This document shows positions 1 to 64,000 of a DNA stretch of 64,000 nt, piece after piece (the first letter of the stretch is position 1; each line of letters begins with the position of its first letter). This stretch comes from Sphingopyxis fribergensis. Its GTDB lineage: Bacteria; Pseudomonadota; Alphaproteobacteria; Sphingomonadales; Sphingomonadaceae. The stretch is from contig NZ_CP009122.1 of the NCBI RefSeq assembly GCF_000803645.1, positions 3,696,501 through 3,760,500 of the forward strand, written 5' to 3'. The notes beneath the pieces are model-generated. The model ran no database searches. It saw only the letters and a list, made by a program, of their open reading frames with translations, and had not been told where the DNA came from. A program made the translations under genes and the position numbers.

Positions 1-397
1 CGTCGTGGAACACGTCGGGTTCCTGCAGATAATCGAGCTGCTGCGGCGTGCGGATGAAATTGCCCGCCGGAAAGCGCCGGTTCGCGAGGTGGTCGAAGAA
101 GACTTCGTCGGGGACGAGCCCCGGCACGGCGATCACCTGCCACCCCGTCGCGGCCATCAGCCGCGCGTTGAGCTCGCGATAATCGGGGATGCCCGGCTTT
201 TCGAGGCGCAGCACGTCGATTCCGCGCAGGAAGGCGTCGGCGGCGCGGCCGGGCAGCATCTCCGACTGGCGCGCGAACAGCCGGTCCCACATCGCATGTT
301 CGTCGGCGGTGAAGGCGTCCCAATTTTGCGAAATCGTCCAGTCGGCCGCGGCGCCGGGCGGCGGCGTATCGTGGACGTGGGTAAACTGGCTTTCCAT
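1..397 (-). CDS. phhA: phenylalanine 4-monooxygenase, N-terminal part (cut by window edge)
   Basis: This is the first 132 codons of an aromatic amino acid hydroxylase that converts phenylalanine to tyrosine with tetrahydropterin, oxygen and non-haem iron. The translation starts MESQFTHVHD and runs through WDRLFARQ, PGIPDYRELN and GWQVIAVPGLVPDEVFFDHLANR to LDYLQEPDVFHD, the stretch just before the iron-ligand histidines of bacterial PhhA. The ATG at 397 is the only good start in this frame. The catalytic half lies outside the window. It follows modC by 39 bp on the same strand, so it may be read from the same transcript or from a promoter in that short gap. Family assignment is firm; activity cannot be judged from the fragment. 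Confidence 0.9.
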   Translation of the reverse strand, partial: MESQFTHVHDTPPPGAAADWTISQNWDAFTADEHAMWDRLFARQSEMLPGRAADAFLRGIDVLRLEKPGIPDYRELNARLMAATGWQVIAVPGLVPDEVFFDHLANRRFPAGNFIRTPQQLDYLQEPDVFHD

Positions 398-436
398 ACG
401 ACCGCTTCTATCATCAAAATGGTTTCAAGTGAAACT

Positions 437-1057
437 TTATTCGCCGATCGCTACCACCGACGTTGCGAGCCGGTCGACCTCCGCGCGGTCGTGGCTGACA
501 TAGAGGATCGGAAGTTTGAGCTCGTCGCGAATCCGTTCGATCACCGTCATGATATCACTGCGCCGCGCCGCGTCGAGCGATGAGAGCGGTTCGTCCATCA
601 GCAGGATTTCGGGTCCTGCAAGCAATGCGCGGCCGATCGCGACACGCTGTGCCTCGCCCCCCGAAAGGCTGTGCGGCCAGCGGCCGAGCAGATCGCCGAT
701 GCCCAGGAAGGCGACGGCCTCGTCGACGCTCATCCAGCGGTCGGCGGGGTCGGCAAGATCGTGGCCATAGGTGAGATTCGCGCGCACGCGGCGGTGCGGA
801 AACAACCGGCCGTCCTGAAAGACATAGCCGACGCGGCGTGCCTCGGGCGGCATGTCGACGGCGCCGTCGAACAAGGTCCGATCGCCGATGCGGATATGAC
901 CGCGGTCGGGCCTCAGCAGCCCGGCGACCATATTGAGGATACTCGACTTGCCCGCCCCCGACGGGCCGAAAAGCGCGGTCAGCCCCGGCCCCGCGGTGAA
1001 GCGCGCGGCGATCGTCCGGTCGCCGAGCCGCTTGGCGACGTCGATATCAATCGCCAT
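437..1057 (-). CDS. modC: molybdate ABC transporter ATP-binding protein, short form
   Basis: ATPase subunit of the molybdate importer. Walker A GPSGAGKS lies at about residues 31-38, then the signature LSGGEAQR, Walker B LLMDEP and a switch histidine in YVSHDRAEVDRLA. From the ATG at 1057 the protein has 206 residues and stops right after the nucleotide-binding domain. E. coli ModC is about 350 residues and carries a C-terminal TOBE/Mop domain that binds oxyanion and regulates transport; that domain is absent here. The start overlaps the end of modB by 11 bp. An in-frame ATG at 1075 would add six residues. Placement directly after modA and modB makes the molybdate role likely. Confidence 0.9.
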   Translation of the reverse strand: MAIDIDVAKRLGDRTIAARFTAGPGLTALFGPSGAGKSSILNMVAGLLRPDRGHIRIGDRTLFDGAVDMPPEARRVGYVFQDGRLFPHRRVRANLTYGHDLADPADRWMSVDEAVAFLGIGDLLGRWPHSLSGGEAQRVAIGRALLAGPEILLMDEPLSSLDAARRSDIMTVIERIRDELKLPILYVSHDRAEVDRLATSVVAIGE

Positions 1058-1742
1058 GCCGCTGCCTCCCGCCATGGGTGCAGCGCACGAGATATTCGGA
1101 CAGGATCAACGCGCCGAGCGAAAGCGCGACCGACAATAACGCAAGGCGCGTTACCATCGCCTCGCCGCCGGGCACTTGCAGCGCCGAATAGATGGCAAGC
1201 GGCAGCGTTCGCGTCTCGCCCGGGATGTTCGAGACGAAGGTGATCGTCGCGCCGAACTCGCCGATCGAACGTGCAAAGCCGAGGACGAGCGCGGCGAGCA
1301 CGCCGGGGAGTGCGAGCGGCAGGCTGATCGTCCAGAAGCTGTGCCAAGGGGTCGCGCCGAGCGTGCGCGCCGCACCCTCGAGCCGCCGGTCGATGCCCTC
1401 GATCGACAGCCGCATCGCGCGCACCATCAGCGGCAACGCCATGATCGCGGCGGCGAGCGCGGCGCCGGTCCAGCGGAACATCAGGCTCACGCCGAACCAA
1501 CTTTCAAGCCAGCGCCCAACGGGGCCGAACGGGCCGAAGGCGATGAGCAGCAGCCAGCCGGTGACGACGGGGGGCAGCACGAGCGGCAAATGGACGAGCG
1601 CATCGAGGACGACACGGCCGGGGAAGCGGTAGCGCGCGAGCAGCCACGCGAGCGCGAAGGCGATGGGAAGCGTGGCAAGCACCGCGACGCCGCCGACCTT
1701 CAGCGACAGCCCGACGATCCCCCACTCTTCGGGTGACAGCAT
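1047..1742 (-). CDS. modB: molybdate ABC transporter permease
   Basis: Inner-membrane permease of 231 residues, beginning MLSPEEWGIVGLSLKVG. It has about five or six hydrophobic segments and the permease loop around EGAARTLGATPWHSFW (the EAA-type ATPase contact). The C-terminal block SIGEFGATITFVSNIPGET is characteristic of ModB. The ATG at 1742 overlaps the modA stop codon (ATGA), and the end overlaps modC, so the three subunits are translationally coupled. Length agrees with the family. Confidence 0.93.
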   Translation of the reverse strand: MLSPEEWGIVGLSLKVGGVAVLATLPIAFALAWLLARYRFPGRVVLDALVHLPLVLPPVVTGWLLLIAFGPFGPVGRWLESWFGVSLMFRWTGAALAAAIMALPLMVRAMRLSIEGIDRRLEGAARTLGATPWHSFWTISLPLALPGVLAALVLGFARSIGEFGATITFVSNIPGETRTLPLAIYSALQVPGGEAMVTRLALLSVALSLGALILSEYLVRCTHGGRQRHGD

Positions 1743-2506
1743 CAGGGCGCCGAGAAGCCGTGGCGCGCGAGGATCGCGCGGCCCTGTTTCGATAGCAAGA
1801 AGGCACGGAAGGCCGTCGCATCCCGGTGCCGCGAGGCCTTGAGCTGCGCGACCGGATAACGGATCGGCGGATGGCTCGATGCCGGGAAGGTAGCGACGAC
1901 GCGCACCGCCTTCGACGCGCGCGCGTCGGTGGCATAGACGATGCCGAGCGGCGCGGCGCCGCGTTCGACGAGCGCCATCGCGGCGCGGACATTTTCGGCG
2001 GGGGCGACCTTGGCGGCGACGCCGGCCCATACGCCGAGATGGGTGAGCGCCGCCTTCGCATATTTACCCGCAGGCACCGCGTCAGGATCAGCGAGCGCGA
2101 GGCGGCCGGTGCCGAGCGCCTTCGCGAGCGCGAAGCCGCGCGTCGGGGTCAGGCGGACTTTGCTGGATGCGCGAGCGATCAGCACGAGCCGGTTGCCGAG
2201 CAAGGTCGTGCGTGTTCCCGCGCGAAGGAGGCCGGCCTTCGTCACCGCGTCCATCCACACCTCGTCGGCCGAAAGAAAGAGGTCGGCGGGCGCGCCCGCG
2301 ATCACCTGCCGTGCCAGCGCCGACGAGGCGGCGAAGGAGAGCACGGGTTTGGCGTGACCCTTTGCCGCCCAGACATTGGCGACCTCGGTCAGCGATTCCT
2401 GCAGGCTCGCCGCCGCGAGCACCGCCGGGCCGCGTTCCTGCGCCATCGCAGCGGGGCTCAGGAGCAGCGCGACAAGTAGAGCGCACAGGTGGAGGGCACG
2501 GGCCAT
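1742..2506 (-). CDS. modA: molybdate-binding periplasmic protein
   Basis: Solute-binding protein that captures molybdate or tungstate for ModBC. It has 254 residues with a Sec signal peptide at 1-22 (cleavage after AMA). The motif LAAASLQESL near the N-terminus, followed by SFAASSALARQV and GAPADLFLSADEVWMD, is the oxyanion-pocket signature of ModA. The ATG at 2506 was chosen because the signal peptide begins there; an upstream in-frame ATG would add an arginine-rich stretch without function. Only 7 bp separate it from the stop of the preceding PepSY gene, so co-transcription is expected. Confidence 0.93.
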   Translation of the reverse strand: MARALHLCALLVALLLSPAAMAQERGPAVLAAASLQESLTEVANVWAAKGHAKPVLSFAASSALARQVIAGAPADLFLSADEVWMDAVTKAGLLRAGTRTTLLGNRLVLIARASSKVRLTPTRGFALAKALGTGRLALADPDAVPAGKYAKAALTHLGVWAGVAAKVAPAENVRAAMALVERGAAPLGIVYATDARASKAVRVVATFPASSHPPIRYPVAQLKASRHRDATAFRAFLLSKQGRAILARHGFSAP

Positions 2507-2513
2507 GCGCAAC

Positions 2514-3866
2514 CTATAGGCGCGGCGAGCCCTTCGCCGCAACGCCGAGCCAGCGTGCGGTGCGCGGCAGGTGCGGGATGATGAGGCGTTCGACGATCCA
2601 GAACAGGATCAGCGAGGCGGCGAGCAAGGGGAACAGTGCCGCGAGGATCAGGACCAATGCCGCGACGCCCTTGAGCTTGGCGGGATCGCGCGCCACGGGC
2701 GGCGCCCCGAGCGCATCATCGGGTTTGCGGCGACGCCACATCAGAAAGCCCGAGATCGCGAGGGTGAACAGCGCGAGCGCGGTCGCGACGCCGATCAACT
2801 GGTTGGCGAGACCGAACAGCTGCCCCTCGTGCCATGCGATGCCATAGCCCACCGCGCGGTCGATGGCGTGTTTCTCGGCAAAGCCGCTGCGCGCGACTTC
2901 GAGGCTGGTTTCGGGGTCGTAGCTGACCTTGCGCACCAGCGGACGGTTCTGCGTCAGCGTGGTGAGCGTCCAGACATTGCCGTTGGGCGGGCCGAAGGCG
3001 TTGGGCGCGCCCGGCGGCTGGATGATCGCGGGGGCGGGCATATGTTCGGTGCGGGCGCGGAGCACGATATATTCGAGGCGCGCGCGCGGCGGTGGGCCTG
3101 CGGGTTCGGCTGCCGCCATCGCATGATGATCGTGCGCAGCGTGGGGATTGGCGCCGCCCTTCCAGTCCTGCACCCCCGACACCCAGCCCATTTCGGCCCG
3201 GACGGTGCGAAAACCGCTCGCCCAGACCTCGGTCCACGGCAGCGCGGTGAAGAGCAGGACGAGCGCGAGGCCCGAGACCCAGAAGCCGGTGACGGCGTGA
3301 AGATCGCGCAGCGCCGCGCGGCCGCCGAGCGACAGCCGCGGCCAGACGACCCCCGCGGCACCGCGCCCGCGCGGCCACCACAGATAAAGCCCGGTCAGGA
3401 TCATCACGATCGCCCAGCTGGCGGCGAGCTCGACCAGGAGCTTTCCAGTGCGACCGATCAAGAGGCTCCCATGAATGCTCGACAACCAGGCGGCGATGCG
3501 CTGGTCGGGGTCGATCGCGCCGATTGCCCTTCCTTGGGGCGACACGGCGACATCGCGCATCCCTCCACCCGGCAGGCCGATATGAACGACCGCCGCATCG
3601 CCCGGCGCCTCGGGGATGCGGTAATAATGGAAGCTCGCGCCCGGATTGGCGGCGAGCGCGGCGGCGACCTGCGCGTCGGCGTCGACCGCGCCTTCCGTCG
3701 GCAGGCCGCGCCACGCGCGCTCCTCCCACCGGTCGATCTGCGGCTTGAACAGATAGGCCGCGCCCGTCGCCGACAAGACAAGAACGAAGGGGATGACGAA
3801 CAGCCCGGCATAAAAATGCCAGCGCCAGATCGTGCGGTAGAGCGGAACCCGGTTGATGTCGGTCAT
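2514..3866 (-). CDS. PepSY-associated transmembrane protein
   Basis: Inner-membrane protein of 450 residues beginning MTDINRVPLYRTIWRWHFYAG, typical of the PepSY-associated TM family (PiuB-like), whose members usually sit beside iron or siderophore receptors and some of which act as ferric-chelate or flavin-linked reductases. About five membrane segments are visible, including GLFVIPFVLVLSATGAAYLF near the N-terminus and two near the C-terminus. Histidines such as WRWHFYAG, SIHGSLL and IAWHEGQLFG could bind haem. A histidine-rich loop AAHDHHAM sits in the large periplasmic region. It starts 11 bp after the TonB receptor and ends 7 bp before modA. The substrate is unknown. Confidence 0.85.
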   Translation of the reverse strand: MTDINRVPLYRTIWRWHFYAGLFVIPFVLVLSATGAAYLFKPQIDRWEERAWRGLPTEGAVDADAQVAAALAANPGASFHYYRIPEAPGDAAVVHIGLPGGGMRDVAVSPQGRAIGAIDPDQRIAAWLSSIHGSLLIGRTGKLLVELAASWAIVMILTGLYLWWPRGRGAAGVVWPRLSLGGRAALRDLHAVTGFWVSGLALVLLFTALPWTEVWASGFRTVRAEMGWVSGVQDWKGGANPHAAHDHHAMAAAEPAGPPPRARLEYIVLRARTEHMPAPAIIQPPGAPNAFGPPNGNVWTLTTLTQNRPLVRKVSYDPETSLEVARSGFAEKHAIDRAVGYGIAWHEGQLFGLANQLIGVATALALFTLAISGFLMWRRRKPDDALGAPPVARDPAKLKGVAALVLILAALFPLLAASLILFWIVERLIIPHLPRTARWLGVAAKGSPRL

Positions 3867-3877
3867 CCCCTGCCCTT

Positions 3878-5887
3878 TCAGAACCGCGCGCGGATACCGG
3901 CGGACACCGCGCGGCGCTCGACCGGATAATAGACCGCCGACGCGGGCGTGACGACAATCGCCGCGCTGATGTCGCCGATCGCTTTCTTGCCGGTGATATT
4001 GCGGACGTCGACGAAGGCGTCGATGCCCTTTGCAACCGTCGCGCCGCCGGTGACGCCCATCAGCGCATAGCCGGGGGTGCGGACCTGATTGCGGTAGTCC
4101 GCAAAGGGGCCGTCGGGGATCCATTCCACGTTCGGCGCGATATGCAGCGCATCGGTGCCGAGGCGAAGCTCTGCGCGATAGACGTGCTTCGGCACGACCG
4201 GCAGGCGGTTGTCGCCGAACTGGGCGTCATTACGGAAACGGAAGTCGCTGTAGGTGTAGACCTGCCGCAACCGCAGCCAATCGGTTGGCGCGAGATCCAG
4301 CCCGGCCTCGACGCCCCGATGGAGCGTGCGGTCGGCGTTGAAGGTTGCCGCCGGGATATTGCTGTTCGTCGTAAACTGGAGCAATTCGCCCTTCAGCGTC
4401 GATCGGTAGAGCGCGAGGTCCCAGCTCGCGAAACCCAGCTTGCCGCGTGTGCCGATTTCAGCGGTCCAGGCGCGTTGCGGGCGGATGTCAGACACCAATG
4501 TGCTCGTCGGCGGGGTGCCGATCGTCTGGAAGACTTCGCCAAAGCCCGGGAATTCGGCCGAGCGGCTGTAGTTGGCGAAGATCTGGATGTTGGCGGCGGG
4601 TTCGAACAGAAGGCCGACCTTTGGCGAGAAGGCATCGAAGTCGATCCGGCCGTCGGTCGCCGGGGTGGCCGAGAAAGTGACGTGGCGCTGGCGCCAGCCG
4701 TCGGCGTAGACGCCGCCCGCGATCAACGTCAGCGCCTCGACCGGCCGCACGCGGACTTCGCCGTAGAGCGTCGCCGTTTGCGCCTTCTGATCGGCATCGA
4801 AGGTCAGCGCGCCGCGCCGCCCGCCATTGTTGACGAACTGCCGCGCGTCGGTGCTGCCTCGGCGGATTTCGCCGCCAAAGGTCAACTCGACCGGCCCCGC
4901 CGCATAATCGGCGCGGAAGAAAGTGCCGATGTCGACCGACTTCTGGTCGATCAGCTGGAAGATCGGATGATGGAGCGACTTGGCGTTGACGAACCCACCG
5001 ACGTCGAGCGTCAGTTCGCCCCAGTCGAAGTGCGTGCGGTTCTGGAGGCGCAGCGAGTCGATGTCGCGCCCCTGATCGCCCGCGACGGCGCCCGCGCTGG
5101 CCCTGCGCGGGGTCGACAGTGCCTCGGCCCGCGTCAGCGCACCGGGGAGTTGCTGGTCGATGTTGTTGATGCTCGCATAGAAGCGCGTGCTCACCACATC
5201 GCTCAGCTTCAACCCGACATTGCCTTGAAAGCGCAGGCTGCGGCGCTTCGCATGGTCGCGGTCGCCGTCCGAGCGGTCGGCGCTGATTGCGCCCCACGCG
5301 TCGACTCGGTCGCTTGCGACACCTGCCGACACCAGCCCGCGCACGCTGTCGAAGCTGCCGACATCGCCGCGCAGGTAGAAACCCTCCGCCGTGCGCCCGG
5401 TCGGGGTCACGCCGTTGATCGCGCCGCCGAGTGTGCCCGAGCCGAAGCGCAGCGCGTTGGCGCCGCGATAGACTTCGAGATGGTCGAAAAAGATCGGTTC
5501 GAGTTCCTGGAAATCGCCATTGTCGTCGGCAAGGTTGATCGGCACGCCGTCCTGCAGCAGCGTCAGACCGCGCATGTGGAAGCCGCGCGACAGGCCCGAA
5601 CCGCGGATCGCGATGCGCACCTCCTGCCCGTAACGCGGCTGGAGATAGACACCGGGCGAGAAGGCGAGCGTGTCGCGTAGGCTCACGACCGATTTGTCGG
5701 CATAGTCCCTGTACGAAATAACGTCGGTGCCGCCGGGGGTTTGGGCCGCGCGCGCTTCGGCGGCGTCGGTGGCGGTGGGTGCGGTGACGATGATGGTCGA
5801 ATCGGCCTCTTCGGCACGAGCCGGAGCGGCGACGAGACAGGTTGCGAGCGCCAGCAACGGCGCCGCCCCTTGGATACGGGTTTTCAT
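3878..5887 (-). CDS. TonB-dependent outer-membrane receptor
   Basis: Outer-membrane active transporter of 669 residues. Signal peptide 1-25 (cleavage after ARA), then a TonB-box-like STIIVTAP around 29-36, a plug domain containing GSGLSRGFHMRG and VYRGANALRFGSGTLGGAING, and a long beta-barrel ending in a terminal phenylalanine (IRARF). The plug is of the FecA/siderophore type (GVPINLADDNGDFQE). The substrate cannot be read from sequence. Neighbours are a DUF2946-like secreted protein upstream, then PepSY and modABC downstream with almost no gaps. That suggests iron-chelate uptake or, less conventionally, delivery of a molybdenum- or tungsten-containing chelate. Start at the ATG at 5887 is fixed by the signal peptide. 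Confidence 0.92.
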   Translation of the reverse strand: MKTRIQGAAPLLALATCLVAAPARAEEADSTIIVTAPTATDAAEARAAQTPGGTDVISYRDYADKSVVSLRDTLAFSPGVYLQPRYGQEVRIAIRGSGLSRGFHMRGLTLLQDGVPINLADDNGDFQELEPIFFDHLEVYRGANALRFGSGTLGGAINGVTPTGRTAEGFYLRGDVGSFDSVRGLVSAGVASDRVDAWGAISADRSDGDRDHAKRRSLRFQGNVGLKLSDVVSTRFYASINNIDQQLPGALTRAEALSTPRRASAGAVAGDQGRDIDSLRLQNRTHFDWGELTLDVGGFVNAKSLHHPIFQLIDQKSVDIGTFFRADYAAGPVELTFGGEIRRGSTDARQFVNNGGRRGALTFDADQKAQTATLYGEVRVRPVEALTLIAGGVYADGWRQRHVTFSATPATDGRIDFDAFSPKVGLLFEPAANIQIFANYSRSAEFPGFGEVFQTIGTPPTSTLVSDIRPQRAWTAEIGTRGKLGFASWDLALYRSTLKGELLQFTTNSNIPAATFNADRTLHRGVEAGLDLAPTDWLRLRQVYTYSDFRFRNDAQFGDNRLPVVPKHVYRAELRLGTDALHIAPNVEWIPDGPFADYRNQVRTPGYALMGVTGGATVAKGIDAFVDVRNITGKKAIGDISAAIVVTPASAVYYPVERRAVSAGIRARF

Positions 5888-5956
5888 GTTTTTTCCTTCG
5901 CTGAATACAGTCACGGGCCGCGCCGCGCCAAGGCGCGGGCAGCCGATCGGTACGGA

Positions 5957-6349
5957 TCAGGCGAAGGCGGGTGGTCCCGTGCTCGGCGGCAGCGGTGAGG
6001 CGATGCCCGGCGCATAGCCGAGCGAGCGAACCGCGACCGGGACCGACTCGACAGCCATCGGCGCAGCGGCGAGGACCGGCAGATCGGGGACGATCGGGGC
6101 ATTGGCGAGAGCGCCCCACGGACAATGCTGCTGTACTTCGCCCGCATCGTGGCTGCCGGCCTTTTCGAGCGGGATGGTCATCGTCCCGCCGGGGTTGGCG
6201 GGGTCCGAACAGATGCGCACGGTGATTGATCCGCCGCTGTCGCTCTCGATCATCCAGCCCGGCGCAACGAGCACCCGCGCGGTAAGCGCGAGGAGCAGCG
6301 GCAAAAGCAGCAGGATGCCGGGACGGCGAAAGGCGGCGAGTAGGCTCAC
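5957..6349 (-). CDS. DUF2946-like secreted or anchored protein
   Basis: Predicted 130-residue protein. The best start is GTG at 6349, giving a short positively charged N-terminus and a hydrophobic segment (about 11-28, ILLLLPLLLALTARVLVAP) that acts as signal or anchor. Single cysteines occur in VRICSDPANPGG (C47) and in HDAGEVQQHCPWGA (H75, C76), the ICxx...HxCP pattern seen in DUF2946 proteins, which cluster with metal-related TonB receptors. The TonB receptor follows 69 bp downstream. Function is unknown; metal binding or redox buffering in the periplasm is an inference. The start is uncertain because no ATG fits. Confidence 0.6.
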   Translation of the reverse strand: MSLLAAFRRPGILLLLPLLLALTARVLVAPGWMIESDSGGSITVRICSDPANPGGTMTIPLEKAGSHDAGEVQQHCPWGALANAPIVPDLPVLAAAPMAVESVPVAVRSLGYAPGIASPLPPSTGPPAFA

Positions 6350-6408
6350 GCTGCGCGCCTTATGGCGCGGCCGCACGGGTGGCAAGCGGACAAAGCGTCC
6401 AATCTCAT

Positions 6409-6493
6409 CGTCATTGCGAGCGGAGCGAAGCAATCCAGAGGGGGTGCGCGCCACCTCTGGATGCCGGGTCGCCTTCGGCTCCTTGCAATGACG
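6409..6493. repeat. palindromic intergenic repeat (type CGTCATTGC)
   Basis: Imperfect inverted repeat: CGTCATTGCGAG at the left pairs with CTTGCAATGACG at the right, and inner arms (AATCCAGAGG with CCTCTGGAT) also pair. It fills most of the gap between the hydroxylase stop and the DUF2946-like start. Such repeats are scattered in sphingomonad genomes; here it could terminate or stabilise the hydroxylase mRNA. Confidence 0.75.
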
Positions 6494-6498
6494 AAAGA

Positions 6499-7668
6499 TT
6501 ATTCCGCCGGCGTCTCGTCGGTCTTCTTGCCGGTGCGCGTCCAAGGGTAGAGGAACTGGCCCCAATAGCTGCGCGGCACATCCTCGGGGATGCCGTAATT
6601 TTCGGGCCAGCGGTCCTTCGGCAAATGGAAGGTGCCGAACATCTTGTCGATCCACGGGAAATGGATCGCGAAATTGACGTCGAACGCCTCGCGTTCGAGC
6701 CCGTGGTGCCAGTGATGGAAACGCGGGGTCGCGATCCAGTGGCCGAGCCGGTTGAAATTGCCCCCGACATTGGCGTGGAGCAGCGACGACCAGACATAGA
6801 CGAAACCGATATAGGCCTGCATCACCGAGGGCGCGAAGCCGAGCGTGAAGAGCGGCAGCGAGGTGATCGAGCGGAGCAGGATGATCTCGACGAAATGCAT
6901 CCGCGAACCCGCGAGCCAGTCCATCGACTTCGCGCTGTGGTGCACCGCGTGGAAGCCCCACAGGAAGGGGTAGCGGTGGAAGGTGCGGTGAAACCAATAT
7001 TGCGCCATGTCCGACGCGACGATGACGATCAGGAATTGCACGATCCACGGCAGCGACGCGACCCCGGCGCGGAATGCCTCCCAGTTCGACGTATTCTCGT
7101 TGATGATCGTCGACGGCGCGAGCGCAAGAAAGCCCAGCACCTGCACGAACATCGTGCTGACGAGATAATAAAAGAGGTCTTCGCGCCATTCGGTGCGGAA
7201 CAATCGCTGCGTCCGGCGATGCGGAAAGGCGCGCTCCAAGGGCGCGAACATGAAGCCCGTGACGAGCAGGTTCACGACGAAAAAGTCGAGCCCGAAGAAA
7301 ATTCCCCAGTCGCGCGTTTCCTGCGGCTGGACGTTCGAGCCGCCGACGAGGATCGCGGCGAGCCCGATCATCAGCGCGGTAAGCCCGAGCGCCTTGCGCG
7401 GACGCAGCAACAGACTGAGCAATGAAAGGCCATAGCTCACGAGCAGGATCGCGTGGACGAGGCCGCGGAAGCCGCCCCAATTTTTGATGATTTCGAGTTC
7501 GGGGGTCGCGAACCAGTCGGGGAAGCGCAGCGCGACCACCATGAATAAACCGGCGACCGCGAACAGCAGGCCGAAAAAGCCCGAGAGCCACCCGCTGCCG
7601 AACCGCCGCACCTCGGTATGCGATTCGAGATCGCGCATCAGGTTCTGGAGATAGTCACGCTTTGCCAT
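6499..7668 (-). CDS. sterol desaturase / fatty acid hydroxylase family protein
   Basis: Integral membrane di-iron enzyme of 389 residues. The histidine clusters of the family are all visible: HRTFH, then HAVHH, a histidine in MHFVE, and HHWHH near residue 320. Hydrophobic segments cover about residues 25-45, 70-150 and 170-220, longer at the N-terminus than minimal family members. Enzymes of this family hydroxylate or desaturate lipids, carotenoids or hopanoids; the substrate cannot be told. It starts with a good ATG (MAKRDYLQNLMRDLE). It is the first gene of the leftward group and is separated from ligA by a palindromic repeat, so it probably has its own promoter between 7669 and 7738. Confidence 0.88.
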   Translation of the reverse strand: MAKRDYLQNLMRDLESHTEVRRFGSGWLSGFFGLLFAVAGLFMVVALRFPDWFATPELEIIKNWGGFRGLVHAILLVSYGLSLLSLLLRPRKALGLTALMIGLAAILVGGSNVQPQETRDWGIFFGLDFFVVNLLVTGFMFAPLERAFPHRRTQRLFRTEWREDLFYYLVSTMFVQVLGFLALAPSTIINENTSNWEAFRAGVASLPWIVQFLIVIVASDMAQYWFHRTFHRYPFLWGFHAVHHSAKSMDWLAGSRMHFVEIILLRSITSLPLFTLGFAPSVMQAYIGFVYVWSSLLHANVGGNFNRLGHWIATPRFHHWHHGLEREAFDVNFAIHFPWIDKMFGTFHLPKDRWPENYGIPEDVPRSYWGQFLYPWTRTGKKTDETPAE

Positions 7669-7738
7669 GTTGCCCCCTCACAGCATTTTCGCCGCGCCAT
7701 CTGTGACGGCGCGCACCGTTTACGATCGCCCTAACCTC

Positions 7739-7821
7739 ATCTTCGTCCAGCCGGACTTGATCCGGCATTCATTTCTGCCCCGGCGTCATGGACCCCGGAT
7801 CAAGTCCGGGGTGACGAAGAT
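7739..7821. repeat. palindromic repeat, GGACTTGATCCGG family (copy 1)
   Basis: Outer arms ATCTTCGTC and GACGAAGAT enclose GGACTTGATCC and GGATCAAGTCC. It lies between the ligA stop and the hydroxylase start. The same family occurs inside truB (21012-21090) and before the VOC gene (36772-36858). As RNA it would form a strong hairpin that could end or protect the ligA transcript. Confidence 0.85.
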
Positions 7822-7832
7822 ATATGCCTTGC

Positions 7833-10395
<2,563 letters not shown>

Positions 10396-10399
<4 letters not shown>

Positions 10400-11079
10400 T
10401 TCGCGATCGCCAACACATGCACCTCGCGGCGGATACGAAAGCCCAGCGATTCATAGAGCGCGATCGCGCCGGCGTTGTCGGCGTAGCTGTGGAGGAAGGG
10501 CGTCTCCCCTCGCGCGACCATTTCGCGCATGACATGGCCGATCAGCGCGCGGGCAAGCCCGCGGCCGCGGCAGTCCTCCCATGTCGAAACGCCGCTAACC
10601 TCGGCCATGCCGGGAACCAGGATGCGCTGTCCTGCCATGGCGAGCAGCCGGCCGTTTTCACGAATACCGAAGAAGGGGCCGTAACGATGCGTCTTCGGGC
10701 CCCATGGTCCAGGCTTCGCATGCTCGGCGAGTGCCGACATTTCGGGAGCGTCATCGTCGCCTAGTGCGATGATTGCAGGCTCCCCATCGCGCGGCAATGG
10801 CGGCGCGCCATCGGCGACCATCTGCGCCAACACCGCGCGTTTCACGTCGCGCGTGCCGGGGGGTAGCGGCCACGGCTCGCCCTCGACGATCCATATCTCG
10901 CCGTCATCGGGAACGAGCGCCGCGAGCGCAGCCTGTGCCGCTGCGCCGGCGTCGGGGGCGGCGCCGAAGACACCATAGCCGCGATCGATCCGCACCGCCT
11001 GGGCGTTACCCTCGGCAAGATGTGCCTGCCGTCCGGTCAGCATGCTCCAGACCGGCCGGTCGAGCGGGTGCGTCGCCAT
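10396..11079 (-). CDS. GNAT family N-acetyltransferase
   Basis: 227 residues. The acetyl-CoA-binding GNAT core is in the C-terminal half: VSGVSTWEDCRGRGLARALIGHV carries the RxxGxG/A pyrophosphate-binding loop, followed by FLHSYADNAGAIALYESLGF, the typical motif B. The N-terminal half (about 1-110) is not a GNAT core and resembles the extra half of FR47-like enzymes. It starts 3 bp after the 2OG oxygenase stop and ends with ATGA overlap into the ABM gene. Substrate unknown. Confidence 0.85.
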
Positions 11080-11082
11080 GGC

Positions 11083-11742
11083 TCAGGCCCGTTCCATCGC
11101 AAGCGTTTCGGTGGCAGGGATTTTCACGCCTTCCATCGCATGCTCGGCATAGGGGCCAGCGGGATCGACCCAATGGAGGAAGAGATGCGCCGACCAGCGA
11201 TTGGGGTTCGGCGTTATCCGCCCGTGCAGCCGGTGGACACCCTGATAAAGCACCGCATCGCCGGGCAGCATCGGCACCGATCCATAGGCTTCGTCGGCGA
11301 AATCGGGATCGGCGCGCTCACGCGGCACTTCGATATGCTGCGACCCGACTTCCAGCGGCCAGGCAAGCTCGTCGCTCGCCGCGAGCAGCAGCGACAGGCT
11401 GTGCTCGCAAGCGTAGCGATCCGAATGGACGTGGCAGACATCGCCGGCACTGTACATGCGGAAATAGCAATAAGAGGGCTTGAGCTCGGTCCCGACAAGC
11501 GCGCTGACTGCGGGCGTCATGCCCCAGAGGAAGGTCGAGAGCGGCAGATAATGTCGGCCATAAACCTCCACCGCTTCGTTCGCGAGCAGCGCATGCTTGC
11601 GCTTCAACTGGTCGAACGACACCCCGCCACGCACCAAATCGCCCTTCATCATGCCAAGCAGCGCATGCGTGACGTCGGTCGGGACAAAGCCGGGCAGCGC
11701 GAGATAGCCACGTTCGCGATAAAGTTCCGCGTTTTCGGTCAT
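11083..11742 (-). CDS. 2-oxoglutarate/Fe(II)-type oxygenase-like protein
   Basis: 219 residues with the double-stranded beta-helix pattern of a 2OG-Fe(II) dioxygenase: proximal H-x-D iron ligands in CHVHSDRY, a distal histidine in VHRLHGRI, and a basic residue for 2-oxoglutarate in NPNRWSAHLFLHWVD. The N-terminus (YRERGYLALPGFVP) is like phytanoyl-CoA dioxygenase relatives. Coupled to recN by an ATGA overlap, and followed 3 bp later by the GNAT gene. Within an operon for DNA ligation and recombination, a DNA or protein repair role is possible but only an inference; it could equally be metabolic. Confidence 0.75.
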   Translation of the reverse strand: MTENAELYRERGYLALPGFVPTDVTHALLGMMKGDLVRGGVSFDQLKRKHALLANEAVEVYGRHYLPLSTFLWGMTPAVSALVGTELKPSYCYFRMYSAGDVCHVHSDRYACEHSLSLLLAASDELAWPLEVGSQHIEVPRERADPDFADEAYGSVPMLPGDAVLYQGVHRLHGRITPNPNRWSAHLFLHWVDPAGPYAEHAMEGVKIPATETLAMERA

Positions 11743-13406
11743 GTCGTTTCCAGCAGCCGTTCGGCCTGCGCGCGCGCCTCGGCGGTGACTTCGGCGCCCG
11801 ACAGCATGCGCGCGATTTCTTCGCGGCGACCGGCTTCGTCGAGCGCATGGACGCTGGTGCGCGTAACCGTGCCTTCGCTCGACTTGGCGATGATGAAATG
11901 CGCGGCGCCCTTGGCCGCGACCTGCGGGCTGTGGGTGACGGCAAGCAATTGCTTGCCCGCGCCCGCGAGCCTGGCGAGGCGCTCGCCGATCGCGCTGGCG
12001 ACCGCGCCGCCGACGCCGCGATCAATTTCGTCGAAGATGATCGTGTCGGCCCCGCCCTCTTCGGCGAGCGCGACCTTCAGCGCGAGGATGAAGCGCGACA
12101 GTTCGCCGCCCGATGCAATCTTGGCGAGCGGGGCGAAGGGCGCGCCGGGGTTGGTCGAGATCAGATATTCGACGCGGTCCATGCCCTCCGGCCCCCAACG
12201 GTCGGCGGGGAGGCGCTCGACGAGCGTCTGGAAGCGCGCGGCGTCGAGTTTCAGCGGCACCAGTTCGCCCGCGACCGCGGCGTCGAGGCGGGTCGCCGCC
12301 TTGGCGCGCTGGTCGGACAGCGCGGCCGCGGCGTGGGTGTAAGCGGCGGCGGTTTCGGCGACCGCGGTTTCGAGCTTGGCGAGCCCTGCGCTACCGCCCT
12401 CGATCGCGTCGAGCCTGGCGGCGAGCGTCCCGGTCAATTCGGCGAGTTCGTCGGGCTGACACCCATGTTTGCGCGCCATCGCGCGCAGTTCGAACAGGCG
12501 CGTCTCGGTCGCCTCGAGCCGTTCGGGATCATATTCCATCGCGCGCGCGGCTTCGTGCAGCTTGCTCTCGGCCTCGTCGGCCTCGATGATCGCGCGGTCG
12601 AGCCCGGCAAGCGCCTCGGCAAGCAACGGATGATCGCCCGCAAGCCGGTCGAGCCGCCGCGCCGCGCCGCGCAATTGTGCAGGGCCGCTATCGCTGCCCT
12701 CGAACGCTTCCATGATCGCGCCGAGGTCGCCCGCGACCTTCTCGCCCTTTTGCATCGTCGCGCGCGCTTCGGAGAGTTCGGCATCCTCGCCGGGCTGGGG
12801 CGCGAGCGTCTGCAATTCGGCGACGCAATGCTCGAGCCATTCGCGATCGCGTGTCGCTTCGGAAATGGCGGCGCGCGCGGCGGCGAGCCTGTCCTCGGCT
12901 GCGCGCCATGCGGCATGCGCCGCTCCCACGCCGCGGGTATCGGCGCGGGCATAGGCGTCGAGCAACGCGCGGTGCCCCGCGGGCGCGAGCAGGCCGCGGT
13001 CGTCGTGCTGCCCGTGAATTTCGACGAGATAGGTGCCGACCTCTCGCAGCAACGCCGCCGAACAAGGCTGGTCGTTGAGAAAGGCACGGCTGCCGCCGTC
13101 GGCCTTTAGCGTGCGGCGGATCAGCAGCGGTTCGCCACTTTCGAGGGCAATGTCATTCTCGGCGAGCAGCGCGGCGAGCTTCGTCCCCGGTGCCGGCGCG
13201 ACAAAACTCGCGGTCACTTGGGCCTTGTCGGTCCCCTGACGCACCAGCCCATTGTCGGCACGCGCGCCGAGCGCGAGGCCCAGCGCGTCGAGCAGGATCG
13301 ACTTGCCCGCCCCCGTCTCGCCCGTCAGCACGCCCAGCCCGGCCTCGAAGTCGAGGTCGAGCCGTTCGATCAGAACGATGTTGGCGATGGAAAGCGCCGT
13401 CAGCAT
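11739..13406 (-). CDS. recN: DNA repair ATPase RecN
   Basis: SMC-like ATPase for double-strand break repair, 555 residues. Walker A GETGAGKS at 29-36, a long helical middle (about 160-360), the signature around GGELSRFILALKVAL, Walker B DTIIFDEIDRGVGG and the H-loop in TAVTHSPQVA-like LLAVTHSPQ. The start MLTALSIANIVLIERLDLDF is the standard RecN N-terminus, so the ATG at 13406 is secure. No normal Shine-Dalgarno precedes it: the 32-bp arm of a large palindrome ends two bases upstream of the ATG. It belongs to the bamD-recN-ligA group and overlaps the next gene by 4 bp. Confidence 0.97.
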   Translation of the reverse strand: MLTALSIANIVLIERLDLDFEAGLGVLTGETGAGKSILLDALGLALGARADNGLVRQGTDKAQVTASFVAPAPGTKLAALLAENDIALESGEPLLIRRTLKADGGSRAFLNDQPCSAALLREVGTYLVEIHGQHDDRGLLAPAGHRALLDAYARADTRGVGAAHAAWRAAEDRLAAARAAISEATRDREWLEHCVAELQTLAPQPGEDAELSEARATMQKGEKVAGDLGAIMEAFEGSDSGPAQLRGAARRLDRLAGDHPLLAEALAGLDRAIIEADEAESKLHEAARAMEYDPERLEATETRLFELRAMARKHGCQPDELAELTGTLAARLDAIEGGSAGLAKLETAVAETAAAYTHAAAALSDQRAKAATRLDAAVAGELVPLKLDAARFQTLVERLPADRWGPEGMDRVEYLISTNPGAPFAPLAKIASGGELSRFILALKVALAEEGGADTIIFDEIDRGVGGAVASAIGERLARLAGAGKQLLAVTHSPQVAAKGAAHFIIAKSSEGTVTRTSVHALDEAGRREEIARMLSGAEVTAEARAQAERLLETT

Positions 13407-13408
13407 AA

Positions 13409-13673
13409 GGGGTCCGAATCCACTATTGATGCGGTCGAGGCGTCAAAATGGCAAAGGGATCGGAGTGAGATGGCTGCCGCGGGTAGCGGCGCTACCCGCA
13501 AAGTCAGCTCGCTTCGAGACCGAAGCCATTTTGACGTCCCTTCGGGATTTGGGCGATTTGGCCCATTGCGGCGTCGGCGGCGCTGGAAATATCGTCATAT
13601 TCCTGCACTTCGCCTCCTAGCACTGGGCCAAATCGCCCAAACCTCGACCGCATCAATAGTGGATTCGGACCCC
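13409..13673. repeat. 265-bp branched palindromic element between bamD and recN
   Basis: Perfect 32-bp inverted arms at 13409-13440 and 13642-13673 enclose two further hairpins. Hairpin 1 has 12-bp arms (13441-13452 with 13525-13536) and holds a 9-bp stem with a 3-nt loop at 13479-13499. Hairpin 2 has 18-bp arms (13548-13565 with 13624-13641) and holds a smaller GGAA/TTCC stem near 13587-13605. The whole forms a three-way junction. It fills nearly all of the bamD-recN spacer, ends 2 bp from the recN ATG, and covers the ribosome-binding region. No open frame encoding a recognisable protein is inside. It could be a MITE-like element or a structured RNA; flanks show at best a 2-bp AA duplication. 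Confidence 0.9.
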
Positions 13674-13703
13674 AACGCCCTTACCGCAGAACAAAGGCAG
13701 AAT

Positions 13704-14498
13704 CTATGCGCTCGGCGCGTTCTTCTGCATCAGCTTGTAGGCGCGCTCATACCATTTATTGCCCGGATAGTTGGCGCCCAGCACCGCGGCCGACTTCTTC
13801 GCCTCGGACGGGATGCCAAGCGCGAGATAGCATTCGGTCAGGCGATAGAGCGCCTCGGGCGCGTGGCTCGTCGTCTGGAATTTGTCGACGACTTCGCGGA
13901 AGCGGATCGATGCGGCGAGCCAGTTCGAGCTGCGCTGGTAGAAACGGCCGATTTCCATTTCCTTGCCGGCAAGATGGTCCTGCACGAGGTCGACCTTCAA
14001 GCGCGCGTCGGACGCATAGCGGCTGTCCGGGTAGCGGCGGATCACTTCGCCGAGCGCGGCGCTGGCCTGCTGGGTGATCTTCTGGTCGCGGGTGACGTCG
14101 CTGATCTGCTCATAAAAGCTGAGCCCGATCAGATAATAGGCGTAGGGCGCGTCCTTGTTGCCCGGGTGGATCGCGAGGAAACGCTGCGCCGCCTCGATCG
14201 CCGGGGTATATTCGCGGTCCATATAATAGCTGAACGAGCTCATCAGCTGCGCGCGGCGCGCCCAGGGCGAATAGGGGTGCTGGCGCTCAACCTCGTCGAA
14301 CAGCGCGGCGGCGAGGCCGTACTGGCCGCGGTCGAGCCGGTCCTGCGCCGCGCGGTAGAGCGTGTTGACGTCGCGCGCGACGTAACGCGTATCCTTCTTC
14401 ACATTGCCGCCCCCGGCACAGGCTGCCAGCATGGGGGTGATCGCGAGTGCGGCGGCGAGCAGGCGCATGGTCGCGCGCGAGGGGGCATATTGAGTCAT
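13704..14498 (-). CDS. bamD: outer membrane protein assembly lipoprotein BamD
   Basis: Essential lipoprotein of the BAM complex that folds beta-barrels into the outer membrane. 264 residues from the ATG at 14498; a shorter start at 14468 is also possible. Lipobox LAAC (MLAACAGGG) near residue 31 marks lipidation. TPR repeats follow, with LYRAAQDRLDRGQYGLAAALFDEVERQHPYSPWARRAQLM and DSRYASDARLKVDLVQDHLAGKEMEIGRFY, which is diagnostic. It is the first gene of the leftward group; the large palindrome follows 30 bp after its stop. Confidence 0.95.
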   Translation of the reverse strand: MTQYAPSRATMRLLAAALAITPMLAACAGGGNVKKDTRYVARDVNTLYRAAQDRLDRGQYGLAAALFDEVERQHPYSPWARRAQLMSSFSYYMDREYTPAIEAAQRFLAIHPGNKDAPYAYYLIGLSFYEQISDVTRDQKITQQASAALGEVIRRYPDSRYASDARLKVDLVQDHLAGKEMEIGRFYQRSSNWLAASIRFREVVDKFQTTSHAPEALYRLTECYLALGIPSEAKKSAAVLGANYPGNKWYERAYKLMQKNAPSA

Positions 14499-14559
14499 GC
14501 GCGCGGTATAGCCACAGCGCGGATGAACGCAAAATAAATGATGGGGTCCCGGCGCAGCT

Positions 14560-15264
14560 TTACGGCGCTTTGACGACACACCCTTGCGGAGCCCCAACGG
14601 GCGCCGGAACGCGGCGCGCGGTCTTGATCATCACTTGCGGTTCGAGCATCTGCCCGACCATCACGCCTTCGCCGGCGGTCGGCGAGATCGGGGCGTTGAA
14701 GATCGCCTCGGCGACGTCGGCGCCCGCGACAATCTCGCCGAACACCGCAAAGCCCGCGCCGTCGCCGCCCGGCGCATCGGCATCGAAGCCTTTGATGTAG
14801 GAGAGCAGCAGGAAAAAGTCGCTCGTCGCATCGCCCGGGTTGAGCCGCGCCATCGACAGCGCGCCCTTGCAGTTGGTGAGGCCCGTCTTCGTCGTCGGTT
14901 CGTGCGCGATCGGCGCGAAATTCTTGCGCGCATCGCCGCGGTTGCCCGCCTGCACCAATTGGTTCGCCGGACCCCAGCTTTTGGTCGAGCGATAGAATTT
15001 GAAGCCGTCCATCCGCTTGGCATCGACATAGCGCAGAAAATTGGTGCTTGTGACCGGCGCGCGCTTGTTTTCGATCCGCACGATGATCGTCCCGAGGTCG
15101 GTGGCAAGCGCGACATAGGGCCGCGCGTCGGCCTCGACCACGGGCGTGACCGGCGCCGGGATCGGCGGCACCGGCGGCGGCAATTGGGTCGCCTGCGGCG
15201 GGGCAGCGGAGGGCTGGGCGGCGAGCGCGAGCGCGGCAAGGATGGTCAGCATGGCGCCAATCAT
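14560..15264 (-). CDS. cyclophilin-type peptidyl-prolyl cis-trans isomerase, exported
   Basis: 234 residues (230 if the ATG at 15252 is used). N-terminal hydrophobic signal (MLTILAALALAAQPSA), a proline-rich linker (about 20-45), then the cyclophilin domain: LGTIIVRIENKRAPVTSTNFLRYVD, FKFYRS, LVQAGNRG, ALSMARLNPGDATSDFFLLL and FAVFGEIVAGADVAEAIFNAP. The usual F-H-R of the active site is partly changed (FKFYRS instead of FHR-I), so catalysis may differ. Likely a periplasmic foldase. Divergent from the membrane protein gene at 15385. Confidence 0.88.
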   Translation of the reverse strand: MIGAMLTILAALALAAQPSAAPPQATQLPPPVPPIPAPVTPVVEADARPYVALATDLGTIIVRIENKRAPVTSTNFLRYVDAKRMDGFKFYRSTKSWGPANQLVQAGNRGDARKNFAPIAHEPTTKTGLTNCKGALSMARLNPGDATSDFFLLLSYIKGFDADAPGGDGAGFAVFGEIVAGADVAEAIFNAPISPTAGEGVMVGQMLEPQVMIKTARRVPAPVGAPQGCVVKAP

Positions 15265-15384
15265 AAACGCAATGACCCGCCCGATGCGAGCGCTTTCGGA
15301 ACCATTGTCAACAATCGCGCCAATTGGAAATACCCGAAACTCCAGCTAGATGTGGCGCGGGACAAGACAGCAAAGAGGAAGCCG

Positions 15385-16065
15385 ATGATCGAGACGCCGA
15401 ACCGCGACGCCCCGCCCGACCCGGCGGCGTCCGCATTGGACGCGGCGGCGGTCGGGTCCCGATTTTTGCGCTATCTTCCGCTCATCACCATCGCGCATTT
15501 CGTCATCGGCTTGCCCGCGCTGATCGCCTCGCTCGCGCTTGCCTATTTCGCCTTCGTCCAAGCCGATGCGACGCAGAAGATGCAAACGGGCGGCGCGATG
15601 CCGTTCGTCACCTTTGGCACCAGCAATGCCGATGACGACGGAAAGGCGAATATTTCGCTGTCGCTGACGAATGACGGCGTCGGCCCAGCAATCCTCGGTC
15701 CGATCGAAATACGCTATAAGGGCAAAGCCATGTCCAGCCCGATCGACCTGCTGAACGCCTGCTGTACCGACGGCAACCCGGCGAACCTCTCCTTTGCCAC
15801 CTCGCCTTCGACCGGCACCGCCGTGCGGCCCGGCGAAAGCCTCCGTTTCCTGCGTCTGCCCCGCACGCCCGCCACCGAAGCGGTTTGGCAGGCGTTCAAT
15901 CGCGAGCGGTGGAAGATGACGGTGCGTTCCTGCTATTGTTCCATCTTCAACGATTGCTGGATCACCGAAGGCATGCAGGGGCTGCCCAAGGCGGTGAAGC
16001 AATGTCCGGCCGACTGGTCGCTGTATGACGAAGATGCGGCGGAGCGGTTCGCCGGGGCGCCCTAG
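15385..16065 (+). CDS. hypothetical single-pass membrane protein with cysteine-rich external domain
   Basis: 226 residues; not a family I recognise. A hydrophobic segment at about 32-55 (LPLITIAHFVIGLPALIASLALAYF) is followed by a predicted periplasmic domain with strands typical of an Ig-like or transporter-accessory fold (NISLSLTNDGVGPAILGPIEIRYKG). Cysteines are concentrated in NACCTDG and SCYCSIFNDCW, suggesting disulfides. ATG at 15385 has AGAGGA about 9 bases upstream. The gene stands between a divergent cyclophilin and the arsR unit, and its end is 67 bp before arsR. Confidence 0.7.
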   Translation: MIETPNRDAPPDPAASALDAAAVGSRFLRYLPLITIAHFVIGLPALIASLALAYFAFVQADATQKMQTGGAMPFVTFGTSNADDDGKANISLSLTNDGVGPAILGPIEIRYKGKAMSSPIDLLNACCTDGNPANLSFATSPSTGTAVRPGESLRFLRLPRTPATEAVWQAFNRERWKMTVRSCYCSIFNDCWITEGMQGLPKAVKQCPADWSLYDEDAAERFAGAP

Positions 16066-16084
16066 CAAAGCGTTTTCCCTTTAT

Positions 16085-16100
16085 TCAACCAATCGGTTGA
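16085..16100. promoter_or_regulatory. ArsR-type operator 1
   Basis: Inverted repeat TCAACC-N4-GGTTGA. Its right half overlaps the -35 hexamer TTGACA (16097-16102) of the arsR promoter. Its centre is exactly 40 bp from that of operator 2, so both would be bound on one face region by ArsR dimers. Binding by the adjacent ArsR is an inference. Confidence 0.75.
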
Positions 16101-16125
16101 CAATTAAATCGGGCCGATCAATATT
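16097..16125 (+). promoter_or_regulatory. arsR promoter (-35 TTGACA, -10 AATATT)
   Basis: A perfect -35 hexamer at 16097-16102 and AATATT at 16120-16125 are 17 bp apart. The expected transcription start is near 16132, at or next to the ATG at 16133, implying a leaderless mRNA. The promoter lies between and inside the two TCAACC-N4-GGTTGA operators. Confidence 0.65.
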
Positions 16126-16141
16126 CAACCACATGGTTGAA
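16124..16141. promoter_or_regulatory. ArsR-type operator 2, overlapping the start codon
   Basis: TTCAACC-N4-GGTTGAA, 7-bp perfect arms. The arsR ATG (16133-16135) is inside this palindrome and the -10 hexamer touches its left arm. A repressor bound here would block open-complex formation directly. Confidence 0.75.
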
Positions 16142-16516
16142 AATGATTCGCACACACTCGATACGATCTTCCACGCGCTGGGCGATGCGACGCGGCGGGC
16201 GATGCTCGGCGAACTGGCCGTCGGCGAACGGACGGTCGGCGAGCTGGCCGAACCCTTCACGATGTCGCTCGCGGCGGCCTCGAAGCATATCAAGGTGCTG
16301 GAAAATGCCGGGATGGTCCGCCGCGACGTGCGCGGGCGAACCCATGTCTGCAGCCTCGATCCGGCGCCGCTGATGAGCGCCGACCAGTGGCTCCGCATGT
16401 ACCGCCGCTTCTGGACCGACCGGCTCGACACCCTCGAACGGCTGCTGCGCGCGGAAGATGCTGTCCCCCCTCCCCCCAAGAAACCCCTCCCCGGGAAAGA
16501 AGGAGAAAAACGATGA
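16133..16516 (+). CDS. ArsR family transcriptional regulator
   Basis: 127-residue winged-helix regulator. Helix-turn-helix region GELAEPFTMSLAAASKHIKVLENAGMVRRD at about 42-70, with RGRTHVCSLDPAPL forming the wing. No metal-binding CxC is present, which fits the subgroup encoded next to SRPBCC proteins rather than the arsenic sensors. The C-terminus is proline-rich (VPPPPKKPLPG). The ATG at 16133 is preferred over a longer frame because it coincides with the predicted transcription start and lies in operator 2. Stop overlaps the SRPBCC start (ATGA). Likely represses its own operon. Confidence 0.9.
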   Translation: MVENDSHTLDTIFHALGDATRRAMLGELAVGERTVGELAEPFTMSLAAASKHIKVLENAGMVRRDVRGRTHVCSLDPAPLMSADQWLRMYRRFWTDRLDTLERLLRAEDAVPPPPKKPLPGKEGEKR

Positions 16517-17046
16517 CGACGATGCTTACCGGGGGCAATTATGGTGTCCTCACCGAACCCGCGACGCTGACGATCGAGCGTCTGCTCCCCGGCCCGGTCG
16601 AGCGTATCTGGTCCTATCTGACCGACAGCGAGCTGCGCCGCCAGTGGATGGCGGCGGGCGCGATGGAGGAAAAGGTCGGCGCGGCGGTCGAATTCACCTG
16701 GCGCAACGACGAGCTGACCGACCCGCCGGGCACGCGTCCCGAAGGCTTTGGCGCCGAGCACAGCATGGTCTGCGAAGTCATCGCGATCGACGCGCCCAAC
16801 TTGCTGTCGATCAGCTGGGGCAGCACCGGCGGCGTGACCTTCACGCTCCAGGAAAAGGGCGACGAGGTGCTGCTGACCGTTGTGCATCGCCGGATCGAGG
16901 ATCCGTCGGTGCGGCTCAATGTCAGCGCGGGCTGGCACGCGCATATCGACGTTCTCGAAGCGCGGCTCCGCGGCCGCACGCCGGCGCCTCACTGGGATAA
17001 TTGGGTACGGCTACGCACCGATTATGCCGAGCGCCTGTTCGGTTGA
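16513..17046 (+). CDS. SRPBCC / AHSA1-like domain protein
   Basis: 177 residues with the START-like hydrophobic cavity fold: TIERLLPGPVERIWSYLTDSELRRQWMAAG at the N-terminus and GWHAHIDVLEARLRGR near the C-terminus, as in activator of Hsp90 ATPase homologue 1-like (AHSA1) proteins. A strong ribosome-binding site (AAGGAG) lies within the end of arsR. The gene pairs with arsR by a 4-bp overlap, a very common arrangement in which the SRPBCC protein may bind the small molecule sensed or handled; the ligand is unknown. A rho-independent terminator follows 20 bp after the stop. Confidence 0.88.
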   Translation: MTTMLTGGNYGVLTEPATLTIERLLPGPVERIWSYLTDSELRRQWMAAGAMEEKVGAAVEFTWRNDELTDPPGTRPEGFGAEHSMVCEVIAIDAPNLLSISWGSTGGVTFTLQEKGDEVLLTVVHRRIEDPSVRLNVSAGWHAHIDVLEARLRGRTPAPHWDNWVRLRTDYAERLFG

Positions 17047-17066
17047 TCCTGCCGGTATCGGATCAG

Positions 17067-17098
17067 GAAGGGGCTGCGAAAGCGGCCCCTTCTTTTTT
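17067..17098 (+). terminator. rho-independent terminator of arsR-SRPBCC
   Basis: GAAGGGGCTGC stem with a GAAA tetraloop and the complementary GCGGCCCCTTC, followed by TTTTTT. It ends the two-gene transcript 20 bp after the SRPBCC stop. Confidence 0.9.
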
Positions 17099-17378
17099 GG
17101 AGATTGCGCGAGCCGCGGCGCAATCATGGCATTGAATTTGAACGCGCAGGGCTTATCTTCGCATTGCGGGCCGGGCCCCTCTGACGATCGAAAGATCGTG
17201 ATGTCGGACCGCATCGAGGATACTCGATGTTGGCTCGACCTATGCGCTTCCCAAGCCACATCGGTACCTCGGTTGGATCACAATTGGGAGTCTATGTGAT
17301 GTCACATCCAAGTTTCGCCGCGGCCCTCGGGCAGCGACCCGACCATCGGTTCCGGCCGGCCGGCGGGAGGGTCACGCG
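17099..17378. other. 280-bp intergenic region before the zinc-ribbon gene
   Basis: No convincing gene. A short frame from 17127 to 17299 has no ribosome-binding site or family features. Small inverted repeats are present, including ATGTGA-TG-TCACAT at 17294-17307 and a CGATCGAAAGATCG stem near 17181. The promoter of the zinc-ribbon gene is expected here but no clear hexamers stand out. A good GGGAGGG ribosome-binding site ends the region. Confidence 0.5.
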
Positions 17379-17687
17379 ATGACCGGACCTGCCGTGGGCA
17401 TGCCCTGCCCGGTCTGCAAAGTGCCGCTGTCGATGAGCGACCGGCAGGGCGTCGAGATCGACTATTGCCCGCAATGCCGCGGCGTGTGGCTCGATCGCGG
17501 CGAGCTCGACAAGATTATCGAACGGAGCGTGGCGGCCGATACGGCGCCGCCGCCGGCCTCTGCGCCACCGCCGCAACAGCCCTATCCGCAAAGCGCTCCG
17601 CCTGCGTACCGGGATCAAGGGTATGGCGGATACCACAAGGGATATCCCAAGCGCCGCAAATCCTTTCTGGAAGAGCTTTTCGACTAA
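17379..17687 (+). CDS. TFIIB-type zinc ribbon (zf-TFIIB) protein
   Basis: 102 residues. A four-cysteine zinc ribbon CPVC (C10, C13) and CPQC (C30, C33) is followed by RGVWLDRGELDKIIERS, the conserved extension of the zf-TFIIB family. The second half is a proline/alanine- and tyrosine-rich linker with a basic C-terminus (YPKRRKSFLEELFD). The function of these small proteins is not established. Start supported by GGGAGGG at 17365-17371. The transcript ends at the shared terminator with pnp. Confidence 0.85.
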   Translation: MTGPAVGMPCPVCKVPLSMSDRQGVEIDYCPQCRGVWLDRGELDKIIERSVAADTAPPPASAPPPQQPYPQSAPPAYRDQGYGGYHKGYPKRRKSFLEELFD

Positions 17688-17737
17688 CCGTCCGGGCGGG
17701 GCCGGTTTTGCCGGTCCCGCCTGATCTTCCGCACAAT

Positions 17738-17767
17738 AAAAAGGGGCCGCTTTCGCGGCCCCTTTTC
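17738..17767. terminator. bidirectional terminator between zinc-ribbon gene and pnp
   Basis: AAAAGGGGCCGC stem, short TTTC loop and GCGGCCCCTTTT. A-rich on one side and T-rich on the other, so it can end both converging transcripts. Confidence 0.9.
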
Positions 17768-17786
17768 TTATCCGATATCGGAAGGC

Positions 17787-20105
17787 TTAGTCCTTCAGGA
17801 AGTCGGGCACATGGCCCTGGTCTTCCGGACCTTCGCTGCGTTCGCGGCGCGGGCCACGATCGCCACCGCCGCCGCCGTCACGACGCGGGCCGCGGTCACG
17901 ACCGCCACCGCCGCCACGCGGGCCGCGGTCACCGCGGTCGCCGCCATCACGGCGCGGACCACGATCGCCGCGCGGTTCGCGGGGTTCACGCGGCGGGCGC
18001 GTGTCTTCCAGCTCTTCGCCGGTTTCCTGATTGACGACGCGCATCGACAGGCGAACCTTGCCGCGCGGATCGATCTCGAGGACCTTGACCTTGACTTCCT
18101 GGCCTTCGCTCAGGACGTCGGCGACCTTCTCGACGCGCTCGTTCGCGATTTCGCTGACGTGGACGAGACCGTCCTTGCCGCCCATGAAATTCACGAACGC
18201 ACCGAAATCGACGAGGTTGACGACCTTGCCGTCATAGATTTTGCCGACTTCGGCTTCCTCGACGATGCCCGAAATCCACTTGCGCGCGGCTTCGATCTGC
18301 TCGGGATCGCTCGACGAGATCTTGATCAGGCCTTCGTCGTCGATGTCGACCTTGGCGCCGGTCGTCGCGACGATCTCGCGGATCACCTTGCCGCCGGTGC
18401 CGATGATGTCGCGGATCTTCGCCTTGTCGATCTGCATCGTCTCGATACGCGGTGCGTGCGCCGACAGCTCGGTGCGGGCTTCGCCCAGCGCCTTCGCCAT
18501 TTCGCCGAGGATGTGCGCGCGGCCTTCCTTGGCCTGATTCAAAGCGGCTTCGAAGATCTCGCGCGTGATGCCCGCGATCTTGATGTCCATCTGCATCGTG
18601 GTGATGCCTTCGGACGTGCCCGCCACCTTGAAGTCCATGTCGCCGAGGTGATCTTCGTCACCAAGGATGTCCGACAGGATCGCGAAATCCTTGCCTTCGA
18701 GGATCAGCCCCATCGCGATGCCCGAAACCGGACGCTTCAGCGGAACGCCGGCGTCCATCATCGCGAGCGAACCGCCGCAAACCGACGCCATCGACGACGA
18801 GCCGTTCGACTCGGTGATGTCGCTGGTGATGCGGATCGTGTAGGGGAACTCGTCCTTCGTCGGCAGCACCGCGTGCAGCGCACGCCATGCCAACTTGCCG
18901 TGGCCGATGTCGCGGCGGCTGGGCGCCCCGAAACGACCGACTTCGCCGACCGAATAGGGCGGGAAGTTATAGTGCAGCATGAAGTTCGAGTAGCTGAGGC
19001 CGTTGAGGCCGTCGATCATCTGCTCGCTGTCCTTGGTGCCAAGGGTACAGGTCGCGATCGTCTGCGTCTCGCCGCGCGTGAACAGCGCCGAGCCATGCGC
19101 GCGGGGCAGGAAGTGCGTTTCGGCAAGGATGGGACGAATCTGCGTCGTCGTGCGGCCGTCGATGCGCTTGCCGTCCTTGAGGATGGCGCCGCGCACGATT
19201 TCGGCTTCGAGCTTCTTCATCAGCTTGCCGGCGGCCATCTGGTCCTGCGGCGCGGCGTCAGAGAAAGCTTCCTTGGCCTTGGCGCGGGCTTCGTTCAGCG
19301 CGTTCGAGCGGGCCGATTTGTCGGTCAGCTTGTACGCGGCGGCGATGTCCTTGCCGATCAGCTTCTTCAGCTTGTCCTTGGCGGCGGTCAGGTCGGCCTG
19401 TTCGGCCATGTCCCAGGGATCCTTGGCAGCCTGCTCGGCCAGCTTGACGATCGCCTTGACGACGTCCTTGCACGCATCGTGCGCGAACAGGACGGCGCCG
19501 AGCATGATCTCTTCCGACAGCTCATTGGCTTCGGATTCGACCATCATCACCGCGTCGTAGGTCGCGGCGACGACGAGGTCGAGGTCGCCTTCGGCAACCT
19601 GCGCGTCGGTCGGGTTCAGGATATATTCGCCATCGACATAACCGACGCGCGCAGCGCCGATCGGACCCATGAAGGGCACGCCCGAGATGGTGAGCGCGGC
19701 CGACGCAGCGACCATCGCGAGGATGTCGGGCTCGTTGTGGCCGTCATAGCTCAGAACCTGGGCAATGACGTTGATTTCGTTATAGAAACCTTCGGGGAAC
19801 AGCGGACGGATCGGACGATCGGTCAAACGCGAAACCAAAGTTTCCTTTTCGGTCGCGCCGCGCTCGCGCTTGAAGAAGCCGCCGGGGATGCGGCCTGCGC
19901 CCGAATATTTTTCCTGATAGTGGACGGTGAGCGGGAAGAAATCCTGCCCTTCCTTGACCGTCTTGGCGGCGGTGACCGCGGCCAGGACCATCGTTTCGCC
20001 GAGCGTCGCGACAACCGCGCCGTCGGCCTGACGGGCAACCTTGCCCGTTTCGAGGGTCAGCGTTTCACCGCCCCACTCGATCGATACTTTTTTCACGTCA
20101 AACAT
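17787..20105 (-). CDS. pnp: polyribonucleotide nucleotidyltransferase (PNPase)
   Basis: Phosphorolytic 3'-5' exoribonuclease of the RNA degradosome, 772 residues. Two RNase PH domains (catalytic block [30 protein letters not shown] and [26 protein letters not shown]), KH domain ([20 protein letters not shown] around 555-600) and S1 domain ([29 protein letters not shown]). After S1 there is an unusual 70-residue tail rich in arginine, glycine and aspartate ([11 protein letters not shown] repeats), ending VPDFLKD. The tail is probably disordered and may bind RNA or RNase E. Start at 20105 is the standard [13 protein letters not shown]. Downstream of truB and rpsO. Confidence 0.98.
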
Positions 20106-20297
20106 GGAGTTTCCTTCGCCCGCCGGGCCCGATGCCGGGCGGGGCCTCTGATTCCGGGTAATCCGACCCGGGGCGGTGCGGGGCGTCTGTCTGCCCCAAT
20201 GGCGGTCCCGCCGAATGCGGGAGCGGCCCTGTGGTCCGGCATTTTGCGCGGGACCAATATGACAGCGGCCCCGGAAATCCGGGGCCGCCAGAAATTC
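20106..20297 (-). promoter_or_regulatory. 192-nt structured leader between rpsO and pnp
   Basis: On the minus strand the spacer holds a perfect 10-bp GCGGCCCCGG hairpin with a 4-nt loop (20265-20288), just after the rpsO stop, and further GC-rich repeats up to the pnp start. In enterobacteria this spacer carries an RNase III site through which PNPase controls its own mRNA; a similar role here is an inference. The hairpin lacks a T tract, so it is not a plain terminator. Confidence 0.55.
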
Positions 20298-20567
20298 TTA
20301 TTTGCGAAGACCCAGCTTCGCGATCAGCGCCGAATAGCGGCTCTCGTCCTTCTTCTTCAGATAGTCGAGCAAGCTGCGACGCTTGTTGACCATCATCAGG
20401 AGGCCGCGGCGGCTGTGGTTGTCCTTGTGATGCGCCTTGAAGTGGGCGGTCAGCGTGTTGATGCGGTCGGTCAGGATCGCGACCTGCACTTCCGGCGAAC
20501 CGGTGTCGCCCTTTGCTCGGGCATTGTCGTTGATGACTTCGGTTTTGCGCTCGGCGGTAATCGACAT
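20298..20567 (-). CDS. rpsO: 30S ribosomal protein S15
   Basis: 89 residues, full length for uS15. [36 protein letters not shown] and the C-terminal block [37 protein letters not shown] are diagnostic. Binds 16S rRNA in the central domain. 25 bp after the truB stop, upstream of pnp, in the classical order. Confidence 0.98.
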
Positions 20568-20592
20568 AGGCTTTTTCCTCGAACATCCTTGT

Positions 20593-21546
20593 TTACAGAT
20601 TGAAGCCCCGGACGACCTTCAGCGTTCCCGCCAAAACCTCGATCAGGGCGACGGGACGCATTTCGCTGTCCCTTCCCCAATAGAGCCCGTCAACCGTAGC
20701 TACCCCGGTCCAGACGCGACCCTGACGGATCGCCCCTGCCGCTTCCGGGGAAAGGTTCAGAGCCGGGATGTCGACCAGCCCTGCCTCGAGCGGCAGAATG
20801 AATTCTGATTGGGCGGCGCCTTGGCCGAATGCGTTCAATTTGTCCAGCGAAATCGCCTGTGACAGGTCGAACGGTCCGGCCTTGGTGCGGCGGAGCATCG
20901 TGACGTGGCCGACGGTGCCGACGGCATGCGCGATGTCGCGCGCAAGGCTGCGGATATAGGTGCCTTTGGAGACGTGGGCGGTGAGGGTGATTTCCTGAAG
21001 CCCCTCCCCTCCTTCGTCACCCCGGACTTGATCCGGGGTCCATTCTTCCGGCGCCGCAGTGGATGCCGGATCAAGTCCGGCATGACGAAGGGAATAGACT
21101 GTTACAGCCCGCGCCTTCATCTCGACCGCCTCGCCCTTGCGCGCGCGATCATAGGCGCGCTGGCCGTCGATCTTGATCGCCGAAAAAGCCGGCGGCACCT
21201 GTTCGATCGGGCCGGTGAAGCGCGGCAGCACCGCCTCGACCTCGGCAAGTGTCGGACGCATGTCGCTCGTCGCGACCACTTCGCCCTCGGCATCGAGCCC
21301 GTCGGTTTGGGTTCCGAACCTGATCGTAAAGTCGTAAATCTTGCTCGCATCGAGCATCCGGCCGCAGAGCTTGGTCGCCTCGCCGAGTGCGATCGGCAGC
21401 ACCCCGGTCGCCAGCGGATCGAGCGTCCCGCCATGGCCGACCTTGACCTTGCCCAGCCCCGCCTCGCGGCACACGCGTTTGACCGCGCCAACCGCTTGCG
21501 TCGAGCCGAGCCCCAGGGGTTTGTCGAGGATGATCCAGCCGTTCAT
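20593..21546 (-). CDS. truB: tRNA pseudouridine-55 synthase with an in-frame repeat-encoded insertion
   Basis: Makes pseudouridine 55 in the tRNA T-loop. Conserved [17 protein letters not shown] at the start, [24 protein letters not shown] with the catalytic aspartate, and [24 protein letters not shown]. 317 residues. Between VTVYSL and QEITL the protein carries about 30 extra residues (about 153-180) encoded by a palindromic repeat of the GGACTTGATCCGG family (21012-21090). The reading frame is kept and contains the typical repeat-derived words RHAGLDPAS and DQVRGDE. The insertion sits in a surface loop position before the conserved KGTYIRS strand, so the enzyme is probably still active. Confidence 0.95.
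21012..21090. repeat. palindromic repeat, GGACTTGATCCGG family (copy 2), inside truB
   Basis: CTTCGTCACCCCGGACTTGA at the left pairs with TCAAGTCCGG...TGACGAAG at the right. The element lies wholly within the truB reading frame, unlike the other two copies (7739-7821 and 36772-36858), which are intergenic. Confidence 0.92.
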
Positions 21547-21577
21547 TCCGCGCCGCTATGGCGCGGAAGCGCAGCTG

Positions 21578-21985
21578 TCAATTTTGCGCGGCCTTTTTGG
21601 CTTCGCGCGCCGCTTTCCGTTCTTCTTTCGACGGCGGCGGGGCCGAGGTCACGAAAGAAGTCAGTTGGCAGCGTTCGCCGCGGACGATGATCGACGCGAA
21701 CTTGTCGAGCCGCCCGGCGCCGCGCGTTTCGAAACCGATCGCCTGCGCGAAATCGAGGTCGCGGCAGAGGCCGGCGAACGTCCCATAATACCAGTCGTTG
21801 CTGCGGCCCTGAATCCAGATGCCGCGGTCGCGGTCGGCCTGCCAGTTGCGGATCGAACTGTCGCTGGGAAAGACAATACTCGCTTCGACGCCGAGCGCGC
21901 GGGTTTCGGTCGCGGGCTCGTTGGCCGCCGCAGCCGCAGAAAGGGGAAGCAGCACGGCGGCCAGGGAGAGTGCGAGATTCGTCAT
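21578..21985 (-). CDS. DUF6491-like exported protein
   Basis: 135 residues. Signal peptide about 1-21 (MTNLALSLAAVLLPLSAAAAA). The mature part contains IRNWQADRDRGIWIQGRSNDWYYGTFAGLCRDLDFAQAIGFETRGAGRLDKFASIIVRGERCQLTSF, the pattern of DUF6491 proteins (one conserved cysteine after the GL/GP and another near the end). C-terminus is lysine-rich (KEERKAAREAKKAA). Role unknown. ATG at 21985 fixed by the signal peptide. Located between the acetyltransferase and truB, all on the minus strand. Confidence 0.72.
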   Translation of the reverse strand: MTNLALSLAAVLLPLSAAAAANEPATETRALGVEASIVFPSDSSIRNWQADRDRGIWIQGRSNDWYYGTFAGLCRDLDFAQAIGFETRGAGRLDKFASIIVRGERCQLTSFVTSAPPPSKEERKAAREAKKAAQN

Positions 21986-22028
21986 GGCCACTCGTTTAGC
22001 GAAGATAGGCTGAACCGGGGCTGACCCT

Positions 22029-22153
22029 GATCCTCCCTGTGGCGAAGCCATGGGGAGGTGGCAGCGCGAAGCGTTGACGGAGGGGCACGCCGCCCCTCCA
22101 CCACAGCCTACGGCGGCGGTCCCCCTCCCCATCGCTTCGCGACAGGGAGGATT
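22029..22153. repeat. 125-bp multi-hairpin repeat GATCCTCCCTG...CAGGGAGGAT (copy 1)
   Basis: Outer arms GATCCTCCCTGT and ACAGGGAGGAT; within them a GGGAGGTGGCAGCGCGAAGCG block and CCCCTCC/GGAGGGG pairs. It begins in the stop codon of the acetyltransferase gene. Related copies are at 23331-23452 and 50241-50373. Confidence 0.9.
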
Positions 22154-22688
22154 ATGCTTGCCATTCATCGGCGAGCAGCGACCATAGGCCGGTGTCGCGG
22201 GTGTAGCCCGTCCAGGTGACGCGCTCCGACCTCAGAACGCCATCCTTGTGACAGCCGAGTTTCGCGACCGCGGCTTGGCTGCGCCTGTTGCGTTCGTCGA
22301 TGCGGAATTCGATCCGGCGGATCCCGACCGCGAAGGCGTGATCGAGCATCAGCTTTTTGACCCGGCCGTTGAAACCGGTGCCGCGCGCAGCGGGGTGGAT
22401 GAAGCTGTTGCCGATCTCGACAGTTTGCGCCGACCAGTCGGGGCGCAGCCAGGCGGTCATGCCGACGAGCGTGTCGCCGTCCATGATCGCATAGGGCATG
22501 CGCCCGGCGCCGCCGATCAGCGCGTCGAAGCTCTTGTCGAAATGTTCGGGGCCGAAGCTCGACGAATAGATCGGCCAGATATCGGCGTCGGCGGCGCAGA
22601 CGGTGCGCAGTGCCTCGCGATGCGCGTCGGTCAGCTTGACGAGCCGAAGGTCGCCGTCGGCGAGGTCGACATAGAGGCGATCAAGCAT
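22152..22688 (-). CDS. GNAT family N-acetyltransferase (RimJ/RimL-like)
   Basis: 178 residues from ATG at 22688. Pattern of RimJ/RimL-type enzymes that acetylate amino groups of proteins or small molecules: [19 protein letters not shown] at the N-terminus, [28 protein letters not shown] with the acetyl-CoA loop, and [25 protein letters not shown]. The start overlaps the tdk stop by 8 bp, so expression follows tdk. Its stop codon touches a 125-bp palindromic repeat. Substrate unknown. Confidence 0.87.
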
Positions 22689-23295
22689 CCGTGCCGACCT
22701 CCCTTGGCGCCTCGGCCGCTTCGCGCCGCTTGGCCATGAAGTGCCGGCGGCACATCGCGACATAGCGGTCGTTGCCGCCGATCTCGGTCTGCGCGCCCTC
22801 GACCACCGCACGGCCGGTTTCGTCGACACGCAAATTCATCGTCGCCTTGCGCCCGCATTCGCACACCGCCTTCAATTCGACCAGCGCGTCGGCAATGCCG
22901 AGCAGCGCCGCCGATCCGGGGAAAAGCTCGGCCGAAAAATCGGTGCGCAGGCCGTAGCAGAGCACGGGAATGCCGGTTTCGTCGGCAAGACGTGCGAGGT
23001 CCAGCACCTGCGCGCGCGTCAGGAACTGCGCCTCGTCGACGAGCACGCACGCGAGCGGCCGTTCGGCATTCTCGGCGTTGACCGCGGCCCACAGGTCGCT
23101 GTCGGGATCGAATTTATGCGCCTCGGCCATCAGCCCGATGCGGCTCGTCACTTGCCCCGCGCCATAACGATCGTCGAGCGCGGCGGTCCACAACATCGTT
23201 TCCATGCCGCGCTCGCGATAGTTGAAATCCGCCTGGAGCAGCGTCGTCGATTTGCCCGCATTCATGCTGGCGTAATAGAAATAGAGCTTGGCCAT
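22681..23295 (-). CDS. tdk: thymidine kinase (type II)
   Basis: Phosphorylates thymidine in the salvage pathway. 204 residues: P-loop ASMNAGKST at about 9-17, Walker B/catalytic VLVDEAQFL, and four zinc-binding residues in CECGRKA and CRRHF, as in bacterial and human TK1-type enzymes. The ATG at 23295 gives [16 protein letters not shown], the standard start. Divergent from the wax ester synthase gene with a 125-bp repeat between; overlaps the following acetyltransferase. Confidence 0.96.
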
Positions 23296-23330
23296 AGGTC
23301 TCGCGATAACGTGCATCGGCGCCTTCGCCA

Positions 23331-23452
23331 ATCCTCCCTGTGCCGCAGGCATGGGGAGGTGGCAGCGCGAAGCGCTGACGGAGGGGCCATGAACGCCGCG
23401 ACCCCTCCGCCTCTTCGCGGCCCCCCTTCCATCGCTTCGCGACCGGGAGGAT
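23331..23452. repeat. multi-hairpin repeat (copy 2)
   Basis: ATCCTCCCTGTG at the left and CGGGAGGAT at the right, with the shared core GGGGAGGTGGCAGCGCGAAG. It lies in the divergent region between tdk (start 23295) and the DGAT gene (start 23533), so unlike the other copies it sits upstream of both neighbours. Confidence 0.88.
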
Positions 23453-23532
23453 GTTTCCGTCCGCTTGACTCGCCCGCCCCCCCTGCCATGCTGCGCACCA
23501 AAGACTGCAGCATAACAGTGGGGAGAGCTGCC

Positions 23533-24951
23533 ATGCGGCTGATGCCGGTGACCGACGCGATGTTTCTGGTCGCGGAGACACGCGAGACGCCGATGCATGT
23601 CGGGGGCGTCAATCTCTACACGCTGCCCGACAAGGTCGACGAGACTGAGTGGCTCAACGAGCAGCTGGCAATGCTGCGCCAGTCCGAAGGCCTGCGCCGA
23701 CCGTTCAGCGAAGTTCTCAAGCTCACCCCGCTTGGGCAATATGGCCCGATCCGGCTGGTCCCCGATAAAGACATCGACATGCATTACCATGTGCGCAGCG
23801 CCGCGTTGCCAAAGCCGGGGCGCTATCGCGAGATGTTCGAATTGGTTTCGCGTCTCCACGGGACGTTGCTCGACCGGACGCGACCGATGTGGGAAATCAC
23901 GCTGATCTCGGGGCTCCCCGATCGCCAGATTGCGACCTATTTCAAAATCCACCACGCGCTGATGGACGGCGCCAGCTCAATGCACTTCACCAATGCCATG
24001 CTCAGCCCCGATCCGAAGGAGAGGCGCAGCTATTCACCCATGTCGGTCGAAGCCTATGAGGCCTATAAGCGCAAATTCCCGGCGCCGAAAAAGCCGCCGA
24101 CGCCGAGCCTCACCGATTTGAAAGCGATCGGCGGTTTCCTGAAGGAGCAATGGGGCAACAGCGTCGGCGTCACCAAGGCGCTCAACCAATATGCCGCCGC
24201 GATGTTCGGGCTCGGCGGTGGCGACCTCGCGACGCCCTGGGGCGGCTTGCCGCGCACCAGCTTTAACCGCAACATCACCGGCGCGCGGCGCTTCGTCGCG
24301 CAAAGCTGGTCTCTCGAACGCGTGCGCGCGATGGGCAAGGCGTATGACGGCACGATCAACGATGCCGTGCTCGCCATGTGTTCGGGGGCGATGCGCAAAT
24401 ATCTGCAGTCGCTGAACGAGCTGCCCGACAAACCGCTCAAAGCCATGGCGCCGGTGTCGATCCGCGCGAAGGACGACATCGATTCGGGCAATTCGGTCGC
24501 GGCGGTGACCGCCAATCTAGCGACGCATATCGACGATCCGGCAGAGCGGATGCGGACGATCCAGGCGTCGATGAACGCCGCGAAAGCGCAGCTTCGCGAG
24601 ATGACCGCGCAGCAGATCCAGATCTATACCGCGATCACCCAGATGCCGCAGATGCTGACCGCGCTGACGCGCACGGCGGACAAATTCCCGGCGTATAGCG
24701 TCACCATCTCGAACGTCCCCGGCCCGCGCGAACAGCTCTACTGGAATGGTGCCCGCCTCGACGGCATGTATCCCGCCAGCATCCCCGTCGACGGCATGGC
24801 CATGAACATCACGCAGGTCAGCAACAACAAGAATATCGATTTCGGCATCACCGCGTGCCGCCGCAGCGTGCCGCATGTGCAGCGGCTGATCGACTATCTG
24901 GAGGATGCGCTGGTCGACCTGGAGGAAGCGGCGGGGATCAAGGGGAAGTAA
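23533..24951 (+). CDS. wax ester synthase / diacylglycerol acyltransferase (WS/DGAT)
   Basis: Membrane-associated acyltransferase that esterifies fatty alcohols or diacylglycerol with acyl-CoA, or a related O-acyltransferase. 472 residues. The catalytic HHxxxDG motif is HHALMDG at 140-146; [22 protein letters not shown] is the usual N-terminus, and [23 protein letters not shown] plus [25 protein letters not shown] are conserved C-terminal blocks. ATG at 23533 has GGGGAGAG 5 bases upstream. It is the only plus-strand gene between rbfA and truB and interrupts the old nusA-to-pnp cluster. A palindromic repeat follows its stop. Confidence 0.93.
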
Positions 24952-24969
24952 CCAACCGAACCCATAACT

Positions 24970-25051
24970 CCGTTCGCATCGAGCGAAGTCGAGATGCCCC
25001 TCGGGCTTGCGCTACGCCGAGGGGTGTCTCGACTTCGCTCGACACGAACGG
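24970..25051. repeat. palindromic repeat (CGAGCGAAGTCGAG family)
   Basis: CCGTTCG-CATCGAGCGAAGTCGAGATGCCCCTCGG in part pairs with CCGAGGGG...CTCGACTTCGCTCGACACGAACGG (arms of about 34 bp with few mismatches). It lies between the converging DGAT and rbfA genes, a fitting place for a two-way terminator. Confidence 0.88.
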
Positions 25052-25061
25052 GAAATAGAAG

Positions 25062-25466
25062 TCAGCCCTCGTCGCTCTCACCGCCCTCCAAATCGCGCGC
25101 CACCTTCGGATCGCGCAGCAATTTGTCGATATGGCTTGCCTCGTCGAAGCTTTCGTCGCTCAGGAATTTCAGCTTCGCGGCGTATTTCATCGTCATTTTC
25201 TCGGCGACGCTCTTTTGCAGCCAGGCAGTGTTGGTGCGCAACGCCTTCAGCACCGCTTCCTCTTCCTTGCCGAGCAGCGACTTTACGAAGACGGTCGCAT
25301 GGCGAAGGTCGGATGACATACGGACTTCGGTGACGCTTACCGGATGTTTGGTCAGCAAATCGTCGTGCACGTCGCCGCGCGCCAAGATTTGCGACAGGAT
25401 ATGGCGCACCTGTTCGCCGACACGCAGCGCCCGGACGGTGGGGCCCTTGGTTTCTGCCGTTTTCAT
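25062..25466 (-). CDS. rbfA: ribosome-binding factor A
   Basis: 134 residues. KH-fold 30S maturation factor: [48 protein letters not shown] and [19 protein letters not shown] are diagnostic. Ends with an acidic tail (LEGGESDEG). 3 bp after the DUF1697 gene, downstream of infB. Confidence 0.96.
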
Positions 25467-25469
25467 GGC

Positions 25470-26021
25470 TTACGCTTTCTCCAACTCGTCGAGCTTGTCG
25501 ATAATCCGGGCGATCGAGCGCATATTGCGCGCCGTGCCCTTATGTTCCAGCCGCCGTTCGATCATCCGCGCGGTCAATTTGCTGTCGCCGACACCGTCGC
25601 CATAATCGATAAAAAGCGCCCGGTCGCCAAGCGCGAGACGCTCGTTCGGCTTGATCCATTTGTCGCTGGCCAGCGCCTCGAACTGCGCCGCGGTCGGCTG
25701 CCCGTCGAGGAACATCGTGTGGACGAACTTGTCCTCGTTCGTGCCCGCAAACGGATTGTCGGCGATCGCCGCGGCGAGCTCGTCGCGGCTCCGCACCAGG
25801 GCGGCGCAATGCATGTCGAAGCGGTCGTCGACCATCAAGGTCAGCTTCTCCTCGAGCCCGCGCGTCGGCCGCGCGGGGTGCGAGAAAATGACATTGCCGC
25901 TGGCCACTACGGTTTCGACGTCGCTGAACCCTTCAGCCTCGAACGCCGCGCGCAGGTCGGCCATTTTCAGCCGGTTCCCACCGACGTTGATGCTGCCGAA
26001 CAATGCCACATAGCGAGCCAT
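25470..26021 (-). CDS. DUF1697 family protein
   Basis: 183 residues. The N-terminal MARYVALFGSINVGGNRLKMADLRAAFEAEGFSDVETVVASGNVIF is the signature of DUF1697, a small widespread family with no settled biochemical role. Full length. It is inserted between infB (36 bp upstream) and rbfA (3 bp downstream), so it should be co-expressed with translation factors. Confidence 0.93.
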   Translation of the reverse strand: MARYVALFGSINVGGNRLKMADLRAAFEAEGFSDVETVVASGNVIFSHPARPTRGLEEKLTLMVDDRFDMHCAALVRSRDELAAAIADNPFAGTNEDKFVHTMFLDGQPTAAQFEALASDKWIKPNERLALGDRALFIDYGDGVGDSKLTARMIERRLEHKGTARNMRSIARIIDKLDELEKA

Positions 26022-26057
26022 GCCGACACCTCCTGATCCGCGCGGAGCGGACGCTTT

Positions 26058-28619
26058 TTACAGCGTCCGTTCGCGCATTTCGACTTCGAAGACTTCAAGA
26101 TTGTCGCCCGCCTTGATGTCGTTGGTATCCGACAAGACGACACCGCATTCCAACCCGGCGCGCACTTCGGCGACATCGTCCTTGAAGCGGCGGAGCGACG
26201 ATATCGTCGTTGCCGAGACGATGACGTCGGCGCGCGTGAGACGAGCATGAAGCCCCTTGCGGATGACGCCTTCGAGCACGAGCAGACCCGCCGCCTTGTC
26301 GCGCTTGCCGGCCGGGAACACATCCTTGACCTCGGCGCGGCCAACGACGGTTTCGATCCGCTCCGGTCCCAGTTCGCCTGCCATTTCCTTCCGGATTTCG
26401 TCGGTCAGGTGATAGATCACGTCATGGTACATGAAGCGGACATTTTCGCGCTTCGCGATGTCGCGCGCCTTGGCGTTCGGGCGGACGTTGAAGCCGATGA
26501 TCGGCGCCTTTGTCGCCGCCGCCAGCGTCACGTCGCTCTCGGTGATCGCGCCGGCGCCCGACTGGAGCACGCGAACGCGAATCTCGTCGGTCGACAGCTT
26601 GTTCAGCGCATTGACGATCGCCTCGACCGACCCCTGCACATCGCCCTTGATGATCACCGGGAACTGGATGACGTTCGCCTTGTCGGCGAGCGCCTCGAAC
26701 ATGCCCTCGAGGCTGACCGGCGCCTGGACGGTGCGCTTGCGCGTCGCCTGTTCCTGACGATAGGTCGCGACTTCGCGGGCACGCGCTTCATTCTCGACGA
26801 CCGTAAGCGTGTCGCCCGCCATCGGAACGCCGCCCAGACCGAGCACTTCGACGGGCATAGACGGGCCGGCCGATTTGATCTGCTTGCCCTGATCGTCGAT
26901 CAGCGCGCGGACGCGGCCGCTTTCGGCGCCGCAGACGAAGATGTCGCCGACCTTGAGCGTACCGCGGCGGACGAGGATCGTCGCGACGGGGCCACGGCCC
27001 TTGTCGAGCTTGGCCTCGATCACCGTGCCTTCGGCGGCGCGGTCGGGGTTGGCTTTCAGCTCCATGATCTCGGCCTGCACCGCAATCGCGTCGAGCAATT
27101 TGTCGAGACCGGTCTTCTTGAGCGCCGACACTTCGACATTCTGTACGTCGCCGCCCATTTCCTCGACCACCAGCTCATGCTCGAGCAGGCGTTCGCGGAC
27201 GCGCTGCGGATTGGCGCCTTCCTTGTCGACCTTGTTGATCGCGACAATGATCGGAACGCCGGCCGCCTTCGCATGCGCGATCGCTTCGATCGACTGCGGC
27301 TTCAGCCCGTCGTCGGCCGCCACCACCAGGATGACGATGTCGGTGACGTTTGCACCGCGCTGACGCATCTCGGTAAAGGCTTCGTGGCCCGGGGTATCGA
27401 GGAAGGTGACTTGGCTGCCGTCGGGGGTCTTCACCTGATAGGCGCCGATATGCTGCGTAATGCCGCCGGCTTCGCCCGCGACCACATTGGCCCCGCGCAG
27501 CGCGTCGAGCAGCGACGTCTTGCCGTGATCGACGTGCCCCATGATCGTGACGACCGGCGCGCGCGGCTTCAGATGCTCGGCGTCGTCGATATCTTCATCG
27601 TGACGGATGTCGACATCGCCTTCGCTGACGCGGATGATCTCGTGGCCGAATTCGGTGACGAGCAGTTCGGCGGTGTCCTGATCGAGCAGGTCGGTGCTGG
27701 CGGACGGGCTGCCCATCTTGAACAGTGCCTTGACCAGATCGCTGGTCTTTTCGGCCATACGGTTGGCGAGTTCGGCGACCGTGATGCTTTCGGGGACCAC
27801 GACTTCGCGGACCTGCTTCTCGCGCGGGCCCGACGAGGCGGTGTGCGAACGCTTTTCCTTTTCGCGGGCGCGCTTCAGCGCCGCGAGGCTGCGCGCGCGC
27901 GCGCCTTCGTCTTCGTTCAGCGCACGCGTGACGGTGAGCTTGCCCGACTGGCGGCGGCTGTCGCCGCCACGGGTTGCCTTCGGCTCGGGACGCTTGGGCT
28001 CGGGACGCGGGGGAGCCGCGACCGGCGTAAACCGGCGCGGAGCGGGAGCAGCGCTGGTCGTCGCGCGCGGCGCAGGCGTCGGCGCAGCTTCGCTCTGCGG
28101 CGCAGCGGCAGGCGCTTCGGCGGCGGGAGCAGCAGCGGGCGCTTCGGCAGCGGGTGCGGCAGGAGCGGGCTCGGCGGCCTTCGTCGTTGCCTGTTCGACC
28201 TTGGCTTCGGCGCGCGCCTTTTCTTCCTCGATGGCACGGGCGCGCGCGGCTTCGTCGCGGCGGCGATTGTCCTCGAGTGCGTTCATGCGCGCCTCTTCGG
28301 CCTCGCGCAGCAGCTGCGCCTGGCGTTCCTGACGCGACATCAGGCTTTCATTCTCGCTGACGCGGGGCGCAGCCGGCTTCGGCGCGGGCGCGGGGGCCGG
28401 AGCGGCAACAGGCGTAGGCGCCGGAGCGGCCTCAACCTCTTCGACCTCGACCGGGGCGGCTTCGCCCGGACGGCCAAGCACGCGGCGACGCTTCACCTCG
28501 ACCACCACCGTATTGCGGCGCCCGTGGCTGAATTGCTGCTGCACCTGTCCGGCCTCGACCGTCCGCTTCAGCCCCAGGGGCTTGCGGGTAAGGGTCGGTT
28601 TGTCCTGTTCGTCACTCAT
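26058..28619 (-). CDS. infB: translation initiation factor IF-2
   Basis: GTPase that places initiator tRNA on the ribosome. 853 residues: N-terminal IF2-associated domain ([20 protein letters not shown]), a long alanine/proline/glutamate-rich linker (about 50-210), IF2-N helix region, G domain with GHVDHGKT at about 358-365, DTPGHEAF and NKVDK, then the C-terminal beta-barrels and fMet-tRNA-binding C2 domain ending [19 protein letters not shown]. The start MSDEQDK is normal. 17 bp after the YlxR gene. A very long open frame on the opposite strand is a codon-bias shadow. Confidence 0.98.
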
Positions 28620-28636
28620 CGAAAACCATCATTCCT

Positions 28637-29407
28637 TCAAAACGCGTCCGAAGCGGCGGTGCCGGTCGGCAGCGCCCCATTTTTTTCCTCGCCAAAAGCC
28701 GGCGCGGTATGCGGGTCGGAATCGCGGTTGGCCGCGTCCCTACTCCATCCTGTGAAAAACTGCCAGCGGCTCAAATGCGCCAGTACCCGGTCCGCAGCGC
28801 GGGCGTCGGTCAACGCCAGATGCACCGCATTCTCGCGCCCCAATGCCATAGATAGGGTGCCGCGGTCCACCGGCAAGACCAGGCCCTCGCGGCCCGAGCC
28901 TTCGTCGTCCTCGCCAACGCGCCATGCTTGCGCCAGTTTCTTGCGGCCGTCCTCGCCCGCGTCGCTGGCGTGGAGGAGCAGGCGGACCTGGCCCTTGCGC
29001 GCCGCGGTTTCGATCTTTTCATTGCCGCTAAGCAGCGTGCCCGATCGCGATTCCAGCCCCAGCCGGTCGAGCGTCGCGCGCTGAAGCTGTGCCTCGATAC
29101 GCGCGCCTAGATCATCGGGAATGGTGAAATTGCCGTCCTGAAGCGCGCGCGCCAGCCCGCCTTTCAGCTTGCCCTTGGCCTGTGCAGCTTCAAGCGCCGC
29201 GCGGTCGACGCCGATCCACGCGCCGCGCCCCGGCGCCTTGCCATGGACGTCGGGCGCAATATTGCCGTCGGGCCCGAGCGCGAGGCGCACGAGCCGTTCG
29301 GCCGGCGAAACCTCGCCGGTGATGACGCAGCGCCGTTCAGGCACATGCCGGCCGCGCCGACCAGCGCGGTCTGGTTCGCTCAGCTGATCATTGTGCGGGG
29401 TCCGCAT
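28637..29407 (-). CDS. YlxR-type (DUF448) RNA-binding protein with L7Ae-like domain
   Basis: 256 residues. The N-terminal YlxR/RnpM domain carries RRCVITGEVSPAERLVRLALGPDGNIAPDVHGKAPGRGAWIGVDRAAL, and a second part (about 110-200) resembles the ribosomal L7Ae-like partner often fused or adjacent in alphaproteobacteria (KGQVRLLLHASDAGEDGRKKL). YlxR modulates RNase P in some bacteria. The ATG at 29407 overlaps nusA by 20 bp; an upstream ATG at 29434 is possible. Between nusA and infB, as usual. Confidence 0.88.
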   Translation of the reverse strand: MRTPHNDQLSEPDRAGRRGRHVPERRCVITGEVSPAERLVRLALGPDGNIAPDVHGKAPGRGAWIGVDRAALEAAQAKGKLKGGLARALQDGNFTIPDDLGARIEAQLQRATLDRLGLESRSGTLLSGNEKIETAARKGQVRLLLHASDAGEDGRKKLAQAWRVGEDDEGSGREGLVLPVDRGTLSMALGRENAVHLALTDARAADRVLAHLSRWQFFTGWSRDAANRDSDPHTAPAFGEEKNGALPTGTAASDAF

Positions 29408-31037
29408 CGGCGGCCTCCCCGTTTTGCGGCTCAACCGCGGGCTCAGCTTCAGGCGCAGCGTCCGACGGTTCGTCGTCGAACCAGTGGGCGCGCGCCGCCA
29501 TGATGATCTCGTTACCCTGTTCTTCGCTCAGGCCATATTCGCCCAGCACGCCGCCCTTGTCCTCGGCGCGTTCGCTGCGCGGCGGGCCGCGGCGGTTGTC
29601 GGTGCGCTTCTTGGCGATCAGTTCGTCGGTCGCCAGGTCGGCCAGGTCATCGAGCGTCTTGATCCCCGCCTTGCCCAGCACCACCAGCATCGCTTCGGTC
29701 AGGTGCGGGATATCGGCCAGCGCGTCCTCGACCCCCAGCTCGCGGCGCTCGGCGCGCGAGGCTTCTTCGCGGCGTTCCAAGCCTTCGAGCGCGCGGCTTT
29801 GCAGTTCCTGCGCCAGTTCTTCGTCAAACCCTTCGATCCCGGCGAGTTCCTCGATGCCGACATAGGCGACTTCTTCGAGTTCGGTGAAGCCTTCGGCGAC
29901 GAGCAGCTGCGCGAGCGTTTCGTCGACGTCGAGTTCTTCCTGGAACATCGTCGAGCGTTCGACGAATTCACGCTGGCGCTTTTCGCTCGCGTCGGCCTCG
30001 GTCATGATGTCGATCTGGCTGCCGGTCAGCTGGCTCGCGAGGCGGACATTCTGGCCGCGGCGGCCGATGGCGAGGCTGAGCTGGTCGTCGGGAACGACGA
30101 CTTCGATGCGGCTGTCATCCTCGTCGATGACGACGCGCTGGACCGTTGCCGGCTGGAGCGCGTTGACGACGAAGGTCGCGGTATCTTCGGACCAGGGGAT
30201 GATGTCGATCTTTTCGCCCTGCATTTCCTGGACGACCGCCTGGACGCGGCTGCCCTTCATGCCGACGCAGGCGCCGACGGGATCGATCGAACCGTCATAG
30301 CTGATGACGCCGATCTTGGCGCGCGAACCGGGATCGCGCGCAGCGGCCTTGATCTCGATGATGCCGTCGTAGATTTCGGGGACTTCCTGCGCGAACAGTT
30401 TCTTCATGAAGTCGGGGTGCGCGCGCGACAGGAAAATCTGCGGGCCGCGCGTTTCGCTGCGCACCGACAGGATCAGCGCGCGGACGCGGTCGCCGACGCG
30501 CATCAATTCGCGCGGGATCTGCTGGTCGCGGCGGATGACGCCCTCGGCGCGGCCTAGGTTCACGACGATGTGGCCGAATTCGACCGACTTCACGACGCCG
30601 GTGATGATCTCACCCGCGCGATCCTTGAATTCCTGATACTGGCGCTCGCGATCGGCTTCGCGGACCTTCTGGAAGATCACCTGCTTTGCCGACTGCGCAT
30701 CAATGCGGCCGAGGTCGACCGCGGGCAGCGGATCGACGATGAAGTCGCCGATCTTGGCGTCCTTCTGAAGCTTCTGGCCGGCAGCCAGGTCGACCTGCTT
30801 GAAATAATCCTCGACCTGCTCGACGACCTCGACGACGCGCCACAGGCGCAGGTCGCCGGTCTGGGCGTCCAGCTTCGCGCGAATGTCGTTTTCGGCGCCG
30901 TAGCGGGCGCGCGCGGCGCGCTGGATCGCCTCCTCGATGGCCTCGATGACGATGCCCTTGTCGATCATCTTCTCGCTGGCGACGCTGTTGGCAATCGCGA
31001 GGAGTTCGGCCTTGTTGGCGGAAATGGCAGTGGCCAT
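29388..31037 (-). CDS. nusA: transcription termination/antitermination factor NusA
   Basis: 549 residues. N-terminal RNA polymerase-binding domain (1-130), S1 domain ([27 protein letters not shown]), two KH domains ([30 protein letters not shown], then [19 protein letters not shown]) and C-terminal acidic helix-hairpin-helix repeats. Ends in an acidic alanine-rich tail. ATG at 31037 overlaps the rimP stop by one base (TGATG), indicating coupling. Confidence 0.98.
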
Positions 31038-31615
31038 CAGTCCTGTCCTTCTTCTTCCATTTCGTCGGCGCCCTCGATCGAGAGCGGGACGGTTGCGGCA
31101 ATCAATTTGTCGGTGAGAACGAGCTTGGCCGTGTCGATCGCGTCGAACGGCAGCTTATGTTCCACCCCTTCCTTATCCAAAATCGTGACGACATCGCCGT
31201 CGATACCGACCAGTTCGCCGTTGAAGCGCTGGCGACCATCGCGCTTTTCCTTCAGCGCAATCTTCGCCTCATGCCCCGCCCAGTCGGCGAAGTCGGCGGG
31301 GCGCGTCAGCGGCCGGTCGATGCCCGGCGACGAGACTTCCAGACGATAGGCCTGGTCGATCGGGTCCTTGCCCGCTTCCTCGAGCGCATCGAGCTGGACC
31401 GAAATACGGCGCGACAGGTCGGCGCAATCGTCGATCGTCAGCTGACGCGTGTCGGGGCGTTCGGCCATCACCTGCAACGTCGGATCGCTCTCACCGCCGA
31501 AAAAGGCGACGCGCACGAGCGCCAGGCCCATCGCTTCGGCTTCGGGCGCGATGATCGCATTCAGGACGTCGAGATCGGCCAATGAAAATTCCCAATTCGG
31601 ATGACCGGAAAGCAT
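31037..31615 (-). CDS. rimP: ribosome maturation factor RimP
   Basis: 30S assembly factor. 192 residues from ATG at 31615 (MLSGHPNWEFSLADLDVLN). Family blocks: IIAPEAEAMGLALVRVAFFGG, CADLSRRISVQLDALEEAGKDPIDQAYRLEVSSPGIDRPLTRPADF. Another ATG at 31672 and a TTG at 31582 are in frame; none has a strong ribosome-binding site, so the exact start is uncertain. First gene of the nusA operon. Confidence 0.93.
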   Translation of the reverse strand: MLSGHPNWEFSLADLDVLNAIIAPEAEAMGLALVRVAFFGGESDPTLQVMAERPDTRQLTIDDCADLSRRISVQLDALEEAGKDPIDQAYRLEVSSPGIDRPLTRPADFADWAGHEAKIALKEKRDGRQRFNGELVGIDGDVVTILDKEGVEHKLPFDAIDTAKLVLTDKLIAATVPLSIEGADEMEEEGQD

Positions 31616-31726
31616 GTGGGTATAGCCGCCGCGGCCCGCGGCCCCGACGTCCCAACTGGCTAACCATGTCAAGAAGTAGGCCGCATATAGGCGCGGACGG
31701 GTGAGTCGGCAAGGGGGAAAGGCGGC

Positions 31727-32908
31727 TCAGGGATTGAGCAGCCATCCCGCGACGCCGGCGCCGATCACCAGCGCGGGCGCGACCCATTTCCCCTTGAGCA
31801 GCATGACCGCGGCAACCGCTCCGGCAAAGATGGCGATTCCCGCGATCGGGCTCGACACGCGCAGCGCGGTGACACAGCCCAGCTGCAGCAGCGTCGCCGC
31901 GATGACACCGACCACCGCCGCCGCCACGCCGGCGAGCGCGCGGTGCAGCGCGGGGTTCTCGACAATCGCCTCCAGCCGCTCGAAGAAGATCATCGAGAAA
32001 GCGAAGGCGGGAAGGAACATCCCCACCGTGATCGCGACCGCACCGGGAAGCCCGCCCGCGACATAGCCCGCGAAAGTCGCGAAGATGACGAGCGGCGCGG
32101 GCAGCATCCCCGCCAGCGCTACGCCGTCGAGGAAGCTCGCGTCGGACAGCCAGCCGCGCCCGACCGTATCGGTGCGCACATAAGGAATGGCAGTATAGGC
32201 ACCGCCGAAAGTGAGCAGCCCGCCTTTCAATCCGGCAATGAAGAGCGCGAGGATACCCGCTTCGCTCGCGGCGGCGTGGGCCTTCGCCGCCGGCGCGACG
32301 CCCGACACAAGGAAAGCCAGAACCACCGCCGCGACAAACACCGCCGCCGCGACAGCCGGCCGCGCGGCAAAGCTGTAGATCAGCCCCGCGGCGATCAACG
32401 GAATCCAGAAGGGCACCCCCGCCAGCGTCGCGCCGAGCGATGCCGCCGCAAGCAACCACAACAGCCTGTCCTCGAGGATATGCGTCCCGATCCGCTGCAC
32501 CGCGCGCAGGATGATCGCGAGCACCGCAATCTGTACGCCCAGGAAGACGGGCGCCATCGCCGGATTGCCGACGATCCAGTCCTTGTAGAGCCACGCCGCG
32601 CCGAGCATCAGCACGAAACCCGGCAACATGAACCCCAGCCCCGCGAGCAGCCCCCCGATTCGCCCGCGCGCAACCATTCCAAGATGGACGCACAGCTCGT
32701 GCGCCTCGGGCCCCGGCAGGATCTGCATCACCGCGAGCAGGCGGTTGAAGCGCGCTGGCGAAATCCAGCGCTCCTCCTCGACGAGCGCCTGCTTGACCAT
32801 CGCGATCTGCGCGACGGGCCCGCCAAACGCGAGGAAGCCGAAGCGCAGGAAGCGCAGGAACAGCTGGAGGAGGGAAAGTTGCGGCGGCGAGGGTTCAACG
32901 GTGGTCAT
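31727..32908 (-). CDS. chrA: chromate transporter
   Basis: CHR-family membrane exporter of 393 residues that expels chromate with proton exchange. Two homologous halves: FLRFGFLAFGGPVAQIAMVKQALVEEERWISPARFNRLLAVMQILPGPEAHELCVHLG in the first and GLKGGLLTFGGAYTAIPYVR...FLDGVALAGMLPAPLVIFATFAGYVAGG in the second. About ten to twelve hydrophobic segments. ATG at 32908 chosen; a further ATG at 32962 would add a basic leader. Stands alone, 111 bp downstream of rimP on the map and ending before it in the same orientation. Confidence 0.92.
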   Translation of the reverse strand: MTTVEPSPPQLSLLQLFLRFLRFGFLAFGGPVAQIAMVKQALVEEERWISPARFNRLLAVMQILPGPEAHELCVHLGMVARGRIGGLLAGLGFMLPGFVLMLGAAWLYKDWIVGNPAMAPVFLGVQIAVLAIILRAVQRIGTHILEDRLLWLLAAASLGATLAGVPFWIPLIAAGLIYSFAARPAVAAAVFVAAVVLAFLVSGVAPAAKAHAAASEAGILALFIAGLKGGLLTFGGAYTAIPYVRTDTVGRGWLSDASFLDGVALAGMLPAPLVIFATFAGYVAGGLPGAVAITVGMFLPAFAFSMIFFERLEAIVENPALHRALAGVAAAVVGVIAATLLQLGCVTALRVSSPIAGIAIFAGAVAAVMLLKGKWVAPALVIGAGVAGWLLNP

Positions 32909-33253
32909 GGCAATCGCGCTCCTGCCGCAAATGCGGCCTATGGAGCGGAACTTGGACAGCAAGCCGTCTGAACGGGCGTCCGCATTGCCCGTGCCACGGC
33001 AAATAGCATGGCGGGCGTCCGAGGGAAGAGAGATTAGCTTTGCGCGCGGGAAGGTCGAGATGAAATCGGGGGCGGCTTTCGACCAGAAGTTGCCGTTCTA
33101 CTTCTTGCTTCGTCATTCCCGCGAAAGCGGGAACCCAGTTGCGACGTCAGCACGCTGGGTCCCCGCTTTCGCGGGAATGACGAAATTGGGAATGGCCGTT
33201 TCCCACCCCAAAACCGACCTTGCCATTCCTTTCCCATGGGATAGGCAGCAAGC
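32909..33253. other. 345-bp gene-free gap with one palindromic repeat
   Basis: Divergent region between chrA and the CDF exporter gene. It holds the palindrome at 33109-33184 and a short inverted GGGCGTCCG pair around 32970 and 33010. No gene is visible. Promoters for both metal exporters should lie here but no clear metal-box was recognised. Confidence 0.6.
33109..33184. repeat. palindromic repeat (TTCGTCATTCCCGCGAAAGCGGG)
   Basis: Left arm TTCGTCATTCCCGCGAAAGC pairs perfectly with GCTTTCGCGGGAATGACGAA on the right, with ACCCA/TGGGT inside and a loop of about 20 nt. This is a repeat type very widespread in proteobacteria. Confidence 0.93.
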
Positions 33254-34177
33254 ATGTCGTTCGATACCGAAACCGAAGCGTTGGCCCACGACCATGTTTT
33301 CCTCGGAAAACGGCACGACCAGAATGCGCGGCGTACTCTATGGGTCGTTGCGCTGACGGCGGTGATGATGGTCGGCGAGATTATCGCGGGGATCGCGTTC
33401 AACTCGATGGCGCTGCTCGCCGACGGCTTTCATATGGCGACGCACGCGGGCGCGCTCGGCATCGCCGCGATCGCTTATGCCTATGCGAAGCGCCACGGGC
33501 ACGGGCGCCGCTATAGCTTCGGGACCGGCAAGGTCGGCGATCTGGCCGGCTTTGCCTCGGCGCTCATACTCGGGCTGTTCGCGCTCGGCATCGCGTATGA
33601 ATCGCTGACGCGCCTGTTCGACCCCAGCCCCGTCGCCTTTGCCGAGGCGACGATCATCGCCGTCATCGGCCTTGGCGTGAACATCGCCAGCGCGCTGCTG
33701 CTCGGGCACGGGCATAGCCATGATCATCATGACGACGCGCACGATCACAACCACGGGCACGACCATGCGCACGAGAAGGACAACAATCTCCGATCGGCCT
33801 ATCTCCATGTCGTCGCCGATGCGCTGACTTCGGTGCTCGCGATCGCCGCTCTGCTCGGCGGGCGGTATCTCGGCTGGGTGTGGCTCGATCCCGCCATGGG
33901 CGTCGTCGGATCGATCGTCATCGCGGTCTGGGCTTGGTCGTTGATGCGCGACACCGGCGCGGTGCTGCTCGACGCGACCGACGCCGCGCTCGAAAGTGAA
34001 ATCCGCAACCTTGTCGAAGCGCCCGGCGATGCAAAGATCATCGACCTGCACGTCTGGCGCGTCGGGCCCGGAGCGCATTCGGCGATCGTCAGCGTCGTCG
34101 GCGCAACGCGCGAGGCGATCTGCGCACGCGTCAAACCGGTCCATGAAATCGAACATCTGACGGTCGAAATCCGTTGA
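33254..34177 (+). CDS. CDF family cation efflux transporter, DmeF-like
   Basis: Inner-membrane metal/proton antiporter, 307 residues, six membrane segments. Metal-site residues in SMALLADGFHMATHAGAL (D and H in the second helix) and YLHVVADALTSVLA (HxxxD in the fifth helix). A histidine-rich cytoplasmic loop, GHGHSHDHHDDAHDHNHGHDHAHE, joins helices 4 and 5. The WHM/FHMATHA wording is typical of the DmeF branch, which exports cobalt and nickel; zinc cannot be excluded. Divergent from chrA. Confidence 0.9.
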   Translation: MSFDTETEALAHDHVFLGKRHDQNARRTLWVVALTAVMMVGEIIAGIAFNSMALLADGFHMATHAGALGIAAIAYAYAKRHGHGRRYSFGTGKVGDLAGFASALILGLFALGIAYESLTRLFDPSPVAFAEATIIAVIGLGVNIASALLLGHGHSHDHHDDAHDHNHGHDHAHEKDNNLRSAYLHVVADALTSVLAIAALLGGRYLGWVWLDPAMGVVGSIVIAVWAWSLMRDTGAVLLDATDAALESEIRNLVEAPGDAKIIDLHVWRVGPGAHSAIVSVVGATREAICARVKPVHEIEHLTVEIR

Positions 34178-34282
34178 ATTTGGTTTGGCAACGCGGGATT
34201 CGCGATATCGATTGCGCCGCGTAAATTTCGTCCGTTTATTTCCTCCGTAAACCGCGGAGAATTACGGAAATTGCCAGAAACC

Positions 34283-34436
34283 TTGACTTTTTGGCAAAAT
34301 AGTTTCAATCTGGCGGAGCTAACGTCGCCTGCGACGGAAATTTGATGCCTACCGGCGGATACTTCCATTCACGCGCTACCAGCTCCTCCGGTGCTTTTGC
34401 CGGTTGATTATCTGTTTTCGTGAAAGGAAACACCCC
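34283..34436 (+). promoter_or_regulatory. cold-shock gene promoter and long 5' leader
   Basis: TTGACT at 34283-34288 and a weak CAATCT at 34306-34311 are 17 bp apart, giving an RNA start near 34318 and a leader of about 120 nt. Long leaders of this size fold differently at low temperature in E. coli cspA; the same kind of thermosensing here is an inference. The leader ends in AAAGGAAAC before the ATG. Confidence 0.5.
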
Positions 34437-34643
34437 ATGCCGATCGGCACCGTAAAATTCTTTAACAGCGACAAAGGCTATGGTTTCATCGCCAATGAAG
34501 ATGGTTCGGGCGACAGCTTCGTCCACATTAGCGCCGTCGAGCGCGCCGGCATGTCGACGCTGAACAAGGAACAGCGCGTTTCGTACGAGCTGGAAACCGA
34601 CCAGCGCGGCAAGACCTCGGCTGTCAATCTTCAGCCTGCATGA
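34437..34643 (+). CDS. cold-shock protein (CspA family)
   Basis: 68 residues, a single OB-fold RNA chaperone. RNP1 KGYGFIAN and RNP2 SFVHIS motifs are intact (MPIGTVKFFNSDKGYGFIANEDG). ATG at 34437 with a GAAAGGAAA ribosome-binding site. Preceded by a long leader with a sigma70-like promoter. A UUCG-capped hairpin follows the stop. Confidence 0.97.
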   Translation: MPIGTVKFFNSDKGYGFIANEDGSGDSFVHISAVERAGMSTLNKEQRVSYELETDQRGKTSAVNLQPA

Positions 34644-34651
34644 TGATATCC

Positions 34652-34684
34652 GGTCCGGCGTCCTTCGGGGTGCCGGGCCGGACC
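34652..34684 (+). terminator. UUCG-capped hairpin after the cold-shock gene
   Basis: GGTCCGGC pairs with GCCGGACC; inside, CC-TTCG-GG gives a stable tetraloop. No T run follows, so it may be an RNA stabiliser or partial terminator rather than a full terminator. Confidence 0.55.
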
Positions 34685-34737
34685 ATCCGCCGATCGTCTC
34701 GGCGCTCCAGCTCGTGCAGTCCCCCAAGGAGCATCCT

Positions 34738-34941
34738 ATGGATATGAACGAGCTTTTCTTTCGGCACCAGATGGCCCTGATGGCCGTCGGCCGGATGCGC
34801 GGCGCCAGTGCGCGCCATGCCGATTTCGACCTGCCCGGCCATTATGCCGACCGCATCGACGCCTATCGCGTCCGCCGCGGCATGAGCAAATATTTCGCCG
34901 TGGCGGCGCGCCCCGAAGCGGCGCCAACCATCGGCGCCTGA
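34738..34941 (+). CDS. hypothetical small protein downstream of the cold-shock gene
   Basis: 67 residues, MDMNELFFRHQMALMAVGRM at the start, then RGASARHADFDLPGHYADRIDAYRVRRGMSKYFAV. AAGGAG lies 8 bases upstream of the ATG, and codon use matches its neighbours, so it is likely real. Similar short proteins with the MDMNELF start accompany other alphaproteobacterial genes to my memory, but I assign no function. Basic, no membrane segment. 94 bp after the cold-shock stop, same strand, so it may share the transcript. Confidence 0.7.
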   Translation: MDMNELFFRHQMALMAVGRMRGASARHADFDLPGHYADRIDAYRVRRGMSKYFAVAARPEAAPTIGA

Positions 34942-34951
34942 TCGACGGCGC

Positions 34952-35455
34952 CTAACCGACCCGGTCGACCTCGATATGCGGCCAGCGCGCCGCGAGCCGC
35001 TCCGCCCAGCGCTCATAGGGCCACGGGATGACCTCCTGGTCGAACCAGAAGAGGCGATTCCCTTCCAGATCATAGAGATGCACTTCGTCGTCGCTGTCCT
35101 CCTGCGGAACGATGCGAAGCTTGCCGATGCGCGACGGGTGGATGCGGCCTTCGTCGCCGCCGCTCGCGCCGACGCGGCCCTGCCACCAGACCAGGTCGCC
35201 CGTCGCGGGGTCGATGAAGCTGCCGCGGTTCGGATTGGCGAGCATGTTGAGCCCGGCGCCAAGCGCGACCAGCGCACCGAGACCCTGCGCCAGCGGCACC
35301 AGCCATGGCGCGCATTCGCGTCCGGCCTCACTGCAATTGTCGGCGGGATCGATCGCCGACGCGGCACAGAAAAAGACCAGGCCGAACACAAGCAACAGCC
35401 ACATCCGGTAATCGGTGCGCGCGCTGCGCCGATAGGGTGGGATGGTGCCGGTCAT
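34952..35455 (-). CDS. hypothetical membrane protein
   Basis: 167 residues. Two hydrophobic segments: WLLLVFGLVFFCAASAI (about 19-35) and WLVPLAQGLGALVALGAGLNML (about 51-72), with two cysteines between them (DNCSEAGRECAP). The rest is a soluble domain with RGSFIDPATGDLVWWQGRVG and YDLEGNRLFWFDQEVIPWPYERW, of no known family. Convergent with the small gene ending at 34941 and divergent from the SleB-type gene. Confidence 0.75.
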   Translation of the reverse strand: MTGTIPPYRRSARTDYRMWLLLVFGLVFFCAASAIDPADNCSEAGRECAPWLVPLAQGLGALVALGAGLNMLANPNRGSFIDPATGDLVWWQGRVGASGGDEGRIHPSRIGKLRIVPQEDSDDEVHLYDLEGNRLFWFDQEVIPWPYERWAERLAARWPHIEVDRVG

Positions 35456-35600
35456 CGCCCCGATTTAGCGCGACAACCTCAACGCTTGGCTAATGGCCGA
35501 TGCGTTGCGGATGCGCCGCACCGACGTGAAACATTTTGTTGGCGTTTCAGCCTATAAGGCGGGCTGGCCCCGTTTGCGCGAATCGCGCGCGAGCGGGACG

Positions 35601-36749
35601 ATGGATTTTGACACGCGCATGAAGCCCGAACTGACCCTGACCGCCCGCTCGACGTGGCGCGACCCGCTGCCGGAAAAGCCGGCGGGGCCGGGGCGTGCCT
35701 TTTGGGCGGCGATCGTCGGGGTAATGTCGGTCGCCTGCCTCGCCTTCCTGCTGTCGAGCGGGCAGCTACGTGCGCCGGTGGTTTTCGGACCGTATAGCGT
35801 CTCGGTGCCGCTGAACTTTCGCGCTTATGACCCCGAACGCTGGGCGATCATGAATGCCGAGGATTATGCGGATGCACTGAAAATCGATCCGACGCTGCCC
35901 GACCCGAACAGCGTCGGTTATGGTGACGCAGCGGCATTGCCCCCCGCCGATCCCGCGCTGCTGCGCGAGGAGGCCTTTGTGGGGCCGCCGGCCAAATCCT
36001 ATGTCTTTCGGGGGGTCACCGCGCTCGACCGCGAGCGCGCGCATTATTGCCTGACCGCCGCCGTCTATTATGAAGCCGCGTCCGAAACCGACGACGGGAT
36101 GCGCGGCGTCGCGCAGACGGTGATCAACCGCGTGCGCCACCCGAGCTTTCCCAACACGGTATGCGGCGTCGTCTTTCAGGGGTCGCAGCGCGCGGGCGTG
36201 TGCCAGTTCACCTTCAGCTGCGACGGTGCGATGGCGCGCGCGCCCGAACGGCGGAACTGGCTCCGCGCGAGTCGCGTCGCGTCGGCCGCGCTCGGCGGCA
36301 CTGTTTTCCCCAAGGTCGGGCTCGCGACGCATTATCACACGCAAGCGATCTGGCCGCGCTGGGGCAAGAGCCTGGTGATGACCAACATCGTCGGCGCGCA
36401 TATCTTTCACCGCTGGCGCGGGCGCTGGGGCATGCCCGACGCGTTCCGCGCGCCTTATCTCGGCCGCGAACCGGTGCCCGGCCCCTATCTGCCGCTCGCG
36501 CAGCAACTGACGATCCTGAAAGGTCAGGGCCTGCCGCCCGGCGCCGGCCCCGCGCCGATGCTCACGGGCGCAGCCGCGCCGCTTCCCGACACCCCCGCCG
36601 CGCCGCTGCCCGGCACGATGGCCCCCGCGGCGCCCGTCGCACCGCCGCCCGCGGCGGCTCCCGCTGCGCAGACCTATGCCGATCCGCGCCTCAACCAGTC
36701 GGGGCAGGTCCGCGAGGAATTCAAGGGCAGCGGAGAGTGGAAACAGTGA
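35601..36749 (+). CDS. cell wall hydrolase, SleB domain
   Basis: 382 residues. Membrane anchor about 33-53, then a periplasmic region with the SleB/hydrolase_2 lytic domain: YCLTAAVYYEAASETDDGMRGVAQTVINRVRHPSFPNTVCGVVFQGSQ, where E158 is the likely catalytic glutamate; then HTQAIWPRW. The last 80 residues are alanine/proline-rich. Cuts peptidoglycan glycan strands; in a non-sporing bacterium the role is probably cell-wall remodelling. ATG at 35601 chosen; another at 35619 is possible. Confidence 0.9.
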   Translation: MDFDTRMKPELTLTARSTWRDPLPEKPAGPGRAFWAAIVGVMSVACLAFLLSSGQLRAPVVFGPYSVSVPLNFRAYDPERWAIMNAEDYADALKIDPTLPDPNSVGYGDAAALPPADPALLREEAFVGPPAKSYVFRGVTALDRERAHYCLTAAVYYEAASETDDGMRGVAQTVINRVRHPSFPNTVCGVVFQGSQRAGVCQFTFSCDGAMARAPERRNWLRASRVASAALGGTVFPKVGLATHYHTQAIWPRWGKSLVMTNIVGAHIFHRWRGRWGMPDAFRAPYLGREPVPGPYLPLAQQLTILKGQGLPPGAGPAPMLTGAAAPLPDTPAAPLPGTMAPAAPVAPPPAAAPAAQTYADPRLNQSGQVREEFKGSGEWKQ

Positions 36750-36771
36750 CGCAAACGGCCTAAACTCTCCC

Positions 36772-36858
36772 CTTTGTCACCCCGGATTTGATCCGGGGTC
36801 CATGGACCGAGAGCCCGGCGTTGCGGTCCTCCCGGATCAAGTCCCGGATGACGAAAAG
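36772..36858. repeat. palindromic repeat, GGACTTGATCCGG family (copy 3)
   Basis: CTTTGTCACCCCGGATTTGA pairs with the GATCAAGTCCCGGATGACGAAAAG side. It lies between the SleB gene and the VOC gene, ending about 20 bp before the VOC start, so it sits upstream of its ribosome-binding site. Confidence 0.87.
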
Positions 36859-36877
36859 AGAATGGGGAGAGGTCATC

Positions 36878-37264
36878 ATGGGACATGTCAAAGGCATCGG
36901 CGGACTGTTTTTCCGGGCGCGCGATCCCGAGGCGTTGAACGCCTGGTACAAGGAACGGCTGGGTATCGGCGCCGGCTGCAACGCCGACGACAGCGGGCCG
37001 GTCGACGAATGGACTTGGAACGTCGCGGCAGGCCCGGTCGTTTTCGCGCCGTTCAAAGCCGACACCGACTATTTCGCTGCCGATCGCCAGTTCATGATCA
37101 ACCTGCGCGTCGACGATCTCGACGCCGTGCTCGCGCCGTTTCGCGAAGCGGGTGACGAGGTCATCACCAAGGATGAGTGGAACGACCCCGCGATCGGCCG
37201 CTTTGCGCGGGTTCACGATCCGGAAGGCAATCCGATCGAATTGTGGGAACCGCCAAAGGGCTGA
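36878..37264 (+). CDS. VOC family (glyoxalase/bleomycin-resistance-like) protein
   Basis: 128 residues. VOC metal-enzyme fold with FFRARDPEALNAWYKERLGI at the N-terminus and ARVHDPEGNPIELWEP at the C-terminus, the latter holding the typical glutamate metal ligand. Ribosome-binding GGGGAGAGG precedes the ATG at 36878. Longer upstream starts would translate the palindromic repeat and are rejected. Substrate unknown. Confidence 0.9.
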   Translation: MGHVKGIGGLFFRARDPEALNAWYKERLGIGAGCNADDSGPVDEWTWNVAAGPVVFAPFKADTDYFAADRQFMINLRVDDLDAVLAPFREAGDEVITKDEWNDPAIGRFARVHDPEGNPIELWEPPKG

Positions 37265-37287
37265 GTTATTTGTCGGCTTGCGCGGAC

Positions 37288-37370
37288 GCGGCACCGGCCC
37301 GCTCCCCCCACCCGGCCTCCCATTTCAGAATACTCCGTGGGAGGCCGCGTGGGGAGCGGGCCGGTGCCGC
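37288..37370. repeat. large inverted repeat between convergent genes
   Basis: GCGGCACCGGCCCGCTCCCC pairs perfectly with GGGGAGCGGGCCGGTGCCGC; an inner GGCCTCCCA/TGGGAGGCC pair closes an AT-rich loop. It fills the space between the VOC stop (37264) and the HerA stop (37393) and is suited to ending both transcripts. Confidence 0.88.
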
Positions 37371-37392
37371 CTTCGCCGTCAGGCGAAGATGA

Positions 37393-39105
37393 TCAACGCC
37401 CCTGGCTGCGCCAACGCTTGACGACGCGCTCGAGGATCTCCGCCTCGCCGCCGGTTTCGCGCCACAGTTTCGAGAAGAGCGGATCGCTCGACGCCGGACG
37501 CTTTTCTTCTTCAAGCGTATCGAGATAGACGCGGATCGGGATCGATACGCCTTCGCCGCAAACGATACATTCGCGATTACGCAGCGCCGGGATCGAATCG
37601 ATGAAACCGCGCGCGCCTTCGGGCATCGCCGCCTTTACGAAATGCTGGTCGCGCTCGTTGTTGAGGCGCATCGAAATGATCGTGCCGCACTGCGACAGGA
37701 CGCCTTCGGCCAGATCGGACGGGCGCTGGGTAATCAGGCCCAGCGACACGCCATATTTACGGCCTTCCTTGGCGATCCGTTCGAGGATCTTGCGCACCGC
37801 CTGCCCCTGGCCGGTATCCTTCGACGGGATATAGCGGTGGGCCTCTTCGCAGACGAGCAGGATCGGGCGTTGCGGCTCGCCGCGCGACCAGATCGCATAA
37901 TCGAAGGTCAGGCGCGACAGCACCGCGACGACGACGCCGGTGATGTCCGACGGCACCCCCGACACGTCGATGATCGAAATCGGCCGACCGTCCGACGGCA
38001 GGCGGAATATCTTGCCGAGGAAATTCGCCATCGTGTCAGCGACGAGCATGCCCGAGAACATGAAATTATAGCGCGGGTCGGCGCGCATTTCCTCGATCTT
38101 GCCCTTGATGCGCATGAACGGCGCGCTCGACGTCGCCTTGTCGAGCTTGCCCATCTCGTTCTGGAGGATGTTGAGCAGGTCGGACAATAGATACGGGATC
38201 GGCGAATCGACCGTGATCTTGGTCATCCCCTCGGCAAGCCGGTTCTTCGTCCGCGCCTGCAGCAGGCAGCGCGCCAGCACGTCGCAATCGGCCTGGCGGT
38301 CGCGCCCCTCGGCGGTGACGAACACTTCGCAATGTTCCTCGAAATTCATCAGCCAATAGGGCATCGCGAGGTTGTCGACGTCGAACAGCGCGCCGATTCC
38401 CTTGAACGCCGCCGAATATTCGCCGTGCGGGTCGATCATTACGATATGACCCTGCGGCGCGAGCTCGCATATCTTGTGAAGGATCAGCGCCGCGCTCGTC
38501 GACTTGCCCGTACCCGTCGAGCCGAGCAGCGCGAAATGCTTCCCCAGCATTGCGTCAACATAGAGCGACCCGCGGATATCCTTGGTCGGATAGACGGTGC
38601 CGATTTCGACATGCGCGCGCTCGTCGGCGGCATATATCTGTTTGAGGTCGGCGCTGGTCGCCGCGAAAACCTGACTGCCCGGAATCGGGTAGCGGGTGAC
38701 GCCGCGACGAAAATTGTGAATGCGGCCGGTGATCTTCTCTTCTTCGCCCTCGCCAAGGAAATCAATCGTCGCGACAATAAGCCCTTCGCCGCGTTCGTGC
38801 AGTTGCTGGTCGCGGATGCTGGCGATCAGCCAGATATTGCCGACACGGACCTTGACCTGCGCCCCGACCTGCCCGGCCATCGCCACCGCGGCATCGCTCG
38901 ACGACGACAATTTGCCGATCGCCGCGGCATCGAGCAGGATGCGCGAGGCCGATCCCGAAATATCGACGACTTCGCCGATCATCAGATCGTCGCGATGATG
39001 ATTGGCTATCGGCGCAACCGGCGCCGCTACGCCGCCGCCGGCAAGCCGGACGTGCTGCGCTGCCGTCAAGTCCCCGGCGCTGAATCCGCCACCTTGCATG
39101 TCCAT
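37393..39105 (-). CDS. HerA-like ATPase (DUF87)
   Basis: 570 residues. Barrel-like N-terminal HAS domain (about 40-150), then a hexameric FtsK/HerA motor: Walker A GSTGTGKS at 195-202, PHGEYSAAFKG, Walker B PILLVCEEAHRYIPS and sensor QRPSDLAEGVLSQCGTIISMRL. HerA proteins pump or unwind DNA, often with the NurA nuclease; no NurA is encoded nearby. This stand-alone form is common in alphaproteobacteria, and its role is not settled. MDMQGGGFSAG start at 39105. Confidence 0.92.
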   Translation of the reverse strand: MDMQGGGFSAGDLTAAQHVRLAGGGVAAPVAPIANHHRDDLMIGEVVDISGSASRILLDAAAIGKLSSSSDAAVAMAGQVGAQVKVRVGNIWLIASIRDQQLHERGEGLIVATIDFLGEGEEEKITGRIHNFRRGVTRYPIPGSQVFAATSADLKQIYAADERAHVEIGTVYPTKDIRGSLYVDAMLGKHFALLGSTGTGKSTSAALILHKICELAPQGHIVMIDPHGEYSAAFKGIGALFDVDNLAMPYWLMNFEEHCEVFVTAEGRDRQADCDVLARCLLQARTKNRLAEGMTKITVDSPIPYLLSDLLNILQNEMGKLDKATSSAPFMRIKGKIEEMRADPRYNFMFSGMLVADTMANFLGKIFRLPSDGRPISIIDVSGVPSDITGVVVAVLSRLTFDYAIWSRGEPQRPILLVCEEAHRYIPSKDTGQGQAVRKILERIAKEGRKYGVSLGLITQRPSDLAEGVLSQCGTIISMRLNNERDQHFVKAAMPEGARGFIDSIPALRNRECIVCGEGVSIPIRVYLDTLEEEKRPASSDPLFSKLWRETGGEAEILERVVKRWRSQGR

Positions 39106-39177
39106 GTATCCGCCCCGCCTCGTTGTGGTCCCGAAACCGGATATCGCAGGCGAGGGTAAATATAGGTTAAAGGTTGT

Positions 39178-39948
39178 TCAGCGACGCCGGAAAATGGCCG
39201 AAGCACCGTAACCGAGCACCAACGACAGCAACACTGCCGAAAGGCCATACAGAAAGCCGTGGTGCTGCGCTGCCAGCGCGACGAAGCGTTCGAAACCGGC
39301 CTTGCGGATCTGCACGTCGCGCGAGGCGACCGCGAGCACGCGGCCGCGGCTGATCAGATAGGTTTCGGCGCGGTATGTCCCGACGGGAACGCGCGCCGGC
39401 ACGGGGATGCGCGCGCGATAGAGCACGCCTTCGGTAATTTCGACCGCGGCGGGATTTTCGACGAAAAGACCCGAGCGACGATAAAGGTCGGTCAGCCCCG
39501 CCTCGAAACGCTCAAGCTTCCTTGCCTCGGAGAAGCCGCTCGGCGACATCGACAGATTGGCTAGCCCGAGTTCGAAAATCGCCGCGGTCCGCTCATCGAC
39601 CAGCTTGTCGATCGGACGCGACGATCCGATCGCGTAAAAGGCCGGCGACGTGCGCAGGCGGATGCTGCTGGCATTGACCCAGATGCCCGCGACGCGCCGC
39701 TTTTCGCGCAGGATGATCGGCCGCACCGGCCCCTTCAGCACCACGACGATGTCGGCGCGGTCGTCGGGTAGGCGCTGGCCGGGATAGAGTATGGCGCCGA
39801 ACAGCAACAATTCCTCGCCGGTAAAGCTGTACTGGATATCGATGGCGCGGCTCGACACGTCGGGGACCAGCCGCGGGTCGGCGGCGTGCGCGGCCGCTGG
39901 CAACAGCAGCGCCGCGAGGGATAGGAGCAAGGCGCGGGGCGCGCTCAT
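39178..39948 (-). CDS. TIGR02186 family membrane protein
   Basis: 256 residues. Signal peptide 1-22 (ALLLSLAALLLPAAAHAA), a periplasmic domain that reads DIQYSFTGEELLLFGAILYPGQRLPDDRADIVVVLKGP, and a C-terminal membrane helix (LYGLSAVLLSLVLGYGASAIF) ending IFRRR. This matches the TIGR02186 family, normally encoded directly after a TauE/SafE-type exporter, as here (ATGA overlap). Presumably the exporter's partner; precise role unknown. Confidence 0.88.
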   Translation of the reverse strand: MSAPRALLLSLAALLLPAAAHAADPRLVPDVSSRAIDIQYSFTGEELLLFGAILYPGQRLPDDRADIVVVLKGPVRPIILREKRRVAGIWVNASSIRLRTSPAFYAIGSSRPIDKLVDERTAAIFELGLANLSMSPSGFSEARKLERFEAGLTDLYRRSGLFVENPAAVEITEGVLYRARIPVPARVPVGTYRAETYLISRGRVLAVASRDVQIRKAGFERFVALAAQHHGFLYGLSAVLLSLVLGYGASAIFRRR

Positions 39949-40853
39949 TGCACCGTGTAAATTTCTTCGGGACGGATGAAGAGGTCGACCCCCATGCGCA
40001 GTGCGACGAGCAGCACGATCGCCGCGAGCGCCATGCGCAGATATTCGGGCTTCACCTTCTGCGCGAAGCGCGCGCCGACTTGCGCCCCGATCACGCTGCC
40101 GAGCAGCAGCAGCCCCGCGAGCACGATGTCGACCGCGCCGGTGGTCAGCGCGTGAACCATCGTCGTTGCGATCGTCACGAACAATATCTGGAACAGCGAC
40201 GTGCCGACGACGACCTGCGTCCCCATGCCGAGCAGATAGAGCATCGCAGGCACCATGATGAAGCCGCCGCCGACGCCGAGCAGCATCGTCAGGATGCCGC
40301 CAACCATGCCGAGGAGCAACGGCGCGAGCGGCGAAATATAGAGGCCCGAGCGATAGAAGCGCCAGCGCATCGGCAGGTTCGCGACCATCGGATGATGGCG
40401 CCGCTTGCGCGCGGGTGCGGGCAATCCCGCCTGCGCAGCGCGAAAGCTTCCCCACGCCTCGCGCCCCATGAAGCTGCCGACGATACCGAGCAGCGCGACA
40501 TAAAGGATGTTGATCACCGTATCGATCTGACCCCATGCGGTGAGCAGTTCGAACAGACCGGCGCCGATCAGCGAACCGAGCAGGCCGCCCGCGACAAGCA
40601 CCCAGCCCATGCGCAGGTCGACCCCGCCGCGCTCAAGATGCGCCATCACCCCCGACACGCTCGCGCCCGTCACCTGCGTCGCCGCCGACGCCGCCGCCAC
40701 CGTCGGCGGGATGCCGTAAAAGATCAGGAGCGGCGTGGTCAGGAAACCGCCGCCGACCCCGAACATGCCCGACAAAAAGCCGACCCCGCCACCCAGCAGG
40801 ATGATGACCAGCGCATTGACCGACAGATTGGCGACTGGGAGGTAAAGATCCAT
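39945..40853 (-). CDS. TSUP (TauE/SafE) family sulfite/organosulfonate exporter
   Basis: 302 residues with about eight membrane segments in two repeats. The family's GGGVGFLSGMFGVGGGFLTTPLLIFYGIPP and GGILTMLLGVGGGFIMVPAMLYLLGM glycine-rich loops are present. Exports sulfite, sulfoacetate or related anions. Coupled by an ATGA overlap to the TIGR02186 gene, so the two likely act together. Confidence 0.93.
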   Translation of the reverse strand: MDLYLPVANLSVNALVIILLGGGVGFLSGMFGVGGGFLTTPLLIFYGIPPTVAAASAATQVTGASVSGVMAHLERGGVDLRMGWVLVAGGLLGSLIGAGLFELLTAWGQIDTVINILYVALLGIVGSFMGREAWGSFRAAQAGLPAPARKRRHHPMVANLPMRWRFYRSGLYISPLAPLLLGMVGGILTMLLGVGGGFIMVPAMLYLLGMGTQVVVGTSLFQILFVTIATTMVHALTTGAVDIVLAGLLLLGSVIGAQVGARFAQKVKPEYLRMALAAIVLLVALRMGVDLFIRPEEIYTVQ

Positions 40854-40959
40854 GGGCCCCGAAACTTAGGTCTGCGGCGTAAAACTGCGCCGAGTCCCGC
40901 GACCCTAGAGCATTTTTTCGAAACGGGGAATCGGCTGCGGCGGCTATTTTTACCCGCGA

Positions 40960-42099
40960 TCAGAAGTCGCTCGCGAGGGTCAGCGCGAGACCGCTTTCGG
41001 GGCGCGCATCGCCTGCGACGCGCTGGCGCCAGTCGAGCGCGATGCGGCTGCCCAAACCGACCTCGGGCAGGCGGAGAGTCAGCCGCGGGCCGACATCGAC
41101 GCGCGCCGCACCCGGCTGCACCGCCCCCGCCGCAAGCGCGCCGAGGCGGAGCGGCGACATGTCGTCGGGGCCCAAGTGGCGATCGACGACGATCGCTGCG
41201 TCGGCAAAGCCGTCGCGCCGCCGCGCGCCGACAACACCCGCTTGCGCATAAGCGTCGAGCCGGAACCCCGCGGGCAGCGCAACCTCGGATACGCCGCCGC
41301 TGGCCATGATCGCCAGCGCAGTCCGGCCTTCGTTTCCCGCCGCGATACGCTGTTCGATCGCGACATCGACCGGCAGGTGCGCAAGTGGCGCAAAGCCAAG
41401 CCCGAACGCGACCTCGCGCTGTTGTGGCCGCTCGATCGCGATCGTCGCACGGCCATAGGCGCGCGCGCGGCCGGAATCGCCAAAGCCATATCCCAGACGG
41501 AGCCCCGCCTGACTGCCACCAAGCTGGCTCGCCGCGCCGATGATTCCGGGCGCATTCCCCGACCCTTGGCGCAAATAGAGCCAGCCCGCGAGCGCCCAGC
41601 CACCCAATTGGCGCTGGATCCAGAAAGGTTCGCCCTGCCCCGGATCGGCATGCGCGGCGGGGGCGAGCGGGAACCATAGAGGGCTGCGCGCCGCGGCGGC
41701 CGACCGCGCGAGACCGTCAGGCGGCGGCAGCAGCCGCGCGAAGAGCGCGAGGCGAAGGCCGTGGCGGTCGGCGGCCAGTCCGCTGGCTTCGCCTTCGGCG
41801 GCATAGGGCGCATCCACCGACCGAGCCGCCATGGCGGTCGAGATGGACGACCGGCTTGCCAGCTCCGGCGTCGACGGGAGGGGCTGGCGAGAGGGCATGG
41901 CGGGCTTATCTTCCGGGAAGGCGTCGCTCGCCGCAAAGGGGGACGGCACCGACCACGGCGGGGCGGCGGGATCGGGCGCTGGTGGCGGCGCGAGATCCCA
42001 CGACATCATGACGCGCACGACGATCCAGCCACTGACGCACAGGAGCAGGAAACGCAGCGCCGGGGCGTCGCGGCGCGCGTCGATGCGGCGCGCCATCAC
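40960..42099 (-). CDS. outer-membrane-like beta-barrel protein paired with an NfrB-like glycosyltransferase
   Basis: 379 residues, not a clear family member. N-terminal hydrophobic segment (about 17-34, LLLCVSGWIVVRVMMSW), then a proline-rich linker, then alternating strands from about 95 on with YGRATIAIERPQ and DAYAQAGVVGARRRDGF. It ends in a phenylalanine (LALTLASDF), a barrel-closing residue. Position and strand pattern suggest the C-terminal barrel of NfrA, which in E. coli is much larger. Its ATG overlaps the stop of the glycosyltransferase gene (ATGA), so the two are made together. Assignment as NfrA-like is an inference. Confidence 0.6.
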   Translation of the reverse strand: MMARRIDARRDAPALRFLLLCVSGWIVVRVMMSWDLAPPPAPDPAAPPWSVPSPFAASDAFPEDKPAMPSRQPLPSTPELASRSSISTAMAARSVDAPYAAEGEASGLAADRHGLRLALFARLLPPPDGLARSAAAARSPLWFPLAPAAHADPGQGEPFWIQRQLGGWALAGWLYLRQGSGNAPGIIGAASQLGGSQAGLRLGYGFGDSGRARAYGRATIAIERPQQREVAFGLGFAPLAHLPVDVAIEQRIAAGNEGRTALAIMASGGVSEVALPAGFRLDAYAQAGVVGARRRDGFADAAIVVDRHLGPDDMSPLRLGALAAGAVQPGAARVDVGPRLTLRLPEVGLGSRIALDWRQRVAGDARPESGLALTLASDF

Positions 42100-43520
42100 C
42101 GCGCCATCGCCCTGGCGAAGCCGTCATCATGTGCGCCCTCATTTTCCAGATGCTCGGTCTTGTCCCAAACGACCTCGCCCGATCGCAACATCCGCCAATA
42201 GAGGATGATCGCGCGCCGCGCGGCGAGCATCGCGATCACATTCGCCACAAAGGCGCGCGGCAGCGAAAGCAGCGCGGTACGAAGGCCGTACCAGCGCGCG
42301 GTAAAATGCCCGCGCATCGCCATGCGCCAGCACAGCATGACCGCATTGAAGGTGAGAAGCAGGCGCATGCCATCGCCGACGATGATCGCATTCCAGCCCA
42401 GCAGATGCTGCCCCGCCCAGCCCAGTGCGGTCAACAGCCCCCCGACATAGGCTGCAAGGAGAATGAGCGCAGCCAGCGGCGCGCGGCGGTCGCGCCACAG
42501 CATCCAGCGCGCGGTCCAAGCGCGGCTCGCGGAAAGGTCGGCGTCACCCTGCCGTGACCCCGGCCAGCCGAGATGATCCCATCCGGCCAACGCGATCCCG
42601 GCGATCCAGCGCGATTTCTGCCGCACCGCTTTTTCGGTGCTGCCCGGGAAGGCCCCCCGCGACACGACGCGATCGCCCGCTAGTCCGGCCGTGTCGACAA
42701 AACGCGTTCCAAGGCCGTAAGCGCCGATCACCATGCCGATCTCATAATCTTCGGTCAGGCTGTCGCAGCGAAACGGCTCGCCGCCGCGCTCGATCGCCAA
42801 CAGCGCGAGAGCGGTGCGCGTCAGCGCGCAGCCGACCCCCGCCGAGGGGAGCGGCAGGCCGAGACGTGAGCGCACGACCAGTTCCTTGCCATGCGCTTCG
42901 GCAAATTCGTCGCCATAATGCCCGCCGACCCAGCGTTCGGCGCGTTTGAGCAAGGGGACGACAGGGATCTGCACCATCGCATTTTCACCGAGATAGCGGC
43001 GATAGAGCGCGAGTTCGCCCGGATGGACATGATCCTCGGCATCGTGAAGGACGATGGCGGAGAAAAGCATGCCCTCGGCGCGCTCATCCTCGCCGAGCGC
43101 CGCCCACAGCCGGTTAAGATTGTCGCCCTTCGTCGTCGGCCCCTCGCGGTTGCCGATGACAAGCCGCAGCCGTGCGTCGCGCGCGGCCAATGGCGACACG
43201 GCAAAGAGCGTCGCGGCATCATTGGGATAACAGCCGACATAGAGGCGAAAATCCTCGCCCTCCCACGCACTGAGCGTCCGCTGCAGCATCGCGGGAAGGG
43301 CTTTGGCCTCGTCCCAGGCGGGCACGAACACCGCGAAGCGCCCCTCGACCGGTGGCGCATTGGGTATTAACGATGGCCCGTGGCGGCGCGTCGCCAGCCA
43401 CAAAGCATCGAACAGCAAATCGTCGAACCCGAACAGCAATATTCCGACCGATGCGAAAAGCATGAGTTCGTGGCCGGCACCCAGCACCAGCCATTCCAGC
43501 CATGCGGTCGACAGCTCCAC
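42096..43520 (-). CDS. NfrB-like family 2 glycosyltransferase
   Basis: 474 residues with N-terminal membrane segments (about 10-30), a GT-A catalytic domain and three or four C-terminal helices. Catalytic marks: FVPAWDEAKALPAMLQ, VLHDAEDHVHPGE (DxD-like), SLTEDYEIGM, and QKSRW matching QxxRW of processive enzymes. E. coli NfrB has a similar core plus a C-terminal c-di-GMP-binding MshEN-type domain; here the protein stops after the membrane helices and lacks it. Likely makes a surface glycan for export by the barrel protein encoded next. Confidence 0.78.
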   Translation of the reverse strand: MELSTAWLEWLVLGAGHELMLFASVGILLFGFDDLLFDALWLATRRHGPSLIPNAPPVEGRFAVFVPAWDEAKALPAMLQRTLSAWEGEDFRLYVGCYPNDAATLFAVSPLAARDARLRLVIGNREGPTTKGDNLNRLWAALGEDERAEGMLFSAIVLHDAEDHVHPGELALYRRYLGENAMVQIPVVPLLKRAERWVGGHYGDEFAEAHGKELVVRSRLGLPLPSAGVGCALTRTALALLAIERGGEPFRCDSLTEDYEIGMVIGAYGLGTRFVDTAGLAGDRVVSRGAFPGSTEKAVRQKSRWIAGIALAGWDHLGWPGSRQGDADLSASRAWTARWMLWRDRRAPLAALILLAAYVGGLLTALGWAGQHLLGWNAIIVGDGMRLLLTFNAVMLCWRMAMRGHFTARWYGLRTALLSLPRAFVANVIAMLAARRAIILYWRMLRSGEVVWDKTEHLENEGAHDDGFARAMAR

Positions 43521-43606
43521 TATGCTGGCCTCGCCCCCACCGATGACCTAATGTCATCCCCACCGAGAGTGCTAATGAAGAAGGCACATTTGTAAAGATT
43601 GGCGCC

Positions 43607-43624
43607 GACGGTTAGTTAACCGTC
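43607..43624. promoter_or_regulatory. palindrome upstream of nhaA
   Basis: GACGGTTA-GT-TAACCGTC, 8-bp perfect arms, 35 bp before the nhaA ATG. Candidate operator for a dimeric regulator. A related word GGCGGTTAACCGCC occurs at 63823-63836. Confidence 0.5.
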
Positions 43625-43658
43625 AAATCCTCTGACAAACCAAGGAAATAATCGATCC

Positions 43659-44933
43659 ATGACCCGCAGTTTTCCGCCCCGTTCGGCATTGCGTGACTTT
43701 CTCGAGAGCGAAAGCGCAGGCGGCATGCTGCTCATTTTCGCAGCCATTTTGGCGATGATTGTCGCAAATTCGTCGCTCGGGACGATTTACCACGACGCGA
43801 TCCATGCCGTGACCGGCCCGGTACTCACCGACAAGCTTGGTCCGATGACGGTCCATCTGTGGATCAACGACGGGCTGATGGCGATTTTCTTCCTGCTCGT
43901 CGGGCTCGAGATCAAGCGCGAGTTCGTCGACGGTCGGCTCGCGAGCTGGGACCGGCGGCGGCTGCCGTTCATCGCCGCGGCGGCGGGCATGGCGGTGCCG
44001 GCGGCGCTCTACATGGCCTTTGCCGGCGGCGAACCCGGACTGGCGCAGGGTTGGGCAATTCCGGCGGCGACCGATATCGCCTTTGCGATGGGGGTGCTCG
44101 CGCTGCTCGGCAAGCGTGCGCCGACGTCGCTCAAGCTGTTCCTCGTCACCGTTGCGATCGTCGACGACATGGGCGCAGTCGCGATCATCGCGCTCTTTTA
44201 CACCGCCGAGATCAATATGGTCGCGCTCGGCGCTGCCGCGGCCATCCTCGGCATCATGTTCGCGTGCAATCGGGGCGGGGTGAAAAGCCTGGTCATCTAC
44301 CTGATCCTGTTCGCGCTCCTCTGGTACGCGATGCTGCTCTCGGGCGTCCACGCGACGATCGCTGGCGTGCTCGCGGCGATGATGATTCCGTTCGAGCGAA
44401 CGCCGGGCGCGCCCGACAGCGCGACCTCGCCGCTTCACCGGCTCGAACATGCGCTCCACCCCTGGGTCGCCTTCGCGATCGTGCCGCTGTTCGGCTTCGC
44501 CAATGCCGGCGTCGACATCGGCGGGCTGACCGCCGAACAGATTTTCGCCCCGCTGCCGCTGGGCATCGCGGCGGGGCTGTTTCTCGGCAAGCAGGTAGGC
44601 ATTTTCGGCAGCGTCTGGCTGTCGGTCAAACTCGGCATCGCGGGCAAGCTGCGCGGCGCAACCTGGCTGCAAATCTATGGCGTCGCGATGCTGTGCGGCA
44701 TTGGTTTCACGATGAGCCTGTTCATCGGCGGCCTTGCCTTCCCGGGCGATGCGCTCTTGGTCGAGGAAGCGAAAATCGGCATCCTCATGGGCTCGCTGGC
44801 GGCCGCACTGGTCGGTTTCGCCATATTGCGTTTCGCACCGCTCCATCCGCAACATGATGCGGTCGAACGCGCTTCGAACGGCGAGATCGCTACCGACGGC
44901 GATGTGCGTGACACCTCCGAAGCCCAAGGATAA
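43659..44933 (+). CDS. nhaA: Na+/H+ antiporter NhaA
   Basis: 424 residues, 12 hydrophobic helices. The paired aspartates of the ion site are in TVAIVDDMGAVAIIALFY (about 168-169); RDFLESESAGGMLLIFAAILAMIVANS at the start and GIGFTMSLFIGGLAF near the end are family hallmarks. Exchanges sodium for protons to control salt and pH. Divergent from the glycosyltransferase; a palindrome lies upstream. The DUF885 gene follows 10 bp later. Confidence 0.96.
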   Translation: MTRSFPPRSALRDFLESESAGGMLLIFAAILAMIVANSSLGTIYHDAIHAVTGPVLTDKLGPMTVHLWINDGLMAIFFLLVGLEIKREFVDGRLASWDRRRLPFIAAAAGMAVPAALYMAFAGGEPGLAQGWAIPAATDIAFAMGVLALLGKRAPTSLKLFLVTVAIVDDMGAVAIIALFYTAEINMVALGAAAAILGIMFACNRGGVKSLVIYLILFALLWYAMLLSGVHATIAGVLAAMMIPFERTPGAPDSATSPLHRLEHALHPWVAFAIVPLFGFANAGVDIGGLTAEQIFAPLPLGIAAGLFLGKQVGIFGSVWLSVKLGIAGKLRGATWLQIYGVAMLCGIGFTMSLFIGGLAFPGDALLVEEAKIGILMGSLAAALVGFAILRFAPLHPQHDAVERASNGEIATDGDVRDTSEAQG

Positions 44934-44943
44934 GCCGCAGGCC

Positions 44944-46293
44944 ATGACCAAGCTGATTTCGCTGTCGCTGATCGTTGCCGCGCCCCTGGCGGGTTGCGCC
45001 GCCACAGGGGCCAAAGACCCAGCCCCGAACGCGGCCGTCACGACGCTCGACGTGCGCCGGACCGCCGCATCGGCAAAGGCGCTCGACGAAATCGCGGCCG
45101 CCTATCTGCAGCTCAGCCTTGAAATCGGGACGCATGAGCCGGGCTATATCGACGCCTATTACGGCCCGCCCGAACTGCAAAAGGCCGCCGAAGCGGCTCC
45201 GCGCGATAAAGCCACGCTGCTCGCCGCAACGCGCGAGCTGATGGCACAGCTCGATCTAGCGGCGCGGCGCCTTCCCGATCCGCTCGAACGCCGCCGCGCC
45301 ACCTTTCTGCGCGCGCAGCTCCGCGCCGCGGAGACGCGATTGCAGATGATGCAGGGTACGCGCTTCGCTTTCGCCGACGAGGCCGAGCGACTGTTCGGCG
45401 TCCGGCCGCGACTGAAACCGCTGGCAAATTACGACCTCGCGCTGAAGCAAATCGAGGCGCTCGTTCCCGGCGACGGGCCGCTGCCGGACCGCGTCGAAGC
45501 CTATCTCGACGCCTTCACCATCCCCAAGGAGCGGCTGCAAAAGACCTTCGACGCCGCGATCGCGCGCTGCCGCGGGCGCAGCATGGCGCATATTCCGATG
45601 CCCGAGGGCGAGAGCTTTCGCCTCGAATTCGTCACCGGCAAAAGCTGGAGCGGTTATAATTATTATCAGGGCGGCTATCACAGCCTGATCCAGGTCAACA
45701 CCGACCTGCCGATCCGTCTGTCGCGCGCGCTCGATCTCGGGTGCCACGAGGGCTATCCCGGACACCACCTGCTCAACATGAAGCTCGAGGAGAAGCTGGT
45801 GAAGGAGCGCGGCTGGGCCGAGTTCAGCGTCTATCCGCTCTACAGCCCGCAAAGCCTGATCGCCGAGGGCAGCGCCAATTACGGCATCGACCTCGCCTTT
45901 CCCGAGAGCAGCAAGGCCGATACCGAACGCGACGTGCTGATGCCGATCGCCGAGATCGCGGTGCCGTCCGACGACCGCTACTGGGAACTGCTCGCGGCGA
46001 TCAAGCGCGCGTCGGGTGCGCGGCTGACGATCGCGCAACAATATCTCGACGGGATAATCGACCGGCCGACCGCGGTCGCGCTCACCCAGAAATATCTGCT
46101 CGTCTCGCCGCAGCGCGCCGAGCAGTCGGTGAGCTTCACCGACCAGTATCGCAGCTATGTCATCAACTACGGCCTCGGCGAGACGATGGTGCGTAGCTAT
46201 GTCGAGCGCGGCAAACCGAGCCGCGACGAGATGTGGCGGCGGATGGCGAAGATCGTCAGCGAACCAACCTTGCCTTCGGATCTGCTCCGCTAA
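44944..46293 (+). CDS. DUF885-type lipoprotein, putative metallopeptidase
   Basis: 449 residues. Lipobox LAGC near residue 18 (IVAAPLAGCAATG) predicts a lipoprotein. The motif LGCHEGYPGHHLLN matches the HExxPGH zinc-binding site of DUF885 proteins, with the downstream acidic residue in LIAEGSANYGIDLAF. Likely a periplasmic peptidase or hydrolase. ATG at 44944, 10 bp after nhaA, so it may share its transcript. Substrate unknown. Confidence 0.85.
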   Translation: MTKLISLSLIVAAPLAGCAATGAKDPAPNAAVTTLDVRRTAASAKALDEIAAAYLQLSLEIGTHEPGYIDAYYGPPELQKAAEAAPRDKATLLAATRELMAQLDLAARRLPDPLERRRATFLRAQLRAAETRLQMMQGTRFAFADEAERLFGVRPRLKPLANYDLALKQIEALVPGDGPLPDRVEAYLDAFTIPKERLQKTFDAAIARCRGRSMAHIPMPEGESFRLEFVTGKSWSGYNYYQGGYHSLIQVNTDLPIRLSRALDLGCHEGYPGHHLLNMKLEEKLVKERGWAEFSVYPLYSPQSLIAEGSANYGIDLAFPESSKADTERDVLMPIAEIAVPSDDRYWELLAAIKRASGARLTIAQQYLDGIIDRPTAVALTQKYLLVSPQRAEQSVSFTDQYRSYVINYGLGETMVRSYVERGKPSRDEMWRRMAKIVSEPTLPSDLLR

Positions 46294-47303
46294 ATATCGA
46301 CGATGATCTTGCCGAAATGCGCGTTCGACGCCTGATGGCGAAACGCGTCGGCGAGATTTTCGAGCGGGAAATGCTGGTCGAGGATCGGACGAATAGCGTT
46401 CGCCTCGACCCCCGCGATCATCGCAAGTTGCTGCGCGCGGCTGCCGACGGTCAGCCCTTGTACGCGTAGATTCTTACTCATCAGCAGCGCGGTCTTCACT
46501 GGCCCGACGATCCCCGTGAGCACCCCAATCAGCGCGACATGGCCGCCAACGCGCGTCGCAAGCATCGACTGGTCGAGCGTGCCCGCGCCGCCGATTTCGA
46601 CGACGGTATCGACCCCGCGCCCGCCGGTCAGTTCAAGCGCCCTCGCGCCCCACGCGGGCTGCGCCTTGTAATTTATCAGCTCGTCGGCGCCGAGCGCTTT
46701 CAGGCGTTCGAGTTTCGCATCGGACGAGCTGGTCGCGATCACCTTCGCTCCCGCCGCCTTGGCGAATTGCAGCGCGAACACCGACACCCCGCCGCTGCCC
46801 TGCACCAGAACGATCGAGCCCGGCTGCGTCACGCCGTCGACGAACAGCGCGCGCCACGCGGTCAGGCCCGCACAGGTCAGCGTCGCGGCCTCGGCCGCCG
46901 ACCAGCCTTGGGGAGCGCGGGTGAACCAATGCTGCGGCGTCACCACCACGTCGCGCGCATAGCCGTCGGTGCTGTCACCGGGCACATTGGTCAGCGCGCT
47001 CATCGACGGCGAGTCGCCGTCATCCCAATCGGGGAAGAAGAGCGACACGACGCTGTCGCCGACCTTGTAATCGGTGACGCCCTCGCCGACCGCCTCGACC
47101 GTCCCCGCGCCGTCGGACATCGGAATGCGCCCGTCGACCGTCGGAATCATCCCCGCAACGACCGCAAAATCGTGGAAATTGAGCGACGAGGCGGCCAGCC
47201 GCACACGAATCTCGCCCGGCCCCGGATCTCCGGGGTCGGGCAGATCGGCCGGTGTCAGATTGTCGAGCGAGGCGGGCGCGCGAAGCTGGACCGCCCGCAT
47301 CAT
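46290..47303 (-). CDS. NAD(P)-dependent MDR oxidoreductase (quinone reductase / alcohol dehydrogenase type)
   Basis: 337 residues. N-terminal GroES-like domain (SLNFHDFAVVAGMIPTVDGRIPMSDGAGTVEAVGEG) and Rossmann domain (GSIVLVQGSGGVSVFALQFAKAAGAKVIATSSSDAKLERLKALGADELINY). No catalytic zinc ligand set, so the zinc-independent quinone reductase-like branch fits. ATG at 47303 overlaps the amidohydrolase stop (ATGA). The two may act in one catabolic route. Convergent with the DUF885 gene, with a 4-bp overlap. Confidence 0.88.
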   Translation of the reverse strand: MMRAVQLRAPASLDNLTPADLPDPGDPGPGEIRVRLAASSLNFHDFAVVAGMIPTVDGRIPMSDGAGTVEAVGEGVTDYKVGDSVVSLFFPDWDDGDSPSMSALTNVPGDSTDGYARDVVVTPQHWFTRAPQGWSAAEAATLTCAGLTAWRALFVDGVTQPGSIVLVQGSGGVSVFALQFAKAAGAKVIATSSSDAKLERLKALGADELINYKAQPAWGARALELTGGRGVDTVVEIGGAGTLDQSMLATRVGGHVALIGVLTGIVGPVKTALLMSKNLRVQGLTVGSRAQQLAMIAGVEANAIRPILDQHFPLENLADAFRHQASNAHFGKIIVDI

Positions 47304-49039
47304 TCCGCCGCCATCGCCATTTCGGCCCGCTGCGGGCCGCGAATGACACCGCCCGGCGTCGGTCCCTGCATTTCGCCATCCTTGAAGGTCACGACCCCCG
47401 ACTTGACCGTCGCGACATAGCCGTCGGCCCTTTGCAGCAAGCGCTTGCCGCCCGCGGGCAAGTCGAACGCCAGCCAGGGCTTGCCGAGCTTGATCGCATC
47501 CATGTCGATGACGTTGAGGTCGGCGAGATAGCCGGGCGCGAGTATGCCGCGATCCTCGAGCCCATAGAGCAATGCGGTGTCGCGGCACTGGCGTTTGACG
47601 GCGTGTTCGAGCGCGATGCGCTTGCCGGCACGGTCTCGCACCCAATGCTGGAGCATGAAGGTCGGCGAGGCGGCGTCGCAGATCGTCCCGCAATGCGCGC
47701 CGCCGTCGGACAGGCTGTTCACCGTGTCGTCGGCAGCTTGCAAATCCTCAAGGAAATTGAGGTTGCCGTCGCGGTAGTTGAGGATCGGGAAATAGATGAA
47801 GCCCTTGCCCTCATCCTTCATCAGCAGATCATAGGCATATTCGGACGGACTGACCCCGGCGGCGGTGGCGCGCGCCATGACGCTTTCGTCCATTTTCGGC
47901 TCGTAATTAAAGTCGGGGTCCATCTCGAACTGCACCGGCCAGCCGAGAGCGACGATCTTGAGGAAATCGATGATGTCGCTCTCGGGCCAGATATTTTCTT
48001 CGGCGATCATCCGCGCCTTGAACGCCGGGTCTTTGAGCTTCGCGAGTTGCTGATCCCACGGCAGGTCGATGATCTCGTTCCATGCGGGCTTGAAGCGGAA
48101 GGGGTGGACTGTCCCCTGCCACGCCATGATGATGCCGTTGCCGCGCAGCGCGATCTGCGCGACGATGTTCGCGCCGGTCGCATTCTGGCGCCGCATCTCC
48201 TCGATCTGCTCCTCGAGCGGCAGTTCCTTGGCGATCGATTGCAGCGCGGCGAAGGTCACCGGAAGCCCTGTTTCTCGGCTCAAATCGCCCATCCACTGAA
48301 ACTCGTTCCACTCGCGCTTGAGATCGCTCGCCATTTCGAACACGCCATAGCCGACGCGGCCCATCGCGCGGCCGATCGCGATCAGCTCTTCGGCGGTCGC
48401 GGTGGTGCCGGGGACGAGTTCGCCGTCGATCGACTTGTGGAGCACGGTGCGGCTGGTCGAGAAGCCGAGCGCGCCGGCGCGCACGCCTTCCTCGACGATG
48501 CGCGACATTTCGGCGATATCCGCCTCGGTCGGGATCGCGCCGGGCTTCTCGCGATCGCCGAGCACATAAGCGCGCACCGCGCCGTGCGGGACGTGGCACG
48601 CGACATCGACGGTACGCGGCAGTTTTTCGAGCGCGTCCATATATTCGGGGAAGGTTTCCCAGTCCCACGACATGCCCTCTGCGAGTGCCGTGCCGGGAAT
48701 ATCCTCGACCCCTTCCATCAGCGAAATCAGCCATTCGTGGCGGTCGGGCTTGGCGGGCGCGAAGCCGACGCCGCAATTGCCCATCACGACGGTGGTGACG
48801 CCGTGCCAGCTCGACGGCGCCATTTCGGCGTCCCATGTCGCCTGGCCATCATAGTGGGTGTGGACGTCCACGAAGCCGGGGGTCACGATCTTGCCGCTAG
48901 CGTCGATTTCTTTGCGGCCTGTGCCCAGATTTTCGCCGACCGAGACGATCCGGTCGCCATCGATCGCGACATCCGCGACAAAGGGCGCTCCGCCCGAACC
49001 ATCGACGACGGTGCCGCCGCGAATCACCAGATCATGCAT
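47300..49039 (-). CDS. D-aminoacylase-like amidohydrolase
   Basis: 579 residues. Amidohydrolase_3 fold: [16 protein letters not shown] at the start, metal ligands in [24 protein letters not shown], later [12 protein letters not shown], and [18 protein letters not shown] at the end. Similar to N-acyl-D-amino acid deacylases and related aldehyde-forming hydrolases; the exact amide substrate is unknown. ATG at 49039 chosen: it gives the normal N-terminus. Divergent from the methyltransferase-like gene. Confidence 0.88.
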
Positions 49040-49179
49040 GTCCGCTCTCCCAAGCTTTTTGGCCAGATTTTTTAGTTTCACGTCGAAACCTATCACCAAA
49101 ATCGCGAGATGCAAATAAACGCACGGTGGCTGCGGCGAGGCGCTATGGTGGCGGGACAAAATCATTGGGAGTCGATGCC

Positions 49180-49929
49180 ATGATCCGCCCGCTTACCCTC
49201 GCCCTCCTCCTTGCCGTTTCGGCGGCTCCACTCGCCGCCAAGGAAGCCGCCGTCCCAAGCTACAAGACCGCGCTCGCCGATCCCGCGCGGCCCGCAGCCG
49301 ACCGCGAACGCGACGCGGCGCGCAAACCCGCCGAGTTGCTCGCCTTTGCCCAGATCAAGCCGGGGCAGAAGGTCGGCGATTTCGTCATGGGCGGGGGTTA
49401 CGTCACCCGCCTTCTGGCTGCCGCGGTCGGCCCGTCGGGCAAGGTCTATGGTTTCCAGCCCGCCGAGTTCATCGCGTTCAAGAAACAATATGGCGACGAT
49501 CAGGCCGCCGTCGACGCCGCCTATGTCAATGTCGACGCCGTCGCCGGCCCCTTCGCGGCGCCCGCCTTCCCCGAGCCGCTCGACACGATCATCACGGTGC
49601 AAAATTTCCACGACCTCTATTTGAAACCCTTCCCAGCGGGGACCGGCGACAAGGCGAGCGCGGCGCTATTCGCTGCGTTGAAGCCGGGTGGCACTTTGGT
49701 CGTCGTCGATCATAGCGCCGCTGATGGAACCGGCACGACCCTGTCGGACAGCCTGCACCGCATCGACAAGGCAGCGGTGGTTGCGGCGCTGACCAAGGCA
49801 GGGTTCAAACTTGAAGCCGAAAACGATCTTTACAAACGCCCCGACGACCCGCGCACGACGAACGTCTTCGACCCCGCAATTCGCGGCAAGACCGACCAGT
49901 TCACCCTGCGCTTCCGCAAACCGAGTTAG
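49180..49929 (+). CDS. exported class I SAM-dependent methyltransferase-like protein
   Basis: 249 residues. Signal peptide 1-20 (LTLALLLAVSAAPLAAKEA). The body has AFAQIKPGQKVGDFVMGGGYVTRLLAAAVGPSGKVYGFQPAEF, a SAM-binding-like glycine motif, followed by DTIITVQNFHDLYLKPF and LKPGGTLVVVDHSA. An exported methyltransferase fold would lack cytoplasmic SAM, so its function is unclear. Homologues of this type are common in alphaproteobacteria. Followed 7 bp later by the PhnA-type gene. Confidence 0.85.
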   Translation: MIRPLTLALLLAVSAAPLAAKEAAVPSYKTALADPARPAADRERDAARKPAELLAFAQIKPGQKVGDFVMGGGYVTRLLAAAVGPSGKVYGFQPAEFIAFKKQYGDDQAAVDAAYVNVDAVAGPFAAPAFPEPLDTIITVQNFHDLYLKPFPAGTGDKASAALFAALKPGGTLVVVDHSAADGTGTTLSDSLHRIDKAAVVAALTKAGFKLEAENDLYKRPDDPRTTNVFDPAIRGKTDQFTLRFRKPS

Positions 49930-49936
49930 GACCAGC

Positions 49937-50242
49937 ATGGCCGACGATGATTATGTCTATGACGAGGCGACGGGCGAATGGATGGCAGCGGGCGACATCG
50001 CCGCGCGCGACGCTGCCGATGCCGCCGGGCCCGAAGTCCGCGACGCCGTTGGCAATCTGCTCGCCGACGGCGACTCGGTCGTGCTGGTCAAGGATTTGAA
50101 CGTGAAGGGTGCCGGGCAGACGCTGAAGGTCGGCACGGTGATCAAGTCGATCCGACTGACCGGCGACGATCAGGAAATCGACTGCCGGTTTGAGGGGATC
50201 AAGGGGCTGGTGTTAAGGGCGGAGTTTGTAAGGAAGCGGTGA
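49937..50242 (+). CDS. YjdM/PhnA-domain protein without the zinc ribbon
   Basis: 101 residues. The C-terminal two thirds match the YjdM/PhnA C-domain almost throughout: VRDAVGNLLADGDSVVLVKDLNVKGAGQTLKVGTVIKSIRLTGDDQEIDCRFEGIKGLVLRAEFVRK. The N-terminal zinc ribbon (two CxxC pairs) of E. coli YjdM is missing, replaced by an acidic stretch (MADDDYVYDEATGEWMAAGD). Function of the family is not firmly known. 7 bp after the methyltransferase-like gene. Its stop touches the third 125-bp repeat. Confidence 0.85.
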   Translation: MADDDYVYDEATGEWMAAGDIAARDAADAAGPEVRDAVGNLLADGDSVVLVKDLNVKGAGQTLKVGTVIKSIRLTGDDQEIDCRFEGIKGLVLRAEFVRKR

Positions 50243-50373
50243 TCCTCCCTGTCGCGAAGCGATGGGGAGGTGGCAGCGCGAAGCGCTGACGGAGGGGCGA
50301 TGGCGCGACGTTGCGGCCCCTCCACCACCCTTCGGGCGGTCCCCCTTCCTATGCCTTCGGCGCAGGGAGGATT
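50241..50373. repeat. multi-hairpin repeat (copy 3)
   Basis: GATCCTCCCTGTCGCGAAGC at the left and GCAGGGAGGAT at the right, with the shared GGGAGGTGGCAGCGCGAAGCGCTGACGG core. It starts in the stop codon of the PhnA-type gene and ends just before the stop of the convergent acyl-CoA dehydrogenase. Confidence 0.9.
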
Positions 50374-50380
50374 CTGGATA

Positions 50381-51670
50381 TTATCCCAACGTCCCCTTCC
50401 TCGGCCCGAGATAGCCGAACAGATACGCCCCCACCTTGCGCATCTGGATTTCCTCGGCCCCCTCGGTGATCCGATACCGCCGGTGGTGGCGATAGATATG
50501 TTCGAACGGCTTGTGCCGCGAATAACCGATGCCGCCATGGACCTGCATAGCGCGATCGGCGGCTTCGCAGACGAGCCGGTTCGCCCAGTAATTGCACATG
50601 CTCACCTTGTCGGAGAGGGTGCGCTCGACCTCCTTGTGGGGGGTATTGTCCATGTCCCACGCGGTCTTGTGGATCAGCAGCCGCAGCATTTCCGCCTGCG
50701 TTGCGAGCTCTACCAGCGGGAACTGGATCGCCTGATTCTTCGCCAGCGCCTCGCCGAACGGCTTGCGCTGCCGCGCATATTTGACGCTCTCCTCGATACA
50801 GAAGACCGCGGCGCCAAGTGACGACGCCGCCTGCCGGATGCGGTTCTGGTGGACGAAGCTCTGCGCGATCGACAAGCCGCCGCCCTCGGGCCCCAGCCGC
50901 GCATCGTCGGGCACCCACACATCGGTAAAGGTCATGCGCGGATGGTCGGTCGGCATGTTGAACGTCCACATATATTCGTCGACCGTCATCCCCGGCGTCC
51001 CCGTCGGCACGAGCAGACAGGTGATGCCCTTCGCATCGCCATCGGCGCCGCTGGTGCGGCAGAAGGTCGCGCAGTGGGTCGCGACATGCATGCCGGTGAT
51101 CCACATCTTGCGCCCGTTGATCAGCCAGCCCTCGATGCCGCCCCGCGTCTCACGCACCGCGCGCGTTTCCATATGCGTCGCGTCGCTGCCGTGGTCGGGC
51201 TCGGTCAGGCCGAACGCCGTGCGCCGCTTGCCCTCGAACCCGCCGAGAATGAACTCCTGCTTCTGTTCATCGCTGGTGCCAAACTGCTCGAACATTTCGA
51301 CGAACGGGAAGTTTCCGACGATGCTATGTTCGTTCTGCAGGTCGTTGTGGAGCCCCAGCCCTTTCGCGGCGAAATGCTCGCGGATCACCGCCATCCACAG
51401 GTTAGATCCATCCTTGCCGCCATATTTCTTCGGCGCCGAAAAGCGCCAATGCCCCGCGGCGTCGGCCTTGCGCGTCGCCTGCTTCAGCAGCTCTTCCCAA
51501 TCGTGGCGCGGTAGCCCCTGATTGTCCCAGTCGGTGCGGCTATGCTCGCGGCGATGGTCGAAGAAGCGGATATTGTCGTCCGCCAGCTCGAGCGGCTTGA
51601 TCTCGGCTTCGATAAACGCGTCGAGCTCGTCCAGATACGCCTGCAAGTCGGCGGGCATCGCAAAATCCAT
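50381..51670 (-). CDS. acyl-CoA dehydrogenase (LvaC/ACAD11-like)
   Basis: 429 residues. FAD enzyme: FGLTEPDHGSDATHMET, KMWITGMHVATHCATF, RRQKPFGEAL-type YARQRKPFGEALAKNQAIQFPLVE and VHGGIGYSRHKPFEHIYRHHRRYRITEGAEEIQMR (catalytic-glutamate region). The N-terminus (DWDNQGLPRHDWEELLKQA, LGLHNDLQNEHSIVGNFP) is the longer form found in the ACAD10/11 group and in LvaC of levulinate-degrading Pseudomonas. It starts 19 bp after an APH-type kinase gene. Together they may turn 4-hydroxyacyl-CoA into an ordinary enoyl-CoA. Confidence 0.9.
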   Translation of the reverse strand: MDFAMPADLQAYLDELDAFIEAEIKPLELADDNIRFFDHRREHSRTDWDNQGLPRHDWEELLKQATRKADAAGHWRFSAPKKYGGKDGSNLWMAVIREHFAAKGLGLHNDLQNEHSIVGNFPFVEMFEQFGTSDEQKQEFILGGFEGKRRTAFGLTEPDHGSDATHMETRAVRETRGGIEGWLINGRKMWITGMHVATHCATFCRTSGADGDAKGITCLLVPTGTPGMTVDEYMWTFNMPTDHPRMTFTDVWVPDDARLGPEGGGLSIAQSFVHQNRIRQAASSLGAAVFCIEESVKYARQRKPFGEALAKNQAIQFPLVELATQAEMLRLLIHKTAWDMDNTPHKEVERTLSDKVSMCNYWANRLVCEAADRAMQVHGGIGYSRHKPFEHIYRHHRRYRITEGAEEIQMRKVGAYLFGYLGPRKGTLG

Positions 51671-51689
51671 GTCTCTCTCCCTTTTGTCT

Positions 51690-53021
51690 TTATCCGCGCC
51701 AGTCGGCGCGCGCCGCGGCGAGCGCGGCATATTTGGGGCTGTCGACCGCGCATTTATCGAGCACATCGCGGCGCAGCCTTGCGAGCAGGCCCGGTTCGGC
51801 GAGTGTCGTCGTGCCGGCGAGCAGCGCGGCGGCCAGTTCCATATCCTCGGCGCGCACGCCCGCATCGAGATCGCGCAGCACGATGCCGAGCGCGTTCATT
51901 GCGACCACCGCCTCGAACTTGGCGTGCCCTTGCGATGCGGGCTTGATCGCGCCCTCGATCCAGTCGCGGACCGCCTGTACGATCTCGCGGTTGGTCGGCT
52001 CGCCGGCGGGTTCGGCAGAGGCCGACGTCGCGGGCGGCAGCGGCCGTGCGCGCTCGCCTTCGGGCGCGCCGGTTTCGAGCAGCAACAACAGGTCGAGTTC
52101 CTGTTCGGCCGTGCGCCGGCCGATGACGACACGCTCGACGGTCGGATCAGCGCCGCTCCGCCACATCTGCCCCATCTGCAAACAGCCGAGCGCCCACCAC
52201 AAGGTCCGGTAGACGAGCCAGAAATGGAAGCGCGCCCGGTCGACCTTCACCCCGCCTGCGGCCTCATAAGCGGCAAAATAATCCTCAAGACCGCCCACCC
52301 CGAACACCGGCTGGTCGATCCGGCCAAAGCGCCACACCGTCATACAGCCGAACGCCAGATCCTCATGCGCGTCGCCGCGATGCGCGAGTTCCCAGTCGAG
52401 CACCGCGGCCAGGCCGTCGCTATCGACCATGACATTGCCCATCCGGTAATCGCCATGGACGAGCACCGGTTCGGCGGGCGGAGGCAAATGATCCTCGCAC
52501 CACCGGATCGCCAGCGCGACTAGCGGCCGGTCGCCGCCATAAGAGAGGAAGCGCGCTTTCAGCTCGGCAAGGGCATCGACCGTATTCATCAATGGGATCG
52601 CATCGGGGATCGCAGCCGCCGGTATCGCATGGATGCGTGCCAGTTCCCGGCCCAAGTCGGCCAGCAGCGACGGCGGCGGATCGGCGAGTATCTTCGCGGG
52701 GTTCACCTCGGCGATCACGCGGCGCATCACATAGCCGGTGCCCATGCCGTCGCCCTCGGTCAGTACGCCCACGACCTCGGGCGCCTTCACCCCTGCGGCA
52801 TGCGCCGCCATCACCAGCGCCGCCTCATCGGCATGACCATAGGGGCGGTCCGCCATATATTCCGCCGACGGCGCGCGGCGCAGCACATAGGCTTGCTCGC
52901 CCCAGTCAAACGCCCAGCTTTCCATATTCGCCCCGCCCGACAGGCGGGCGAGCCCGCCCAGGCCGCCATTCCCGGCGATGCGCGTCATGAAGGTCGAAAG
53001 CAGCGTAGCGAGGTCGATCAT
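51690..53021 (-). CDS. APH-family kinase with DUF6285-like C-terminal domain (LvaA-LvaB-like fusion)
   Basis: 443 residues. Kinase part (1-300): nucleotide loop GLARLSGGANMESWAF, catalytic HGDYRMGN (H189, D191, N196), DWELAHRGD (D209) and EDLAFGCMTVWR. After a Pro/Ala linker (about 315-335), residues 340-440 (EIVQAVRDWIEGAIKPASQGHAKFEAVVAMNALGIVLRDLD) resemble DUF6285, the small protein type corresponding to LvaB of Pseudomonas. LvaA with LvaB phosphorylates 4-hydroxyacyl-CoA. A fusion here would explain why no separate lvaB is present. Followed by the matching acyl-CoA dehydrogenase. Confidence 0.82.
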   Translation of the reverse strand: MIDLATLLSTFMTRIAGNGGLGGLARLSGGANMESWAFDWGEQAYVLRRAPSAEYMADRPYGHADEAALVMAAHAAGVKAPEVVGVLTEGDGMGTGYVMRRVIAEVNPAKILADPPPSLLADLGRELARIHAIPAAAIPDAIPLMNTVDALAELKARFLSYGGDRPLVALAIRWCEDHLPPPAEPVLVHGDYRMGNVMVDSDGLAAVLDWELAHRGDAHEDLAFGCMTVWRFGRIDQPVFGVGGLEDYFAAYEAAGGVKVDRARFHFWLVYRTLWWALGCLQMGQMWRSGADPTVERVVIGRRTAEQELDLLLLLETGAPEGERARPLPPATSASAEPAGEPTNREIVQAVRDWIEGAIKPASQGHAKFEAVVAMNALGIVLRDLDAGVRAEDMELAAALLAGTTTLAEPGLLARLRRDVLDKCAVDSPKYAALAAARADWRG

Positions 53022-53140
53022 TACTTAATGATGCTAAGGATTTTTGACGGCCGCAAGCCGTAATCGCATCGGGGACCGCGCAATTGCAGGAAATGCCAAA
53101 ACCGGGACAACCACGGGGCCGCGATCACCGTTGCCGGCGA

Positions 53141-54136
53141 TCAGTCGATGGCGCCATAAGAGGCATAATCCTCGACATGCGCGTTCGGGCGGCGAAAACT
53201 GGTGAAGCTCATGCTCGCCGACAGGTCGAGCGCCTCGACCTGATGCCACCAGCCGACGGGCAGGAAGATGGCTTCGCCGGGGCCGATCACCGTTTCGAGG
53301 ATCGGCGGCGTGTCGGCGTCGCCGGGGCCGGCGGGCAGCGCCTCATTCGCCCAGTCGGAGAAACAATGGCGACTGTTCTTCATGCGGTCGAACGCCCACG
53401 GCGGCGCCATCCGCACGCGCTTGCGCCCCACGACCTGCACCAGCAGATTGTTGGTGAGGTCATGATGCCAGGGGGTCAGCGTTCCCCTTGGCCCCAGCCA
53501 GAAAAAACCGTCGCGCCGCCGGGTGTCGTCGAGGATCGCGATCGGCGCCATATCGTCCCACAGCGGCGCCAGCGCCGCCGCGTTGGTGCCGCTGTTGTAG
53601 GCGGTTAGGTAGATGTCGTTGCTCGCCTCGTCCTTCCGCAGCCAGTCGATCAGTTCGGCGAATCGGACGAGGCGGCGGTGATCGTCCTTGGCGAGTTCGT
53701 AGTCGGGGCTGCGCTCGCGCTCGACCTGCGCCTCGACGAGGGCATCGCCGGCCATCGCAGCGAAATGGTCGAGCGACCAGCGCGTCAGCGCGGGCCAATA
53801 GTCGATGATGCCGGTCAGCTTTGCGGGCCGGTTCACGTCATAATGATGGCGATAGAAGGAAGCCGGCTCGGGATCGGTCAGCGTATCGAGCGCGAAACCG
53901 CCCTCGGCCTCGCGCGCGAGCCGCTGCTGGTTGGCGAGCAGCCACCCCTGCTTCGCCATCCGCGCCGCCTGCCGCCGCAGCATCGCCGCCACCGGATCCT
54001 TCGCCAGCCGGTCGACCTCATATTTGGCGGCGGCCGCCGAGATCCCCGCACCAACGAGCCGCGCGTGCAGCGTGCTATCGTCGTCGCCGGCCGCGAGGCC
54101 TTCGGCGAGCAAGGCGCGTTTATCGGACTGGGACAT
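53141..54136 (-). CDS. cupin-like JmjC-type protein
   Basis: 331 residues. The C-terminal JmjC/cupin-8 domain: GFFWLGPRGTLTPWHHDLTNNLLVQVVGRKRVRMAPP with H-x-D iron ligands (HHD), then GEAIFLPVGWWHQVEAL with the distal histidine. The first 90 residues are helical (DDDSTLHARLVGAGISAAAAKYEVDRLAKD) and of unknown purpose. Probably a 2-oxoglutarate/Fe(II) protein hydroxylase; the target is unknown. 119 bp upstream of the kinase gene, same strand. Confidence 0.87.
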   Translation of the reverse strand: MSQSDKRALLAEGLAAGDDDSTLHARLVGAGISAAAAKYEVDRLAKDPVAAMLRRQAARMAKQGWLLANQQRLAREAEGGFALDTLTDPEPASFYRHHYDVNRPAKLTGIIDYWPALTRWSLDHFAAMAGDALVEAQVERERSPDYELAKDDHRRLVRFAELIDWLRKDEASNDIYLTAYNSGTNAAALAPLWDDMAPIAILDDTRRRDGFFWLGPRGTLTPWHHDLTNNLLVQVVGRKRVRMAPPWAFDRMKNSRHCFSDWANEALPAGPGDADTPPILETVIGPGEAIFLPVGWWHQVEALDLSASMSFTSFRRPNAHVEDYASYGAID

Positions 54137-54257
54137 GGCGGCACTCCTGAACGATGGTCCCGGCTAGCGGATTTTTGCGATGCTGCTCAAGCGCCAGGCT
54201 ATGACAAGTCGATGACATGCGCTTGACGATTTTGTCCGGCTGTCGGAAACCGCAGCC

Positions 54258-55094
54258 ATGCATCGAATAGCATCCTTCGCCTTCGCCGCGACCATCACCT
54301 CGTGTTTTTCAGGCGGTGCGGCGCATGCTGCAGACCCACGGATCCTGGCGCCCTCGACGCCGTGGAAAGTTGATTATGCCGAGGAAGAATGCCGTCTCCT
54401 GCGCACCTTCGGCACCGGTGAGGATGCCGTCACCATGCGGCTGGCACGCGGTTCGGGACTGCAAAGTTTCGACATGGTCATCGCCGGAAACAGCATCCCG
54501 CGGCTCGGTGGTGGGGTAAAGGTGACGATGACGCTCGAACCGCAAGGGACCGAAAGCGAATTCGAAGGTTATTCGATGGCGGTGCCCGACCGACCGGAGA
54601 ATTTCATACGCTGGTTTGATGGTGACCCCCGGATTCTCGACGGCGTGACAAACAAGCAGCAGGTTCGGCTGTTGGCCGACGCGAAACTCGACGTCGCGAT
54701 GCTCTGGTCCGACGGCAAAGCGGCGCTCAAGGCGTTGCAGACGTGCCACGAAGACCTGCTTAAAGGCTGGGGTGTTGATATTGCTGCCATTCACGCCGCA
54801 AAAGTGGGTCCGGAGCCTCTTGGATCCCCCGGACGGTGGGTCACCAACAATGATTATCCGCAGCGGGAAATGCAGCAAGAAATCGAAGGCAATGTGACGT
54901 TCCAGTTGAAGGTCGACGCCAAGGGAGCCGTCGAAAATTGCGTGACCCTGCGCAGCAGCAACGTGGCCACGCTTGATCGACTGACATGCAAACTGATGGT
55001 GCAACGGGCGAGGTTCACACCGGCCCTCGATGCCAGCGATCGACCAATAGCAAGCCTCTATATCAACCGGGTTCGCTGGCAAATCCCCCGCTAA
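54258..55094 (+). CDS. exported protein with TonB C-terminal-like domain
   Basis: 278 residues. Signal peptide 1-24 (FAATITSCFSGGAAHA). The last 90 residues, NNDYPQREMQQEIEGNVTFQLKVDAKGAVENCVTLRSSNVATLDRLTCKLMVQRARFTPALD, follow the TonB C-terminal pattern (DYP... G.V...V...G.V..C.V..SSG...LD..TC). There is no N-terminal membrane anchor and no Pro-rich spacer, so it does not energise receptors in the usual way. A common sphingomonad protein type of unknown role. Confidence 0.85.
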   Translation: MHRIASFAFAATITSCFSGGAAHAADPRILAPSTPWKVDYAEEECRLLRTFGTGEDAVTMRLARGSGLQSFDMVIAGNSIPRLGGGVKVTMTLEPQGTESEFEGYSMAVPDRPENFIRWFDGDPRILDGVTNKQQVRLLADAKLDVAMLWSDGKAALKALQTCHEDLLKGWGVDIAAIHAAKVGPEPLGSPGRWVTNNDYPQREMQQEIEGNVTFQLKVDAKGAVENCVTLRSSNVATLDRLTCKLMVQRARFTPALDASDRPIASLYINRVRWQIPR

Positions 55095-55110
55095 ACCCGA
55101 TGGCCGGCGA

Positions 55111-56391
55111 TCAATCGCCCGCTGGCCCCCTATAACCCGCTCCATAAACCGCCGCGCGAAAATCGCGGTGGAGCGTGCCGTCGTAGGGCATCGTCTGGAC
55201 GAAGAAGACCGCGGTCAGCTTATTCGCGGGATCGACCCAGAACAGCGTCGAGGCGGCGCCGTCCCAGAAAAATTCGCCGACCGCGCCGCGATTTTCGTCC
55301 GCCGTTTGCGGCGGCGATTTGCGGACCGCAAAGTCGAAGCCGAAACCGACCGCGCCCTTGCCCGGCAGCCACGCGCGTTCGGTAGTCGCCGGGTCGAGTT
55401 GGTCGGTCGCCATCAGCTTAACCGTCGAAGGTTTGAGGATACGCGCGCCGTCGAGCTCACCCTTGTTCAGCAGCATCCGCGCAAAGCACTGATAATCGTC
55501 GAGCGTCGAGGCGAGGCCGAAGCCGCCGGGGGTCAGCGCATTGTCGCGAAAATTGAGTTTCTGCGCCTCGATGGCATCCTGCTGAACCAGCTTGCCATCG
55601 TTCCTCTCGTTCATCGCGGCAAAGCGCGGGCGTTTCGCATCGGGCTGGCGCCATGCCGTGTCGGTCATTTTCAGCGGTTCGAAGATGTGCGTTCGGACAT
55701 AGGTGGCGAAAGCCTGGCCCGAGAGTTTTTCGACGAGCGCCGCCTGCACGTCGACCGCGATGCTATATTCCCACTGCATCCCCGGCTGGAACAGCAGCGG
55801 CACCGCGGCGAGCCGGCGGCTTGATTCGGCGAGTGTTATGTTGAGTGCGAGCGGTTCAGCCGCGACATAGGCGGCGTGCGCGGGGGTCGGCCCCGCGCCA
55901 TAAGCGAAGCCCGCGGTGTGGCGCAGGATGTCGCGCACGGTGATAGGGCGTTCGGCAGGCACATAGTGCGGCTGGCCCGCGGCATCCTTGCCCGCATAGA
56001 CGCGCATGTTCGCATATTCGGGCAGATATTGGGACAGCGGATCGTCGAGGCGGAACCTGCCCGCTTCCCACAATTGCATCAGCGCGACGCCGGTCACCGG
56101 CTTGGTCATCGAATAGATTTGCGCGATCGTGTCGCGGCGCATCGGACGCTTTGCGTCGCGGTCGGCCATGCCCGCCGCGCCGAAATAGACCTCGCGCCCA
56201 TCCCGCCAGATCAGCGCCGACGTCCCTGCGGCGCGGCCGTCGGCGATCATCGCTTTCAGCGCCGCGTCGATCCGCGCCTTGTCGATCGCCAGCGTTTCGG
56301 CGGGGGCGGTCTGCGCCTGCGCCGGCGGAGCGATTACCGCAAAGCCGCTGCTCGCCAATATCATCGCCAAGGCCATTCGTTTGCCGCGCAT
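55111..56391 (-). CDS. serine hydrolase, class C beta-lactamase / EstB-like, exported
   Basis: 426 residues from ATG at 56391. Signal peptide 1-26 (cleavage after AQA). Nucleophile motif SMTK (SxxK) in IAQIYSMTKPVTGVALMQLWEAG, the second motif tyrosine in QWEYSIAVDV, and FFWDGAASTLFWVDPANKLTAVFFVQ near the end. GFDFAV and GGFGLASTLDDY are typical of EstB-type esterases. Probably an esterase or peptidase rather than a resistance enzyme. Convergent with the TonB-like gene, 16 bp apart. Confidence 0.87.
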   Translation of the reverse strand: MRGKRMALAMILASSGFAVIAPPAQAQTAPAETLAIDKARIDAALKAMIADGRAAGTSALIWRDGREVYFGAAGMADRDAKRPMRRDTIAQIYSMTKPVTGVALMQLWEAGRFRLDDPLSQYLPEYANMRVYAGKDAAGQPHYVPAERPITVRDILRHTAGFAYGAGPTPAHAAYVAAEPLALNITLAESSRRLAAVPLLFQPGMQWEYSIAVDVQAALVEKLSGQAFATYVRTHIFEPLKMTDTAWRQPDAKRPRFAAMNERNDGKLVQQDAIEAQKLNFRDNALTPGGFGLASTLDDYQCFARMLLNKGELDGARILKPSTVKLMATDQLDPATTERAWLPGKGAVGFGFDFAVRKSPPQTADENRGAVGEFFWDGAASTLFWVDPANKLTAVFFVQTMPYDGTLHRDFRAAVYGAGYRGPAGD

Positions 56392-56498
56392 AAATCCCCC
56401 CCCTGCCCCGGCGCTGCGCCGTGTTTCGGATCGCATCCCATGCGATGCGATGCGCGCCGTCAACCATAGGATCGCTGAATAGGTCTGCGGCGCGCCCG

Positions 56499-57869
56499 CT
56501 ATTCGGTCGCGGAGGCTTCCGCGGGCGCCGTCTCCTCAGGTTCCTCGGCCGCGGTCAGGCTGCCGTTCTGGATCAGCCAGCGCGGATAGCCCGTCTGTAC
56601 CGCCGCCATGATGCGGTCGATCGCGGCCGCGACCTGCTCGCCCTCGGCCTCGCGGTCGCGCTGGACGATCACGCGGCGCGCCTGCGAATCTATCAGCACG
56701 CGGTCGCGCGGCACCAGTTCGCCGACCGTCAGCCCGGCGAGGATCGCGCGGCTGTCCTCTTCGCGCTGCTCGAGCGTCGCGAGGCGGCGATTGAGCTGCT
56801 CTTCGACCTGCACCGCGGCGTTGGTCTGCTGACGCAGTTGGACGATGCTGACGCGCGCCGCGCGATCGAGCTCACCACGAATTTTTGCGGCAAGCTCGGT
56901 GTCGAGCTTCGCAGCATAGCGATCGACGAGCACCACGCCGTCGACCGCAATCGCATCGCGCTCCATGCGGACGTTCAAGCTGTCGACACGGTCGCTCTCG
57001 CCCAGGAGCGAGCGGAGTTCGGTTTGCACGACCGAGCGCGCACGCACTTCGCCCGCGAGGCTGTTGAGCGTCAGCGCGAGCGGGATTGACAGAATGCCGA
57101 GTGTGACGATGATCCCCATGACCTGCATCGCGGTGTGCTGCGGGGTCAGCGACGGCCCGAATTTGTTGATGCGCGCGATGATCGTCGCGGCAAAGGCGAT
57201 GGCGAGCGTGTTGGTGAGGAACAGCAGCGCCGCGCCAACCGCGAAATCGAAGCGCCCGGTCGCGAGGCCAAAGCCGATCGTCGACAGCGGCGGGACCAGC
57301 GCGGTCGCGATCGCAACGCCGACCATCACCCCCGACAGCTTGCGCATGATCGCATAGACGCCGGCGATGCCGCCGACCACCGCGACGCCGAGGTCGAGCA
57401 GCGTCGGCTGCGTTCGGGCGCGCAGTTCGGGGGTGACGTCGCGGATCGGCGAGAGCCAGATGATGAACATAGCGACGATGATCGCGACCGCCATCCCCGC
57501 CGCCATCGTGACCAGCGAGCGCTTGATCAAATTGCTTTCGAGCGTCGCAAGGCCGAAGCCGACGCCCATGATGGGGCCGAGAAGCGGCGACACGAGCATC
57601 GCCCCGATGACCACGGCGGTCGAGCTTTGCAGCAGCCCGAGCGTGGCGATCGCCGCCGACAGCGTGATCAGCAGCAGGAATTTCTGGTTCAGCCGTGCAT
57701 CGCGCGCGACGCTCGCGAGGACGAGCGCGCGGCCGTGGACATCCTCCTCGGCCGCGCTCAGTTCGTCGTCATCGACTTCCCGGCCCGGTCCCGGCCGCGC
57801 GGACCGGCGACCACCGGCGCTAAACGGTGCGTCACCCAGTCCGGGCACTCCGGGATGATTGCCGGCCAT
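56499..57869 (-). CDS. DUF389 / TIGR00341 family membrane protein
   Basis: 456 residues. After an 80-residue basic and acidic N-terminus comes a six-helix membrane block with SSTAVVIGAMLVSPLLGPIMGVGFGLA, FIIWLSPIRDVTPELRARTQPTLLDLGVAVVGGIAGVYAIMRK and VGVAIATALVPPLSTIGFGLA, the DUF389 signature. A long C-terminal coiled-coil-rich domain (about 280-440) follows. Function not known; possibly a transporter or channel. Confidence 0.92.
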   Translation of the reverse strand: MAGNHPGVPGLGDAPFSAGGRRSARPGPGREVDDDELSAAEEDVHGRALVLASVARDARLNQKFLLLITLSAAIATLGLLQSSTAVVIGAMLVSPLLGPIMGVGFGLATLESNLIKRSLVTMAAGMAVAIIVAMFIIWLSPIRDVTPELRARTQPTLLDLGVAVVGGIAGVYAIMRKLSGVMVGVAIATALVPPLSTIGFGLATGRFDFAVGAALLFLTNTLAIAFAATIIARINKFGPSLTPQHTAMQVMGIIVTLGILSIPLALTLNSLAGEVRARSVVQTELRSLLGESDRVDSLNVRMERDAIAVDGVVLVDRYAAKLDTELAAKIRGELDRAARVSIVQLRQQTNAAVQVEEQLNRRLATLEQREEDSRAILAGLTVGELVPRDRVLIDSQARRVIVQRDREAEGEQVAAAIDRIMAAVQTGYPRWLIQNGSLTAAEEPEETAPAEASATE

Positions 57870-57881
57870 ATGGGCTGAGGG

Positions 57882-58811
57882 TTAGATCTTGCCGGTCAGT
57901 TCGGGCACGGCGCTGAACAGGTCAGCGACGAGGCCGAAGTCGGCGACCTGGAAGATCGGTGCGTCTTCATCCTTGTTGATCGCAACGATCGTCTTCGAAT
58001 CCTTCATGCCAGCGAGATGCTGGATCGCGCCCGAGATGCCGATCGCGAAATAGACCTGCGGCGCGACGATCTTGCCGGTCTGGCCGACCTGATAGTCGTT
58101 GGGGACATAGCCCGCATCGACCGCGGCGCGCGAAGCACCGAGCGCGGCGCCGAGCTTGTCGGCGAGCGGGACGATGACTTCCTCATATTTCTCGGATGAG
58201 CCGAGCGCACGGCCGCCCGACACGATGATCTTGGCCGAGGTGAGTTCGGGACGATCCTGCTTGGCGATTTCGGCGCCGACGAAGCTCGAGATACCGGCAT
58301 CGCTGCCGCCGCCGACGGCTTCGACCGTCCCCGAACCGCCCGAGGTCGCGGCCTTGTCGAACGCAGTGCCGCGCACGGTCAGAACCAGCTTCGCGTCCGA
58401 GCTTTCGACGGTCGCAATCGCGTTCCCGGCATAGATCGGGCGGGTGAAGGTCTTCGGACCTTCGACCGACAGGATTTCCGAAATCTGCATCACGTCGAGC
58501 AGGGCAGCAACGCGCGGCGCGATATTCTTGCCGGTGGTCGTCGCGGGCGCGAGGAAGGCGTCGTGGCTGCCCATCAGCTCAGCGACGAGCGGCGCGACAT
58601 TTTCGGGCAGATTATGATCGAAGGCGGCGTTGTCGGCGACATGCACCTTGCCGACGCCAGCGATCTGCGCGGCTTCCTTGGCAACCGCATCGACGCCGGA
58701 ACCGGCGACGAGCAGATGGACTTCGCCGAGCTTCGACGCGGCGGTGACCACCGCGAGCGTGGCGTCCTTGACGGCCTTGCCGTCATGTTCGACCCAAACC
58801 AGAGTTTTCAT
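57882..58811 (-). CDS. etfA: electron transfer flavoprotein alpha subunit
   Basis: 309 residues. FAD-binding C-terminal block [82 protein letters not shown] is diagnostic. Carries electrons from acyl-CoA dehydrogenases to ETF-ubiquinone oxidoreductase; fits the nearby acyl-CoA dehydrogenase. ATG overlaps the etfB stop (ATGA). Confidence 0.98.
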
Positions 58812-59557
58812 GAGTGCACTCCCAGCGCTTTCAGCTTGGCAACCAGTTCATCGACATCGGCGACCTTGACGCCCGCCGAGCGGACGGGCGGCTCCGAAAC
58901 CTTGACCACCTTGACCCGCGGAGCGGTGTCGACGCCGTAATCGGCGGGGGTCTTGGTATCGAGCGGCTTCGACTTCGCCTTCATGATATTCGGCAGCGAC
59001 GCATAGCGCGGCTCGTTCAGACGAAGGTCGGTGGTGACAATCGCGGGAAGCTTGAGCTTCACCGTTTCGAGGCCGCCGTCGACTTCGCGGGTGACGTTCA
59101 CGCTATCGCCCTCGACGTTCACCGCACTGGCAAAGGTGCCCTGCGCCCAGCCGGTCAGCGCAGCAAGCATCTGGCCGGTCTGGTTGTTGTCGTCGTCGAT
59201 CGCCTGCTTGCCGAGAATCACGAGGCCGGGCTGTTCGGCGTCGGCGATCGCCTTGAAGATCTTCGCGAGCGCGAGCGGCTCGACCGCATCGTCGGTCTGC
59301 ACGAGGATCGCGCGGTCGGCGCCCATCGCGAGCGCGGTGCGGAGCGTTTCCTGCGCCTTGGCCGGACCAACCGACACCGCGATGACCTCGGTCGCGACGC
59401 CCTTTTCCTTCAGGCGGATCGCTTCTTCGACACCGATCTCGTCGAACGGGTTCATCGACATTTTGACATTGGCGAGATCAACGCCCGTGCCGTCGGCCTT
59501 TACCCGCGGCTTCACGTTATAATCGAGCACCCGTTTCACGGGGACGAGGATTTTCAT
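58808..59557 (-). CDS. etfB: electron transfer flavoprotein beta subunit
   Basis: 249 residues, AMP-binding subunit. [49 protein letters not shown] and [30 protein letters not shown] are diagnostic. First gene of the pair; a composite repeat separates it from sucC. Confidence 0.98.
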
Positions 59558-59627
59558 GGGCTCTTGGCTCCTCTCAGCAAATTGTGCACTGCGCCATAGT
59601 TGCGCTTTACGTAAACGTCAACCTTGA

Positions 59628-59784
59628 CCCTCTCCCCTTAGGGGAGAGGGATGCGCAGACTTGGCAGCTTGCTGCCTAGTCGTAGCTGGGTGAGGGCGTG
59701 AAACGTCACAGACCCTCACCAAGTCCGACTAGGGCCTTACGGCCCAAGTCTTCCTATCCTCTCCCCCAAGGGGAGAGGTTTAGC
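59628..59784. repeat. composite inverted repeat between sucC and etfB
   Basis: Two perfect hairpins of their own, CCCTCTCCCC-TTA-GGGGAGAGGG (59630-59652) and CCTCTCCCCCAAGGGGAGAGG (59759-59779), flank an inner region with pairing GGTGAGGG...CCCTCACC and GACTTGG...CAAGTC words. The outer units are also inverted with respect to each other. It starts in the upstream region of etfB and ends at the sucC stop, so it may end the sucC mRNA. Confidence 0.85.
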
Positions 59785-59785
59785 A

Positions 59786-60991
<1,206 letters not shown>

Positions 60992-61119
60992 GAGGTCTGC
61001 CGGGCCTTTCGACTCTGGAGCGGGGAGAAGTTTGGCGCCGCATAAGCACAAGTAGCGCGGCAAGGCTACCCCTGCGACGCCCAGAAAATCTTGGACTGCC
61101 GAAAGCGCAGGCTAAGTCG

Positions 61120-61431
61120 TTAGCGCAGCGCGCAAAGCGCCGCCGAACTGGTCGAGACGGTCAGTATCTCGGGATCCTTCAGCGCGCGGACCTTGCGAAA
61201 AAACTGATCGAGCGTCAGGTCGGTGACATGCTTGTCCTTGAGGCTGCTGAGCGCCGAGAGGCGGCGGAGCTGGAGCAGCGAAAGGCGGTCGACCATCCGC
61301 TCGGCCATGCACGCCGACATCGCCTTCGACAGGCCGGCGTTGTTGAGGCCAGTGCGCAGGCGTGTCTCGGGCGTCACGCATCCGGTGAGTGCGAGGGCGA
61401 GCAGCATGGGAAGCAGTAGAAATCGTTTCAT
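61120..61431 (-). CDS. hypothetical small lipoprotein
   Basis: 103 residues. Signal peptide with lipobox LTGC (C18, LALALTGCVTPETRLR). The rest is helical with conserved-looking NNAGLSKAMSACMAERMVDRLSLLQLRRL and a second cysteine, ending AALCALR. Similar small lipoproteins are seen in sphingomonads; no function can be assigned. Stands alone downstream of the beta-lactamase-type gene and a repeat. Confidence 0.78.
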   Translation of the reverse strand: MKRFLLLPMLLALALTGCVTPETRLRTGLNNAGLSKAMSACMAERMVDRLSLLQLRRLSALSSLKDKHVTDLTLDQFFRKVRALKDPEILTVSTSSAALCALR

Positions 61432-61470
61432 CGACTTGGCCTATAGTGAAGACGGCCATGAACCCCAAGG

Positions 61471-61588
61471 CCGTTTGTCCTGAAGAGACATTGAGCTTTT
61501 CGAAATGGCGTCTCGAAGGACACTGCCACACGCTGGCGCCCGCAAGGCGGGCCTTCGACTTCGCTCAGACCCGCCTCAGGACAAACGG
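61471..61588. repeat. palindromic repeat (CCGTTTGTCCTGA)
   Basis: Outer arms CCGTTTGTCCTGA and TCAGGACAAACGG are perfect. Inside are CGAAATGGCGTCTCGAAGG and GGGCCTTCGACTTCGCTCAG blocks with further pairing. It fills the gap between the lipoprotein start and the beta-lactamase stop. Confidence 0.88.
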
Positions 61589-61598
61589 ATGAAAATGC

Positions 61599-62756
61599 TT
61601 AGCGCCCGTGATATTCTGCGACGGCGCTTGACACCGACTGCATCAACGCCATGCGCGCGGGAATGCTCGAGGTGGTCGTACCCAGCATCACGACGATCGC
61701 ATAGCGGGTGCCGTCGGGTGCGGTGGCGATGCCGATATCATTATAGCCCGCAGTCATCCCACCCAGATTCTGCCCGGTCCCGGTCTTGTGCATGAATTTC
61801 CAGCCCGGCGGCAGTCCGGCCTTCAGCCGCCGTGGCCCGCTTCGCGTCCGGCTCATCACGTCTTGCAGATATTCGGTCGATTCGGGCGATAAAAGCGTTC
61901 CGCGCGCGAGCCGCGTCAGCGCGCTGGCGATCGCCGCGGGGCTGGCACCGTCGACCGGGTTGGCGAGATAATTGTCCATCGCTGTACGCCGTGTCGCGGC
62001 CGACAACTGCGCGCGCGCAGCCTCAAAATTGCGCCCGACCGAATAGCTTTGCTGCCAAGTGAGTCCAGCAGTCCCCGCCTGCAATAGCCGCTCGCCGGGG
62101 CCAAAACGGATTGAGCCCAGATCCTTTTTCGCGATGAAGGCGCGCACCGCATTGGGGCCGCCCACGGTGCGTAGCAGGCTGTCGTTCGCAAGATTGTCGC
62201 TGTGGGTGATCGCGGTCTCGATCAGGTCGCGGACGCTCATCGTCACCGACCCCTCGGCGCGCACGCGTGCCGCGAGCGGCTGGTGAAAGACCACCAGATC
62301 CTCGGGGCCGATGCGGACGCGCTGGTCCAGCGTCATCCGGCCTTGATCGACTGCGTCGAGCACAGCCAGCGTGACCCACAGCTTCGACACGCTTTGCTGC
62401 GGGAACAGGTCGCCGCCGCGCTGCGACAGCGCCCATTCGCCATCGATGCGCTGCACCGCGATGCCTGTCTTGCCGGGAAACGAGCGCCAGAGTTCATAGA
62501 TGCGGTCGTTGAGCCCGGCGGGGGCGCGGCGGAAGCCGGGGTCCAGCGGCCCCGCGGGGCGCGGCATCTGCGAGCGCACGGGCTGGCCGATCGGCACACT
62601 GACCGAACCCGCCGGACCCCGCACCGCCGCCTTCGGCTGCGCGGCGGGCTGCTGGCGCGGCTGCGGCACGATCGCAGCGCTGCTGACGCAGCCCGCCAGC
62701 ACCGCGGCGCTCATCGACACGGCGAGGAGCGGCCTGACCGATAATTTAACCTTCAT
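61599..62756 (-). CDS. class A beta-lactamase-like serine hydrolase, predicted lipoprotein
   Basis: 385 residues. Lipobox LAGC (C23) and a Pro/Ala-rich linker to about 80. All class A motifs are visible: S122xxK125 (SVSK), S186-D-N, E222 exactly 36 residues after that serine as in E166 of TEM-type enzymes, and K324-T-G. The omega-loop reads ERLLQ, with glutamine where class A enzymes have Asn170. The overall form is a membrane-anchored beta-lactamase or D,D-peptidase-like enzyme. Activity on antibiotics is not proven by sequence. Confidence 0.85.
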   Translation of the reverse strand: MKVKLSVRPLLAVSMSAAVLAGCVSSAAIVPQPRQQPAAQPKAAVRGPAGSVSVPIGQPVRSQMPRPAGPLDPGFRRAPAGLNDRIYELWRSFPGKTGIAVQRIDGEWALSQRGGDLFPQQSVSKLWVTLAVLDAVDQGRMTLDQRVRIGPEDLVVFHQPLAARVRAEGSVTMSVRDLIETAITHSDNLANDSLLRTVGGPNAVRAFIAKKDLGSIRFGPGERLLQAGTAGLTWQQSYSVGRNFEAARAQLSAATRRTAMDNYLANPVDGASPAAIASALTRLARGTLLSPESTEYLQDVMSRTRSGPRRLKAGLPPGWKFMHKTGTGQNLGGMTAGYNDIGIATAPDGTRYAIVVMLGTTTSSIPARMALMQSVSSAVAEYHGR

Positions 62757-62893
62757 TCAATCCCCGCATTTGCGACTTTTATATGGTCCCGACCCCATTC
62801 GGGCATTGTCTGCGTCTCGCAGGCGCGCGGGAGGGGCCAGCGATTTGCGGTGAATGATTCTTCTGCCGCGACCAATGGCGGGAACCCTTGGGT

Positions 62894-63556
62894 TCAGGGT
62901 GCCGGCTTCGCCCGCACCATATCGGGATAAAGCCGCTTCAAAGCCGCCAGCTTTGGCGCGTCCCACCGCAGGATATAACCGTTGGTCGGGTTGCGGCGCA
63001 TGAAATCCTGATGATTCGCCTCGGCGGGATAGAAACGCTTGTACGCCTCGACCGGCACGATGATCGGCTTGGCAAAATATTTGCCCTTGCCGATCTGCGC
63101 CAGATAGGCGGTCGCGACCCGCCGCTGGCTGGCGTCGAGCGGCACGATCGCGGCGCGATATTGCGTGCCGCTGTCGGGCCCCTGACGATTTTTCAGTGTC
63201 GGGTCGGCGACCACCGAAAACAGGATGCGGAGCAGGCTGCCATAGCTGACCTGCGAAGGGTCATAGACGATACGGACCGCCTCGGCATGCCCCGACTTGC
63301 CGTCGTGGGTCCGCTCATATTTGGCGGTCGCGGCGCTTCCGCCATGATAACCCGATTCGACCGAAATCACGCCTTTGACGTTGGAAAAGACGCCTTCGAC
63401 GCCCCAGAAGCAGCCGCCCGCGAGCACCGCCGTGGCGCGTTTCGCATTGACGACAGGATCGACGAGCGCGGCGGGCAGCTTGACGACGCTTTCGGCCTGC
63501 GCCGGGGTGCATTGCGCGACGATCGCGCCTGCCGCCAGCGCCGCGACGGCGCGCAA
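62894..63556 (-). CDS. msrA: peptide-methionine (S)-S-oxide reductase, exported
   Basis: 220 residues from TTG at 63556. That start gives a clean Sec signal peptide (MRAVAALAAGAIVAQCTPAQA, cleavage after AQA) and no ATG or GTG fits. Active-site AGGCFWGVEGVF (C49), YHGGSAATAKYERTHDGKSGHAEAVRIVYDP and DSGTQYRAAIVPLDASQ are diagnostic of MsrA. Reduces oxidised methionine in periplasmic proteins. The 35-codon membrane peptide gene ends 23 bases upstream, so msrA may be translated by coupling. A longer frame from ATG 63706 lacks a ribosome-binding site and clashes with that small gene. Confidence 0.88.
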   Translation of the reverse strand: MRAVAALAAGAIVAQCTPAQAESVVKLPAALVDPVVNAKRATAVLAGGCFWGVEGVFSNVKGVISVESGYHGGSAATAKYERTHDGKSGHAEAVRIVYDPSQVSYGSLLRILFSVVADPTLKNRQGPDSGTQYRAAIVPLDASQRRVATAYLAQIGKGKYFAKPIIVPVEAYKRFYPAEANHQDFMRRNPTNGYILRWDAPKLAALKRLYPDMVRAKPAP

Positions 63557-63579
63557 GGAAAGGCTATGCCGCAGCGGCG

Positions 63580-63687
63580 TTACGCCGGAAGCGGCAACGC
63601 CGGCTGATTGAGGACGATATAGGTCGCGCCAATCGCGAAGCCAGCGAGCATGGTGAGAAACCAGTCGGAGCGGAGCATGGAGAGCAT
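63580..63687 (-). CDS. 35-residue single-pass membrane peptide
   Basis: ATG at 63687 follows an AGAGG ribosome-binding site at the ideal distance. The translation is MLSMLRSDWFLTMLAGFAIGATYIVLNQPALPLPA, shown here in two parts: a basic-free hydrophilic start MLSMLRSDW and a hydrophobic helix FLTMLAGFAIGATYIV. Ends TAA at 63580. It is upstream of msrA and in a different frame from the msrA extension. Likely real but function unknown. Confidence 0.6.
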   Translation of the reverse strand: MLSMLRSDWFLTMLAGFAIGATYIVLNQPALPLPA

Positions 63688-63706
63688 GATAACCTCTTTT
63701 TTTCAT

Positions 63707-63925
63707 ATCTGTCAGTTCGCGGCCTGGACCGCTTTGGTTACACCGACGATATGGAGCGCCCCGACCAGCCGTGCAGTGATGTGAGTCACCCTAACGGAAA
63801 TGACTTACTATCCGGTGAACCGGGCGGTTAACCGCCGTTCAGGTTCAAATAGTCGCGGCCGCGGCGATTACAAGACCGATCGGTACAAAATAATCGTGCG
63901 CGAATAAATTTTTGTCGGGGAGGTG
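63707..63925. other. 219-bp intergenic region between aminotransferase and msrA unit
   Basis: No gene seen. Contains a perfect 14-bp palindrome GGCGGTTAACCGCC at 63823-63836, resembling the nhaA upstream palindrome, and an AT-rich stretch (CAAAATAATCGTGCGCGAAT) near 63885. The promoter of the small peptide gene and msrA should lie here, reading leftward. Confidence 0.55.
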
Positions 63926-64000
63926 TCAGCTAAGCGCAGCGCATGCCTGCTGGATACGCACGCAGGCTTCCTTCAGCACCGCTTCCGACGTCGCATAGGA
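63926..64000 (-). CDS. PLP-dependent aminotransferase (aspartate type), C-terminal end (cut by window edge)
   Basis: Last 24 codons and the stop TGA. The translation SYATSEAVLKEACVRIQQACAALS matches the C-terminus of alphaproteobacterial aspartate aminotransferases (fold type I), where R..SYATS precedes the final helix. Too short to fix the substrate. The start lies beyond the window. Confidence 0.65.
   Translation of the reverse strand, partial: SYATSEAVLKEACVRIQQACAALS

What the first reader, a model, noticed from the sequence alone, without database searches (positions are those of the whole stretch)
13409..13673. Three-way branched palindrome that embraces the recN start region
The sequence shows perfect 32-bp outer arms, with two separate inner hairpins (12-bp and 18-bp perfect arms), one of them carrying a further 9-bp stem. 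The right arm on the minus strand ends 2 bp from the recN ATG and covers the place where its ribosome-binding site should be; no Shine-Dalgarno is visible outside the arm. It sits inside the bamD-recN-ligA transcript. Either a MITE-like mobile element has taken over the recN leader, or this is a structured RNA controlling recN, for example a DNA-damage or stress switch. Both are inference.
Basis: partly seen in the sequence, partly recalled or inferred. Interest (0 to 1): 0.75.

Follow-up and report, generated by a model that had tools for sequence, protein, structure and literature searches.

The report
Mobile palindrome lodged before recN start
The palindrome before recN is one copy of a jumping-DNA family found in many sphingomonad genomes, and its copies tend to sit right before gene starts in one orientation, perhaps because one strand can carry ribosomes into the gene behind it.

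Summary
It is a copy of a dispersed family of about 266 bp, matched in 49 of 60 genomes sampled from the genus and in 18 of 96 sampled genera of the family, own genus included. Ends, TA target duplication and empty sites make it a MITE sharing its ends with an IS5-family element in the same genome. The outer arms evolve in concert without wobble preference (tree: 351 double Watson-Crick changes, 66 to G·T, 66 to A·C), which fits template switching between arms rather than RNA selection. The left end lies within 25 nt of a start codon in 51 of 114 cases, the right end in 4 of 70. A minus-strand mini-ORF stopping at the left end is intact in 47 of 51 start-adjacent copies and 89 of 121 others. 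I infer that it couples translation into the next gene. At recN this ORF stops 36 nt early, and the native Shine-Dalgarno lies across the element. Hairpin 1 evolves like a plus-strand RNA, which is unexplained. A recN damage switch is not supported.

The parts
13409..13673 (-). MITE copy; the minus strand is the one carried by a bamD-recN mRNA
   Evidence: copies and empty sites
13409..13440 (+). left outer arm, 2 nt from the recN start codon
13642..13673 (+). right outer arm
13441..13536 (+). hairpin 1; in the family its pairs evolve like a plus-strand RNA
13537..13547 (+). mini-hairpin TCCC-TTC-GGGA
13548..13641 (+). hairpin 2
13443..13598 (-). leader mini-ORF, 51 codons plus TGA; ends 36 nt before the recN ATG (earlier than in most copies)
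13613..13618 (-). AGGAGG, Shine-Dalgarno-like, 14 nt before the mini-ORF ATG (a long spacing)
13679..13682 (-). native recN Shine-Dalgarno core AAGG, now across the element from the ATG
13404..13406 (-). recN start codon

Best explanation
A miniature inverted-repeat element, mobilised by an IS5-family transposase into YTAR sites with a TA duplication (well supported, short of a transposition assay). After insertion its long arms are kept alike by template switching between them (inferred from the pattern of change). Selection then decides which insertions survive: next to a start codon almost only the orientation that puts the minus strand in the mRNA remains (shown). My reading is that the minus strand holds a leader ORF that ends at the element's left border, usually in TGA followed in frame by the TAR of the target duplication; ribosomes translating it open the hairpin and couple into, or reinitiate at, the gene just behind (inferred). 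At recN the leader ORF ends 36 nt before the ATG, so coupling there would act by unfolding the hairpin, or recN uses its old Shine-Dalgarno brought near by the folded stem.
For: MITE. Arms: searches (351 double Watson-Crick changes; single changes 66 G·T, 66 A·C, 73 other; 21 shared loci: 40 double; singles 15 G·T, 22 A·C, 16 other), one locus with the core clearly inverted in place. Orientation: (left end within 25 nt of a start 51 of 114, right end 4 of 70; within 4 nt 25 against 1; at 26-60 nt 20 against 15; tandem genes 69 against 25). ORF: (intact 47 of 51 start-adjacent, 89 of 121 others, p 0.007; with divergence in the model p 0.0018; within 4 nt 24 of 25; copies at least 12% diverged 25 of 27 against 16 of 28). 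Coupling is known to work at short stop-start distances (PMC12548453, passages).
Against: recN, the copy in hand, is the one exception among the 25 closest copies (ORF stops early). No sign of peptide selection (synonymous fraction 0.208 against 0.276 expected). The deficit of stop-creating changes in the ORF frame (14 against 39.8) is matched in another minus frame (11 against 31.2), and a branch-randomised test is weak (14 against 17.6). Among 29 family-wide and plasmid copies 14 keep the frame open to the border, 7 are broken and 8 lack the ATG. AGGAGG lies 14 nt from the ATG, further than usual. Hairpin 1's plus-strand signal is not explained.
Confidence: 0.48

Rival explanations
1. Shine-Dalgarno hop: the folded element loops out of the mRNA, so the native Shine-Dalgarno on one side comes to its normal distance (7 nt at recN) from the ATG on the other side.
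For: At recN the looped-out spacing is 5+2 nt, as in empty sites. A Shine-Dalgarno core lies within 20 nt across the element in 9 of 25 closest copies against 9 of 58 controls.
Against: Predicts no orientation rule, but 25 against 1 is seen. Outer stems are no more intact at the closest copies than elsewhere (1.44 mismatches against 1.49-1.98, p 0.59) and their mismatches are not of the kind tolerated in the mRNA strand (A·C 16, G·T 14). 16 of 25 lack a recognisable core across.
Confidence: 0.2
2. Outward promoter: the core carries a promoter that reads out of the left end and replaces the promoter cut off by insertion.
For: Would give an orientation rule; Correia elements carry promoters (PMC10969869, passages).
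Against: The asymmetry stops at 25 nt: at 26-60 nt 20 left against 15 right, at 61-150 nt 25 against 27. No sigma-70-like site was found in 13300-13800 (a simple scan). It does not supply a Shine-Dalgarno at 0-4 nt.
Confidence: 0.1
3. Ordinary MITE without function; the orientation rule has a cause not seen here, for example harm done by plus-strand RNA next to a start.
For: Most features are those of a MITE; copies far from starts are common (63 of 114 left-end cases).
Against: Elements are more alike than their flanks at 17 of 21 shared loci, and at recN 97.4% against 87.8% on the recN side. ORF integrity depends on position.
Confidence: 0.17
4. A structured RNA that switches recN in response to damage or stress.
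For: Position in the recN leader; strong conservation among the three species that have it.
Against: 28 of 30 recN loci compared lack it; 3 of 80 genomes have it. Relatives sit before unrelated genes. No Rfam match at gathering score in 8 copy-bearing loci; four sub-threshold hits at the window.
Confidence: 0.03

Closest known systems
MITEs of IS5-family elements
   Same: Short, non-coding for transposase, ends shared with a resident IS5-family element, TA duplication.
   Different: 32-bp arms far longer than the shared ends, near-constant length (185 of 217 copies exactly 266 bp), folded core, orientation rule at start codons.
Correia repeat elements of Neisseria (PMC10969869, passages seen)
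   Same: MITE often upstream of genes; inversion of the element has been reported.
   Different: Correia elements are known for promoters; here the asymmetry acts only within the translation-start zone. No sequence comparison was made.
Rickettsia palindromic elements and enterobacterial RU repeats with ORFs (PMC10969869 passages; PMC2759123 abstract)
   Same: Small palindromic mobile repeats that contain open frames.
   Different: Those are described as fused into proteins; here the frame ends at the element border and no copy of 145 lay inside a called gene.
Leader-peptide reinitiation and translational coupling (PMC4833913, PMC12548453, passages)
   Same: A short upstream ORF whose stop lies close to the next start codon.
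   Different: Here the leader ORF would be carried by a mobile element.
Template switching between inverted-repeat arms (PMC8604942, abstract and passages)
   Same: Arm homogenisation and spacer inversion.
   Different: Described there for short repeats in yeast; here 27-32 bp arms around a 200-bp core in bacteria.

Membership tests
MITE | Dispersed copies with terminal inverted repeats and no transposase | tested here: met
MITE | Target duplication and empty sites | tested here: met
   19 of 20 aligned relatives show CTAG where the filled site has TA on both sides; 28 of 30 recN loci lack the element
MITE | Shared ends with an autonomous element | tested here: met
   own-genome IS with TA|GGGTCAGGACCCATTGAT ends
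MITE | Observed transposition | not testable with these tools
   needs a mobility assay
IS5 family (partner element) | Transposase matches an IS5 model | tested here: met
   NF033580: second frame 163.6 bits (cut-off 110), first frame 109.8, just under
Structured RNA controlling recN | Conserved at recN across relatives | tested here: not met
   3 of 80 genomes
Structured RNA (outer stem) | Compensatory change with G·U preference | tested here: not met
   66 G·T and 66 A·C; 15 and 22 at shared loci
Structured RNA (hairpin 1, plus strand) | Compensatory change with G·U preference | tested here: met
   middle 99 against 11, base 22 against 4; 54 against 5 at shared loci; no mutational strand bias
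Known Rfam family | Match at gathering score | tested here: not met
   0 in 8 copy-bearing loci; window hits all below gathering
Translational coupling leader | Open leader ORF ending close to the next start, kept where it matters | tested here: met
   weak at recN itself, where the gap is 36 nt
Translational coupling leader | The ORF is translated | not testable with these tools
   needs ribosome profiling or fusions; indirect sequence tests were not specific
REP/BIME with RAYT transposase | REP-associated tyrosine transposase | not tested
   not searched; the partner found is an IS5-type element

The most novel reading that the evidence does not exclude
A mobile element with two-faced strands: one strand is a portable translational coupler that makes insertion between a Shine-Dalgarno and its start codon survivable, while the other strand encodes a selected RNA hairpin; template switching keeps the arms perfect and can flip the core, so orientation is put to selection again.
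Probability: 0.33. Interest if true: 0.8.

Novelty: new variant of a known kind. Interest (0 to 1): 0.6.

Why it matters
If the coupling reading holds, a transposable element has solved the problem of landing on a translation start by carrying its own leader ORF. The family also offers many independent loci for studying arm homogenisation in bacteria. And it warns that covariation in a palindromic repeat is not proof of RNA: the wobble test separates two regimes inside one element.

Tried and rejected
Minus ORF as a conserved protein: rejected (the stop deficit is not specific to the frame). Known RNA family: none at gathering score. Strand bias of mutation as the cause of the hairpin-1 signal: rejected (unpaired core C>T 0.0156, G>A 0.0171). 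A pair of ends 2.6 kb apart in G038, first taken for an autonomous element: the stretch reads as ordinary genes. Tighter outer stems at start-adjacent sites: not found. Literature: searches aimed at this repeat listed no paper whose title or shown abstract describes it; one search found none at all, and the others showed only the top 10-15 of 153-226 papers. One search for MITE with translational coupling gave none. Most subscription journals and bioRxiv are not held.

Limits of my counts. Gene neighbours come from my own codon-usage caller trained on six genes of the window, not from annotation; 16 of 188 representatives were left undetermined. Copies were reduced from 350 to 217 distinct, 184 loci, 188 locus-by-orientation representatives. 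The copies came from capped lists ranked by similarity to three queries, so they are not a full census. One search used 73 of 103 copies after removing near-duplicates. In one search one gap-rich and one identical copy were dropped (168 to 166). One search used 21 of 24 shared loci, one pair each, identical pairs left out. The first ORF count (45 of 51 against 88 of 121, p 0.029) was redone because the start search missed real ATGs. P values are nominal; several hypotheses were tried on the same copies.

Mended on checking: I first read four of 24 shared loci as inverted in place. One search shows that only one (L106/L121: arms 27 of 27 identical, core 98%) is clear; at the other three the arms differ (15-21 of 27), so separate insertions into the same site are possible.

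Full report
WHAT IS THERE. Bases 13409-13673 form a closed structure: perfect 32-bp arms, hairpin 1 (13441-13536), a mini-hairpin (13537-13547) and hairpin 2 (13548-13641). It lies between bamD and recN, two bases before the recN ATG on the minus strand.

IT IS A MOBILE FAMILY. The own genome has four copies; the other three are 74-79% identical to this one. 49 of 60 sampled genomes of the genus, own included, match at 1e-8; with another copy as query 62 of 80 match at 1e-30. In the family 28 of 249 genomes in 18 of 96 genera match, own genus included. Six plasmid records of Sphingopyxis, Novosphingobium and Sphingobium match. Of 217 distinct copies 185 are exactly 266 bp.

EMPTY SITES. Of 30 recN loci compared, own included, two carry the element and 28 do not; 23 of the 28 have a 30-58 nt bamD-recN gap and 5 have other inserts. 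Three of 80 genomes carry this copy, all at recN. At another own-genome copy 70 of 80 genomes matched the joined flanks; of the best 20 aligned, 19 show CTAG where the filled site has TA on both sides, and one has neither. Over 188 representatives 99 keep TA on both sides, 27 on the left only, 22 on the right only, 40 on neither.

THE PARTNER. Four places in the own genome match an IS end TA|GGGTCAGGACCCATTGAT...; at three of them both ends are found 845-846 bp apart, at the fourth the scan found one. Its two frames match the start and the end of the IS5 model NF033580, the first just under its cut-off. That the IS427 group of IS5 uses TA targets and a frameshift is recalled.

ARMS: DNA RATHER THAN RNA. 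Over 29 diverse copies the fold has 59 of 96 pairs with changes on both sides, 343 such cells against 85.6 in shuffles. The kind of change differs by helix. On a tree of 166 copies the outer stem shows 351 double Watson-Crick changes and single changes of 66 to G·T, 66 to A·C and 73 to other mismatches. RNA selection would favour G·U. At 21 loci shared between species there are 40 double changes and 53 single ones (15 G·T, 22 A·C, 16 other). At one locus the core is clearly inverted in place; at three more it is reversed but with different arms. Homogenised arms and spacer inversion are the marks of template switching (PMC8604942, abstract and passages).

HAIRPIN 1: RNA-LIKE, UNEXPLAINED. Its middle stem shows 99 changes to G·T against 11 to A·C on the plus strand, its base 22 against 4; at shared loci 54 against 5 for the whole hairpin. 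Hairpin 2 shows no such preference (30 against 42; 9 against 8). No mutational strand bias accounts for it. So the plus strand seems to fold under selection, although recN mRNA carries the minus strand.

WHERE COPIES SIT. None of 145 lies inside a called gene. Ends coincide with stop codons on both sides alike (left 22 of 58, right 44 of 102), as a TA target predicts. Starts differ: the left end is within 25 nt of a start codon in 51 of 114, the right end in 4 of 70; within 4 nt 25 against 1; at 26-60 nt 20 against 15. The arms are palindromic, so insertion itself should not favour an orientation; selection afterwards is the likely cause (inference). In the 25 closest cases no Shine-Dalgarno lies between element and start; in 9 of 25 a core lies within 20 nt across the element, against 9 of 58 controls. 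In a small family-wide set 3 left ends and no right end were within 25 nt of a start.

THE LEADER ORF. On the minus strand an ATG in hairpin 2 opens a frame that usually runs to TGA-CCC-TAR at the left border. It is intact in 47 of 51 start-adjacent representatives and 89 of 121 others (p 0.007; p 0.0018 with divergence in the model); among copies at least 12% diverged 25 of 27 against 16 of 28; in the closest group 24 of 25, recN being the exception. Start-adjacent copies are on average more diverged (0.130 against 0.100), so this is not youth. Coupling is reported to hold from -4 to +25 nt in one study and to fade beyond about 30 nt in another, while a hairpin-unfolding case holds at +62 nt (PMC12548453, passages). 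Against it: no peptide conservation, a stop deficit not specific to the frame, a weak branch test, and 8 of 29 family-wide and plasmid copies without the ATG and 7 with a broken frame.

recN ITSELF. The mini-ORF here has 51 codons and stops 36 nt before the ATG. The native AAGG lies across the element, 5 nt from its border, with TT on the other side; looped out, the spacing is 7 nt, as in empty sites. The element is 97.4% identical to that of G077 and 94.4% to that of G056, while the recN side is 87.8% and 84.1%. Over 21 shared loci elements are more alike than their flanks at 17 (means 0.908 and 0.855). Resident copies therefore seem constrained; whether that serves recN cannot be told from sequence.

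VERDICT. A MITE, with near certainty. Template-switched arms are likely. Translational coupling is the best single account of the orientation rule, at about even odds. A recN damage switch is unlikely.

Noticed in passing
L288, L299, L301, L302, L303 (G038, G057); L285 (G058): Solo palindromes TAGGGTCAGGACCCTA, one in a short tandem, scattered like REP units and made of the same terminal sequence as the MITE and IS.
   Followed up: partly
L160, L164, L155 (bamD-recN gaps): Another repeat, rich in CGCCCCCGCGAAGGCGGGGGC-type palindromes, occupies the same gap in other species.
   Followed up: no
L256/L360/L375, L366/L372, L055/L272: Three loci where species carry the element at the same place in opposite orientation but with different arms; inversion plus divergence, or separate insertions into one site.
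   Followed up: partly
hairpin 1 of the family (window 13441-13536): Plus-strand RNA-type covariation in place at shared loci (54 G·T against 5 A·C single changes) suggests a selected hairpin on the strand opposite to the downstream gene.
   Followed up: partly
L054 3182-3954 (Sphingopyxis indica plasmid pMC4): A different IS5-type transposase gene lies directly beside a copy of the element, followed by a further arm-like fragment.
   Followed up: no
L180, L260, L165: A sub-group of copies has a 15-bp insertion at the mini-hairpin loop, which keeps the minus-strand frame.
   Followed up: no
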